This document shows, one piece after another, positions 1 through 47,298 of a stretch of DNA of 47,298 nucleotides. The position numbers and the translations under genes are program-made. The stretch is taken from contig JAGSHI010000011.1 in NCBI GenBank assembly GCA_023954635.1, forward strand, positions 1 to 47,298, given 5' to 3'. Origin of the DNA: Bacteriovoracaceae bacterium. Its GTDB lineage: Bacteria > Bdellovibrionota > Bacteriovoracia > Bacteriovoracales > Bacteriovoracaceae. How positions within the stretch are numbered: position 1 is the first letter of the stretch; each line of letters starts with the position of its first letter. The notes below the pieces were generated by a model that was given only the letters and a program-made list of their open reading frames with translations, was not told where the DNA came from and did no database searches.

Positions 1-498
1 GGCGGTGGAATTAACATCGGCGGCGGTCTCGGTGGAGGCTTTAACGGTGGCATCGGTGGTTACCCAGGAATGGGTGGCGGATTTAATGGTGGCGGCATGG
101 GCGGCTATCCTTATGGTGGATTCGGTGGACCAGGAATGATTAACGGTGGAATGGGACTCGGTATGGGTGGAAATGTAGGCTTCCCTAGTGGATCTTATTG
201 GAACAATACTGGAGGCTGGGGCGGTGCCGGCGGTGCTGGTGGTTACAACCAGTATCAGCAACAACAGCAGCTAGCAATGGATAGAAATTCCTATGGTCAA
301 AGAGTTCAAATGGCGAACCAACAAACTATGGGTGCTTCTCAACGAGCGATGTATCAAAACTACATGAACATGGGTCAAAACATGCATTCGGGTGGTTACG
401 GATACGGCGGATACGGTGGAGTTTACGGTGGTTACCCATACGGAATGGGTGGTATCGGACTTAACTTCTCAGTAGGTGGACAAGCGGGTTGGTACTAA
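1..498 (+). CDS. Gly/Tyr-rich low-complexity protein, 5' end outside window
   Basis: The frame ending at TAA 496-498 is open to base 1, so the gene is cut by the window edge; the ATG at 70 is internal to the Gly-rich frame and probably not the start. The visible 165 residues have three zones: an N-terminal zone dominated by GG-x and GGF/GGY/GGM units, a middle zone (about bases 250-390) rich in Gln, Asn and Met including a run of five Gln, and a C-terminal zone of GGYGG repeats ending in Gly-Trp-Tyr. No enzyme motif or membrane helix is visible. Such composition is typical of secreted, surface or self-assembling proteins, but the missing N-terminus hides any signal peptide. Function is unknown. 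It runs convergently into the next gene with 3 bases between stop codons. Confidence 0.75.
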   Translation, partial: GGGINIGGGLGGGFNGGIGGYPGMGGGFNGGGMGGYPYGGFGGPGMINGGMGLGMGGNVGFPSGSYWNNTGGWGGAGGAGGYNQYQQQQQLAMDRNSYGQRVQMANQQTMGASQRAMYQNYMNMGQNMHSGGYGYGGYGGVYGGYPYGMGGIGLNFSVGGQAGWY

Positions 499-508
499 GT
501 ACTAACCC
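486..508. other. Near-perfect palindrome covering the facing stop codons of two convergent genes
   Basis: The arms 486-496 (GGGTTGGTACT) and 498-508 (AGTACTAACCC) are complementary over 11 positions with one G-T pair, and the palindrome contains both stop codons. A second hairpin, CATGAGA 517-523 with TCTCATG 531-537, lies just inside the minus-strand gene. There is no long T-run, so this is at best a candidate bidirectional 3'-end signal. Confidence 0.45.
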
Positions 509-921
509 AATTTGTGCATGAGAGTCTTAATCTCATGTCTAAAAATCACCTGAATCTTATTACCATCAATAGTTTTTTCAATCACTCCAGGTCCAAACTT
601 GGGGTGATCTATAATATCGCCAGCAATATATTCAGCTTTTGGAGAGTAGTCTTGTGATTTTGCATCTGACTTTCCAACGGCTTCAAGCCATAGGTCAGCA
701 ATTGATTCTTTTGATTTTCTCTGCTTAGTAGCACCTTTAGCTTTTACTTTTTTGGCACCAACTGTAGATGGGTCTTTGTAATTATGTTTACCATTACAAG
801 TCTTACACTCTACCTTTCCAATATTTGCATCATCTTTCATCGTTACGATAATATGAGCAAGAGTAAGTTTGCATTTATTGCAATAGGAGAGAACTTCTTT
901 TCCGACGCCAAGGGCAGACAT
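502..921 (-). CDS. Zinc-ribbon protein with UvrD/PcrA C-terminal-like Tudor segment
   Basis: This 139-residue protein has two CxxC pairs (residues 14-17 and 39-42) forming a likely zinc ribbon, then a Lys/Ser-rich basic linker (about 55-75). The C-terminal segment (about residues 100-139) has a Gly-Asp-x-x-x-His-x-x-Phe-Gly-x-Gly-Val pattern followed by a short beta pattern and Ile-Lys-Thr-Leu. That layout resembles the Tudor-like C-terminal domain of UvrD/PcrA helicases, which contacts RNA polymerase. No helicase motif is present. The start ATG at 921 has AAAGG a few bases upstream. The gene is divergent from uvrC with under 60 bases between them. A role in transcription or repair is inferred from domain resemblance and position only; an ordinary small zinc-ribbon regulator is the alternative. 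Confidence 0.8.
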   Translation of the reverse strand: MSALGVGKEVLSYCNKCKLTLAHIIVTMKDDANIGKVECKTCNGKHNYKDPSTVGAKKVKAKGATKQRKSKESIADLWLEAVGKSDAKSQDYSPKAEYIAGDIIDHPKFGPGVIEKTIDGNKIQVIFRHEIKTLMHKLG

Positions 922-978
922 AATGAACCTTTATTTAACGATTTAAGTTAAAACAGACTAGGTTGCAAGGAGTCGAAA

Positions 979-2871
979 GTAAAGGCAGAACGCATATTAA
1001 AACTACTTGAAAAAGCGAAGAGTCTCCCTGTAAAACCAGGGTGTTACCTCATGAAGAAATCTTCTGGAGAGGTGATTTATGTTGGTAAGGCTAAGTCTCT
1101 CAAGTCTAGAGTTTCGAGTTACTTTAACAACTCAGCAAAATCCCCAAAAACAGAGATTTTAGTTTCTCATATAAGAGACTTTGAGTTCTTAATAACGAAG
1201 TCTGATACTGAAGCATTCGTTCTTGAGAATAACCTTATTAAGAAACATTCCCCGAAATATAATATTCGATTAAAAGACGATAAATCTTATCCTTATGTTC
1301 TTGTTGATCATAATGAACCTTTCCCTAGGCTTCAGTATGTAAGGAGATTTAAAAGAACTAAGGGGAAAGAAATTTTTGGGCCTTTTGTTGTAGGTAGTAA
1401 TATCTCAGAAGTTATTCGTATTGCCACAAAATCATTTGGTCTAAGAGATTGTTCTCTTCGAGAATTTAAAAGTAGGAAAGAGCCTTGCCTCTTATATCAG
1501 ATGCATCAGTGTAGTGCTCCTTGTGTTGAAAAAATTAGCGAAGAGGAATACAAAAAAGATCTCGACCTCGTTTTAAATTTATTTAAAGGGAAGGGAAACA
1601 AATCAATAAAGTTTTTAGAAAAGAAAATGCACGAAGCAGCTGACATAGAGCTGTTCGAAAAAGCCGGAATGATTCGAGATAACATTACAGTCTTAAATGA
1701 TTTTCTAAATGTTTCTATTCAAGAAAACGTAGAATTTGAAAAAGGTCCCAAAAATATCGATGTCTTTGGCTTTCACATTGGAGAGTTTGATATTGATATG
1801 GCCATCTATATGGTTCGAAATGGAATTTTACTCGGACATAAAAACTTCAATTTTCCAATTGTTGACTTGAATGATGAAATTAACTTAGAACTCGAAACTT
1901 TTCTTTTTCAATACTATTCTTCAACTCAAGATACTTTACCAGATGTCATATTTGTTCCTGAGGAATTTAAAACTGATAAGTCATTCGTCGATGCTGTTTT
2001 TGAAATAAATCAGTCAATGAAAGTTAAAAAACCAACTAAGAAATATGGGCAGTTAATGAAACTGGCAATTGACCAGGCCTTTGAACATCAAAGGGTAAGA
2101 CTTTCTAATCAAGAAAGTATTTATGTGGGACTAAATAAACTTGCTGATCTTCTTGGTATGCGTGAACGTCCTGTCGTTTTAGAATGTTATGACGTTGCTG
2201 TTTTTCAAGGGACATCTCCAACAGCTGCACAAATTGTTTTTCATAATGGAAAACCAGATAGAAAAAACTATCGTCACTATGGACTTGAGGTTAGAGAAGA
2301 AGGAAATAACGACTTTGCAATGATGAAAGAACTTATGCGAAGAAGAATTCCAAAAGGGAATCTTCCTGATGTCTTCATTGTAGACGGCGGAAAAGGTCAG
2401 GTAAGTTCTCTACTTGAAGTTTTAAGAGAAGAAAATATTGATATTCCAGTTTGCGGAATAGCTAAATCTAAGAGTGGTAAAAAAGATTCATTTAAAAGTT
2501 TATCTGTCTCTAAAACAGAAGAGAGATTGATTATCCCTGGCAGAGTTAATCCATATATACTTTCAAAAAATATGTCTTTGTTTAGGATAATCACCCAAAT
2601 GAGAGATGAGGCCCATAGGTTTTCAAGAAGGCTTCATCATAAAAAAGAAAAAGGACGTGTGATTACTTCTTGGTTAGATGAAATCGATGGAATTGGTCCT
2701 AAAACTCGACAAAAAATTCTTAAAAAAATGGATTTGAGTATAGATGAATTGGCCGAATTATCTGTAATGGAATTGAGAACTAAGTTTGAACTAACTGAAA
2801 AAATAGCTATCAATATCTTTGAATATCTCAAACAAGGGGACCAGGATGGGAGTCCCGATCCCAATGTTTGA
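979..2871 (+). CDS. uvrC: UvrABC excinuclease subunit C
   Basis: UvrC makes the incisions on both sides of a lesion in nucleotide excision repair. From the first in-frame ATG (1051) the protein reads GEVIYVGKAKSLKSRV, but the GIY half of the N-terminal GIY-YIG nuclease (PGCYLMKK) is encoded upstream of or across that ATG, so the real start must be earlier. The frame is open back to TAA 949-951 and contains no ATG, GTG or TTG. Position 979 (GTA), 6 bases after AAGGAG 967-972, is given as the likely start region; ATA 994 is another candidate. Four Cys (about 158, 170, 178, 182 from 979) have the 12-8-4 spacing of the E. coli UvrC Fe-S ligands. A UVR-like segment, the RNase H-like second nuclease region (DVAVFQG, FIVDGGKGQ) and a C-terminal helix-hairpin-helix (IDGIGPKTRQKIL) follow. 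Length about 630 aa fits the family. Confidence 0.95.
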   Translation, partial: VKAERILKLLEKAKSLPVKPGCYLMKKSSGEVIYVGKAKSLKSRVSSYFNNSAKSPKTEILVSHIRDFEFLITKSDTEAFVLENNLIKKHSPKYNIRLKDDKSYPYVLVDHNEPFPRLQYVRRFKRTKGKEIFGPFVVGSNISEVIRIATKSFGLRDCSLREFKSRKEPCLLYQMHQCSAPCVEKISEEEYKKDLDLVLNLFKGKGNKSIKFLEKKMHEAADIELFEKAGMIRDNITVLNDFLNVSIQENVEFEKGPKNIDVFGFHIGEFDIDMAIYMVRNGILLGHKNFNFPIVDLNDEINLELETFLFQYYSSTQDTLPDVIFVPEEFKTDKSFVDAVFEINQSMKVKKPTKKYGQLMKLAIDQAFEHQRVRLSNQESIYVGLNKLADLLGMRERPVVLECYDVAVFQGTSPTAAQIVFHNGKPDRKNYRHYGLEVREEGNNDFAMMKELMRRRIPKGNLPDVFIVDGGKGQVSSLLEVLREENIDIPVCGIAKSKSGKKDSFKSLSVSKTEERLIIPGRVNPYILSKNMSLFRIITQMRDEAHRFSRRLHHKKEKGRVITSWLDEIDGIGPKTRQKILKKMDLSIDELAELSVMELRTKFELTEKIAINIFEYLKQGDQDGSPDPNV

Positions 2872-2876
2872 AGATA

Positions 2877-3089
2877 TCAATTGAGTACGTGGATTTTCTT
2901 CCGATTTCCAGAACCGCATTCTGGACACCGGGCCGTTTCCTGTACTACAAGATTTTTGTAATCAGATAAATGTGAAAGAATTAGTTTTGTGCCACAAACT
3001 TGGCAGTTACAGATAATTTTTTTCACTTGTTCTATGTCGCCGAAATATTCTTCGAACTTCTCAAACTTAAAATCAGTATCAAATGGCAT
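2877..3089 (-). CDS. Small zinc-ribbon protein
   Basis: A 70-residue protein with a CxC/CxxC cluster (CNCQVC) around residues 27-32 and CPEC around residues 54-57, the pattern of a single zinc ribbon whose halves are separated by about 20 residues. The N-terminus is acidic and aromatic (DFKFEKFEEYF). No signal peptide is visible, so it is cytoplasmic. The ATG at 3089 is preceded on the minus strand by AGGAG, a good ribosome binding site. The gene ends 5 bases from the uvrC stop codon and faces it. Function is unknown; proteins of this size and form are often regulators or accessory factors, but nothing in the sequence decides this. Confidence 0.75.
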   Translation of the reverse strand: MPFDTDFKFEKFEEYFGDIEQVKKIICNCQVCGTKLILSHLSDYKNLVVQETARCPECGSGNRKKIHVLN

Positions 3090-3257
3090 ACTGGATACTC
3101 CTGTTAGAAGGTCGCAGGGTTTATAAAGCAGAGTTAACCTTCATATTTAACTCTTCGGGCGATTATCTAAAGGCTTTACTGTCTGCCTCTTAAATGTCAC
3201 TTTGGGGGGGAATTTACCTATCGGAAATTTTGTTCCGGTCCAACTAGTTGGAAATAC

Positions 3258-4097
3258 ATGAATTTTGAGACTGAATTCACCAGATTAAGAGAGACACGTC
3301 TAAAAGAGTTTGAAAAAGAACAGAAAATGACTTTTTCGCGAGCTCTCCTGGGTGGTTCTGCATGGTTTCTCACCGAGCTTCCTGAAGAAGAAGAGTCTGC
3401 TGAAATCTCTCAAGCTGAAACAGAAGAAGTCGCTAAGGAAGTTGTAGAAGAGGATGACTTCAATCCTCTCTCAGAAAAGTCTCATCTATTTGAATCATTA
3501 GAAAAATTCGCTAAAAAAGAAACAGAATCAAAAGTTGTTGGTGAAAAAATTATTAGTCTTGAAGGTGGGCAAGTCGAAGTCAAAGAGGATGAAACTTCTT
3601 ACGTTGAACTTAAGTGTAGTTCTACGGAGAGCTTTAAGAGCCAGCTTGAAGGAATTGAAGTTTTAAATCAAAACTACTCAGGTGTTAAATGCCTCTTTCT
3701 AGGGGATACTCCTCACGTCGGAGAAGATGATCTTCTCATGAAGATGATTGGGGCCATGAAGTTAGAAACTGGAGAGTATCTAAGAATGCCTCTCGATAAT
3801 ATTTCTCAGGACTCAGATGAGTTTGGTGACTTATGTCTTGGACTAAAAATTGTTAACCCTGAAGTAATTGTCACTATGGGTGCTGTGGCCACGAATGTAA
3901 TGCTTGGGAAGAAAGAGCGACTCTCTAGAGTTCACGGAGAACTTAGGGATAAGACTGTAAAGTTCAGTGATGGTGTTACTTTGAGCTATAAGATGATTCC
4001 TATTTTTCACCCTGATTATCTCAAAATAAACCCTAAAATGAAGAGGACTGCCTGGTCTGATCTTCAAAAAGTTATGAAGCTCATCGGAAAAATGTAG
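3258..4097 (+). CDS. Degenerate uracil-DNA glycosylase-like (family 4 fold) protein
   Basis: The 279-residue protein has an acidic N-terminal half (Glu-rich around residues 45-75) and a C-terminal half resembling family-4 uracil-DNA glycosylases. There is a strand-turn GDTPHVGEDDLL near residue 148 where the family has GEAPGxxED, a VTMGAVATNVMLG segment where the family has its LG.xA..LLG helix, and HPDYLKINP near residue 250 in the place of the HPS/HPA leucine-loop motif, followed by the usual Lys-x-x-x-Trp-x-Asp-Leu helix. The GxPFVG segment and the Cys ligands for the Fe-S cluster are not present. The fold is therefore likely but uracil-excision activity is doubtful. It stands alone, with its own ATG, beside other repair genes. 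It could be a structural or regulatory derivative. Confidence 0.65.
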   Translation: MNFETEFTRLRETRLKEFEKEQKMTFSRALLGGSAWFLTELPEEEESAEISQAETEEVAKEVVEEDDFNPLSEKSHLFESLEKFAKKETESKVVGEKIISLEGGQVEVKEDETSYVELKCSSTESFKSQLEGIEVLNQNYSGVKCLFLGDTPHVGEDDLLMKMIGAMKLETGEYLRMPLDNISQDSDEFGDLCLGLKIVNPEVIVTMGAVATNVMLGKKERLSRVHGELRDKTVKFSDGVTLSYKMIPIFHPDYLKINPKMKRTAWSDLQKVMKLIGKM

Positions 4098-4197
4098 GTT
4101 TACGACTGTTTTGATCTGTTATTTCCCCCTTTCCTTTGCCACGAGTTAAGTTTAAAATTTAGTAAGCTACGACGTTACCAAGGATGGTTGTCTTTTC

Positions 4198-5415
4198 ATG
4201 ATGAAAAAGTCGTTTTTAATATCTTTATTTATTTGCAGCTTCATTTCTTTTGAAGCTTGGAGTGCCAAATCAAGGCCCGTCTATAGAAAGAGTTTTCTCT
4301 CTCAGAGAAAGCAACCCCTTATCAGAGTAAGAGTTCGTAAAAGATTGAAAAATGTATTTGTAAGTGGAATGGATTTAAAAAGAAAAATTCATGTAAATAA
4401 ATCGAGTAAATTGTTTAAAGGCAAAAAGGCCATTCGTTTTAATTGCCGAGGATTTGGTAAGAAGAATCGAGGGAAACTTAAGTCACCTGTTCTCTTAGCT
4501 TCACTTAAATCTCAGACAGGACTTCTCTCTCTTGGGAAAGAGAAATATCAAGGTGAGATACTGGTTGTTGCAAATCACAGCAAACCAGCTTGTGATGTGA
4601 TTAATCAAATACCTATTGAAAGTTATATAAGTTCTCTTCTCTCAAAAGAAATGAATTCTAAATGGTCACTTGAAGCATTAAAGGCACAAGCCGTTGCCGC
4701 TAGAACTTATGCTCTTCATAAAATGAAAAGTAATCAAGTCTCGAGGGGAGAGGGTCATGAAGTTCATTATGATTTAGAATCTTCCGAGAAACACCAAGTT
4801 GGAGGATCGTTCTTTGATGCCACTAGAAAAACAGAACTTGCCTCTAGGTCGACTCAAGGTGAAGTTCTTCTTGGACCAGACAAGCATTTAAAACCAATTT
4901 TCTTTCATGCGAGTTGTGGAGGGAAGACGTTAAAGCCTGATCAAGTTTGGGAAAATCATGTCGATGGTTATGAATCTGTGGATTGTCGTTATTGTTTAAC
5001 TTCTCCAAAAAGAAAATGGGACAAAAAAATTGTATACAGGCGTTTAGTTAGCTTTATTAAGTGGGCAGGTCGAAAGGGGCTCCTTAGAAAGCAGCTAGTC
5101 TTTACTGCTGGCGAAAAAATTAGAATTGCTCCAGATAGACCAGATAATAATGTATTAAGATTCTATGTTGGAGAAGAGCTACATCTAATAGAGAAGTCGG
5201 ATTTTAGAAGATATTTTGGACGGGTCCTTTTTCCTTCTAATTACTTCTATGTAAAGTTTAATGGACGAAAAGGATTACGAGTTCGTGGAAATGGAAATGG
5301 ACACGGAGTTGGTCTTTGCCAAGTTGGAGCTTACGACTTAGCGAGGAAAGGAAAAACCTACAAAGAGATTCTCTCTCATTATTTTCCAAATCATAAAATT
5401 AAAAAAATGTATTAA
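4198..5415 (+). CDS. SpoIID/LytB-domain exported protein
   Basis: The 405-residue protein begins with a signal peptide (MMKKSFLISLFICSFISFEAWSA) and a very basic stretch (about residues 22-75). The SpoIID core begins near residue 138 with IPIESYISSLLSKEM, then LKAQAVAARTYAL, a Cys-Gly-Gly motif (HASCGGKTLKP) and the C-terminal GNGHGVGLCQVGAYDLA motif that defines the family. In spore formers SpoIID is a lytic transglycosylase acting on denuded glycan; in non-sporulating Gram-negatives related proteins are cell-wall enzymes or binding proteins. Two tandem ATGs (4198 and 4201) are possible starts; AAGGATGG lies upstream. It is a single gene followed by strong hairpins. A peptidoglycan-remodelling role is inferred from the family. 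Confidence 0.88.
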   Translation: MMKKSFLISLFICSFISFEAWSAKSRPVYRKSFLSQRKQPLIRVRVRKRLKNVFVSGMDLKRKIHVNKSSKLFKGKKAIRFNCRGFGKKNRGKLKSPVLLASLKSQTGLLSLGKEKYQGEILVVANHSKPACDVINQIPIESYISSLLSKEMNSKWSLEALKAQAVAARTYALHKMKSNQVSRGEGHEVHYDLESSEKHQVGGSFFDATRKTELASRSTQGEVLLGPDKHLKPIFFHASCGGKTLKPDQVWENHVDGYESVDCRYCLTSPKRKWDKKIVYRRLVSFIKWAGRKGLLRKQLVFTAGEKIRIAPDRPDNNVLRFYVGEELHLIEKSDFRRYFGRVLFPSNYFYVKFNGRKGLRVRGNGNGHGVGLCQVGAYDLARKGKTYKEILSHYFPNHKIKKMY

Positions 5416-5430
5416 GAAATTTATTTAGAA

Positions 5431-5478
5431 CTTTTTTAGTGGGACAAAACATACTTTTGCCTTGTCCCACCTAAAAAG
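5431..5478. terminator. Long hairpin between convergent genes
   Basis: CTTTTTTAGTGGGACAA (5431-5447) pairs with TTGTCCCACCTAAAAAG (5462-5478) nearly throughout, giving a stem of about 16 pairs with a loop near 5448-5461. Its A/T-rich base puts U-runs on either strand, as expected for a bidirectional terminator between 4198-5415 and 5551-6135. Confidence 0.7.
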
Positions 5479-5505
5479 AGGGAGAGAGTATTGAGGTCTT
5501 TTTAG

Positions 5506-5529
5506 TCCCGCCAGTTTTCACTGACGGGA
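5506..5529. terminator. Second hairpin between convergent genes
   Basis: TCCCG-C-CAGT (5506-5515) pairs with ACTG-A-CGGGA (5520-5529) around a TTTC loop with one mismatch. It lies just beyond the 3' end of the minus-strand lipoprotein gene and probably assists termination there. Confidence 0.5.
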
Positions 5530-5550
5530 TAATTATTTATTCTTTGGGAA

Positions 5551-6135
5551 TTATTGCTGGCAAACTCTAGTAAAAGATCTACCATCTTGACCAAAGCTTG
5601 AGTTAGTAAATCTAACGTTAGCTTGATCAACGTTTCCATATGAACAGGAAACTGAAGTATTAAGTGTGGCGAAGTCCAAGTAAAAATTTGTTAATTGGGC
5701 ATCTCCACCAATGAACCATGAAAATTGTCCTCTAATTGCACACAATGATAAGTGAACGTTAAAAGTGTTTCCACCTGTTTGAGTAACAACCATGAGGTCT
5801 TTAAATCCTGCATTCACACCAAAGTATGTTTGGTTTGAAGCTCCAGCTGCTCCACCTGGAGTCATAGCTCCTGAGATCGTGTTACCTTGACTAGCGGCAA
5901 CTTGCAGTTGGAAGTTTTGATCAACTCTTTGACCAGACTCACAAGGAAACTGGGCCTTGATTTGATTATAATCATTTTGTTGTTGTGGATTTGAAAAGAT
6001 CGGTGATGTTCCAGTTACATCTGCCGAGTTTGTTTGATTTTTCTTACCACCACATGATGTAAGCACCATGCACGAAAGTCCAAGAAGCAATGCTCCTTTA
6101 ACCATCCTTTTGATTTCTACATTCTTCGTTTTCAT
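5551..6135 (-). CDS. Small lipoprotein of unknown function
   Basis: A 194-residue protein with a Lys-rich n-region, a hydrophobic stretch (GALLLGLSCMV) and a lipobox LTSC followed by GGKK, giving a lipidated Cys near residue 28. The mature part is Asn/Gln/Ser/Thr-rich with a QQQN stretch and beta-like strands, plus four Cys (in PCESG, LCAIR, SCSYG and RVCQQ) that could form two disulfides. No known domain was recognised. The ATG at 6135 has a strong ribosome binding site (AGGAGAGAGG on the minus strand). It is transcribed alone, divergent from the 4-TM protein gene. The absence of Asp immediately after the Cys favours outer-membrane sorting if enterobacterial rules apply. Confidence 0.8.
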   Translation of the reverse strand: MKTKNVEIKRMVKGALLLGLSCMVLTSCGGKKNQTNSADVTGTSPIFSNPQQQNDYNQIKAQFPCESGQRVDQNFQLQVAASQGNTISGAMTPGGAAGASNQTYFGVNAGFKDLMVVTQTGGNTFNVHLSLCAIRGQFSWFIGGDAQLTNFYLDFATLNTSVSCSYGNVDQANVRFTNSSFGQDGRSFTRVCQQ

Positions 6136-6408
6136 ACCTCTCTCCTTAACAAGAAACTAAACTTTAAGATTGTTTGCCTTATGTAATGCATGACGCGTGC
6201 CAAAACTGGCCAGAGGGATTAGCCAATCTGGTTTAGTAATATTAGGTGTTTAGAGCCTAGGTTTCCAAATTATGATCAGATCGGTGACATTCTCGTGAGC
6301 AGGTGTTTAATACTTAGACACTTTTAAGAGGAAATTGAATAAATTTAGTAAGTAGAAATTTCCATAGCTTATGCACTTTATCGTCTCAGGTTACAATAAA
6401 GACTGACT
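6136..6408. other. Divergent intergenic region with a 9-base repeat and weak hairpin
   Basis: These 273 bases separate the lipoprotein and 4-TM protein genes. AGGTGTTTA occurs twice (6244-6252 and 6301-6309). The second copy is the left arm of an imperfect hairpin GTGTTTA / TAGACAC (6303-6321) followed by TTTT. Promoters for both genes must lie here, but no hexamer pair is convincing. Confidence 0.35.
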
Positions 6409-7383
6409 ATGGAAGAGAAATATAAAGCAATATTGTCTGGAAATTGGGCGAAATTCTCCCAATTAAAGAAAAAGCTTCTCAGCACGCTAAGTGATGAAGA
6501 GTCTCGCTTCCGATTAATGACCACTATAAAGATATGCTCAATCCCGCTTATTACCTTCCTTATAATGATGGGCTACCTTTTTGTCGTTTTAAGGATGGAC
6601 CTTTTATTCTTTGAGGCCCACGGAATAGATAATGTTAGCTACTTTAAAGAAACCTTTTACGATTACGTCTTAAAGAATGTCTTGGATTCACTTCCGTACT
6701 TAGGATTGTTCTTTATTTCACTTATCTTTATAGGCGTATATATTGCGAACCTCTTTTTGAGACCTTTCAGGCTAATCTCTGAATATTGCCAAAGGGCAAT
6801 TGAGGGCCCTAATGCTAGTTATGATCCAGATTTCTTTACTGACTTGAAAATTCTAACGAGGTTTTCTGAATACTTTTTTAACTATATGGAAAATGGAGTA
6901 CGTGAAGGGGTTGTTAAACCAACAGTGGTTCCTGCTAAATATACGCGAATACATACTCCAGTTTTTGAAAAGGATTTCTTTATCCAGTTTTCATTTCTCA
7001 TCGTCCTAACATCAATTGTTGTTGGGGTTGGGCTTAACCTTGCGGCTGTTGAAATTCACGAAGGACTTATTTCACTTGCCCACGAAATTCTTCAACCTAG
7101 TACTATAGTCAAACATTACCTTGAGCAGCAGGCACTTTTACTGCAAGAGGTTCTCGTATTTGTGACAACTCTACATATTATTCTTTATATATTCTTGGCC
7201 ATACACCTTTATGGAAAGATATCTGCACCGGCGTTTGGCATTTTTGCCACAATGCGCTCATTTATAAAAGGCAACTATTCGTCTCGAATTCACCTCATAG
7301 GGCATTATTATTTAAGGCCACACTGCAGGGCGATTAACAAATATCTTGATCATTTAGTGAAAAATTATGCCATGAAAGATTGA
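6409..7383 (+). CDS. Four-TM inner-membrane protein with two HAMP-like repeats
   Basis: The 324-residue protein has four hydrophobic helices at about residues 43-66, 88-113, 190-212 and 244-268. After the second helix comes LRPFRLISEYCQRAIEG..., and after the fourth comes SAPAFGIFATMRSFIKGN...; both have the Pro-then-amphipathic-helix form of HAMP linkers and end with a helix (FSEYFFNYM, INKYLDHLV). The protein thus looks like two tandem [TM-periplasmic loop-TM-HAMP-like] units with no kinase, cyclase or methyl-accepting output domain. ATG 6409 has no clear Shine-Dalgarno sequence. Function is unknown; a membrane signalling adaptor is one guess. The next gene follows after 59 bases and may be cotranscribed. 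Confidence 0.75.
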   Translation: MEEKYKAILSGNWAKFSQLKKKLLSTLSDEESRFRLMTTIKICSIPLITFLIMMGYLFVVLRMDLLFFEAHGIDNVSYFKETFYDYVLKNVLDSLPYLGLFFISLIFIGVYIANLFLRPFRLISEYCQRAIEGPNASYDPDFFTDLKILTRFSEYFFNYMENGVREGVVKPTVVPAKYTRIHTPVFEKDFFIQFSFLIVLTSIVVGVGLNLAAVEIHEGLISLAHEILQPSTIVKHYLEQQALLLQEVLVFVTTLHIILYIFLAIHLYGKISAPAFGIFATMRSFIKGNYSSRIHLIGHYYLRPHCRAINKYLDHLVKNYAMKD

Positions 7384-7442
7384 TCATTTCGAAAATTCTG
7401 CGAAAATACTCTTAATCTATAAATAACGAAGGAAATTGTAAG

Positions 7443-8240
7443 ATGAAATTATTGAAGATGTTTTTGTTTTTCTTGGCTGCTGTAGGAACTCTTTCCTGTG
7501 TGAGCGAAGGTCAACTTAAAGATAAAGTAGCCAAAATTTTAAAAGAAAATCCAAAAGTTTTAACGGATGCAATTGAAGCCAACCCAGCTGAGTTTGTGGA
7601 AGCTGTTCAAAAAGCTGCAAAAAATGCTCAACAAGTTCTTGCTAAGAAAAGAGAACAGGATGAAGCGAAAAAACTAGAAGCGACTTACGACAATCCTTTA
7701 AAGCCAGTGATTCGTAGTGATGAATCAATTAGAGGAACAAAAGGTGCTCCAATCACTCTTGTTGAATACTCCGATTTTGAGTGTCCATTTTGTACAAGAG
7801 GATTTAAAACAGTTCAAGAAATTATGAAAGCCTACCCTGGAAAGGTTGCTTTTGTTTTTAAGCATCTCCCTCTTAGTTTTCATAAGCAGGCTATGGTTGC
7901 ATCAAGATATTTTGAGGCCATCCGTCTTGATGATGAGAAAAAAGCATTTAAGTTTCACGATGAGATCTTTGATAACCAAAGACAGTTAAGAAATGGTGAA
8001 GCTTTTTTAAAGAAAGTAGCTAAAAAAGTTGGTGCTAATATGACCAAACTTGCTAAGAATCTTAAGGATCCTAAAGTACAACAAAGAATTGATGAGGATA
8101 TGAAAGAAGCCGCAAGTTTTGGAATGCAAGGGACTCCTGGTTTCATCATAAATGGTGTACCTGTTAAAGGAGCTTACCCATTTAGCCACTTCAAAACTAT
8201 TATTGATGAGCTTGTTAAGAGAGGAAAGCTCAGCCTTTAA
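7443..8240 (+). CDS. DsbA-family thioredoxin-fold lipoprotein
   Basis: The 265-residue protein has a signal peptide with lipobox TLSC (Cys19), so it is a membrane-anchored periplasmic protein. Residues 20-85 form a charged Lys/Ala/Glu helical region (LKDKVAKILKENPKVL, then a Lys/Glu-rich coil). The thioredoxin-like domain follows, with the active site CPFC at 114-117 in EYSDFECPFCTRGF, an HLPL segment, a helical insertion and the cis-Pro loop GMQGTPGFIING near the C-terminus. This matches the thioredoxin_4 (DsbA/DsbG/BdbD-type) family, which oxidises or isomerises disulfides in exported proteins. No DsbB homologue is in the window. ATG 7443 is preceded by AAGGAAATT. Confidence 0.88.
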   Translation: MKLLKMFLFFLAAVGTLSCVSEGQLKDKVAKILKENPKVLTDAIEANPAEFVEAVQKAAKNAQQVLAKKREQDEAKKLEATYDNPLKPVIRSDESIRGTKGAPITLVEYSDFECPFCTRGFKTVQEIMKAYPGKVAFVFKHLPLSFHKQAMVASRYFEAIRLDDEKKAFKFHDEIFDNQRQLRNGEAFLKKVAKKVGANMTKLAKNLKDPKVQQRIDEDMKEAASFGMQGTPGFIINGVPVKGAYPFSHFKTIIDELVKRGKLSL

Positions 8241-8272
8241 AAACTAATTAAAATTTAAATCTCTGACTATTG

Positions 8273-8293
8273 GGCCCGGCTAAATGCTGGGCC
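8273..8293 (+). terminator. GC-rich hairpin after the DsbA-like gene
   Basis: GGCCCGGC (8273-8280) pairs with GCTGGGCC (8286-8293) around TAAAT with one G-T pair. The downstream tract TAAATATTTA is only weakly T-rich, so termination may be partial. Confidence 0.55.
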
Positions 8294-8342
8294 TAAATAT
8301 TTATGGTAGAATATTTTCGATCTCTCGTAAGAAGGAAAAATT

Positions 8343-8759
8343 ATGGAGAAAATGTTCAATCATGAAATTCTTAGGCTAAATAAATCATTATTGTTTCAAG
8401 ATGATGAGAATTCTTTTTATAAAATTAACAATGAAAATCTTCATCAGTTCTCTAGGAAAAAAATTGTAGAAATTTTTTGTACAGAATTAAAATATCTTTT
8501 AGAGATTGATGACCTTGTAGAGTTAGTTAAAAGAATAGACTCCCTTGAATATCATCTCGAGACATTGAGAGAGGAAAATGAAAAAAACGTTCCCAACTTA
8601 GATGATTTTTTTAGAGTCTTATCTCCAGTTTTAATGAGAGCAATAGTTGAAAATATTGAAACTAATAAAGGCCGTGAAGCCCTTCATCAAGGCTTTCAGG
8701 AGTCAATAAGAATTTCTATTGAAGAAGAAATTCATATATGGCAAGAAAAACTTTTGTAA
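8343..8759 (+). CDS. Acidic helical protein of unknown function
   Basis: A 138-residue protein without signal peptide or membrane segment. It is Glu/Leu/Ile-rich and predicted mostly helical, with an amphipathic middle (ELKYLLEIDDLVELVKRIDSL) and a second block (DDFFRVLSPVLMRAIVENI). No catalytic motif or Cys pattern is present and I do not recognise the family. ATG 8343 is preceded by GAAGGAAAAATT, a good ribosome binding site. It lies between the DsbA-like gene and the HU gene on the same strand, each with its own spacing, so the context does not indicate its role. Confidence 0.7.
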   Translation: MEKMFNHEILRLNKSLLFQDDENSFYKINNENLHQFSRKKIVEIFCTELKYLLEIDDLVELVKRIDSLEYHLETLREENEKNVPNLDDFFRVLSPVLMRAIVENIETNKGREALHQGFQESIRISIEEEIHIWQEKLL

Positions 8760-8833
8760 TAATCACGAAAAAAAAATCATAAAAAGTTTTTTTAAAAAAG
8801 CTATTGTCATTCAAAGTAAAATGGTTAACCATT

Positions 8834-8843
8834 CTTGTACAAG
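8834..8843. promoter_or_regulatory. Palindrome upstream of the HU gene
   Basis: CTTGTACAAG is a perfect 10-base palindrome 30 bases before the HU start codon, preceded by a very A/T-rich tract (8761-8800) and a TTGTCA hexamer (8804-8809). It may be an operator or part of the HU promoter; no good -10 element at standard spacing was seen. Confidence 0.3.
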
Positions 8844-8873
8844 CTTATTAACACTGCTATTTGGAGATTTCTA

Positions 8874-9152
8874 ATGAACAGAAAAGAACTAATTGAATCA
8901 ATTTTAAATGACAAAGGACTAAACCACTTAACAAAAAAAGACGCTGATCACTTTGTATCAACAATGCTTGATGTAATCAGAAAGTCTGTTAAAAAAGGTG
9001 ACGACGTTTCACTTATCGGTTTTGGTACATTCACTAAAGCTAGAAGAGCTGCTAGAACAGGTGTTAATCCTGCTACAGGCGAAAAAATTAAAATCAAAGC
9101 TAAGACTGTGCCTAAGTTTAGACCAGGTAAAGCTTGGAAAGAAATGATGTAA
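8874..9152 (+). CDS. HU-family DNA-binding protein
   Basis: The 92-residue protein from ATG 8874 (MNRKELIESI) is a typical HU/IHF monomer. It has an N-terminal helix pair, the GDDVSLIGFGTFTKARRAAR turn and the basic beta arm with TGVNPATGEKIKIKAKTVPKFRPGKAW, which carries the DNA-intercalating Pro in NPATG. The frame could begin 13 codons upstream, but ATG 8874 has GGAG (8863-8866) at 7 bases and gives the standard length. It is a single-gene unit with a strong terminator. HU bends and compacts chromosomal DNA as a dimer. The lack of a C-terminal IHF-specific tail makes HU more likely than IHF. Confidence 0.95.
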   Translation: MNRKELIESILNDKGLNHLTKKDADHFVSTMLDVIRKSVKKGDDVSLIGFGTFTKARRAARTGVNPATGEKIKIKAKTVPKFRPGKAWKEMM

Positions 9153-9182
9153 TTCAGATTTCAATCTGATGATCAATATGGA

Positions 9183-9209
9183 GGGAGACTTATGTCTCCC
9201 TTTTTTTTT
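9183..9209 (+). terminator. Intrinsic terminator of the HU gene
   Basis: GGGAGAC (9183-9189), loop TTAT, GTCTCCC (9194-9200), then nine T. This is a textbook Rho-independent terminator 30 bases after the HU stop codon. Confidence 0.93.
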
Positions 9210-9360
9210 AGCTTCTGATATTCTACATAACCGGCAAATTATTCCTGAGTATATTCCACAGGTTTGTCAAAATAATGACCCCATTTATCCACAAGTTGAT
9301 GAAATCTTAATAAGGTGCATATTGATACTGGTATTAATTGCCTATTAATAATGTCCCTCC

Positions 9361-9389
9361 TTGATTGCAGGGCATCTGAAATGTATAAT
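9361..9389 (+). promoter_or_regulatory. Sigma70-type promoter of the flagellar operon
   Basis: TTGATT (9361-9366) and a perfect TATAAT (9384-9389) are separated by 17 bases. Transcription would start near 9396, which excludes the TTG codon at 9392 as the fliL start. Bases 9210-9360 upstream contain no gene and no other recognised element. Confidence 0.7.
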
Positions 9390-9448
9390 TTTTGACAGGA
9401 ATAGAAGAAAGTGCCGATTTGCGCTTTCGACCATGGATGGAAAAAAAA

Positions 9449-10003
9449 ATGGCAGACGATGATGTCACAGCAAATGTAGAAGACGCAGGTGGAGCAGACA
9501 AGAAAGCTTCGGGCGGAAGTCCTCTTCTGACTTTATTAGTTTTACTTAACACAGTAATGATGGGTGCCGTTGCATGGTTTCAATACCAGTCACATTTAGC
9601 GGAATCAACTAAGCCAACACTTCAAGATATTGTTAAGGCCGAAATGGAAAAGGCCACTGAGGGTTCTCCAGATGATTCAGGAGAGGCCAGAGAGGAAGAC
9701 GGAGCATTGTTTCCTCTTGAAACATTTACAGCAAACCTAGCCCAAGGTGATGGTCCTAGAAGGTTTGTTAGATTAAATGCTGTACTTAAATTTTCAAAGA
9801 GTTCCAGTGAAGAGGAATTCAAGGCTAGGAAGCCACAAATACGTGATGCGATTATTAGAACCTTAAACTCAAAAAGGCCTGAAGAGCTTTTGAAAGTTGA
9901 AGGGAAAAATTATCTCAAGGAAGAGATTAAAGCAGCCATCAATGCCTTTATGGTCGATGGTCACGTAATAGATGTTTTTTACGTTGGTTTTCAAATCAAC
10001 TAA
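9449..10003 (+). CDS. fliL: Flagellar basal-body-associated protein FliL
   Basis: FliL surrounds the stator at the inner membrane and supports torque. The protein has a short cytoplasmic N-terminus, one TM helix (about residues 24-44, LLTLLVLLNTVMMGAVAWF), an acidic linker (SPDDSGEAREEDG) and the periplasmic FliL domain with FPLETFTANLA, RFVRLNAVLKF and the C-terminal VIDVFYVGFQIN. ATG 9449 (MADDDV) is chosen because the promoter's start point lies downstream of the TTG at 9392; ATG 9437 is also possible. It is the first gene of the operon, 50 bases before fliM. Confidence 0.9.
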   Translation: MADDDVTANVEDAGGADKKASGGSPLLTLLVLLNTVMMGAVAWFQYQSHLAESTKPTLQDIVKAEMEKATEGSPDDSGEAREEDGALFPLETFTANLAQGDGPRRFVRLNAVLKFSKSSSEEEFKARKPQIRDAIIRTLNSKRPEELLKVEGKNYLKEEIKAAINAFMVDGHVIDVFYVGFQIN

Positions 10004-10053
10004 TACCAATAGGACGTTGGTAACCATTTTAAGATCCCAGGAGGGGACAAGCC

Positions 10054-11061
10054 ATGGCACAAGTACTCAGCCAAGATGAAGTAGATGCTCTCTTAAATGC
10101 AGTGAATGATGATGGAGGAGACGATCTTCTCGGTGATGGTGGCGATTTTGATGCCGCTGATGACCATGACGAGAATATCCAGCCCTATGACCTGACTAAC
10201 CAAGACAGGGTTATTAGAGGGCGAATGCCTATCCTCGAAATTATTTACGAAAGGTTTATTAGAACCTTTAGAGTATCCTTATCGAACTCACTTAGAAAAA
10301 TTTCTACGATCTCGATGATTTCAACTGACTTATTAAAGTTTGGTGAATTCGTTAACACTCTTCCGATACCATCTTGTATGTGTATTATGAGGTTTAATGA
10401 ACTTAGAGGTCCTGCTCTTTTGGTTTTTGAATCAAAACTAGCTTACGCCATTATCGATTCTTACTTTGGCGGTACGGACAGACCATTTACTAAAATTGAT
10501 GGGAAAGAATTTACCATGATCGAACTTTCTTTTATGAAGAAGGTAATGGATATGGCCATTTCTGATTTAGAGGAAGCATGGGCTCCAGTTCATAGAATTG
10601 ATGCTCAATACTTAAGAACAGAAATTAACCCTCAATTTGTTGGTGTGGTTCCTCCTTCAGATGTGATTATCGCAACAACTCTTGAAGTCGAATTTGAATC
10701 TGCTTCAGGAACAATTATGATTGTTGTTCCTTACTCAACAATTGAGCCGATTAAGCAAAAACTATCTTCAAGTTTCCAAACTGATAATGACATGGCCGAT
10801 TCTATTTGGACTCAGGCAATGAATGAGCACATTAAGGAAGCTGACTCTCAATTAACTGTAAAGTTAGGTGAAGCTGAGATGACAGTGGGTGATCTTATTA
10901 CACTTGAGAGAGGAGATATTATTCCTTTAAACCAAGAAGCATCCGGTGAAGTTGCTCTTATGGTTGAGGGAGTTGAGAAAATGAAATGTTTGATTGGAGT
11001 ACATAAAGGAAATCGAGCAGTTCAAATTACAGATCTAATAGACGATGAAAACGAAGCATAG
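10054..11061 (+). CDS. fliM: Flagellar motor switch protein FliM
   Basis: FliM is the middle C-ring protein and the CheY-P docking site. The 335-residue protein begins with LSQDEVDALLNAV, the CheY-binding N-terminal motif, then an acidic Asp/Gly linker (about 20-45), the CheC-like middle domain (IYERFIRTFRVSLSNSLRK, with LVFESKLAYAIIDSYFGG) and a C-terminal SpoA domain (LGEAEMTVGDLITLERGDII). The ribosome binding site is AGGAGGGG, ideal spacing. Length and order are standard. The chemotaxis partners CheY and CheA are not in the window. Confidence 0.97.
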   Translation: MAQVLSQDEVDALLNAVNDDGGDDLLGDGGDFDAADDHDENIQPYDLTNQDRVIRGRMPILEIIYERFIRTFRVSLSNSLRKISTISMISTDLLKFGEFVNTLPIPSCMCIMRFNELRGPALLVFESKLAYAIIDSYFGGTDRPFTKIDGKEFTMIELSFMKKVMDMAISDLEEAWAPVHRIDAQYLRTEINPQFVGVVPPSDVIIATTLEVEFESASGTIMIVVPYSTIEPIKQKLSSSFQTDNDMADSIWTQAMNEHIKEADSQLTVKLGEAEMTVGDLITLERGDIIPLNQEASGEVALMVEGVEKMKCLIGVHKGNRAVQITDLIDDENEA

Positions 11062-11076
11062 AGGGAGTAACAAATA

Positions 11077-11475
11077 ATGGAAGATCAAAACAATAACGAA
11101 GCAACAGGACAAGAGCAACCAAATCTCCAAGCATTAGAGAATGTTGAGCAGATTGCAGTAGAGCAACTTGCTGATCAGATCAAGGCTGGTGATGACTCTC
11201 TTAATAAACTTAAAGTTCAAAACTTAGACTTTATCTTAGATATTCCACTTAAAGTTACTGTGGAGCTAGGAAGAACAACAGTAATTATTAAAGACTTACT
11301 TCAGTTGGGACAGGGTTCTGTTCTTGAATTAGATAAACTAGCTGGTGAGCCTCTAGAAATTCTTGTAAATGGAAAACTAGTTGCTAAAGGTGAAGTTGTG
11401 GTTGTTAACGAAAAATTTGGAATCAGGCTTACTGATATCATCAGTCCTGTTGAGAGAATTGAAACTTTGAAATAA
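11077..11475 (+). CDS. fliN: Flagellar motor switch protein FliN
   Basis: FliN forms the lower C-ring and helps localise export substrates. The 132-residue protein has a Gln/Asn/Glu-rich N-terminus and a SpoA domain at the C-terminus with [33 protein letters not shown] and [32 protein letters not shown], which is the classical FliN signature. GAGGGAGTAAC precedes the ATG. It lies 15 bases after fliM and 10 bases before fliO, consistent with translation from one transcript. Confidence 0.97.
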
Positions 11476-11485
11476 TGGTGGAAAA

Positions 11486-12649
11486 ATGAAAAACCCTACG
11501 TTGTTACTTTTACTTTCTTTATTACTTTTTTCGTTCAGTTCTTTTGCTGGTGAACCAGAGAGAACGAAAATTAAGTCTATAAACTTTTCTAAAGTAGGAA
11601 AGAAAGGACAAGTCATTATTAAGCTTGAGAACAGAGTTCCAGAAACACCTGAGCTTGTTCTTAAGAAAGGTATTGTTCAGGTAGAACTGCCTGGTACTTA
11701 TGTATGGCCTAAAATCGAGAAGAAGGTGACAACTTCAGGAAAAGATTTTGATACAACTATAACGGCTTATCAGTTCAACAAAGATACGGTTCGTTTTAGG
11801 GCAATGATTCCTTTCTCACTAAACGGGAAGGAGAATCAGGTTAATGTTACTTTGAGAGAAAAAGCGGTTGTCTTGAATTTCCCTCTTCCAAAGCAAGTCG
11901 CTTCTAAGAAAGTAGTAACAGTAACAAAGACACCAACTCTAAATAAAAAACCTAAAAGTGCTAACAACTACGACGAAAGTTATTTAGATAAGCTTGTTAG
12001 AGAGAAAACAACAGCTAAAAAACCTGCGAAGCTAGCAGCGACAAAAGGTAACCTCTTTAAGAAAAAAGATGAAGTCAATATGACCCTCTCTGCTGGTGAA
12101 AAAGAAGCAAAAAGTGCCAAGTCTTCGTTTTCTGTAGCGAGTTATATTGGCAAATTCGTTGCATTCTTAGGATTGATCCTTGTTTTCTTTTATGGGGTTG
12201 TTCACTTAATGAGAAAAGGCGTCATAAAGAAAGGCAAACTTGGTTTTCTAAACGACACAAATATTGTTGAAATCCTCAATACTACTTATTTGGGACCAAA
12301 AAAGAGTTTATTAATGGTTAAAGTTCACAAGCAAGTCTTTCTACTTTCATCTACTGACAAAGGTGTAGAGTTCTTGTCTGAAGTTAACGATACAACAGGT
12401 CTTTTTAAATCTCAGGAAGATAAAGTATCAGGTAACAATTTTGATTCTTCTTTAACTACGGCCAATGGTCAGAATAAAGAGTTCAAATTGAAAGAACTTG
12501 GTAAGGCCATTGCTAAAACAGAAGAAGCGAAAGAAGAGAAAGGGAGCCTTGAAGGGTTTCTCGCTAAAACTGAAGAGCAGACTGAAGATAAAGTTAAATT
12601 ATCTGATCAAATTAAAAGTAAGGTGAAAAACTTAAAACAATTGCAGTAA
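11486..12649 (+). CDS. fliO: FliO-like protein with N-terminal AMIN-like extension
   Basis: FliO helps assemble the FliP core of the flagellar export gate. This 387-residue protein is about three times the length of enteric FliO. It has a signal peptide (KNPTLLLLLSLLLFSFSSFA), a periplasmic beta-rich region (about 25-135, KIKSINFSKVGKKGQVIIKL and following) resembling an AMIN domain, a Lys/Thr/Ala-rich linker, a TM helix (about 216-238) and then the FliO cytoplasmic beta domain (VEILNTTYLGPKKSLLMVKV, QVFLLSSTDKGVEFL). A charged tail ends the protein. The position between fliN and fliP supports the assignment. The periplasmic part may bind peptidoglycan, which is inference. Confidence 0.85.
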   Translation: MKNPTLLLLLSLLLFSFSSFAGEPERTKIKSINFSKVGKKGQVIIKLENRVPETPELVLKKGIVQVELPGTYVWPKIEKKVTTSGKDFDTTITAYQFNKDTVRFRAMIPFSLNGKENQVNVTLREKAVVLNFPLPKQVASKKVVTVTKTPTLNKKPKSANNYDESYLDKLVREKTTAKKPAKLAATKGNLFKKKDEVNMTLSAGEKEAKSAKSSFSVASYIGKFVAFLGLILVFFYGVVHLMRKGVIKKGKLGFLNDTNIVEILNTTYLGPKKSLLMVKVHKQVFLLSSTDKGVEFLSEVNDTTGLFKSQEDKVSGNNFDSSLTTANGQNKEFKLKELGKAIAKTEEAKEEKGSLEGFLAKTEEQTEDKVKLSDQIKSKVKNLKQLQ

Positions 12650-12673
12650 AACTTTTACATAAGGCGGAAGAGC

Positions 12674-13456
12674 ATGGAAGCTCAGAGCATCAAAAGGATT
12701 TTGAAAGCGCTAGTGGGGATAATTATATTAATATCCCCGTTTGAAGTTTTCGCTCAAGCTGCATCTCAAGCGGTTAAAGCAGCAGGACTTAACCTTCCTG
12801 GAATGGCGATTAACTTTGGTCAGGGTGTTGACCTCGTCGATACGATAGAAGTTCTTGTTCTTTTCACTGTCATAACATTAGCTCCTGCTATTCTTATCTT
12901 GTGTACATGTTTCACACGAATAATTGTTGTTTTGAGTTTCATGAGACAAGCAATTGGAACTCAGAATATGCCACCAAACCAATTACTCATTGGGTTTGCT
13001 TTATTTCTTTCTGTGTTTGTAATGCAACCAACAGGGAAAGATATTTATAACAACGCTATTCACCCTTATATGCAAAAGAAGATGACTTCGGTTCAGGCAA
13101 TTGATCAAATTGAATTCTCTTTAAGAGGGTTTATGAGTAAGCAGGTTCGTACGGCTGACATTCAACTTTTCTATGATGTAACAGGAAAAGATCAACCAAA
13201 TACAATTGCTGATGTTCCAATTCATTTTTTAATTCCAGCTTTTATTATTAGTGAATTAAAAACGGCATTTCAAATTGGGTTTTTACTCTACATTCCATTT
13301 TTGATTTTAGATATGGTTGTGGCCTCAGTTTTGATGGCCATGGGGATGATGATGTTACCACCTGTGGTGGTTTCTCTTCCATTCAAATTATTACTTTTCG
13401 TTCTTGTCGATGGTTGGCAATTAGTAACAGGATCGATCTTAAGATCGTTCAATTAA
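12674..13456 (+). CDS. fliP: Flagellar export gate protein FliP
   Basis: FliP forms the pentameric core of the type III export gate. The 260-residue protein has a signal peptide-like N-terminus (IKRILKALVGIIILISPFEVFA), then the hallmark TM segments with LAPAILILCTCFTRIIVVLSF, QAIGTQNMPPNQLLIGFALFL and, near the C-terminus, HFLIPAFIISELKTAFQIGF and MGMMMLPPVVVSLPFKLLLF. All fit the family. AAGGCGGAAGAGC lies upstream of the ATG. It is 24 bases after fliO and 11 before fliQ. Confidence 0.97.
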   Translation: MEAQSIKRILKALVGIIILISPFEVFAQAASQAVKAAGLNLPGMAINFGQGVDLVDTIEVLVLFTVITLAPAILILCTCFTRIIVVLSFMRQAIGTQNMPPNQLLIGFALFLSVFVMQPTGKDIYNNAIHPYMQKKMTSVQAIDQIEFSLRGFMSKQVRTADIQLFYDVTGKDQPNTIADVPIHFLIPAFIISELKTAFQIGFLLYIPFLILDMVVASVLMAMGMMMLPPVVVSLPFKLLLFVLVDGWQLVTGSILRSFN

Positions 13457-13467
13457 GGGACTAGATT

Positions 13468-13743
13468 ATGGGTATTGATGTATTTTCAGATATTACACAT
13501 CAGGCAATTAAAGTCACGATGCTAATTGCATCTCCAATGTTATTTGGAGCTCTCTTTATGGGTATCTTGGTTTCACTTTTTCAAGCTGTAACTCAGATCA
13601 ACGAGCAAACATTAAGCTTTATTCCAAAGATTATTGTCATTGTTGGTGCACTTGTTATTTGTGCTCCTTGGATGTCTGACACACTTACAGATTTTACAAG
13701 AGAATTAATAATAAGCATTCCAAAATTGGTGGCCATTAGATAA
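13468..13743 (+). CDS. fliQ: Flagellar export gate protein FliQ
   Basis: FliQ is the small helical-hairpin subunit of the export gate. The 91-residue protein has two TM helices (about 16-38 and 50-71), with the family motifs APMLFGALFMGILVSLFQAVTQINEQTL (abridged here as SPMLFGALFMG and QAVTQINEQTLSF) and FIPKI. Size is typical (about 89 aa). Its stop codon overlaps the ATG of fliR (TAATG), indicating translational coupling. Confidence 0.96.
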   Translation: MGIDVFSDITHQAIKVTMLIASPMLFGALFMGILVSLFQAVTQINEQTLSFIPKIIVIVGALVICAPWMSDTLTDFTRELIISIPKLVAIR

Positions 13744-14519
13744 TGAACGTACAGGTTGTAGATTATCCTATTCTAATTGCATTTTGGCTCTCCTTCTCGA
13801 GATGGTTGGCCATTCTTTTTCAATTACCAATGTTTGATAATAATTCAGTACCGGTTCTCGTTAAAGTATTGGGCTCACTCATTATTACTTATGCTTTCTT
13901 TCCAATGGTTCAGGGGCAAGTTCTTATCGATATAAATTATCTTGGTGTTGATAACTTTTGGTATCTCACAATGTTTAATGTTGTCGTAGGTTTAGTCGTT
14001 GGATTTATTGTGAAGTCTATCATGACGATTTTCATAGCTTCAGGTTCGATCATTACACAACAAATTGGTTTTGGTGCCGTAAGGTACTTCGATCCTCAAG
14101 CGGGTCAACAAATTGGTCCATTTGAACAACTAATTCAGTGGACTGTTCTCGTTATCATTATAACTTCGGGAGCACTTCTTCCTATGTTTAAGGGTGTTGT
14201 TGCTACTTTTCATAGTATCCATATTGAACAACTTGGAAGTCTTGCAGTTAGCCCTGAGTTTTTCCTTATGTTCTTTAAAAACTTATTTCTCGCCTCTTTA
14301 ATGTTGGCGAGTCCACTAATTTTTACAAATGTGCTCATCATGGTTGTTCTTGGTGTTATTGCCAGAACAGTTCCTCAAATGAACGTTTTGATGGTGAGTT
14401 TTGTCGTTAATATAGGAATGGGTTTGCTCGTTTTTGCAGCAACCAGTGACGAATTCTTTCAAGTGGCCTTTCGTGTTTACACTGAAAAGCTAGGTGATTG
14501 GTTCCAGTTCGTCATTTAA
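13743..14519 (+). CDS. fliR: Flagellar export gate protein FliR
   Basis: FliR closes the FliP5-FliQ4-FliR1 gate. The 258-residue hydrophobic protein has about six TM segments and the conserved WLSFSRWLAILFQLPMF near the start, GFIVKSIMTIFIASGSIITQQIGFG in the middle (shortened: SGSIITQQIGFG) with FDPQAGQQ, and the C-terminal RTVPQMNVLMVSFVVNIGMG. The start ATG overlaps the fliQ stop codon. It is followed 12 bases later by flhB, which binds FliR in the assembled apparatus. Confidence 0.96.
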   Translation: MNVQVVDYPILIAFWLSFSRWLAILFQLPMFDNNSVPVLVKVLGSLIITYAFFPMVQGQVLIDINYLGVDNFWYLTMFNVVVGLVVGFIVKSIMTIFIASGSIITQQIGFGAVRYFDPQAGQQIGPFEQLIQWTVLVIIITSGALLPMFKGVVATFHSIHIEQLGSLAVSPEFFLMFFKNLFLASLMLASPLIFTNVLIMVVLGVIARTVPQMNVLMVSFVVNIGMGLLVFAATSDEFFQVAFRVYTEKLGDWFQFVI

Positions 14520-14531
14520 CAAGGGGACACC

Positions 14532-15614
14532 ATGGCCGAAGATACGGACCAAGGCGAAAAGACAGAAGATCCCACCACGCATCGAATTGAAGAATTCAGA
14601 AAGCGTGGTGAGGTTGCATCGTCGAAGGAATTAACAAGTGTTCTTGTTCTTTCCGCTGCGTTCCTTACTTTAGGTTTAAGTATCGTCTATATCTACGAAG
14701 TCATGAGTCAGTATGTTGAATGGCTATACGGGTTGAAATTGCAGGCTGCTTACACAGAGAAGTTTCTAAAGATGATTGCCTCAAAAACTGTTCTAACTTC
14801 ATTTAAAGCTGTTGGCCCATTATTCTTGGTCGTTGCTTGTGTCGGTATTATTTCTACAGTCGCTCAAATAGGATTTCTTTTTTCTCCAGAAGTTCTAACG
14901 TTTAAGCCTGAAAGAATTAATCCTGTCAGTGGAATGAAAAAACTTTTTTCAATGAGATCTCTTGTTGAAGCGATTAAAGGATTTTTTAAGTTCCTATTCA
15001 TTCTTGCTATCGTCTATGCCTTCATGAAAGATGAAGTAAGGGCCTTTGGCGGTTTTCTTCATTTAGACTTTTCTCAGTCATTTCTTTTTGGAAAAGAATT
15101 TCTAATGAAGTTAGGGTTTTCGATTATTGCTGGACTAGTTGTTATTGCTCTTTTTGATTTTGCTTATCAAAAGTATAGCTACTGGCAAAAACTAAAAATG
15201 ACAAAAGAAGAATCGAAGCGTGAACACAAAGAACAAGAAGGTTCTCCAGAAGTTAAACAGAGAATTAAAACTATTCAAAGAGAAATGGCACAAAAGAGGA
15301 TGATTCAAGAGATTCCTAGTGCTGATGTGATCATCACAAATCCGACACACATTTCAATCGCTATAAAATATGATCCAGAAAATATGGTTTCACCTACTGT
15401 TGTTGCAAAGGGTGCAGACCACATGGCAAAAAGAATAAGAGAGATTGCAAAGAAAAATGATGTTCCAATGGTTGAGAATGTTCCATTGGCAAGAGCACTT
15501 TTTAAAACAGTGTCTTTAGGATCAGCAGTTCCTCGAAGTCTTTATAAGGCTGTCGCTGAAGTATTAGCATTTGTTTATAAGTTAAAGAGAAAAAAGAAAG
15601 CATTGGGAAGTTAA
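14532..15614 (+). CDS. flhB: Flagellar export switch protein FlhB
   Basis: FlhB switches export from rod/hook to filament substrates. The 360-residue protein begins with the standard EKTEDPTTHRIEEFRKRGEV, has four TM helices between about residues 35 and 225, then a charged linker (KMTKEESKREHKEQEG) and the cytoplasmic domain with the autocleavage motif NPTH at 270-273. The downstream IAIKYDPENM and PMVENVPLARALF segments match the family. It ends with a basic tail (KLKRKKKALGS). Ribosome binding site AAGGGGAC precedes the ATG. Confidence 0.97.
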   Translation: MAEDTDQGEKTEDPTTHRIEEFRKRGEVASSKELTSVLVLSAAFLTLGLSIVYIYEVMSQYVEWLYGLKLQAAYTEKFLKMIASKTVLTSFKAVGPLFLVVACVGIISTVAQIGFLFSPEVLTFKPERINPVSGMKKLFSMRSLVEAIKGFFKFLFILAIVYAFMKDEVRAFGGFLHLDFSQSFLFGKEFLMKLGFSIIAGLVVIALFDFAYQKYSYWQKLKMTKEESKREHKEQEGSPEVKQRIKTIQREMAQKRMIQEIPSADVIITNPTHISIAIKYDPENMVSPTVVAKGADHMAKRIREIAKKNDVPMVENVPLARALFKTVSLGSAVPRSLYKAVAEVLAFVYKLKRKKKALGS

Positions 15615-15628
15615 CCCATAGGTGAAGA

Positions 15629-17704
15629 ATGAATGATTTTTTTGCAAAATTTAAAGCACTGACTCAAAACTCTGACTTGTTTGTTGGAATTGGGTTGATG
15701 CTTGTTCTTTCGGTAATGATTGTCCCAATCCCGCCAATGCTATTAGATCTACTTCTCGCTTTGACTCTTGCAATATCGATCACGATTTTATTAGTTTCTA
15801 TTTATACCAAGAAGCCTTTGGATTTTAATACTTTTCCATCAGTTCTTCTTGTTATGACTCTTTTTAGATTATCCCTAAACGTTGCTTCTACAAGAAATAT
15901 TCTTTTAAGAGGTGGCGCAGATGGAACAGCTGCCGCTGGGCAGATCATTAGATCATTTGGTGAGTTTGTTGTTGAAGGGAATTATGTTGTCGGACTGATC
16001 GTTTTTATCATTCTCGTTATTATCAACTTTATGGTTATTACAAAAGGTGCTGGTAGGGTTGCTGAAGTTGCAGCAAGATTCACCTTAGATGCAATGCCTG
16101 GTAAGCAAATGGCAATCGATGCTGATTTAAATGCAGGACTGATTGATGATGCAGAAGCAAAAAGAAGAAGAGCTGAAGTTGCTGAAGAAGCAGACTTTTA
16201 CGGTTCGATGGATGGTGCTTCTAAATTCGTAAGAGGGGATGCCATTGCTGGTATTTTAATTACCGCAATAAATATTTTAGCTGGGATTATTGTTGGTGTG
16301 GCCCAAAATGGAATGGATGTATCAGCAGCTGCTGAAACATTTACTCTACTTACTGTAGGGGATGGACTTGTCTCACAGATTCCTGCCATTATCATTTCTA
16401 CTGCTGCTGGTATTATCGCAACCAGAAATACTTCAGAAACAAATCTAGGTAATCAAATTGGAAAACAATTTAAGTTGCACCCAAAAGCTCTCTATTTAGC
16501 AGCTTCTGTCCTTGCCATTTTTTCCTTTATTCCAGGTCTTCCTATATTTCCTTTTTTATCTATTTCACTTGTTCTTGCCTTTGTAGCGAATAGAATTGAA
16601 AAATCTGTTGCAAGAGATGAAATCAAGGCCACTCAAGAAGTTCAAGAAGAGAAGAAGGCAACTCCTGATACTCTTGAAGATCTTCTTGCCATTGAGCTCG
16701 TTGAGCTTGAAGTTGGATATGGTTTAGTTAACTTAGTCGACTCTGAACAAAATGGTGATCTACTTGAAAGAATCACTCATATTAGAAAGCAGTTTGCCCT
16801 GGACTGGGGAGTGATTATTCCTTCAGTTAGAATTAAAGATAATCTAGAACTTAAGCCTGGTGGTTATTCTATTAAGGTAAAAGGAATGGAGATAACCTCT
16901 GGTGAACTACAGCCAGATCATTTCATGGCGATGGATCCAGGATCTGTTATTGAAGAAATCGATGGAATGAAAACTGTTGAGCCAGTTTTCGGTCTCCCTG
17001 CAGTTTGGATTACGGATGATCAAAAAGAAGATGCTCAGTACAATGGATATACTGTAGTAGATCTATCTACTGTTATGGCCACTCACTTGACAGAAATACT
17101 CAAGACTAACCTTCATGAGTTATTTGGAAGACAGGAACTTGTCAGAATTATGGATAATTTCAAAGAGTCTCACCCTAAAATTGTCAACGATTTGATTCCT
17201 GATATACTTAAGTTAGGTCAAGTTTTAAAAGTATTACAGAACCTTTTAAGAGAAGGAGTCTCCATCAGGGACCTTAGGACGATACTTGAAACATTAGCTG
17301 AGCATGGATCTAGTATTAAAGATGCAGATGGACTAACGGAAGCGGTTAGGCAGTCTCTTTATAGAACAATTACGGATTCAATAAGAGGAGATCAGGGAGA
17401 TATTCCATTGTTCACTCTTGATAGAGGGATTGAAGAATCAATTGCAGGAAATCTAATTCAAACTGAGCAGGGTCAACAACTATCTCTAGATCCAAAAGTT
17501 ACTCAGCATATTCTTTCAAGTCTGAATGAAAAAATTGAAGAAGCTACTAGTATGGGTGAGAAGATGGTTGTTCTTTGTTCACCAATTATAAGAAATCATT
17601 TTAAGAGACTTACTGAAAAATTCATCCCGAATTTAATTGTTGTAAGTCATAACGAGTTAAGTCCTGATGCTAATATCAGGTCTCTAGGTACGGTGAGGTT
17701 GTAG
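15629..17704 (+). CDS. flhA: Flagellar export protein FlhA
   Basis: FlhA is the large nonameric export component that docks chaperone-substrate complexes. The 691-residue protein has eight TM segments in its N-terminal half with FPSVLLVMTLFRLSLNVAST, the FHIPEP-family loop FTLDAMPGKQMAIDADLNAG, and the QIPAIIISTAAGIIATR segment. A cytoplasmic domain (about 340-691) contains VELEVGYGLVNLVD, PSVRIKDNLELKPGGY, FGLPAVWI and LRDLRTILETL-type sequence. The last codons end 1 base before flhF begins. Length and motifs are normal. Confidence 0.98.
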   Translation: MNDFFAKFKALTQNSDLFVGIGLMLVLSVMIVPIPPMLLDLLLALTLAISITILLVSIYTKKPLDFNTFPSVLLVMTLFRLSLNVASTRNILLRGGADGTAAAGQIIRSFGEFVVEGNYVVGLIVFIILVIINFMVITKGAGRVAEVAARFTLDAMPGKQMAIDADLNAGLIDDAEAKRRRAEVAEEADFYGSMDGASKFVRGDAIAGILITAINILAGIIVGVAQNGMDVSAAAETFTLLTVGDGLVSQIPAIIISTAAGIIATRNTSETNLGNQIGKQFKLHPKALYLAASVLAIFSFIPGLPIFPFLSISLVLAFVANRIEKSVARDEIKATQEVQEEKKATPDTLEDLLAIELVELEVGYGLVNLVDSEQNGDLLERITHIRKQFALDWGVIIPSVRIKDNLELKPGGYSIKVKGMEITSGELQPDHFMAMDPGSVIEEIDGMKTVEPVFGLPAVWITDDQKEDAQYNGYTVVDLSTVMATHLTEILKTNLHELFGRQELVRIMDNFKESHPKIVNDLIPDILKLGQVLKVLQNLLREGVSIRDLRTILETLAEHGSSIKDADGLTEAVRQSLYRTITDSIRGDQGDIPLFTLDRGIEESIAGNLIQTEQGQQLSLDPKVTQHILSSLNEKIEEATSMGEKMVVLCSPIIRNHFKRLTEKFIPNLIVVSHNELSPDANIRSLGTVRL

Positions 17705-17705
17705 T

Positions 17706-19160
17706 ATGTATGTTCGTAAATTTGAAGCGGAAACCCTAGAAGAAGCGTTGAGAGATATCAAGCACGAGCTTGGCCCTGATGCGATTATCTTGAAAACGGT
17801 AACTAATAAAGGACTTAAAGGTGCCTTTAAGAAAAAGAGAATTGAAATAACAGCTGCTATCTCTGAAAAGAGTTATACAAAAAAAGCAAAAGTAGATCAT
17901 GTTCTTACTTCGGATCAACAACAAACTTTTTATTCAAACAAAGCTTCATATATTTCTAACATGATTGATAATCACTCTGACAATGACACCGGAAGTACTT
18001 CAGAAGTATCTGGTGGTGGATATGGAAAAGTTGCTTTAAACAGACAAGTTGTAAGCAATAAAACAAAAGAAATCTCTAGTTCAATTAAGTCAGGCCTAGA
18101 TGATTTCCTCGGTGGAGTTTCAGAAAAGTTTGAATTATCAAGAGAGATGCCAAGAGAAAATTTCAGAGAAGCAGAGAGACAAGAAGCTCCAGAGGTGACT
18201 GAAGTTTCACTAGAAGACATGCAGTTTGAAGACTTTGGAGACTCAGTTCTTGAAGCTGAGCCTACGAGAAGAGAGGAGCCTGTTACTACAAGCAACGAAG
18301 CTCTCGACGATGCTTATAGCAAGATTGAATCTTTAGAGAAGAAACTTTTTGAGCTAACTAAGAATATAGAAAGAATTGAGAAAACAGAGCCAGTTGGGAT
18401 CTATCAACTAAGAAATACTCTTTGCAGTCTCGATGTAGCTGAAAAATCTATTCAAAGAATTATCAAAAAAGCTTCTTTCGAGCTATCGAGAGAAGACCTT
18501 GAAGATACAGACCTCGTGTTTGAATTTGCACTAAGAGAAATGGTGGCTTCGATAAATACAGCGATGCCACTTTTTTCTTCTACAGATGCGGCTAGTCAGC
18601 CAGTTGTTACAGTTTTACTTTCAGAAACTAGTAATGGGCAATCAAGTATGATTCAAAAAATTGCGGCCTTAAGAGAGAACTCTGTAGTCGTAAGAAATAC
18701 CCTTGCAGAAGAGAAACCTTCAAACTTTGCAGATAAAGTTTTTCAGATTGATGTCGTTCAAAGTGGAAGCATTTCTGAGATTGTTTCAGAGTGTCGAAAA
18801 GCTGTTGAAGAAGGCAAATCAGTCTTTATCGATTACAAAGTTTTCGGTAAAGAAAGTGATGAAACTAAGAAGTTTGTTGATGGGTTAAGAAGGTCTTTTG
18901 ACAAGGTGGAAGTCTTGGTCTCTCTATCTTCTATTCACTCTGAACTTTATAATAAGAAAGTGGCCAATAGATATAAATCTTTGGCCGATGGCATGGTGAT
19001 CACATGTTTAGATCTTTGTTTAAATTATGGCGCACTGTTTAATATAAGCGAAGAATTTCATGAACTGCCATTCAAGTTTTACGGAACTGGAGAAGTGATA
19101 CCGGATGACCTCGAAGCTGCGACCGCCGAAAGGATTTTGGCGGGAATATTTCAGTTCTGA
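17706..19160 (+). CDS. flhF: FlhF-like protein with degenerate GTPase domain
   Basis: FlhF is an SRP-type GTPase that sets the site and number of polar flagella. The 484-residue protein has the typical FlhF N-terminus (MYVRKFEAETLEEALRDIKH, ELGPDAIILKT), a long polar linker and an NG-like C-terminal region ending in GTGEVIPDDLEAATAERI, the family's GQ-x-VPDDLE end. The nucleotide-binding motifs are changed: the P-loop place reads SETSNGQSS (306-314) instead of GPTGVGKTT, the DTAGRS place reads DYKVFGKES (376-384) and the TKLDE place reads TCLDL (433-437); no DTYR motif is found. Position between flhA and flhG secures identity. Binding and hydrolysis of GTP are probably lost, so FlhF may act as a scaffold. 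Confidence 0.88.
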   Translation: MYVRKFEAETLEEALRDIKHELGPDAIILKTVTNKGLKGAFKKKRIEITAAISEKSYTKKAKVDHVLTSDQQQTFYSNKASYISNMIDNHSDNDTGSTSEVSGGGYGKVALNRQVVSNKTKEISSSIKSGLDDFLGGVSEKFELSREMPRENFREAERQEAPEVTEVSLEDMQFEDFGDSVLEAEPTRREEPVTTSNEALDDAYSKIESLEKKLFELTKNIERIEKTEPVGIYQLRNTLCSLDVAEKSIQRIIKKASFELSREDLEDTDLVFEFALREMVASINTAMPLFSSTDAASQPVVTVLLSETSNGQSSMIQKIAALRENSVVVRNTLAEEKPSNFADKVFQIDVVQSGSISEIVSECRKAVEEGKSVFIDYKVFGKESDETKKFVDGLRRSFDKVEVLVSLSSIHSELYNKKVANRYKSLADGMVITCLDLCLNYGALFNISEEFHELPFKFYGTGEVIPDDLEAATAERILAGIFQF

Positions 19161-19203
19161 GATTTTTTGATTTTTAAAATTCAACCTTTTTTTCGGAGAC
19201 AGG

Positions 19204-20100
19204 ATGTCCATGAAAAATGCTCAAAAATGGCTGTTATCTCAAAACAGCTTCAATGAAAACTCCACATCATACGATGATGTAAGACTGAACCAAGGAAAAG
19301 CAATAACAATATCTGTTGCTAGCGGGAAGGGTGGAGTTGGAAAAACTTCGATCTCTCTTAAGTTAAGTAAGATGCTTGCTTCTACTGGCTACAAAGTTCT
19401 TTTAATTGATTGTGATACAAACCTTTCGAATACTGCTCTAAAGTTAGGTTTACCAATAAATAATGACTTTGAACTCTTGATGAGGTCTGTAAAAACTTTT
19501 GATGAATGTCTTTACAAGGAAGGTAAGTTTCATTTGCTATCTGCTTGTAACGGAAGTACTGAACTTTTCGAAACAGATAAGAATCATGAAAAGTTTTTAA
19601 TCGATGTATTAGTTAAAGCAGAAAATAAATATGATTATATTATTTTAGATTCTCCGGCAGGTATCGCTAAAGAAACGTTAACGTTGAACGCTTATAGTGA
19701 TCATCGCTTTGTTGTAGTGACTCCAGATAAATCTTCAATAACGGATAGCTACTCTTTATTAAAGATTCTTAATAAGAAATATGGAATCTGTGAGAATCAT
19801 TTAATTGTAAATAAAGTTTCAAATAAAAATCAGTACAAAAGAATAGTTAAAACCTTGAGTGAAACAGTCGAAAACTTTCTCTCGTGTCGTCTCCAAGTAC
19901 TTGGAGGTATTGAATTTCAGGCAGGCGAAGTCGACCTGTTTGACGGGATTCTCATGGGGGAGGCAAAATCTTCTCTTCACCAAAGTTTCACTAATCTCCT
20001 TGGCAGGTTCACCGAACAGAGTGTGTGCGAGCATTTACCCAATCAGGTCATGCTCAACGGATCAAGTCAGAAAAGACAGGAAGTCCAACCAATCTGTTAA
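19204..20100 (+). CDS. flhG: MinD-like ATPase FlhG (FleN/YlxH)
   Basis: FlhG is a MinD/ParA-type ATPase that limits flagellar number and normally stimulates FlhF. The 298-residue protein has the deviant Walker A motif SGKGGVGKTS (40-49) with both lysines, the switch I region LIDCDTNLSNT and switch II ILDSPAGIAKETL, so ATP hydrolysis should be intact. The N-terminal helix that in other FlhG proteins reads DQAxxLR and activates FlhF reads NAQKWLL here and lacks the Arg. GGAGACAGG precedes ATG 19204; ATG 19210 is an alternative. No C-terminal amphipathic membrane helix is obvious. It lies 43 bases after flhF and 12 before fliA. Confidence 0.93.
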   Translation: MSMKNAQKWLLSQNSFNENSTSYDDVRLNQGKAITISVASGKGGVGKTSISLKLSKMLASTGYKVLLIDCDTNLSNTALKLGLPINNDFELLMRSVKTFDECLYKEGKFHLLSACNGSTELFETDKNHEKFLIDVLVKAENKYDYIILDSPAGIAKETLTLNAYSDHRFVVVTPDKSSITDSYSLLKILNKKYGICENHLIVNKVSNKNQYKRIVKTLSETVENFLSCRLQVLGGIEFQAGEVDLFDGILMGEAKSSLHQSFTNLLGRFTEQSVCEHLPNQVMLNGSSQKRQEVQPIC

Positions 20101-20112
20101 GACAAGGAGCGT

Positions 20113-20901
20113 TTGATGTCGTCTATTGCCAAGAAATTAAAGAACCTAAAAGATTACCGGTCTACAATGGACCCAAAGGTTAAAGACGAAATAGTTATAG
20201 AATATGCTCCCCTTGTAAAATATATCGCTCAAAAAATTGCTTCAAGATTACCTTCAAACATCGAATTAGATGATCTTATTTCATGTGGTGTTATTGGACT
20301 CATGGATGCAATCCAAAAGTTTGATCCAACTCGAGATAATAAGTTTAAAACATATGCAGAATTTAGAGTTAGAGGAGCTATTCTTGACGAGCTGCGTGCT
20401 CAAGACTGGGTTCCAAGAAGTGTTAGAGAAAAATCAAAATTAGTTGAGAGGGCATATTCTAAGCTGGAGAGTGAGCTTGGTAGACCAGCGACTGATGAGG
20501 AAATGTGTAAAGAATTAGAATGTACGCAAGATGAGTTTCACGACCTTCTTAATAAAGCGAAATCAGTCTCTTTACTTAATATTGATGATAGTGCTTCTTT
20601 TAATAGAGGTGATAAGAAATTAATGGCCGGATTAATGGAAGATAGTCGATCTAATAATCCATTTTCAGCTGTTAGTTATAAAAACTCACGAGATAAAATT
20701 AAAGAAGGAATTATGGCCTTGCCTGAAAAGCAAAGACTTGTTCTTTCACTCTACTATTATGAAGACTTGAACCTGAAGGAAATTGGTCAGGTACTTGATG
20801 TCACAGAATCTAGAGTTTCTCAGCTTCATACGCAAGCAATCATGAAATTGAGAGGAAAACTCAAAAATGTTTTCGAATCTCCAGAAGATTTGGCCAGCTA
20901 A
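20113..20901 (+). CDS. fliA: Flagellar sigma factor 28 FliA
   Basis: FliA directs transcription of late flagellar and chemotaxis genes. The 262-residue protein has the sigma70-family region 2 (LVKYIAQKIASRLPSNIELDDLISCGVIGLMDAIQKFDP in parts, with FKTYAEFRVRGAILDELRAQDWVPRSVR as core 2.3-2.4), region 3 (ERAYSKLESELGRPATDEE) and region 4 with the helix-turn-helix LKEIGQVLDVTESRVSQLHTQAIMKLR. Regions 1 and a long 1.2 extension are missing, as expected for sigma28. GACAAGGAGC precedes ATG 20113 (possible second ATG 20116 region absent). It is the last recognised flagellar gene of the operon. No anti-sigma FlgM is in the window. Confidence 0.96.
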   Translation: MMSSIAKKLKNLKDYRSTMDPKVKDEIVIEYAPLVKYIAQKIASRLPSNIELDDLISCGVIGLMDAIQKFDPTRDNKFKTYAEFRVRGAILDELRAQDWVPRSVREKSKLVERAYSKLESELGRPATDEEMCKELECTQDEFHDLLNKAKSVSLLNIDDSASFNRGDKKLMAGLMEDSRSNNPFSAVSYKNSRDKIKEGIMALPEKQRLVLSLYYYEDLNLKEIGQVLDVTESRVSQLHTQAIMKLRGKLKNVFESPEDLAS

Positions 20902-20956
20902 CCCCATTTTCAGGCTATAATAGGGAGTGAAAACTCTCTATCTCGGGCTCGAATAA

Positions 20957-21901
20957 ATGGAACATTTTGGAAATGATTATCAGCAAGGAAAAGAAGTACT
21001 AGAAGACCTTCGACATCTTGGTGATACAAACTTAGCTCCACTTATTTCACGGGCCCATCATCATCTTTTTGAAATTAAAAGAAAAGCTGAAAGTAATTTA
21101 AAAAACCCTGATCTCTATTCAAATGTAAACGACATACTCAATACACATGTTGAAAATATGATTCATCTTTATTTAAAGAAGAATCAAAATCTTTCAACTG
21201 TTAACCTCAACTTGGACTCTGGAAAGTGGGGATTACATGATTGGAATATGTTCGTTGAGATCATTCCTACAATTCTTACAACGTGTAGTCAGTTTGATTT
21301 TTTAAATACTGTTTCTTTTTATCAAATGGGACGTAATTTCTTTATGACTGGTGCTTTAGCACTAGGTTCAGACATTTCTAAAAATAGAAGAAATTTATAT
21401 GGTCTCTTTCGAAAATTTGTTTCGAAAAAAGTACTTATGACATACGAGCTTTCAGAATCAACTGAAGAGGGTGTTATCTTATGCACTCTAAAATTTAACT
21501 TATCTCATCGTGATGATGTTGTTTACTTTCTCCCTGTTGGACAGCACTCTCTATTTAATCTTGCTCTGACTAATTTGTTTGCTGATTACACGGTAGAAGA
21601 TTTTTCAGCATTACAAGGTGTGAAACATACATGTATAAAAATAAATGAAAAATTTGAAACGGAGAAACTTGAAACAATTCCTGATGATCTTTTTGAGAAG
21701 AATCCAGGATGTGAATTGTTTCACTTCCCATTTCTCTTTCATCCAGTATCAATGATAATCCCTGAACAAGGTTTTTTAAAAGTACTAGATGATTACCATA
21801 CAAATAAAAGTATTCCAGGGACGGAATTTAGACAAGACAACAAATCATGCCTTCAAAAGCCGTTCCATTATATCGATTTCTTTGAATTGATTACTGATTG
21901 A
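20957..21901 (+). CDS. Soluble protein of unknown function following fliA
   Basis: A 314-residue protein with no signal peptide or TM segment. The N-terminal 80 residues are helical (QGKEVLEDLRHLGDTNLAPLI, then a His-His-His cluster), followed by mixed alpha/beta sequence with WGLHDWNMFVEIIPTILTTC (about 92-112), a helix with YQMGRNFFMTGALALGSDI, and a C-terminal part rich in Phe and His (CELFHFPFLFHPVSMI). I do not recognise the family. TATAAT at 20916-20921 could be a -10 element, but no -35 at proper spacing is seen, so cotranscription with fliA is as likely. It is 55 bases after fliA and 25 before the 800-residue membrane protein, which suggests a link to motility or signalling. Confidence 0.75.
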   Translation: MEHFGNDYQQGKEVLEDLRHLGDTNLAPLISRAHHHLFEIKRKAESNLKNPDLYSNVNDILNTHVENMIHLYLKKNQNLSTVNLNLDSGKWGLHDWNMFVEIIPTILTTCSQFDFLNTVSFYQMGRNFFMTGALALGSDISKNRRNLYGLFRKFVSKKVLMTYELSESTEEGVILCTLKFNLSHRDDVVYFLPVGQHSLFNLALTNLFADYTVEDFSALQGVKHTCIKINEKFETEKLETIPDDLFEKNPGCELFHFPFLFHPVSMIIPEQGFLKVLDDYHTNKSIPGTEFRQDNKSCLQKPFHYIDFFELITD

Positions 21902-21926
21902 ATCAATTCTTGCTGGAGTTAATAAA

Positions 21927-24329
21927 ATGATCAAGCTGACAAGGTCCTCTCACAGATTTCATTCTTTTGTTTTAATCTTATCGTTATTGTTTTTAGGTTA
22001 TGGAATTTGGCATTTCTGGAAGAAGGGACCAGCCAATATTGAAAATGTAACAATGGTTTTTGAAGCCTCTTCAAATCTTGAAAAAGTTAAAAATAATAAC
22101 GACATTAAATACGCAAAACTTCAGGTTGGAAACGATAGATCGAGAGAAGCGATTAAAACCATCATGCGACTAGAAAGAGATGTCAAAAAACTGAATTTTT
22201 TAACAGGCGAAGAAGAAGTAAGTGAAAAATTAGATAACTATATTAAACTCACAAAAAAATCTTTAGATGAAATGATTACGCTTCCAAGCCTGTCATCGGT
22301 CTTGAATGTTCTTTACTCCAGAATTCAAAGCTTCGAAAGGTTTGTTAGTTCGAATCGATGGAGAACCTTAACTCGAATATCTAAAAGAATCAGTGCTGAA
22401 CTAAAACCAGTCAGACTTAGAAAACCTGGCGTTTTAAATCAAAGAAAAATTTCTAATCTCGTGAGAACAATTAATAGAGATTTAGCCTTAATGGAGAAAG
22501 TTACTTCTTCATCAGTATTACAAAACTCTGAAAAAGACCTAATTATTGCAAGAATTCAAACTTTAAAAACAGAAGTTGTAATGCTTAAGAAGTATCTGAA
22601 GGGGCTTTCAGGATTTCATAAAAACTTTAAAGGTTTAGAATTATCGTTTGCTACCTGGCTTAAGAAAACTGAACCTGAAATCTCATTACAGCTTATTAAG
22701 TTTGAGAATAATTCAAAAATTATGCTTTTTGCTTTAGGAGGATTATTCCTTCTTCTAATGGCAGGGCTGGGACTCGGTTTTGTTATTATAAAGAAAGAGG
22801 ATAAAGAGAGAAAGAAGAGAATTGAAGGTTTCACTATTGATGCGATAAAGGATGCAATCATTCCTGTTCAGGCCAAGAATATTCAAGGCGGAAGTCGTGA
22901 GTTTTACGATGAAATAGACAAATATCGAGGGTATGTTCACAAGAGAATGAGTTTTGGAACACTCTTTAGAGATAGCCTCCCTTTTTCTTCTTTAATATTA
23001 GATTCAAATTTACATGTAGTGTGGGCCAATAAAGATTTTTATAACTCATTTGGAATTGAAGTAGATGAAGATAGAGAAAATAATATTAACTGGGACTTCC
23101 TAAATCAATTTACAAATTTAGGAGAGAATGATCCTGTTGTATCCGCTCTAAATGAAAATATTTCAGGAATCTATCAAATTCAAATCTCAGGACATGAGAA
23201 AAAAGAATCATTACCTTACGAAATGTATGTAACGCCAGTAGAGTATGCTGGTCAGTCCCGAATCGTAATATTCTTCTATCCTCTTAAATCAGTTGAGGAG
23301 ACGTTAAGTCACCAGATGAGGTCAGTAGTCGGACCTGTTTCTAGAACTCTAGAAGCAATGTCAGAAGAAAACTTTAATCCTGAGTTCAAGGAGAAGATTA
23401 AAAAAGATTTTGAAATTGCAGGAATTTCTGAACTTTATGATAAATTCGAAAATTATCATGAGAATATATCTGCGGATCGAGATTCTTACTTGATTGAGAT
23501 TGAAAAATTAGAAAATGAACTCTTTGATCAATACAAAGCAATTGATGATATTAAATTGAGGCTGGGTGAAGGCTTTAGAAACTTCAAAAAGGGTCAAGAC
23601 TCTATCTCTGAAGTTCGAAATCAAGTTATTAATCAAGTCTCCTTGAGGTCTGAAATTACTGATAGCTATAGAAAAACTATCGATACGGCCAAGAGTTTGT
23701 TCCGCGAAGAAGAGCAGTTGTTTGAAAGCTGCTTAAAACTTTCTTCCGATCTCTCTGAAAATGAGCAAGCGTTTGGATCCATTGTTCAAATAAAAGATGA
23801 ATTTAAGAAGATAAAAGTAGAAGTTAATGACTTTAAAATGAACTTGGTTCAATCTCTTGAGCAGTCACTTGTTTTACAAAGAGTTGAAGGAATGGATCTA
23901 AGAATTGAACAATCATTAAATAGGTTAAAGTCAGATATCAAAGGGTTTGATAAAATACTTTCTGAATTTAACAAAAGGTCGACTCAACTTGATGTTTCAT
24001 TGAGTAAGATTGGAATGCTGCTCGAAAGAAGTAGTCGTCCAGATCTCGATATAATGAAAGTTAACTTTGTTGATAATAAAGAAAATATAGAAGATGAAAT
24101 GTTTCAAGTCGGTAGGCTTGGAGAAAATGGAAATAAAGTAGATGAAGAAACAATTAATTCATTAAAAGACTTTTTTGATGATTATATTGTTCTCAAAGAT
24201 TCATTCAAGAAGATGGCCCTACTTGTTGATGGTTCTACCCAAACAAGGGGACAAGCAAAAACTATTATGCCTGGAGAGAGAGAGAATGAACTAGCAGAGA
24301 CAAGTCATCATAATACCCAATCTATCTAA
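21927..24329 (+). CDS. Two-TM sensor-like protein with PAS-like domain and long coiled coil
   Basis: The 800-residue protein has TM1 at about 13-30, an extracytoplasmic mainly helical domain (about 35-260), TM2 at about 264-287 (LFALGGLFLLLMAGLGLGFVI), a PAS-like domain at about 350-460 (LILDSNLHVVWANKDFYNSFG is the diagnostic strand-helix, in two parts) and an extended coiled coil from about 500 to 745 (with SLRSEITDSYRKT and LSKIGMLLERSS). The topology is that of a methyl-accepting chemotaxis protein, but the hairpin-tip motif of those receptors is not found, nor is a kinase or GGDEF domain. The C-terminal 30 residues are polar. GGAG precedes ATG 21927. It sits in line with fliA and may be a motility-linked receptor or scaffold. 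Output partner unknown. Confidence 0.78.
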   Translation: MIKLTRSSHRFHSFVLILSLLFLGYGIWHFWKKGPANIENVTMVFEASSNLEKVKNNNDIKYAKLQVGNDRSREAIKTIMRLERDVKKLNFLTGEEEVSEKLDNYIKLTKKSLDEMITLPSLSSVLNVLYSRIQSFERFVSSNRWRTLTRISKRISAELKPVRLRKPGVLNQRKISNLVRTINRDLALMEKVTSSSVLQNSEKDLIIARIQTLKTEVVMLKKYLKGLSGFHKNFKGLELSFATWLKKTEPEISLQLIKFENNSKIMLFALGGLFLLLMAGLGLGFVIIKKEDKERKKRIEGFTIDAIKDAIIPVQAKNIQGGSREFYDEIDKYRGYVHKRMSFGTLFRDSLPFSSLILDSNLHVVWANKDFYNSFGIEVDEDRENNINWDFLNQFTNLGENDPVVSALNENISGIYQIQISGHEKKESLPYEMYVTPVEYAGQSRIVIFFYPLKSVEETLSHQMRSVVGPVSRTLEAMSEENFNPEFKEKIKKDFEIAGISELYDKFENYHENISADRDSYLIEIEKLENELFDQYKAIDDIKLRLGEGFRNFKKGQDSISEVRNQVINQVSLRSEITDSYRKTIDTAKSLFREEEQLFESCLKLSSDLSENEQAFGSIVQIKDEFKKIKVEVNDFKMNLVQSLEQSLVLQRVEGMDLRIEQSLNRLKSDIKGFDKILSEFNKRSTQLDVSLSKIGMLLERSSRPDLDIMKVNFVDNKENIEDEMFQVGRLGENGNKVDEETINSLKDFFDDYIVLKDSFKKMALLVDGSTQTRGQAKTIMPGERENELAETSHHNTQSI

Positions 24330-24336
24330 ATAACTT

Positions 24337-24377
24337 CGGTGACCTGTTCAGGGTCACCGGTTTTCACTCTTTTTTCA
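24337..24377 (+). terminator. Hairpin terminator after the 800-residue gene
   Basis: CGGTGACC (24337-24344) pairs perfectly with GGTCACCG (24352-24359) around TGTTCAG, followed by GTTTTCACTCTTTTTTC. It probably ends the transcript begun at fliL or fliA. Confidence 0.8.
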
Positions 24378-24436
24378 CTTTCCCATGACATTGTTAACAC
24401 TGGAATACCCTATCCTTCATTGAAATGGAGGTTTAT

Positions 24437-25138
24437 ATGAATAAGAAAACAATGACATTATTACTTATCTTAGCGGCAGGAGGATCATCCCTAGGGTTCT
24501 CAGCAGAAAAAAAGGAGAGATGTGCAGATTTAAAAAAATGTATTGAAAAAGTAAGTAAGCTTACCGGAAAGGTGTACTTACACGGCTCTAAATTAAAAGG
24601 AAGAATTAAAACTAGTAAAAACTTAGTTCTCACAAAAGAAAATGCTGATAGACATCTCTCTCGCATCTTGTACCTGAATGGATATACAAGAATTCCAATG
24701 AGTCATGAAGATGGATTTATGATTATTTCTGCTCGTGATGTTAGATACAGTCCAACTCCTCAAGTCATCGCAAGGAAGAATCAAGCACCAGATCTTCCGG
24801 ATAATTTTGACTACTTTCAAATGGTTTATTACCCAAAAGATGCAGATGCAATCTTAATGAAAGACTTTACTCGCTCTGTGAGACCATTTTTAAGTCGCTA
24901 TGGAAGAGTCATTTCCATGAAGTACTCTGGACCTATGATTGTTCAAGATACAGCAGAAAACTTAAAGCGACTTTATAAGATGTTAAAAGTTTATGACAGA
25001 AAGTTAACCAAGCAAGAAATGGATAAAAGAGTTGTTTGGCAAGATCGAGATTTTGAGATTAAAAAGTTAGAAGCAGAGAATTGTGCTTCTAAAAAAGAAG
25101 TAATACGAGAAGTGGTTAAATCTGACATAAAGAGGTGA
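24437..25138 (+). CDS. Exported secretin N0-N1-like protein without pore domain
   Basis: From ATG 24437 the protein is 233 residues; the ATG at 24425 is rejected because GGAGG (24427-24431), the ribosome binding site, overlaps it. A signal peptide (KKTMTLLLILAAGGSSLGFSA) is followed by a segment like the N0 domain of secretins: CIEKVSKLTGKVYLHG, LKGRIKTSKN, LTKENADRHLSRILYLNGY and DGFMIIS. A second segment (about 125-190) has FQMVYYPKDADAILMKDFTRS ... MIVQDTAENLKRLYKMLKVYD, as in an N1 domain. The beta-barrel secretin domain of GspD/PilQ is missing. It is therefore a periplasmic ring-type protein or a truncated relative. It is convergent with the next gene, 5 bases apart. Confidence 0.75.
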   Translation: MNKKTMTLLLILAAGGSSLGFSAEKKERCADLKKCIEKVSKLTGKVYLHGSKLKGRIKTSKNLVLTKENADRHLSRILYLNGYTRIPMSHEDGFMIISARDVRYSPTPQVIARKNQAPDLPDNFDYFQMVYYPKDADAILMKDFTRSVRPFLSRYGRVISMKYSGPMIVQDTAENLKRLYKMLKVYDRKLTKQEMDKRVVWQDRDFEIKKLEAENCASKKEVIREVVKSDIKR

Positions 25139-25143
25139 GGGGG

Positions 25144-25725
25144 TTAATCCTCTTCAGAAATCTTTAATAACTCGTCCAATTCATGGAGGACATTGGCTTC
25201 TTCGCTACTAACAGCTCCAATTCCTAAAAATCCACCAGATGCTTTTGCAACAGACTTGGCCCTTCCGATGACTTCGTCATGAAGGGCCTTTATCTCTATG
25301 GGAGTGAGTTTTTCTTTGAGGACTTCAACATAACTCTTCCAAGCAAGATATAAATTAGGGTTAATTTCGTTATCTATCCAAATCTCAAGTAGTTTATAGC
25401 CTGAAGAACTTTCCTCAATGCCAGCTTCTTGAGCAAACTTTAAAATAACTTTTGATTCTTTTATGTCACAAATATGATCGGCCCAGGCAACTTTTAAAAG
25501 AGGGATCAAAGTAAGGGCCCCAAAAGTTTCAACTGTGATACCTAAATCAATTGCATTATCTAAAACGGACTTATTAGTAATCCCACTAATACTTCGAAGA
25601 GCTAACTCTTGATCATGATGTTCTTTTTGCTCTTTTAAATGTGCAACAAGATTATCGTCTTCTTTGTTGAAGAACATATCTTCAAGGGCCTGTCCTCGTT
25701 CTCTTAGTTTATCTACTTTAGTCAT
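25144..25725 (-). CDS. TerB-like helical protein
   Basis: A 193-residue protein without signal or TM segment. The middle region TLIPLLKVAWADHICDIKESKVILKF... (about residues 75-105) has the Ala-Trp-Ala-Asp-x-x-x-x-x-x-Glu pattern of TerB-like helical domains, where acidic residues coordinate metal. A second helical block (LLEIWIDNEINPNLYLAWKSYVEVL, about 110-135) and a Gly-rich turn (ASGGFLGIGAVSSEE) follow. It is the last gene of the minus-strand group and begins 1 base beyond the end of coaE. The function of this family outside tellurite loci is unknown; the link with CoaE and MazG may only be operonic. Confidence 0.7.
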   Translation of the reverse strand: MTKVDKLRERGQALEDMFFNKEDDNLVAHLKEQKEHHDQELALRSISGITNKSVLDNAIDLGITVETFGALTLIPLLKVAWADHICDIKESKVILKFAQEAGIEESSSGYKLLEIWIDNEINPNLYLAWKSYVEVLKEKLTPIEIKALHDEVIGRAKSVAKASGGFLGIGAVSSEEANVLHELDELLKISEED

Positions 25726-25726
25726 T

Positions 25727-26383
25727 CTAGTTCTCGTTTGTAAGGTGCTCTTTTATAAAGTCTTCAACTTTTTCTTTTAGCTCATTTTTATTTGATTGAT
25801 TATCTATAATATAATCACTTTTGTTTTTCTTTTCTTCAATATCCATCTGGTTCGAAAGAGCAGCCTCTGCTTGTTCCTCTGAGACTCCGTCTCGATCCAT
25901 TAGCCTTTTTAATTGAGTCTCTTTAGGGATATAAACACATACTTTAAGATCTACTTTGTCATCTAGACCTTTCTCGAAAAGTAATGGGACATCATAAACA
26001 ACTAAGTCAGGTGAACCATTGTCTTTATAAACATTTAAAAATGTTTCAGGGAGTTTTGAATAGAGAATTGTTTCAAGATTAGTACGAATATCAATATCAT
26101 TAAAAGCAAGCTCTCGAAGAGATTTAAAGTCAATCACACCATCAGTGATTACTTTTGGGTAATTGTCCTTAATGTAATCTATTATTTCCTTATTTTGATA
26201 AATGATCTTAATGAGCTTGTCTGCACCGATAACGAGAACTCCGCTGTCCTCTAAAAGTTTGGCGACAGAACTTTTTCCACTCGCTATTCCACCTGTTAAA
26301 CCAATAAGGGGAACACTCAAACCATGCATTCGACTAGAGCCATCTTTAGTAATGTATTTATCTTTAAGATTAATTCTTTTCAT
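25727..26383 (-). CDS. coaE: Dephospho-CoA kinase
   Basis: CoaE phosphorylates the 3'-hydroxyl of dephospho-CoA, the last step of coenzyme A synthesis. The protein has the P-loop LTGGIASGKSSVAKLL, the family's ADKL segment (VIGADKLIKIIYQ), VVYDVPLLFEKGLD and the lid/arginine region VSEEQAEAALSNQMDIEEKK with CVYIPKETQLKRLMDRD. The 218-residue form starting at ATG 26383 (MKRINLKDKY) is chosen: it has AAAGAGA just upstream and overlaps the mazG end by 14 bases. The upstream ATG at 26410 would add nine residues. The approximately 20-residue extension before the P-loop is longer than usual. Confidence 0.93.
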   Translation of the reverse strand: MKRINLKDKYITKDGSSRMHGLSVPLIGLTGGIASGKSSVAKLLEDSGVLVIGADKLIKIIYQNKEIIDYIKDNYPKVITDGVIDFKSLRELAFNDIDIRTNLETILYSKLPETFLNVYKDNGSPDLVVYDVPLLFEKGLDDKVDLKVCVYIPKETQLKRLMDRDGVSEEQAEAALSNQMDIEEKKNKSDYIIDNQSNKNELKEKVEDFIKEHLTNEN

Positions 26384-27176
26384 TTCTCTTTGCTTGATCC
26401 CAAAAAACATCCATTTCTTGTTGATTCATATTATCTATATCTTCACCGGCATCAGTAATTAAATTTTCCATAGCATGGAATCGTCTGAGAAATTTTCTAT
26501 TTGCCGCTCTTAACGCTTCCTCTGGCTCAATATTTAAATGTCTTGCCAGTTGGGCGGCTGAAAAAAGAAAGTCTCCCATCTCTTCAGTAATTCTTTCTTG
26601 ATTGAGACCAGACTTCGGTGCCAGCTCCTCTTTAAGCTCTTGCCACTCTTCTTCAACCTTGTAAGAAACTTGAGAAGCATCATCCCAATCGAAACTTATT
26701 TTCTTTGTTTTCTTACCAATCTTCCAGGCAGAGAATAGAGCTGGAAAGTGAAGGACATCGGACTTAATTTTTGTTTTAGAAGCTGTTTGTTCAAGGGCCT
26801 TCTCTTCTTCTTTTATCTTTTCCCAGTTTGAAACAACGTCAGAGACATCAATATTTGAATCAGGTTTCTCGAAAACATGTGGATGTCTTCTAATTAATTT
26901 TTCTCTAAGAACCTTGCTGACACTTTCGAGTGAGAACTTTCCATTTTCTTCAGCGATTGTTGTGTGAAGTAAAATTTGAAGGAGTACATCTCCAAGCTCC
27001 TCTTCCATTGCTTTTGTATCATCTGTCTCGGTGGCATGTGAGAACTCAAATGATTCCTCAATTAAATATTTTATAAGGCTTTTATGGGTTTGTTCTAAGT
27101 CCCATGGACAACCATCCGTAGGGTGTCTTAATTGTTTGACTACTTGTGTAAGTTTATCGAATTCAGGGTAATTCAT
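26370..27176 (-). CDS. mazG: Nucleoside triphosphate pyrophosphohydrolase MazG
   Basis: MazG hydrolyses (d)NTPs to the monophosphates, helping to clean the pool of damaged or excess nucleotides. The 268-residue protein has the duplicated MazG fold. The first domain has CPWDLEQTHKSLIKYLIEE, the metal-binding EESFE and EEELGDVLLQILLH motifs; the second has SFDWDDASQVSYKVEEEWQEL and EEMGDFLFSAAQLARHL. Length and motifs match the E. coli protein type. It is the first gene of the minus-strand group mazG-coaE-TerB-like and is divergent from ybeY with 49 bases between. Confidence 0.95.
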   Translation of the reverse strand: MNYPEFDKLTQVVKQLRHPTDGCPWDLEQTHKSLIKYLIEESFEFSHATETDDTKAMEEELGDVLLQILLHTTIAEENGKFSLESVSKVLREKLIRRHPHVFEKPDSNIDVSDVVSNWEKIKEEEKALEQTASKTKIKSDVLHFPALFSAWKIGKKTKKISFDWDDASQVSYKVEEEWQELKEELAPKSGLNQERITEEMGDFLFSAAQLARHLNIEPEEALRAANRKFLRRFHAMENLITDAGEDIDNMNQQEMDVFWDQAKRNEKN

Positions 27177-27225
27177 AATAGCTTTCCTTTGGCAGCTAGT
27201 TTAACATTGAGTTGATGGATAAGTA

Positions 27226-27801
27226 ATGGTCGACAAAGTATTTAAATCCAAGAATTTAACTCTCTATTATACGGACTCACTCAATTGGGCCAAACGGTCT
27301 GAATTTAACAACTTGATGAAGTATTTTGAAACGATGTTACCAATTCTTGGAAAATTTATGAAAGGGAAGGGAGCTAGCGAACTTAGCTTAAATTCCCATA
27401 TTGAGGTTCAGTTAACTCTATGTGGCGATAAGAGAATTCGCTCTCTTAACAAGTTGTATCGAAAAAAAGATAAGGCCACTGATGTTCTCTCGTTCCCTAT
27501 CCATGACTCTTTGCGAAGAGATCAAAGAGATGAAGCATTTTTGTTCAATATGATAAATATAGGAGATATTGTAATATCTCGAGATACTGCAAGAAAACAG
27601 GCTAAACATTTTGAGATTGGCCTTGCTGAGGAAATCGTTCATCTCTTTATCCACGGATTTTTGCACTTGTGTGGATTTGATCACGAACTATCTAAAAAAG
27701 AACATGAAATAATGTTCGGCTTAGAACAGTCGCTAGTGGCCAAGGCGTATAAGAAATTAGGATTGAAAGGAAAGGTATATAGTTATGGAACAGACTCTTA
27801 A
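27226..27801 (+). CDS. ybeY: Endoribonuclease YbeY
   Basis: YbeY is the metal-dependent endoribonuclease needed for 16S rRNA 3' end maturation and ribosome quality control. The 191-residue protein carries the family signature HGFLHLCGFDH (three His for zinc) in the C-terminal third, and the conserved YRKKDKATDVLSFP segment and GDIVISRDTA. The N-terminal part has an extra 20-30 residues compared with small YbeY proteins. The stop codon overlaps the start of prfB by 17 bases, so the two translation factors are coupled. Confidence 0.95.
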   Translation: MVDKVFKSKNLTLYYTDSLNWAKRSEFNNLMKYFETMLPILGKFMKGKGASELSLNSHIEVQLTLCGDKRIRSLNKLYRKKDKATDVLSFPIHDSLRRDQRDEAFLFNMINIGDIVISRDTARKQAKHFEIGLAEEIVHLFIHGFLHLCGFDHELSKKEHEIMFGLEQSLVAKAYKKLGLKGKVYSYGTDS

Positions 27802-28922
27802 AATTCAATTAGATGAAAATAAGTCTCGAATGAAATCATACGGTGAAAAGCTGGAGATGCTTCGGAGGTCACTTTGACATTCCTAAAAAGGAAGAGCGTC
27901 TAAACGAAATATCTCAAATGGAAGGCATGGAAGGATTTTGGGATGATGCTGATACCGCTGCAAAAATTCAAAAAGAAAAATCAATCGTTCAATCCGTTGT
28001 AAACACTTGGTCAGTTTTAAAAGAATTCTATGACGAATTCGAAATTTTAGTTGAGTACGCAGAAGCCGATGATGATGAAGCTTCTGCTAGTGAAGCTAAT
28101 GAGATTGTTGAAAAGTTTCTCGAAAGCTTTTCGGAAGCTGAACAAAAAGTTCTTCTCTCGGATGAAGTTGATCCTAATAATGCCATTGTTTCAATAAATG
28201 CTGGGGCCGGTGGAACTGAGTCTTGTGACTGGGCTTCAATGTTATACAGAATGCTTACCCGCTGGGCCGAAAGTAAAGGATACAAAGTTCAAGTCCTTGA
28301 TGCTCAAGATGGAGACTCTGCTGGTCTTAAGTCAGCAACTTTTACAGTAGCTGGGGATTTTGCTTACGGATTCATGAAATCTGAAACCGGAGTTCACCGA
28401 TTAGTTAGAATTTCTCCTTTTGACTCAAATGCAAGAAGACATACTTCTTTTGCATCAGTTTTTGTCTCCCCTGAAATCGATGATAATATTGAAATTGATA
28501 TTCAGGATAAAGATCTCCGCATTGATGTCTATCGATCCGGAGGAGCTGGTGGTCAGTCTGTGAACACAACTGACTCTGCGGTTAGAATTACTCACTTGCC
28601 TACAAATACTGTCGTGACCTGCCAAAATGAAAGAAGTCAGTTACAAAATAAAATTCAAGCGATGAAAGTATTACGATCCCGCCTTTATGAATTAGAAATG
28701 GAAAAGAAAAGAGAGGCACAGGCCGTTGCTGAAGCTGGTAAGTCTGAAATTGGTTGGGGCGCTCAGATCAGAAGTTATGTGCTTCATCCTTATAAGTTAG
28801 TTAAAGATCATCGCACCAGCTTCGAGTCTGGTAATGCTGAAAAAGTTCTCGACGGAGACCTAGACGGTTATATGGATGCTTTCCTGCGTTGGAGTGTTGG
28901 TGGAGAAGAGTCAAAAGAATGA
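27785..28922 (+). CDS. prfB: Peptide chain release factor 2 (programmed +1 frameshift)
   Basis: RF2 releases polypeptides at UGA and UAA. Translation begins at ATG 27785 (MEQTLKIQLDENK) and runs for 30 codons to CTT TGA C at 27872-27878; a +1 shift skips T27875 and continues at GAC 27876 in the frame ending at 28922. The joined protein (about 379 residues, coordinates join 27785-27874 and 27876-28922) has RF2 domain 1, the SPF anticodon-recognition tripeptide (RISPFDSNARR) and the catalytic GGQ in SGGAGGQSVNTTDSAV near residue 253. A purine-rich internal Shine-Dalgarno-like GGAGG precedes the shift site. An ORF beginning at 27843 without the first exon is not the real start. The gene is preceded by ybeY and overlaps the permease gene by ATGA. 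Confidence 0.97.
27863..27878 (+). promoter_or_regulatory. RF2 autoregulatory frameshift site
   Basis: CGGAGGTCACTTTGAC contains an internal Shine-Dalgarno GGAGG (27864-27868) followed 3 bases later by the slippery CTT and the in-frame TGA-C stop. This matches the known bacterial RF2 arrangement, in which low RF2 causes +1 frameshifting at CTT. Confidence 0.95.
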
Positions 28923-30133
28923 AAAACGTTTCGAACTCCCTATTTAAAGTTTTATTAACTGAGAAATCTTCTTTTAAGTTTGCTGCTGGAGTCGTTCTAG
29001 GACTTGGCTTCTCTATTGCTGTAATTCTTTGCACGATTGGAATAATGGATGGTTTTGTCAAAACCCTAAAGAGGTCTCTTAATACCTCGACAGGCGATAT
29101 CATTTTCTATTCAAGAGATGGATTCTTTGAGGTTAATGACAAAATAAAAAGAGAGTTTGAAGTTCTTGGAATTCAAGACTACTCAAGTCTAGTTCAAACT
29201 GAAGCATTCATGCTTTATGAAGGTCAGAGTAAGGGAGTCTTGATTAAGGGAGTTAATCCCGAGACATATAATAAAGTCGCTGGAATGAAGGTTTTTCCTA
29301 AAGATAATGAGATTATTCTAGGAACAGAACTTCTTACTAACTTTGGGTTAAAACCTGGTGATGAAGTTGTTGTCGCAATGGCGGGTGGGAATAAAGACGT
29401 TCAAGGACTTCCTAGCCTTTACCCTTTTATTGTTAAGGGAACAGTCAAACACGGAATTTATCAAAAAGATCAGCGCCAAGCATATGTTAATCTAGAACGT
29501 ATTCAACAAATACTAGGTTTAGATAATAAGGTAAACTTAGTCTCATTAAATGTCCCTAAAGAGAAATTACCAGATGACCAAGACTCTGAATTCTTCACTG
29601 ATAAAGTCGAAGACTATCAATTAAGACTTTTTGATCGGCTTGGCTTTGGCTATATCGTTAAGCCATTTTGGCATGAGTTCTCCACTCTGATCGAAGCTGT
29701 TGAAGTGGAAAAAACGATGATTGGACTTATTTTACAATTGGTTGTTGTTATCTCCATATTTAACGTACTTGCTTTTGTCATCTTTTTAAATGAAAGGAAA
29801 TCAAGAGAGCTTTTTCTCTTCAAAGCTTTAGGAATGAGCCAAGGAAGAATGAATAGAATGTGGCTAGGTATGATTAGTCTTATTTGGGTTTTAAGTTGTG
29901 GCCTTTCAATTGTCTTTGTTCAAATTGTGGATTGGATTGTGGGTAACGCTAGTTTATTTGAACTTCCTGGGGATGTTTACTACCTCGGCCGATTATCAAT
30001 TATTTTAAGCCAGTGGGATTATTTATTGGTCTTTAGTATCACTTATATCTGGTTATTCATGATGGCCGCATTTGGATTGTTTAAGATAAAAAAACAATCT
30101 ATTCTTAAGGGACTTAGAAAGGAGTTTGCCTAA
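28919..30133 (+). CDS. LolC/LolE-type lipoprotein-releasing ABC permease
   Basis: The 404-residue protein belongs to the MacB/FtsX-type permeases of the Lol system, which extract lipoproteins from the inner membrane. It has TM1 at about 18-42 (GVVLGLGFSIAVILCTIGIMDGF), a large periplasmic domain (about 45-260, including GVNPETYNKVAG), then three TM helices between about 260 and 395. ATG 28919 overlaps the prfB stop codon (ATGA) and is preferred over the in-frame start at 28889 because it sits at the coupled junction and gives the normal N-terminus. The ATPase gene follows with a one-base stop/start overlap. Only one permease gene is present, so the transporter may be a homodimer as in LolF systems. 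Confidence 0.87.
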   Translation: MKNVSNSLFKVLLTEKSSFKFAAGVVLGLGFSIAVILCTIGIMDGFVKTLKRSLNTSTGDIIFYSRDGFFEVNDKIKREFEVLGIQDYSSLVQTEAFMLYEGQSKGVLIKGVNPETYNKVAGMKVFPKDNEIILGTELLTNFGLKPGDEVVVAMAGGNKDVQGLPSLYPFIVKGTVKHGIYQKDQRQAYVNLERIQQILGLDNKVNLVSLNVPKEKLPDDQDSEFFTDKVEDYQLRLFDRLGFGYIVKPFWHEFSTLIEAVEVEKTMIGLILQLVVVISIFNVLAFVIFLNERKSRELFLFKALGMSQGRMNRMWLGMISLIWVLSCGLSIVFVQIVDWIVGNASLFELPGDVYYLGRLSIILSQWDYLLVFSITYIWLFMMAAFGLFKIKKQSILKGLRKEFA

Positions 30134-30789
30134 TGGCCTTATTTCAAATTGAAAATGTGAAAAAGTCATATGGAAAAGTTCATGCCTTAAGGGGTGTTAA
30201 TCTTGAGCTTGAAGAGAATACTCAATATGTTATTTGTGGGGCTTCTGGTTCCGGTAAGTCGACATTACTCTATTTGTTAGGTGGACTTGATCGTCCTACT
30301 GAGGGAAAAATTTTAGTCGAAGGAAAAGACCTTTCTAATTATGACGATGAATCATTAGCAAAGTTCAGAAACCTTTATGTGGGTTTTGTTTTTCAATTTC
30401 ATTTTCTTCTTCCCAGCATGAATTGTATTAATAACATATTACTACCTGCACAAATTGGAGGAAGTACTGTGAGTGACTTGAAAGAAAATGTGGAAGAATT
30501 AGCTGAAAAGCTAGGAGTTACACATTGCTTAAAAAAATATCCCTATGAATTATCTGGAGGAGAGCAGCAAAGAGTAAATATCATAAGGGCCTTATCTCTT
30601 CGTCCCAAGCTTCTTTTGTGCGATGAGCCTACTGGAAATTTAGATAGTGAGAACTCTTTAAAAGTGACGAACCTCCTAAAGGGACTGTCTGAAGAGTATG
30701 ACTCAACGCTCGTGGTTGTTACTCACGATGATAAGGTTGCTGCCCATTTCGAAAATAAAATCTCCATGGTTGATGGCTCGATAGTTTAA
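30133..30789 (+). CDS. lolD: LolD-type ABC transporter ATPase
   Basis: The 218-residue ATPase energises the adjacent lipoprotein-releasing permease. It has Walker A GASGSGKST (about 38-46), Q-loop QFHFLLPSMN, signature LSGGEQQRVNIIRAL, Walker B LLLCDEPTGNLDSEN and the H-loop VVVTHD. This is the LolD/MacB subgroup. The start codon overlaps the permease stop codon, so translation is coupled. The motif set is complete and the protein of normal length. Confidence 0.92.
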   Translation: MALFQIENVKKSYGKVHALRGVNLELEENTQYVICGASGSGKSTLLYLLGGLDRPTEGKILVEGKDLSNYDDESLAKFRNLYVGFVFQFHFLLPSMNCINNILLPAQIGGSTVSDLKENVEELAEKLGVTHCLKKYPYELSGGEQQRVNIIRALSLRPKLLLCDEPTGNLDSENSLKVTNLLKGLSEEYDSTLVVVTHDDKVAAHFENKISMVDGSIV

Positions 30790-30836
30790 GTTGTGCTTCG
30801 TTGTGTCGGAAATCATCTTTTTTTCCTTTTGTAAGA

Positions 30837-30865
30837 TTGTGAGATTACTGATATTTATCTATTCT
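30837..30865 (+). promoter_or_regulatory. Putative sigma70 promoter of the bamA operon
   Basis: TTGTGA (30837-30842) and TATTCT (30860-30865) are 17 bases apart. It would give a leader of about 100 bases before bamA. The leader contains a small GGC-AGGA-GCC stem near 30911; no known riboswitch was recognised. Confidence 0.5.
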
Positions 30866-30971
30866 AGATCAAATTGCTAAGGGTCATGAAGACGCACTGA
30901 AAGCACAAGGCAGGAGCCGTAACCCGCTCGCGAATTATCGTAATGTGGTACTAATGAAGGTCTCAAAATAG

Positions 30972-33278
30972 ATGTTCGGGATTGAACTTAAAAAAATTTA
31001 CACACTTTTTTTAACGGTATTTTTACTATGCCTAGTAAATACTAATCTTTTTGCACAAGAAGACTTAGGTCCTCGCAAAAAACTTTTTAGAATTCATTCC
31101 ATTAAAGTGAAAGGTACTAAGAAGGTTGAGAAAGAAGCAATCATTGAAAAAATTTCTGCACGTCCAGGAATGATGCTTGATAATTATCTTTTAAAAAGTG
31201 ATATCGAAAAAATCTATGCAATGAAATTCTTTGAGCACGTTGAGGCCCACCAAAGAAGAAAGGGAAATAAAAGTATCCTTGAATTTGTTGTTCGAGAAAA
31301 ACCGATTATTTCTAAGATTATTTTTGATGGAAATGATGAAGTCGATGACGATGACCTTAAAGAAACTCTTAAGACAAAAGAATTTGCAATACTAGATGTT
31401 AATACGATTAAAACTGATGTGCAGGCAATGCAGAAACTCTTTGAAGAGAAAGGTTTTTATCTTGCTAGTGTAAACTTTGAACTCAAAAAGAGTGGACTTG
31501 AAAGTAGAGATCTTGTTTTTAAAATTAAAGAATTCGATAAAGTTCGAGTTAAGAAAGTAGTCTTCTTAGGAAACAAAGCTTTTGCCGACTCTGAATTGAA
31601 GGACATAATGGAAACTAGAGAAGAAGGTCTTTTCTCTGGTATGTCTGGATCTGGAAACTTCAAAGAGTTCAACTTTCAAACAGATATTGAAAGGATTAAG
31701 TTTTTCTATAAGTCTAAAGGTTATCTCCAAGTAACAGTTGGAACACCTGAGATTACAGTTTCAGAAGATAAGAAATGGGTTTTCATAACAATAAAGACAA
31801 ATGAAGGACCGATGTTCTCAATCAATGAGCTTTCTTTTCAGGGAGAAGTTCTTTTCCCTGATGAAGAACTTACAGAGAAAATTTCTTTAAAAACCGGTGA
31901 CACATACTCAGAAGAACTTCTTCGAAAAGATATACAGCTTCTTACTGAGCTCTATCAAGATGAAGGTTATGCATTTGCTAACGTATTAAGAACTTTGCAT
32001 GTTGTCCCAGGGGAAAATAAAGTCGATGTAGAGTTTTCATTTGAAAAAGGAAAAATTGCTTACTTTGGAAAAATTAATATTAAAGGTAATACAAAAACTA
32101 GAGATAAAGTCATTAGGCGAGAGCTTAAGATTAGAGAGGGATCAAGGTTTTCAGGTTCATCACTTCGAAGATCTAAAGATAATGTAAACAGACTTGGTTT
32201 CTTTGAACCAGGAAGTGTTGTCTTTAATACCGTTTCTCCAAAAGGGAAAGATGATGTTCTCGATGTAGATGTTTCTGTTAAAGAAAGAAACACAGGACAA
32301 ATCTCTTTAGGGGCCGGTTATTCAACTGCGACAGGTGGCTTCTTTCAAGGCTCGATTGCTCAAAATAACTTTAGAGGTCTAGGCCAAACACTTAACTTTA
32401 CACTTTCAATTTCAGATACCAGTAAGACTTATAACTTAGGTTTTACAGAGCCTTACTTGATGGACACTAAATGGACTGCTGGTGGAGATATTTTCAGTAC
32501 AGAAAATGAAGCATCAGATTCATTCAGCTACAAAAGAAATGGTTTTGATTTAAGGGTTGGATATCCAATCCTTGATTACACTAGACTCTTCGTGACCTAC
32601 AAATGGGAAGACACAAGAATTAAAGCGCTTGAAGATCCTACCATTGATGAAGATGTGGAAAACGGTGTTGCCTCTTCTATAAGAGGTACAATGATTACTG
32701 ATGAAAGAAACAATAAATTTGAACCAAGTGATGGGCACTATCTTTCAATTGCAACTGAATATGCAGGACTAGGCTTTGATAAAAAATGGTTTAAGAATGA
32801 AGCTGACTTTAGATTCTTTGAAAAACTATGGGGAGACCTCGTTTTTAGAGGTCGCTACTTTGTAGGAAAAATGGAAAGAGTTGATGGCCAAGCCGTTCCA
32901 AGATCTGAAAAATATACTCTTGGAGGTGCGAGAAACCTTCGAGGTTATAGCTTTGAAGAAATCGGACCAAAAAAGACGGTTATCGATCCTGCCACTGGAA
33001 GAGTTAGAACCTTTAATTCAGGTTCATTATTTACCACTTATACTCAAATTGAACTTGAACACCCTCTTGCTAGAGAGGCGGGATTGAAATGGGTTCTCTT
33101 TTTTGATGCTGGAGATGCATCAGACCCTCAAAACTTGAGTATAAAGGCCGACTATGGCTTTGGCTTTAGATGGTTTTCACCAATAGGTGTTTTAAGATTT
33201 GAATTTGGATACCCATTAAATAAAGAAGACGCAGATGCGGGTAGCCAATTCCATTTTGATATAGGACAATTATTCTAA
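30972..33278 (+). CDS. bamA: Outer-membrane protein assembly factor BamA
   Basis: BamA inserts beta-barrel proteins into the outer membrane. The 768-residue protein has a signal peptide (cleavage near LFA-QED), five POTRA domains between about residues 37 and 435 (starts at RIHSIKVKG, ISKIIFDGN, VKKVVFLGN, SINELSFQG and FGKINIKGN), and a 16-strand barrel beginning near SLGAGYSTATGGFFQG. The conserved LRGYSFEEIGP motif of loop 6 is present, and the C-terminus ends in Phe (FDIGQLF), the beta-signal. The distance to skp is 23 bases. BamA heads the outer-membrane block and presumably requires Lol-delivered lipoproteins, whose transporter is encoded directly upstream. Confidence 0.97.
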   Translation: MFGIELKKIYTLFLTVFLLCLVNTNLFAQEDLGPRKKLFRIHSIKVKGTKKVEKEAIIEKISARPGMMLDNYLLKSDIEKIYAMKFFEHVEAHQRRKGNKSILEFVVREKPIISKIIFDGNDEVDDDDLKETLKTKEFAILDVNTIKTDVQAMQKLFEEKGFYLASVNFELKKSGLESRDLVFKIKEFDKVRVKKVVFLGNKAFADSELKDIMETREEGLFSGMSGSGNFKEFNFQTDIERIKFFYKSKGYLQVTVGTPEITVSEDKKWVFITIKTNEGPMFSINELSFQGEVLFPDEELTEKISLKTGDTYSEELLRKDIQLLTELYQDEGYAFANVLRTLHVVPGENKVDVEFSFEKGKIAYFGKINIKGNTKTRDKVIRRELKIREGSRFSGSSLRRSKDNVNRLGFFEPGSVVFNTVSPKGKDDVLDVDVSVKERNTGQISLGAGYSTATGGFFQGSIAQNNFRGLGQTLNFTLSISDTSKTYNLGFTEPYLMDTKWTAGGDIFSTENEASDSFSYKRNGFDLRVGYPILDYTRLFVTYKWEDTRIKALEDPTIDEDVENGVASSIRGTMITDERNNKFEPSDGHYLSIATEYAGLGFDKKWFKNEADFRFFEKLWGDLVFRGRYFVGKMERVDGQAVPRSEKYTLGGARNLRGYSFEEIGPKKTVIDPATGRVRTFNSGSLFTTYTQIELEHPLAREAGLKWVLFFDAGDASDPQNLSIKADYGFGFRWFSPIGVLRFEFGYPLNKEDADAGSQFHFDIGQLF

Positions 33279-33301
33279 TTTGTAATCCTGAGGAGAAGTC
33301 C

Positions 33302-33808
33302 ATGAAAAAACTATTAATTGCTTTATGCCTTATCGGAATCACATTCAGTGTTCAGGCAAAAACTGTCATTGGAAAAGTGAATATTCAAAAAGTTCTATTG
33401 GAAGTTAAAGAGGCCAAAAGAATTAAAGGAAAACTTGAGAAGATGGCTAAGAAGAAACAAGCAATTCTCAAAAAAGAAGAAAACAAGATTAAGAAAATGC
33501 AAGCTGACTTTCAAAAGCAAAGTCTTGTAATGAATGACAAGGCCAAAGCTAAGAAAGAAAGAGAAATTCAAAAATCTATTATGCAGATTCAACAGAAAGC
33601 ATCTCAGTTTCAACAAGAGATGAGATCTGAAGAAGAAAAGTATAAGAAGCCAATTCTCGAAAAAATAAGAAAAATTATTGAACTGGTTTCAAAGAAGGCC
33701 GGCGTAGATATGACTTTTGAAGTCTCTATTGCACCAGTTATTTATGCAAAAGATTCTAAGGATCTGACGAAGTCAGTAATTAAGTCTTATAACAGAAAGC
33801 ATAAGTAA
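33302..33808 (+). CDS. skp: Periplasmic chaperone Skp/OmpH
   Basis: Skp is a trimeric periplasmic chaperone that keeps unfolded outer-membrane proteins soluble. The 168-residue protein has a signal peptide (KKLLIALCLIGITFSVQA), a short beta strand GKVNIQKVL, and a long Lys-rich helical tentacle region (about 40-125) with KIKKMQADFQKQS, then a C-terminal strand (VDMTFEVSIAPVIYAKDSKDLT). It follows bamA by 23 bases with AGGAGAAG as ribosome binding site. The size and layout are the family norm, and its basic composition is typical. Confidence 0.9.
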   Translation: MKKLLIALCLIGITFSVQAKTVIGKVNIQKVLLEVKEAKRIKGKLEKMAKKKQAILKKEENKIKKMQADFQKQSLVMNDKAKAKKEREIQKSIMQIQQKASQFQQEMRSEEEKYKKPILEKIRKIIELVSKKAGVDMTFEVSIAPVIYAKDSKDLTKSVIKSYNRKHK

Positions 33809-33838
33809 GGCTTACTGAAATTTAAAGTTATAAAGGTG

Positions 33839-33858
33839 GGGGGAGCAGGTGTTCCCCC
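33839..33858 (+). terminator. Hairpin between skp and lpxD
   Basis: GGGGGA (33839-33844) pairs with TCCCCC (33853-33858), followed by TTCATATTATAT. The weak T-run suggests partial termination or an attenuator between the protein-export and lipid A parts of the operon. Confidence 0.45.
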
Positions 33859-33881
33859 TTCATATTATATAGAGGTAGCTT

Positions 33882-34883
33882 ATGTTGGTTAATGAACTCG
33901 GTAAACATGACCCTTCTCTTGAAATTATAAAAGGCCAAGACTTAAATATCACCAGACCTGCTGATATTAATTCAGTTGAAGATAATACATTATTGTTTGT
34001 TGGTAGTAAGAAGTTTATCGAGTCATCTCTTAAGGCCGCTTCTGAAAAAAAAATTGCCTTTGTTATTGATAAAAAACTTTATGAATCATTAGAGGAAAAG
34101 ATCGATGATAAAGTTGAGGCCTTAGTTCTTAGTAGTAACGTCAATATATCGATGAGCTTTTTGACGAAAGCATTCCATGAGGAAATGGGCCAGGAAGAAA
34201 ATATGGCAGTTGATGGTCGCCAAATGGGAACATGTGACGTTCATCCAACTGCTTGGGTTGCACAAGGAGCCTTCCTTGGAGATAAAGTTCAACTAGGTGA
34301 AAATGTAAAAATCCATAGTGGAGCAGTCCTTATGGGTGATATATCAGTAGGAAGTAATACTCAAATCTTTCCAAACGTAACAGTTTATTCAAATACTAAA
34401 ATTGGCTCAAATTGTAGAATTCATGCAGGGACTGTGATCGGTGGTGATGGATTTGGTTATAACTTTAAAGATGGTGAGCATTTAAAAGTTTGGCACTTTG
34501 GGGGAGTTCGTATTGGCAATGATGTTGAAATTGGAGCGAACTCTTGTGTTGATCAAGGAACTTTCTCACCAACTATTGTTGGTGACGGAGTAAAACTAGA
34601 TAGTCAGGTTATGATTGCTCATAATAGTAAATTAGGAAAAGGTGTAATCTTTTGCGGACAGTCCGGAACTGCTGGTTCTGCAGTCGTAGGAGATTATTGT
34701 GTTTTTGGTGGTAAGGCCGGAATTGCTCCAGGTATTGAGCTTGGACCGGGAAGTGAAGTTGCTGGTCTTGGACAAGTTACTTCTAACTTTCCTGCAAAGT
34801 CTAAAATAGCAGGGCACCCAGGTCGCCCCATTAGAGAATGGTTGCGTGGGATTGCTTGGCTTCGAAAACAATCAAATCAGTAA
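33882..34883 (+). CDS. lpxD: UDP-3-O-acylglucosamine N-acyltransferase LpxD
   Basis: LpxD adds the second 3-hydroxyacyl chain in lipid A synthesis. The 333-residue protein has an N-terminal uridine-binding domain (ending about residue 100), then a left-handed beta-helix of hexapeptide repeats (from HPTAWVAQGAFLG on). It has GGDGFGYNF in the middle and the catalytic His in MIAHNSKLGKGVIF, both typical for LpxD. A C-terminal helix (GRPIREWLRGIAWLRKQ) closes the trimer. AGAGGTAGC precedes ATG 33882. Confidence 0.95.
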   Translation: MLVNELGKHDPSLEIIKGQDLNITRPADINSVEDNTLLFVGSKKFIESSLKAASEKKIAFVIDKKLYESLEEKIDDKVEALVLSSNVNISMSFLTKAFHEEMGQEENMAVDGRQMGTCDVHPTAWVAQGAFLGDKVQLGENVKIHSGAVLMGDISVGSNTQIFPNVTVYSNTKIGSNCRIHAGTVIGGDGFGYNFKDGEHLKVWHFGGVRIGNDVEIGANSCVDQGTFSPTIVGDGVKLDSQVMIAHNSKLGKGVIFCGQSGTAGSAVVGDYCVFGGKAGIAPGIELGPGSEVAGLGQVTSNFPAKSKIAGHPGRPIREWLRGIAWLRKQSNQ

Positions 34884-34899
34884 ATGTAGAGGTTGAATT

Positions 34900-35388
34900 A
34901 TGTTGTATACAAAAGAACAAGTCATGGATTTTCTCCCGCATCGAGATCCTTTTCTCTTTATCGACTCTGTATCTGAAGTTGTTTTAGATGGGAAAGATCA
35001 TCGAAATGGCGGAATAAAAGATGTTATTGGGACAGATGTAACTGCTCTTTGGCATGTAAGAGAAGATCATCCAATATTTGAAGGACACTTTCCTGGAAAT
35101 CCAATACTTCCAGGAGTAGTTCAAGTTGAAATGATGGCACAGAGTACAAGCTTTGTTTTACATCTATTAAGTGGCGATATTACAAAAATGAAAATTGAAG
35201 TGGCCTTGATTTCTGTTAACAATGCAAAGTTTAGAAAGCCAATTGTTCCAGGAATGGACCTCGTTATTAAATCTCACTATGCCAAAAGTAGAGGGCCTAT
35301 GATGATTAATGACTGCAAAATTTATCATAATGATGAACTTATGTCTGAGGCTACGACTATGGCCTCATTAAAAATATTAGAAGGATAG
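34900..35388 (+). CDS. fabZ: 3-hydroxyacyl-ACP dehydratase FabZ
   Basis: FabZ dehydrates 3-hydroxyacyl-ACP and competes with LpxA/LpxD for the same substrate pool. The 162-residue hotdog-fold protein has [14 protein letters not shown] near the start, [19 protein letters not shown] with the catalytic His and the following Glu, and a C-terminal [15 protein letters not shown]. All are diagnostic of FabZ. It sits 16 bases after lpxD and 4 before lpxA, the classical lipid A gene order. Confidence 0.95.
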
Positions 35389-35392
35389 TTTT

Positions 35393-36184
35393 ATGCCAGA
35401 TATACACTCTACAGCGATAGTTGATCCTAACGCGAAGATTGCAGACGATGTAATTATTGGTCCCTATTCAATGATTGGGCCAAATGTTGAACTTGGAAGT
35501 AAATGTGTAATCAAAAATCATGTCACAATTGAGGGACACACGACGATTGGATCTAATAATCAAATTTTTCAATACTGTTCAATCGGGGCACCTCCACAAG
35601 ATTTAACATATAAAAATGAGCCAACTAGAGTTGAAATTGGAAACGATAATATATTTAGAGAGTTTTGTTCAATCCACAGAGGGACACTCAAAGAAAACGA
35701 GCTAACTGCAATTGGAAATAATGTTTTATTTATGGCCTATGTTCATGTCGGTCATGACGTAGTTATTGGTAGTAATGTCATTGTTGCTAACTCTACTAAC
35801 TTTGCAGGGCATGTAAAAGTTGGTGATAAAGTTGTTATCGGTGGTGGAACAAATATTTCTCAATACGTAACACTTGGTCGCGGTTCCTATATTGGAGGAG
35901 CTTCTGCAATTGATAGGGACATCCCTCTTTTTTGTACTGCCTATGGGAATAGAGCAAGACTTAAGGGCATAAATATTATTGGTCTTAGAAGAAATGGCTA
36001 CTCTAAGCAAATTATTACTGAGGTTGTTGATTTCTACAGAACAATGGAAGCATCTGCTTTGTCTCCAAGATCATTTATTGAGCATGAAGAACATATGGCA
36101 GAGTTTCAAGAAAATGAAATTATTCAAGAAATGGCAAATGGAATTCGAAGCAGTGAAGTTGGCCTAGCACCATTCGTTACATAG
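35393..36184 (+). CDS. lpxA: UDP-GlcNAc acyltransferase LpxA
   Basis: LpxA starts lipid A synthesis by acylating the 3-position of UDP-GlcNAc or the 3-amino sugar analogue. The 263-residue protein has hexapeptide repeats from [20 protein letters not shown], the conserved [25 protein letters not shown], the catalytic HVGHDVVIG (His aligned with E. coli His125) and the C-terminal helical domain with [18 protein letters not shown]. Length is normal. The next gene encodes an oxidoreductase consistent with a 3-amino substrate, but the specificity cannot be read from motifs here. Confidence 0.95.
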
Positions 36185-36192
36185 GATTTTAA

Positions 36193-37131
36193 GTGAGCAA
36201 GGTAAAAGTTGCAGTTATTGGTTGTGGTTATCTAGGTAAATGGCATCTTGAAAAGGCGATGACACTTGCCAATGCTGAAGTAATTGCAGCTGTCGATCCT
36301 TCAAGTGAAATAAGAAAAGAAATGAAGAGCCGTTATCCGGGCTTAAAAACAACTGCTGATATTGAAGAAGTTATTGATGAAATTGAAGCTGGTATCGTTG
36401 TCACTCCAACCAGCCATCATTTTGAAATAGTAAAAAAATTAATTGAGAATGATAAACACGTCTTTTGCGAAAAGCCACTAACATCTAACAAAGTAGATGC
36501 TATTGCACTTAAGGATCTCTTAAAAACGAAACAACTCGTTGTTCAAATTGGGCATAGTGAAAGATGTCATCAGATTTGGGAGAGAAAGGATCTGTACGGC
36601 GATTTTTTGGATGGTGCTGCTCATGCAAGAATCAAAAGATATGCTCCTTTTAAGGGACGTGCTACAGATGTTGATGTCGTTCAAGATTTAATGATTCATG
36701 ATTTAGACCTTCTTTATATGTTATGGAATGAGATGCCGATACGTATCTCAACTTCTGGATACAAAATAATGACTGATCACTGGGATCATGTTCATGCTGA
36801 GTTGGAATATCCTTCAGGCAGAAGAGCTGCTGTGACTGTTGGTCGTGCACACGTTGAAGAAAAAAGAATGGTTGAACTTGTTAATGATAATGGAGTTTGC
36901 CAAGTAGACCTCATGAATCTTGAATTAAGAAAGTCTAAATCAGGATCAGAGGTAGAAGTTTTTAAATATGAAAAAAGAGATCATCTCTTAATTGAACAGA
37001 CAGCTTTTTACTCTTCAATTTTAGAGAAACATCCAATAATGGTTAATATTGAAGACGGATTAAATGCTGTTGAGATGATTAGCGATGTCTTAGAAAGTCT
37101 TAAAAGCGGGAAAAGCATTGTTAAAGAATGA
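36193..37131 (+). CDS. Gfo/Idh/MocA oxidoreductase, GnnA-like candidate
   Basis: The 312-residue protein has an N-terminal Rossmann fold (VAVIGCGYLGKWHL), the EKP motif (FCEKPLTSN) of this family and GHSERCHQIW in the middle, resembling the GHxER segment of UDP-GlcNAc-type 3-dehydrogenases. GTG 36193 is the start, 9 bases after lpxA. In bacteria making lipid A with 2,3-diamino-2,3-dideoxyglucose, GnnA oxidises UDP-GlcNAc at C3 before GnnB aminates it; its gene is often next to lpxA. GnnB is not in this window. Bdellovibrio lipid A is reported to contain this diamino sugar, which makes the assignment plausible. The location is also where LpxI is found in some genomes, but this sequence is not LpxI. 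Confidence 0.75.
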   Translation: MSKVKVAVIGCGYLGKWHLEKAMTLANAEVIAAVDPSSEIRKEMKSRYPGLKTTADIEEVIDEIEAGIVVTPTSHHFEIVKKLIENDKHVFCEKPLTSNKVDAIALKDLLKTKQLVVQIGHSERCHQIWERKDLYGDFLDGAAHARIKRYAPFKGRATDVDVVQDLMIHDLDLLYMLWNEMPIRISTSGYKIMTDHWDHVHAELEYPSGRRAAVTVGRAHVEEKRMVELVNDNGVCQVDLMNLELRKSKSGSEVEVFKYEKRDHLLIEQTAFYSSILEKHPIMVNIEDGLNAVEMISDVLESLKSGKSIVKE

Positions 37132-38281
37132 TGAAGTTCTTCTTATTGCTGGTGAAAAGTCAGGGGAAGAGCATGCTCTTTCTTTTGTACCTGAATTAAT
37201 AAAAAGATTCCCTAGTATTCGCTTCTATGGAGTTGGCGGAGAGTCCTTAGAGTCTCTCGGAATGGATCTCTTATATCATCTTAAGGATTTTAGCAGTTGG
37301 GGGTTTACTGAAGTCATTGGAAAAATCCCTTTTTACTTTAATGCTCTCAAGAAAATCGAATCTGAAGTAATAACTCGAAAAACGAAAGTTGCTATTCTCA
37401 TAGATTTTCAAGACTTCAACTTGAGATTGGCAAAAAGATTAAGCAAGAGGGGAGTAAAAGTCCTCTACTATGTTGCGCCTCAAGCCTGGGCATGGAAAGC
37501 ATGGAGGGCTGGGGTATTAGAAGAATGTACTCATACTCTATTTACCATTATTCCTTTTGAAGAACAGTGGTTTAAAGAAAGAGGAGTTAAGAGAGTTGCA
37601 GGAATTAGTCATCCACTCTTTCATCATTATCATAAGAGAATAAATCATGAGCGACTGGGGATCACGAGTAAGAATTTTGATTCCTTTAAAAGTGAAGTAA
37701 AACTTTTACTTTTACCAGGTTCAAGAAACTTTGAAGTTTCTGGGCTCTTGAATGAATATTTTGAGGCCATAAAGCTTCTCAAATTAAAATATAATCTAAA
37801 AGTGGGAATGGTTCGATCTTCTAATGTTAAAGAAGATTTATATGTACCATGGATAGATAAGTTAGATATCGTTTATGAAAGTGAAGAACTTGCTGATGCT
37901 TTAGAGTGGGCAGACTTTTCATTGGCAGCGAGTGGAACAGTCACCTTAGCCTGTGCAATGTTTCAAGTACCTACGATTGTTTGTTATACGACAAGCCTTC
38001 TTAATGAATTTATTTATCATACTTTTATTAGTTACGATGGGTGTATCTCACTTGCGAATATAGTACATCAAGAGATTCTCTACCCTGAGCTTGTGATGAA
38101 TCAAGCAACTGGGTTTAATATGGCCTATGAACTCGAGAAATGGCTTACCGATTCTAACTTATATAATGAGGTAAAGTTTAAATTGAGATCAACTGTAGAG
38201 TTAGTAGATAAAAGTGGCGAAGATATCCCAGGTCTTATGGGAAAAGTGATTGAGGAGTCCTATGGCAAAAATGCTAAATAG
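37118..38281 (+). CDS. lpxB: Lipid A disaccharide synthase LpxB
   Basis: LpxB joins UDP-2,3-diacyl-glucosamine with lipid X. The 387-residue GT-B glycosyltransferase (family 19) has GEKSGEEHALSFVPEL where the family has GExSGDxxG, RFYGVGG, LIDFQDFNLRLAKRL, YYVAPQAWAWKAWR, ISHPLFHHY, LLLPGSR and ADFSLAASGTVTLACAMF, all expected. The start is TTG 37118, as no in-frame ATG lies near; it overlaps the oxidoreductase end by 14 bases. The stop overlaps the LpxK start region. Replacement of the usual Asp by Glu in the first motif is conservative. Confidence 0.93.
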   Translation: MLKNDEVLLIAGEKSGEEHALSFVPELIKRFPSIRFYGVGGESLESLGMDLLYHLKDFSSWGFTEVIGKIPFYFNALKKIESEVITRKTKVAILIDFQDFNLRLAKRLSKRGVKVLYYVAPQAWAWKAWRAGVLEECTHTLFTIIPFEEQWFKERGVKRVAGISHPLFHHYHKRINHERLGITSKNFDSFKSEVKLLLLPGSRNFEVSGLLNEYFEAIKLLKLKYNLKVGMVRSSNVKEDLYVPWIDKLDIVYESEELADALEWADFSLAASGTVTLACAMFQVPTIVCYTTSLLNEFIYHTFISYDGCISLANIVHQEILYPELVMNQATGFNMAYELEKWLTDSNLYNEVKFKLRSTVELVDKSGEDIPGLMGKVIEESYGKNAK

Positions 38282-39329
38282 TCTGTTCAATATTTTTTTA
38301 TCACCCCTTTCTGTGATTTGGGATGTTGTTCATCGTATGAGAAGATTTTTCTATTACTATGGACTCCTACCAAGGCATAACTTTCAGGTTCCAATTATCT
38401 CTATTGGAAATTTAACTTTTGGCGGAACTGGAAAAACACCTTTTACGTTATGGCTGGGCTCATGGCTTCTTGCTAAAAATAAAAATGTAATGGTTCTTTC
38501 ACGTGGATATAAAGGAAAACTTGAGAATTCATCAGGGATCATTCGTGCTGGAAGAAGACTTGGGTTTAACCCCAACGAATATGGGGATGAGGCAAGCCTC
38601 CTCGCCAGAAGATTAAAGAATGCAACTATCGTCGTTGGAAAAAACAGAAGTGCGAATCTTGATTATTACTTTGATTCTGAGAACCCTGACATTGTTCTTC
38701 TCGATGATGGACACCAACATTTAAAGCTAGGACGAAATGTAAATATCGTTTTATTTGATGCAACGATGCCTTTAGATAGTTACAGAGTGGCACCTCTTGG
38801 CTATATGAGAGAGAACTTTCATGCACTAAGAGATACATCAGTTGTTGTTTTTACTCGTTCTGATCAAGTTACCCACGAGAAACTAGAAGATTTAAAGAAT
38901 AAGATCACACCATATGTAGGGAACGATGTTCTTTTTGTGAAATTAAAATATACAGCAAGTGGATTATTCGATTTAAGTTATAGAAAAATGTTTGAGCTTA
39001 ATGATCTTGCTGGAAAAAAGGTTATTGCTGTTGCGGGAATTGCCTCTCCAAACTCCTTTTATAAAATACTTGAGGAAAATGGTGCCGAGGTTGTTGAGAA
39101 AATGGCCTACCCTGATCATCATTATTTTAAATCTTCTGAAATGGAAGATATCTTGGCTAAGGCCTCTAAACATGAAGCTATAGTTGTGACCACTGAAAAA
39201 GATATGGTGAAAATGAGAAGAATAGTTGATGACAATAGAATAGTATATCTAGAGATTAAAACGGAATTTGTGGAAGGTGAGGAAAAACTGAAGGAATTAC
39301 TGACCAGCGTTTTTGAATTCAAAATGTGA
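38262..39329 (+). CDS. lpxK: Tetraacyldisaccharide 4'-kinase LpxK
   Basis: LpxK phosphorylates the 4' position of the lipid A disaccharide. The 355-residue protein has an N-terminal membrane-anchoring hydrophobic segment (NIFLSPLSVIWDVVHR), then ISIGNLTFGGTGKTPFTLW with the P-loop, VLSRGYKGK and the DDGHQHLKLGRN motif typical of the family, and VVTTEKDMVKMR near the C-terminus. ATG 38262 is preferred over the in-frame start at 38250 because GAGGAG lies directly upstream. It overlaps lpxB by 20 bases. The presence of LpxK indicates 4'-phosphate can be formed, whatever later replaces it. Confidence 0.93.
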   Translation: MAKMLNSLFNIFLSPLSVIWDVVHRMRRFFYYYGLLPRHNFQVPIISIGNLTFGGTGKTPFTLWLGSWLLAKNKNVMVLSRGYKGKLENSSGIIRAGRRLGFNPNEYGDEASLLARRLKNATIVVGKNRSANLDYYFDSENPDIVLLDDGHQHLKLGRNVNIVLFDATMPLDSYRVAPLGYMRENFHALRDTSVVVFTRSDQVTHEKLEDLKNKITPYVGNDVLFVKLKYTASGLFDLSYRKMFELNDLAGKKVIAVAGIASPNSFYKILEENGAEVVEKMAYPDHHYFKSSEMEDILAKASKHEAIVVTTEKDMVKMRRIVDDNRIVYLEIKTEFVEGEEKLKELLTSVFEFKM

Positions 39330-39335
39330 TGTAAA

Positions 39336-40481
39336 ATGATATCTATGAAACTTTGGATGAATTTTATGAAATCACGTCTCTTTGCAACATTATGTCTTGT
39401 TCTTTTTTTTAGTAGCTGTGCATCCAAGCAAGGTAATTTCACTGATCAAGTTTCACCAGATCTCGTTAAAACATTTGACCTAAAGGATAGTAAGTTTGAT
39501 AAATTCAAAGTTGTTGAAGATAAAGGGAAAACAGAAGTTCCGAAACAAGAAAAAACAAAAGATCCTATAAAGAAAGCTAAAGCGAATGATACAAAAAAAC
39601 CAAAAGAAAAACTCAAAAAGAAAATAAATAAAACGACTACGGAAAAGTCCCAAAAAGATAAAACTAAAGTTGTAATGGTGGATAAAACGGAAGAAGAAAT
39701 TCTTCCAGAAGATTACCCTGAGGATTTTTTAAAGTATGACAAAGAATCTAAAGGCATTTGGGAAAAATTTGTACCTAATGCATGGCCAGGGGAAGAGAGT
39801 GTTATTCAAATTTCTTACTTAGGTGTGACTGCAGGTCATATTAAAGTTAAAGTTCGAAATAAAGTTAAAGTCGCAGGTAAAACAGCTTATCATTTTTCAG
39901 CTCATCTAAAGTCTGCAAAATATTATTCAATGATCTACTCTCTTGATGACAAAATTGAAACATATGTAGACACTAGAAACTTTATTCCCATTAAGTACTC
40001 TCTTGTTCAAAGAGAGTCGAATAAATCTGTAGATGACTTACAGTTATTCGATCTTGATAGCAAAACAACTTACTTTTGGTACAAACGAACTAAAAAAGGA
40101 AAGTTAACAAAGCGTGAGAAAACTTCATTTATACCAGGATATTTTCAAGATAACTTTTCAGCTCTCTACTTTGTGAGAGGATTACCTCTTGGTCCTGGAA
40201 ATAAATATACTTTTCCTTTGGTTACGAGAGGAAAAATTCTCTTAATGACCATGAAGTTTGTTAAAACAGAAACAATCGAAATTATGGATAGAAATACTGA
40301 GGTCATCAAACTTGAAGCAGAGATGATTCTTCCTGGTTTGATGAAGAAAAAAGGGAAAGTCACTTTTTGGTACTCAAACGATGAAGTGAGAAAACTTCTG
40401 AAGTTCGAGGCCAAGGTAAAAATAGGATCCATCGAGGGTGAACTTGTCGACTACAAAGCAGGTCAGAAAGGAAAATTTTAA
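39336..40481 (+). CDS. Lipoprotein with DUF3108 domain
   Basis: The 381-residue protein has a signal sequence with several possible starts (ATG 39336, 39345 and 39366, the last giving MKSRLFATLCLVLFF), then the lipobox SSCA. A Lys/Thr-rich low-complexity linker (about 45-115) leads to the C-terminal DUF3108 domain: ISYLGVTAGHIKVKV, AKYYSMIYSLDDKIETYVD, FIPIKYSLVQRES, LYFVRGLPLGPGNKYTFPLV and a C-terminal beta region ending GELVDYKAGQ. The linker could span from the outer membrane into the periplasm. DUF3108 proteins are periplasmic, beta-rich and of uncertain function, often near envelope genes. It is 6 bases after lpxK and overlaps the glycosyltransferase by 44. Confidence 0.82.
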   Translation: MISMKLWMNFMKSRLFATLCLVLFFSSCASKQGNFTDQVSPDLVKTFDLKDSKFDKFKVVEDKGKTEVPKQEKTKDPIKKAKANDTKKPKEKLKKKINKTTTEKSQKDKTKVVMVDKTEEEILPEDYPEDFLKYDKESKGIWEKFVPNAWPGEESVIQISYLGVTAGHIKVKVRNKVKVAGKTAYHFSAHLKSAKYYSMIYSLDDKIETYVDTRNFIPIKYSLVQRESNKSVDDLQLFDLDSKTTYFWYKRTKKGKLTKREKTSFIPGYFQDNFSALYFVRGLPLGPGNKYTFPLVTRGKILLMTMKFVKTETIEIMDRNTEVIKLEAEMILPGLMKKKGKVTFWYSNDEVRKLLKFEAKVKIGSIEGELVDYKAGQKGKF

Positions 40482-41670
40482 AGGTCGTGAAAAAGCTGTT
40501 TATATCTGCCCTTCAGTTATGTGGGGAGCAAGAGAGAGAACTGTTTTAAGAGATGCCCTCATTTCGAAGTCGAATGGATTAGATCCCTATATTTATTGCT
40601 TAAAAGATAGTTCTCTTGATGTTGCTGCTAGAGAAAATAATATTAATGTTATTCATCACTATGGAAAAATACAAACTCGTTTTTTTAAATGGTATAAATT
40701 ATTTGGACTTGGCAAAATCGTTAGGGCAGATAACATCGCATATGTTCATTGTTATCATTTAAATTTTATTTGGCCATTGAGCTTTTTTCTAGGGAGTCGA
40801 CCTGAGATACCACTCTTTTTTACGACTCATAAAGAAATCACAAAAAAATATACTGAGTTTTATCACAAAACGTTAACTTCTAGAGTAGATCAGTTTTTTG
40901 TTTCATCAAAAGGACTCATCTCAAACTTACTTGTTCATTTAGATATTCCAATGAGAAAAATAAAAGTATTGGGACTTGGGAAAAAAGATCAAGAAATTCA
41001 AAAATCAGAAATTGCAAAAGTTAAAAAAGATATTTCTTTCGATAAAGATATAAAAATAATCGGTAGCTATATAAGTTCACATCACAAAAATCCCGACTCG
41101 GTTGTGCCTCTCATTTATGCAACGATGGGGTACAATCAAAAATTTCAAGATGAACAAAAGGTTCGCCTTGTCCTTATTAGTGATAAAAACTGGAATCAAG
41201 TTTTTGTATATCAAGAATTGATTCGTTTTATAAAAGACTTGGGATCCGAAAATGATGTCATATTCTATTCGGGCGTAGGCCTTTCGGCCTTCCAAAAGTC
41301 TCTAGATGTTTGGGTAAGCGCTGAGACGATAGAGAATCTAGAAGACCATGCTGTTGATGCACTGTTGCAAGGAGTCCCTATGTTGGCCCCCCGGACCTCC
41401 TCATCGAAGGATCTGTTAGAGACATGGGGAGAAGTTGGCCTTACTTATAAAGGGGGAGACGCTAGAGACCTTCGTGATCAACTTTCATTAATCTTAGCTA
41501 AGAAGAAAAAGTATTCTAGGCAAATAACTAAAATTATTGAAGATATGGCTATTCAAAATCAAATGAGCACTTATCAAGAATCTCTTGCTGAAACCTATCG
41601 AAAATTCTTTACTGCAAGGCAACGAGTCATCAGAAGTAGAAGGTCAAAAGAAGCTCCAAAAGGGCCGTAA
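40438..41670 (+). CDS. GT-B glycosyltransferase (GT4-like)
   Basis: The 410-residue protein (GTG start at 40438) has the two-Rossmann layout of GT-B enzymes. The N-terminal half ends with HKEITKKYTEFYHK, VDQFFVSSKGL and RKIKVLGLG; the C-terminal half has IGSYISSHHKNPDSVVPLIY, LVLISDKNW and the donor-binding region WVSAETIENLEDHAVDALLQGVPMLAPRTSS with the acidic cluster expected of EX7E-type retaining enzymes. A TTG at 40444 is an alternative start. It ends the lpx block. The acceptor and sugar are unknown; lipid A or core decoration is inferred from position. In Bdellovibrio mannoses replace lipid A phosphates, so mannosyl transfer is a testable idea. Confidence 0.78.
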   Translation: MNLSTTKQVRKENFKGREKAVYICPSVMWGARERTVLRDALISKSNGLDPYIYCLKDSSLDVAARENNINVIHHYGKIQTRFFKWYKLFGLGKIVRADNIAYVHCYHLNFIWPLSFFLGSRPEIPLFFTTHKEITKKYTEFYHKTLTSRVDQFFVSSKGLISNLLVHLDIPMRKIKVLGLGKKDQEIQKSEIAKVKKDISFDKDIKIIGSYISSHHKNPDSVVPLIYATMGYNQKFQDEQKVRLVLISDKNWNQVFVYQELIRFIKDLGSENDVIFYSGVGLSAFQKSLDVWVSAETIENLEDHAVDALLQGVPMLAPRTSSSKDLLETWGEVGLTYKGGDARDLRDQLSLILAKKKKYSRQITKIIEDMAIQNQMSTYQESLAETYRKFFTARQRVIRSRRSKEAPKGP

Positions 41671-41692
41671 AAACCTGCATTTACACTGGACG

Positions 41693-41788
41693 ATGATCTC
41701 TAAGTTCGCTATTCTGCGTCGACTTAAAATCAAAATTTCAGGATGCTTCCTTTGGAAGGTTCTGATGCCCTGGTTTACTGGGGAATAA
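41693..41788 (+). CDS. Possible leader peptide upstream of rpsA (31 aa)
   Basis: ATG 41693 opens a 31-codon frame (MISKFAILRRLKIKISGC and 13 more residues) rich in Lys/Arg and hydrophobics, ending at TAA 41786-41788. The last A is the first base of ATG 41788, which opens a 13-codon frame (MKNRNFLDTEKFR) ending at TAG 41829. The tandem TAATG overlap suggests translational coupling through the leader of rpsA, but neither mini-ORF has strong independent coding evidence. Confidence 0.35.
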   Translation: MISKFAILRRLKIKISGCFLWKVLMPWFTGE

Positions 41789-41797
41789 TGAAAAATA

Positions 41798-41824
41798 GAA
41801 ATTTTTTGGATACCGAAAAATTTC
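41798..41824 (+). promoter_or_regulatory. Stable leader hairpin directly before the rpsA ribosome binding site
   Basis: GAAATTTTTTGG (41798-41809) pairs with CCGAAAAATTTC (41813-41824) over 12 positions with one U-G pair and an ATA loop. The Shine-Dalgarno AGAGGTG (41828-41834) begins three bases later. The structure could hold or release the start region of S1 mRNA, which in E. coli is autogenously controlled; the mechanism here is inference. Confidence 0.5.
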
Positions 41825-41838
41825 GATAGAGGTGAATT

Positions 41839-43575
41839 ATGGTTCAAGAAACTGAACTAAAGCAAAAATGGATGGAAGGTTTCGACGTCGTTTTTGGTGA
41901 AGATGTAGAAACAAAAGAGAAGACTGAGTTTGAAGTGGCTCTTGACACAACTGAGGTTAAGGATTTCAAGGAAGGCGAAGTTTTCAAAGGACTCGTAGTT
42001 AACGTTGGTCAAGATTATGTTTTGATTGATATCGGCTACAAGCAAGAAGGTCTAGTTCCTGTGAAGGAATTCATGAACTACGACGGTACTTGCAAAATTA
42101 AAGATGGAGACGAGATTGAAGTTTATCTTGAAAAACTCGAATCACATCTAGGTAACCTTGTTCTTTCTAAAGATAAGGCCGAAATTCTTAAAGCTTGGGA
42201 TAAAATTTCTGAAGCTTGTGAATCTGGGACTCCTCTTCAAGGAACAGTTATTGCAAAAGTTAAGGGTGGTCTTTCTGTCGATATCGGCGTTAAAGCATTC
42301 TTACCTGGATCACAAATCGATCTTAGACCAACTCGTTACCTTGATAAGTACATTGGTAAAACAATGGAATTCAAAGTTATCAAGTTCAATAAGAAAAGAG
42401 GAAACATCGTTCTTTCAAGAAGAGCTATTCTTCAAGAAGAGCGTGGTAAGATGAGAAACGAAATCCTAGGTCAAATCCAAGAGGGGATGATTGTTAAGGG
42501 TATCGTTAAAAATATCACTGACTACGGTGCGTTTATCGACCTTGGTGGTATTGATGGTCTTCTTCACATTACAGATATGTCATGGGGAAGAGTTAAGCAT
42601 CCATCTAACCTTCTTAATATGGGCGACGAAATTGAAGTTAAAATCCTCAAGTTTGACGCTGAAAAAGAAAGAGTTTCTCTTGGGCTTAAACAAGTTCAGC
42701 CGAACCCTTGGGAAGAGGCGAGAGAGAAGTATCAAGCTGGAACAAAAGTTTCAGGTGAGATCGTATCTGTTAAAGATTACGGTGTCTTTATTGAACTTTC
42801 TGACGGAATTGAAGGTCTTATTCACGTATCTGAAATGTCATGGACAGGGAAAATCAAAAATCCTGCGAAACATTTCAATGCTGGTGAAACTGTTGAAGCT
42901 CAAGTACTTGACGTTGATGTTGAGAACAAGAGAATTTCTCTTGGACTTAAGCAACTTCAAGAAAACCCATGGAATGATATTGAAGCTAAGTATCCAATCG
43001 GAACTAAGGTAAAAGGAAAAGTGAAGTCAGTAGTTGATTTTGGTGTTTTCGTTGACCTTGGTGAAGAAGTAGATGCTCTTATTCATATCTCTGATATTTC
43101 ATGGACTAAGAAAAACATGAACCTTACTGAAGACTATGCTGAAGGCCAAGAGATTGAAGCAATGGTTATTTCTGTTGATAAGGAAAATGCAAAATTCTGT
43201 CTTGGTATTAAGCAACTTGAAGAAGATCCTTGGAAAAAAATCGAGGAAAGACTTCCTGTTGGTACAGTTATTCAAGCTGAAGTTGTTAGAGTTACAGACT
43301 TTGGTGCTTTCGTAGAGCTTGAAACTGGAATTGAAGGTCTTATTCACATCTCTGAACTTTCTGAAGACAGAGTTGAGAAACCTTCTGATGTAATCAATAA
43401 AGGTGACCAGCCAAAAGCTATGGTTATCTCTCTTGATAAAGATGCTAAGAAGATTGCTCTTTCAATTAAAGCTGCTGTTAATGCTGCTGCAACAAGTACT
43501 GGTGGATACACTAAGGAACCTGTTCAGTCTGCAACACTTGCTGACAAGTTGAAGGGATTCAAAGTAGACGAGTAG
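41839..43575 (+). CDS. rpsA: 30S ribosomal protein S1
   Basis: S1 binds mRNA and brings it to the small subunit, especially for leaders with structure or weak Shine-Dalgarno sequences. The 578-residue protein contains six S1 (OB-fold) repeats, starting near GEVFKGLVVNVG, GTPLQGTVIAKV, GMIVKGIVKNIT, GTKVSGEIVSVK, GTKVKGKVKSVV and GTVIQAEVVRVT; repeats 3-6 carry the usual Gly-Ala/Val-Phe and GLIHISE-type strands. A short N-terminal ribosome-binding region and a polar C-terminal tail (about 40 residues) complete it. The size and repeat number are the Gram-negative standard. ATG 41839 has AGAGGTG upstream. Confidence 0.97.
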   Translation: MVQETELKQKWMEGFDVVFGEDVETKEKTEFEVALDTTEVKDFKEGEVFKGLVVNVGQDYVLIDIGYKQEGLVPVKEFMNYDGTCKIKDGDEIEVYLEKLESHLGNLVLSKDKAEILKAWDKISEACESGTPLQGTVIAKVKGGLSVDIGVKAFLPGSQIDLRPTRYLDKYIGKTMEFKVIKFNKKRGNIVLSRRAILQEERGKMRNEILGQIQEGMIVKGIVKNITDYGAFIDLGGIDGLLHITDMSWGRVKHPSNLLNMGDEIEVKILKFDAEKERVSLGLKQVQPNPWEEAREKYQAGTKVSGEIVSVKDYGVFIELSDGIEGLIHVSEMSWTGKIKNPAKHFNAGETVEAQVLDVDVENKRISLGLKQLQENPWNDIEAKYPIGTKVKGKVKSVVDFGVFVDLGEEVDALIHISDISWTKKNMNLTEDYAEGQEIEAMVISVDKENAKFCLGIKQLEEDPWKKIEERLPVGTVIQAEVVRVTDFGAFVELETGIEGLIHISELSEDRVEKPSDVINKGDQPKAMVISLDKDAKKIALSIKAAVNAAATSTGGYTKEPVQSATLADKLKGFKVDE

Positions 43576-43637
43576 GATGATTATTCCGAACTAAGACAAC
43601 AAATATAGAGAGTTCGACGGCCTTTGCGTTTGATTCA

Positions 43638-43665
43638 AAGCCCCTCTTCGGAGGGGCTTTTTTTT
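43638..43665 (+). terminator. Strong intrinsic terminator after rpsA
   Basis: AAGCCCCTC (43638-43646), UUCG tetraloop (43647-43650), GAGGGGCTT (43651-43659), then a run of T. This is a textbook terminator. The following stretch 43666-43839 contains no gene and no recognised signal apart from the ribosome binding site of the kelch gene. Confidence 0.95.
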
Positions 43666-43839
43666 GATTGGAAAATAGAATAACTTCCAACAATTAATCA
43701 TAAATAAAAAAACGAGAGTGTAAAATACTTGGACAAATTCATTAAATAAACACCTTATCTTCGATATCTTGTTAAAATCTGGATACCCGTTATGGAATTA
43801 TCCTTGCATATCCTATAACTAAAAATATAGGAGTCTTTT

Positions 43840-45501
43840 TTGAGAAATAAATTTAAATTATTTACATTTTGTTTAATTTGCCTTTCTTTGGCTGGATGCG
43901 GACAAGGAGAGTCGAATTCAGTTAACAATACGGTAACTGATACACAGACCCTTATAACAGCAGAATTAATAAGTGCAAAATTTGAAGATATAGATCTCTC
44001 AGGAGATGATTCTCTTGGAGATAAGATTGTTTTAAAGTTTGATAATGATGTTACTTTAATAGGTGCTCCAGTTAGTTTTAAAAATACAATCTCTTTACCA
44101 GTAAATGGAGACAGTTTTGGAGTAAACGCTACTATTGAGACAGGCCCTAGTTCATCTGAGGTAACTATTACCTTGGGAGCAGGATCAAACCTTCTACTTA
44201 CTGGTACATATAATTCGAATAAAACAGAAGTCAATAAACCTTCAGGCATAAAGGTTGAGCAAGGTAATATCATTTCAGTTAGCAGTGGAGAGCCTGTTTT
44301 TGGTGTAGCTGATATCGAGTCAACTTTAGCTCCTGGTTTTATCGCGGCAAACGAACTAAATGAAGCTCGAGGTTATCATACTTCCACACTTCTCAATGAT
44401 GGAAGAATATTAGTAGTTGGTGGATTATCGAGTAACTCAGCTTTTGCATACACAAATGAGATATGGGACACAGGAACATGGACTGATACTAGAGATTTAA
44501 GTCTTGGAGGAGCTACTGGGGGCTCGATGATTGCTCAAGGTTCGAATGGCTCTCGTTATTATATCGGTCGATATGGTCACACAGCAACTAAGTTAAATGA
44601 TGGAAGAGTTTTAATTGTAGGAGGGAAAGGATTTGAAGGAAAGCTTGATTCAAGTGGTAATCCAGAAGTTTCAGATTTAGAAAGTGCATTTCTATATGAT
44701 CCTGTTACAAATACTTTTTCTCAAACATCAAGCTCGCTTAATTTTCCTCGAATTAATCACTATGCAACTCTTTTGAAGGATGGTCGTGTCTTAATCGCAG
44801 GAGGATTTAATAGTACAGTAAGACAAACGATTCCATATGTGGAAGTATTCAATCCAGATACTTCAACCTTTACTGATCTTAACAATCAAATGAAGCTTCC
44901 TAGAGAGGGGGGATCAGCACATCTTCTACCTAGCGGAGATGTTCTCTTTGTCGGTGGACAGTTATTTGCGGTAACACCATCTAACCCAAACATCTCCTTG
45001 TACATTGCTCCTAATTCAGAACTTTATAGCTTAATCGTTGGTGGTGCAGACGGACCATTGTTAACAGATGGACCGCGTAGGAATTATTCTTATTCTGATT
45101 TCTCAAACGGTGATTTTTACATTTTTGGTGGTCAAAATGGAAGCGACGACTCTGATTTAATAACTCGTTATAATTCATCTAATGATACTTTTGAAAGCGC
45201 CGGTTACTTAAATTCAGCCAGAGCATATAGTCAAGCATCGCCAGTCGCGAACGGTGTTATAGTTGTTGGTGGCATTACGACAGACAATACCATTGTAGCT
45301 GTATCAAGTGCAGATTTCTATAACCTTGAGACTCAAACATCGCAAAGTTATTCTATGTTAAACGATAGATTCCTCCATCAAGTAGTTGCGGTTAATGACA
45401 AAGAAGTTTTAGTTATAGGCGGCTTTTCTGGGACAATGTCTAGTTATTCTGGGCGAGATGGAGAAGCACAGTCATCTTGTGAGTTTTTTATTGTTCCTTA
45501 A
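43840..45501 (+). CDS. Kelch-repeat lipoprotein
   Basis: TTG 43840 is the start (AGGAG 43829-43833, 6-base spacing). The 553-residue protein has a signal peptide and lipobox LAGCGQG (Cys near residue 20), then a beta-rich stalk (about 35-150). From about residue 175 come kelch-type repeats of about 50 residues: GYHTSTLLNDGRILVVGG, GHTATKLNDGRVLIVGG, NHYATLLKDGRVLIAGG, AHLLPSGDVLFVGG, and later divergent copies with FYIFGGQNG, GVIVVGG and KEVLVIGG. They should form a six- or seven-bladed beta-propeller on the cell surface or in the periplasm. The protein is probably a binding protein, since no catalytic residues are evident. It is a single gene. Confidence 0.85.
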   Translation: MRNKFKLFTFCLICLSLAGCGQGESNSVNNTVTDTQTLITAELISAKFEDIDLSGDDSLGDKIVLKFDNDVTLIGAPVSFKNTISLPVNGDSFGVNATIETGPSSSEVTITLGAGSNLLLTGTYNSNKTEVNKPSGIKVEQGNIISVSSGEPVFGVADIESTLAPGFIAANELNEARGYHTSTLLNDGRILVVGGLSSNSAFAYTNEIWDTGTWTDTRDLSLGGATGGSMIAQGSNGSRYYIGRYGHTATKLNDGRVLIVGGKGFEGKLDSSGNPEVSDLESAFLYDPVTNTFSQTSSSLNFPRINHYATLLKDGRVLIAGGFNSTVRQTIPYVEVFNPDTSTFTDLNNQMKLPREGGSAHLLPSGDVLFVGGQLFAVTPSNPNISLYIAPNSELYSLIVGGADGPLLTDGPRRNYSYSDFSNGDFYIFGGQNGSDDSDLITRYNSSNDTFESAGYLNSARAYSQASPVANGVIVVGGITTDNTIVAVSSADFYNLETQTSQSYSMLNDRFLHQVVAVNDKEVLVIGGFSGTMSSYSGRDGEAQSSCEFFIVP

Positions 45502-45633
45502 GTTATTTCTTTTAACAGTCATAAACAACTTGGGGATCTCTTTCTCATTTGAACTTAATTATTTGTTAGATATTCGTTTAAAATCAGGAGCTTGAGTATT
45601 AAAAGTATTCAAGTTTATGTCGATAAGTACTCT

Positions 45634-46461
45634 ATGAAATATCTATTTTTTATTAGTTCATTTTTCTTTACTCAATTCTGTTTGGCTTCAGCTAAAGTTT
45701 GTGTTGAGGGGAGCGAGCTTAAGGTTTATTCAAATTTAATTTTCTATGGTTCAAAATCTCAGAACTCTGGTGCTGCTTGTGCAAAAGAAATTCACAAAAT
45801 GTTTAATACTTCGAGCACCACAATTAATGTTGGGGGCAAGGACCTTAAAGTTAAGTTTGAAGTTTCTTATCAAATAGAAAGTGAAGAAGCTGCAATTGCT
45901 TCAATAAATATTAATAAAAGAGTTGAAAACAACTACATAAGAATTGAGGATAAAGCAGAAAATCAGGAGTGGGGACGTTCTAATCACATTCTTGGGGGGA
46001 ACTGCGGTTTTTATGCATTTGTAGATAAACTTGGAAGCTCAACAACATGTGCTCACGAGTTTGCACACGGACTAGGTCTTAGGCATTATAATGAGCGTAG
46101 CGATAATGGCTATGGTCACAATGGTGACTTAAGAGGTAAGGGGGCTCCTGGAATTATGGCCGCTCGTGGCTTTATCGTAGATAAAAAATATCAATATGAT
46201 ATAAATGCCTCACCCGGGCAAGCAGGTGGAACTATCAACCCTAAAACTAGGGTGGTAAGATCTGAGGATATTAAAGATCTCAATTTAGAAACTTTAAATT
46301 TTGATGATGATGGATGTGCTCCGCTCGGTACCGTAACCGGCTTTGGCTATGAATCTGATGGTGATGTGACCACTGGTAATAACTGGTACGTTTTCGATGC
46401 TCTAGATTATATAAATGATTCACTACTTGGAAATTTATCTGAACCAATCTATTGTCGATAA
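45634..46461 (+). CDS. Secreted metzincin-type zinc metallopeptidase
   Basis: The protein has a signal peptide (MKYLFFISSFFFTQFCLASA) and the zinc motif HEFAHGLGLRH at 141-151 (HExxHxxGxxH) with a Met-turn candidate (GIMAARG, Met175) 24 residues later, which defines a metzincin. Six or more Cys suggest disulfides. The upstream in-frame TTG 45592 lies one base behind AGGAG and is too close to use it, so ATG 45634, which gives a normal signal peptide, is chosen; an unusual start in between is not excluded. The C-terminal 90 residues carry no known domain. It is transcribed after the kelch gene with 132 bases between. Substrate is unknown; a predator could use it on prey proteins. Confidence 0.82.
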   Translation: MKYLFFISSFFFTQFCLASAKVCVEGSELKVYSNLIFYGSKSQNSGAACAKEIHKMFNTSSTTINVGGKDLKVKFEVSYQIESEEAAIASININKRVENNYIRIEDKAENQEWGRSNHILGGNCGFYAFVDKLGSSTTCAHEFAHGLGLRHYNERSDNGYGHNGDLRGKGAPGIMAARGFIVDKKYQYDINASPGQAGGTINPKTRVVRSEDIKDLNLETLNFDDDGCAPLGTVTGFGYESDGDVTTGNNWYVFDALDYINDSLLGNLSEPIYCR

Positions 46462-46500
46462 AAAACTTAATACACAATGCTTTTTGGTTTTTCGTTGAAA

Positions 46501-46650
46501 ATGTCTGGAGTCACTAAGGAAGCTGTAGGAAGTGTGAAACCGCTGTCGGCGATAGTCCCCTTAAGTCTGTATTTAATTTTTCTTTTATTCGGATCAGTAA
46601 TTTTAAAGAAAATTAGTGCAAGGTTTGACCTGTCTTCGAGTCAACCTTAA
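46501..46650 (+). pseudogene. Short hydrophobic ORF, possible transporter remnant
   Basis: ATG 46501 opens a 49-codon frame with MSGVTKEAVGSVKPLSAIV, one hydrophobic helix (SLYLIFLLFGSVIL) and a polar tail, and overlaps the 3' end of the minus-strand MFS gene by 38 bases. The sequence looks like the first helix of a transporter that then breaks off, but I cannot name the family and no continuation is visible. It could be chance or a small membrane protein. Confidence 0.3.
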
Positions 46651-47298
46651 TTAATCTGGAGAAAAACAAAGAACAGGCCGCAATTCCTGAGCCTATGAGA
46701 AAAACACTTTGAGGTGACTTAAGCCATAAGATTCCAAGAAGAGCAGGTATTACAACTGCTGCAATATGATTGATAGTAAAACTTATACCTGCTGTTGCCG
46801 CAATGTCTTTTGGGTCTGCGATTTTTTGGAAATAGGTTTTTACAGCAATGGCCATTGCAAAAAACAAGTGATCAGCAACGTAGAGACCTGCTGCTAGGTA
46901 TTTATTTTGAACAAAAGCATATGAAGTAAAGATAAGTATCAGCCCTATATACTCTATGAGGAGGATTTTCTTTTCTCCAATGACTCCAATAAGTCTTCCA
47001 ATCTTTGGAGCAAAAAACATATTGAAAACGTAATTGCACAGATAGAGAAGTGATATATCTTTAGCTGTATAACCAAACTTTTCAACCATCATAAAGCCAG
47101 CAAAAACCATAAAGATTTGTCTTCTTGCTCCGCTAAGAAATGTGAGCAAATAGTAAAGCCAGTACTTCTTTCGAAGAATCATTTTTTTTCTTTGTTCTTC
47201 CTTGGCGGGAAAACTGGGAAAGTAAACGGTATTAAATGCAACAAGAACGAGTCCAGCCGTTCCAGCTATAATATAAATTGATTTGAAGCCTAAACCTA
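46613..47298 (-). CDS. MFS transporter, N-terminal part outside window
   Basis: The frame on the minus strand is open from the window edge (47298) down to the stop at 46613-46615, giving 228 visible residues; the ATG at 47182 is internal. Upstream of it the frame continues as GLGFKSIYIIAGTAGLVLVAF, a TM helix, then a loop with KEEQRKK, and then the second half of a major-facilitator protein: six TM helices between TFLSGARRQIFMVFAGFMMV and FLIGSGIAACSLFFSRLI. The loop FAPKIGRLIGVIGEKK has the Gly-Arg pattern of MFS loops. The substrate cannot be read from the sequence. It is convergent with the metallopeptidase and the short ORF. Confidence 0.82.
   Translation of the reverse strand, partial: GLGFKSIYIIAGTAGLVLVAFNTVYFPSFPAKEEQRKKMILRKKYWLYYLLTFLSGARRQIFMVFAGFMMVEKFGYTAKDISLLYLCNYVFNMFFAPKIGRLIGVIGEKKILLIEYIGLILIFTSYAFVQNKYLAAGLYVADHLFFAMAIAVKTYFQKIADPKDIAATAGISFTINHIAAVVIPALLGILWLKSPQSVFLIGSGIAACSLFFSRLIKVDSKTGQTLH

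Follow-up and report, generated by a model that had tools for sequence, protein, structure and literature searches.

The FlhF ortholog of the class Bacteriovoracia carries degenerate GTPase motifs and may act as a pseudo-GTPase scaffold

We analysed a stretch of 47,298 nucleotides (the window) from a draft genome of a Bacteriovoracaceae bacterium. It contains a run of flagellar export and regulation genes in the order flhB-flhA-flhF-flhG-fliA, with the following features.

15629-17704, + strand: flhA (FHIPEP), the 5' neighbour of flhF (Pfam, 908.5 bits; synteny)
17706-19160, + strand: flhF ortholog with a degenerate G domain, an open frame of 484 residues with no internal stops (profile, alignment and structure match)
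17706-17861, + strand: residues 1-52, corresponding to the FliG-interaction domain (FID) of known FlhF proteins; beta-alpha-beta-beta, highly conserved
17982-18293, + strand: residues 93-196, a variable linker of low model confidence with a conserved LDxFL at residues 131-135
18294-18590, + strand: helix 197-224 and N domain, residues 226-295 (model; TIGR03499 match)
18597-19157, + strand: pseudo-G domain, residues 298-484, with the SRP54 G-domain fold in the structure match
18621-18647, + strand: degenerate P-loop SETSNGQSS, residues 306-314, with Gln312 instead of Lys
18831-18845, + strand: degenerate G3 DYKVF, residues 376-380; Asp present, Gly and Arg gone
19002-19016, + strand: degenerate G4 TCLDL, residues 433-437; Asp present, Lys and Glu gone
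19083-19115, + strand: conserved closing-loop motif GTGEVIPDDLE, residues 460-470 (alignment)
19204-20100, + strand: flhG, encoding a MinD-type ATPase with an intact deviant Walker A motif (profile matches)
19210-19242, + strand: N-terminal helix of FlhG, residues 3-13, with WLLSQN at the position of DQAxxLR (family comparison; model)
19321-19347, + strand: deviant Walker A motif SGKGGVGKT of FlhG; GKGGVGK is invariant in 32 aligned FlhGs
20113-20901, + strand: fliA, encoding sigma-28 (profile match; synteny)
21927-24329, + strand: an 800-residue protein with coiled-coil stretches and what looks like a membrane segment, found 3' of fliA in 37/48 family loci

Relatives were collected as 48 loci from GTDB contigs and from further genomes of the class; the motif counts refer to 73 distinct sequences. 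FlhA was recovered at 47 of the 48 family loci and FlhG at 46, and the flhA-flhF-flhG order is conserved wherever the contig extends that far. Between fliA and the gene of the 800-residue protein lies a gene for a protein of 314 residues (20957-21901), conserved in position in 28/48 relatives. Both products are candidates for a pole anchor or an attack-phase factor.

To place the FlhF protein structurally, we built an AF2 model from the window and locus sequences only. Model confidence was high through most of the FID, N and G domains (G domain mostly pLDDT ~80-94). Confidence was low in the long linker (pLDDT < 50 at residues 96-132 and 135-195), at residues 330-340 and beyond residue 460, in the closing-loop region at the C-terminus. 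The FID was modelled with secondary-structure elements at residues 2-8, 11-21, 27-33 and 46-52 (pLDDT ~90 except in a loop), and the family profile matched the solved FlhF FID 9en1 weakly (E 0.007). The best PDB match of the whole model was the GDP-bound FlhF of Shewanella putrefaciens (8r9r; E 9.6e-11, probability 1.00). The Bacillus subtilis FlhF entries 2px3 and 2px0 also scored high, with FtsY and Ffh interspersed. When the family profile was compared with PDB sequences, FlhF 2px0 ranked first; influenza haemagglutinin and other coiled-coil proteins matched through the low-complexity helix region, and we discarded these hits. The structural prediction proposed in the initial annotation thus returned an FlhF fold, and the alignment bore out its claim that both ends of the protein align to FlhF. 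Predicted fold and gene position identify the 484-residue protein as the genuine ortholog of FlhF in the class Bacteriovoracia.

The GTPase motifs have diverged extensively. In place of the canonical P-loop GxxGxGKTT, the window FlhF has SETSNGQSS; the DTxR box (G2) is missing, the G3 region reads DYKVFGKES and G4 reads TCLDL. Across the 73 distinct sequences from Bacteriovoracia, Gln has replaced the P-loop Lys throughout (73/73) and Ser has replaced the first P-loop Gly in 71; 71 sequences also lack the G4 Lys, so that the G4 pattern [TS]KxD is not matched; the Gly and Arg of G3 are likewise gone from the family. The segment between the P-loop and G3 is also shorter (median 60 versus 66 residues). 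In the 55 FlhFs sampled from the phylum's other families, the first P-loop Gly and the Lys are canonical without exception. Several positions of the site have nevertheless persisted, against the initial reading that all four motifs had been replaced: the letters are exactly as that reading gave them, yet the P-loop Ser/Thr (Ser313 in the window) is retained in 71/73 sequences, the G3 Asp (Asp376) in 72/73 and the G4 Asp (Asp436) in 73/73, together with Lys318 (73/73) and Gly311 (72/73). The closing-loop motif GTGEVxPDD is kept as well. In Vibrio numbering, the equivalents of G299, K305, G380 and K437 are lost and those of T306 (as Ser/Thr), D377 and D439 are kept. From the pattern of substitutions, we infer that GTP binding has probably been lost in the FlhF of Bacteriovoracia. 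Since the G4 Asp, which reads the guanine, the P-loop Ser/Thr and the G3 Asp are conserved, weak or altered nucleotide binding may persist.

A family FlhF was present in 119 of the 129 Bacteriovoracia genomes of our collection. In a maximum-likelihood tree (quick search), 62 family rows were split off by a single branch with a support of 100 and a length of 3.05 changes per column. The G domain has been under strong purifying selection (dN/dS 0.005-0.07 in 11 pairs). Some residues are conserved specifically in the family, among them S306, Q312, R396, E413, Y415, N416, C438 and F458, each found in at least 59 of the 60 core sequences; such family-only residues show a surface under selection of its own. 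On the alignment and the tree, the motif loss is clade-wide and fixed and has a single origin. The clade-wide comparison proposed at the outset yielded one fixed substitution pattern inside the class and canonical residues outside it, more than chance would produce. The protein is FlhF by descent and, by motif, is placed outside the FlhF GTPases.

We considered whether the divergence could have a simpler origin. The window FlhF reached 63.5 bits over residues 1-285 with the FlhF equivalog profile TIGR03499, far under the cut-off of 174.15, and of the SRP54 GTPase domain, Pfam recognized no more than the C-terminal portion (26.5 bits, residues 394-482). Scores this low might mean that a different paralog, for example one derived from FtsY, fills the flhF slot and that a true GTPase FlhF is encoded elsewhere. 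We regard this as highly improbable, given the FlhF-specific B domain/FID at the N-terminus, the conserved gene order, FlhF as the closest structure and the lack of any other FlhF among the 129 genomes. In the genome of the window, a six-frame search with PF00448 recovered Ffh and FtsY as the only full SRP GTPases and no second FlhF; it missed the window FlhF itself, which shows how far this protein has diverged. The equivalog cut-off was reached in 0/129 genomes of the class, versus 102/241 genomes of a phylum sample that includes Bacteriovoracia members. That the genome is a fragmented draft of 219 contigs leaves some room for a pseudogene or a sequencing or assembly error, a possibility that the initial annotation had raised in the form of intact motifs in close homologues. 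The close homologues have the same substitutions, in 73 distinct sequences with open frames and a dN/dS well below 0.1. They include the isolates BSW11_IV (L045) and DB6_IX (L058), and the recurrence in independent assemblies rules out sequencing error. The chance that we are dealing with an artefact or a pseudogene is negligible.

Across the phylum, the motifs fall into grades. Some families have full motifs and an FlhG with DQAxxLR; Bdellovibrio-type families have a P-loop with eroded G3 and G4 and an FlhG lacking DQAxxLR; Bacteriovoracia combine full loss with a replacement helix on FlhG. The intermediate grade, with the P-loop kept, the G3 Arg eroded and the G4 Lys often so, is represented by loci L133, L138-L141, L144 and L154-L173. 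The DTxR box with its catalytic Arg is absent from the family. In nearly all FlhFs of the phylum outside it (L117-L145, f8 and others) this Arg is Lys, even where G3 and G4 are full and FlhG has DQAxxLR.

FlhG is the partner of FlhF, and in studied systems its N-terminal DQAxxLR helix stimulates FlhF, the Gln serving as a co-catalytic element (PMC12826062). None of the 59 distinct family FlhGs has this helix. Instead, 57 of them carry an N-terminal W-L-x-[S/G/A/E] motif (WLxS), which is found in 0/43 outgroup FlhGs, 11 of which have DQAxxLR. The model of the window FlhG shows the short helix at residues 3-13, then a low-confidence linker and an ordinary MinD-type domain. Among phylum outgroups, DQAxxLR occurs only alongside a kept FlhF G4 Lys (9/17 versus 0/24, in a Fisher test that ignores phylogeny). 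A rule by which loss of DQAxxLR from FlhG marks FlhF as a pseudo-GTPase was tried and rejected, because many Bdellovibrio-type families without DQAxxLR keep an intact P-loop; loss of the helix alone is no predictor of P-loop loss. One divergent family member, L030, has the Gln P-loop and no WL helix. The P-loop may thus have been lost before the FlhG helix was gained; as L030 sits on a long branch, the indication is weak.

In the textbook view, FlhF works by binding GTP and dimerising in a GTP-dependent manner. The reading that we favour, with a probability of about 0.68, is that the FlhF of Bacteriovoracia serves as a pseudo-GTPase scaffold, by which FliG is tethered to the pole, and that the ATPase of FlhG is the only nucleotide switch remaining in the pair. 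FlhF would be an ortholog that has retained its structural residues and two docking functions and dropped the GTP cycle. The GTP-sandwiched homodimer would no longer form, because the P-loop is without its Lys and glycines, the DTxR box is missing and G3 has neither Gly nor Arg. In step with FlhF, FlhG would have lost the DQAxxLR trigger of GTP hydrolysis; its new WLxS helix would most likely be a tether to FlhF or to another partner, and control of flagellar number and timing would rest on the ATP/ADP cycle of FlhG. We infer the tethering of FliG and the pole by FlhF, the binding of the WL helix and the role of FlhG as sole switch. The FID of Shewanella FlhF binds FliG by itself, and binding of NG to the pole protein HubP is apparently independent of nucleotide (PMC11236974). 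In Pseudomonas, the G domain directs polar localisation and the B domain assembly, and GTP regulates FliG binding (PMC12713375). For the Bacteriovorax strains BSW11_IV and DB6_IX, a property table that cites earlier work gives a single polar flagellum with a sheath (PMC4511183). Both carry the family FlhF, so flagellar placement evidently works with it. A point against this reading is that searches of the genome of the window for known pole anchors gave no match to DUF2802/FipA and only sub-cut-off matches to FimV_Cterm. Besides FliG itself (contig C67), two further FliG_C matches in this genome (G000) were above the cut-off (C145, 7271-7585; C49, 19861-20181). They lie in open frames of 144 and 141 residues and are possible stand-alone FliG_C proteins.

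A challenge to a scaffold also comes from the residues that have been kept. Function of Vibrio FlhF is abolished by T306A and by D439A (PMC6092412), and since the equivalents of both residues are kept in the family, some nucleotide dependence may persist. Retention of Ser/Thr313, Asp376 and Asp436 and the invariant Gln after the Gly indicate that the pocket is apparently still under selection, and a residual or altered ligand is possible. The site could accordingly still take a nucleotide or another ligand, which would make FlhF a non-hydrolysing, weak or constitutive binder: Gln312 would stand in for Lys, a Mg2+ ion could be coordinated through Ser/Thr313 and Asp376, and guanine could be recognised through Asp436. 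All of these positions are nearly or fully invariant (Gln312 in 73/73; the others as given above, with Gly311). Some P-loop proteins with a substituted lysine still bind nucleotide. Set against this are several losses: of the P-loop glycines only Gly311 is left, the DTxR box is missing, G3 is without its Gly and Arg, G4 is without its Lys and Glu, and FlhG no longer carries the GTPase activator. The segment between the P-loop and G3 is shortened as well. We consider altered binding unlikely. The initial annotation had proposed that this lineage uses FlhF as a nucleotide-free landmark, or that a different protein supplies the switch. The fixed loss across the class, the purifying selection, the lack of a second FlhF and the loss of the activator motif from FlhG all agree with that proposal; the term nucleotide-free goes too far in view of the three conserved site residues.

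A departure from a purely flagellar scaffold is suggested by genus g50. In three genomes of this genus that are 98, 94 and 99% complete (G091, G093 and G094), FlhA was not found. At the g50 loci (L202, L203, L204, L222 and L223), flhF lies directly 5' of fliA and flhG is missing; FlhG-profile matches elsewhere in these genomes were weak, at about the level of other ParA/MinD proteins. The g50 FlhF retains the Gln P-loop and the motifs IHSELYN and GTGPVIPxD, and in L222 a homolog of the 800-residue protein is encoded beside it (E 5e-25). It seems that the degenerate FlhF has outlived the flagellar export gate in g50. Its retention points to a function beyond the export apparatus; the protein might be a landmark in an attack programme controlled by FliA, which has been proposed as a global regulator of the attack phase in Bdellovibrio (PMC3627812). 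The protein could then have been exapted beyond the flagellum, for example as a landmark of the attack pole together with FliA and the downstream membrane protein. Exaptation would be compatible with a pseudo-GTPase scaffold, the flagellar role being one output among others. We hold it to be possible but doubtful: it draws on a single genus, in which the search of the genomes for flagellar genes covered FlhA and FlhG and gaps in the metagenome-assembled genomes are possible, and three further genomes without FlhA (G061, G090 and G096) show no FlhF either.

The pseudo-GTPase scaffold remains our preferred reading. It can be extended, tentatively and at well under even odds, to a class-wide pseudo-GTPase of the SRP type that arose with a simultaneous rewiring of FlhG. 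The new helix would dock on the pseudo-G domain, a two-nucleotide switch would have become an ATP-only switch, and in one lineage the pseudo-FlhF would have outlived the flagellum as a general landmark of the pole. In the literature that we searched, which did not extend to subscription papers, we found no paper linking FlhF to Bacteriovorax or to a pseudo-GTPase and none describing a pseudo-GTPase among the SRP GTPases; pseudo-GTPases are already known in other GTPase families. In a class that includes the predators Bacteriovorax and Halobacteriovorax, a switch that was thought to be central thus appears to have been dismantled and replaced. Members that are described as polarly flagellated, in a class where the GTP site is dismantled and the activator motif of FlhG is gone, amount to a natural experiment. 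The FlhF of Bacteriovoracia offers a test of which functions, such as FliG capture and docking at the pole, require nucleotide at all.

With the FlhF GTPases (B. subtilis 2PX3, S. putrefaciens 8R9R; TIGR03499), the family shares the B/FID-N-G architecture, the NG fold, the closing-loop GTG..PDD and the location between flhA and flhG. It differs from them in having Gln for the P-loop Lys and Ser for the Gly, in lacking DTxR, the G3 Gly and Arg and the G4 Lys, and in its sub-equivalog score. The family FlhG resembles FlhG/FleN/YlxH, the MinD-type activator of FlhF, in its GKGGVGKT MinD/ParA ATPase, in the flhF-flhG order and in the short N-terminal helix on a flexible linker, but this helix carries WLxS where the activator has DQAxxLR, the motif that activates the GTPase. 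FlhF of the Bdellovibrio type (f6, f11 and others) is similar to the family in its eroded G3 Arg, its often eroded G4 Lys and an FlhG without DQAxxLR, whereas its P-loop Lys and first Gly are intact and its FlhG has no WLxS helix. The pseudo-GTPase domains of p190RhoGAP and the degenerate septins likewise have a GTPase fold minus its motifs, kept as a protein-protein interface; unlike the Bacteriovoracia FlhF, they are eukaryotic and belong to the Ras and septin families.
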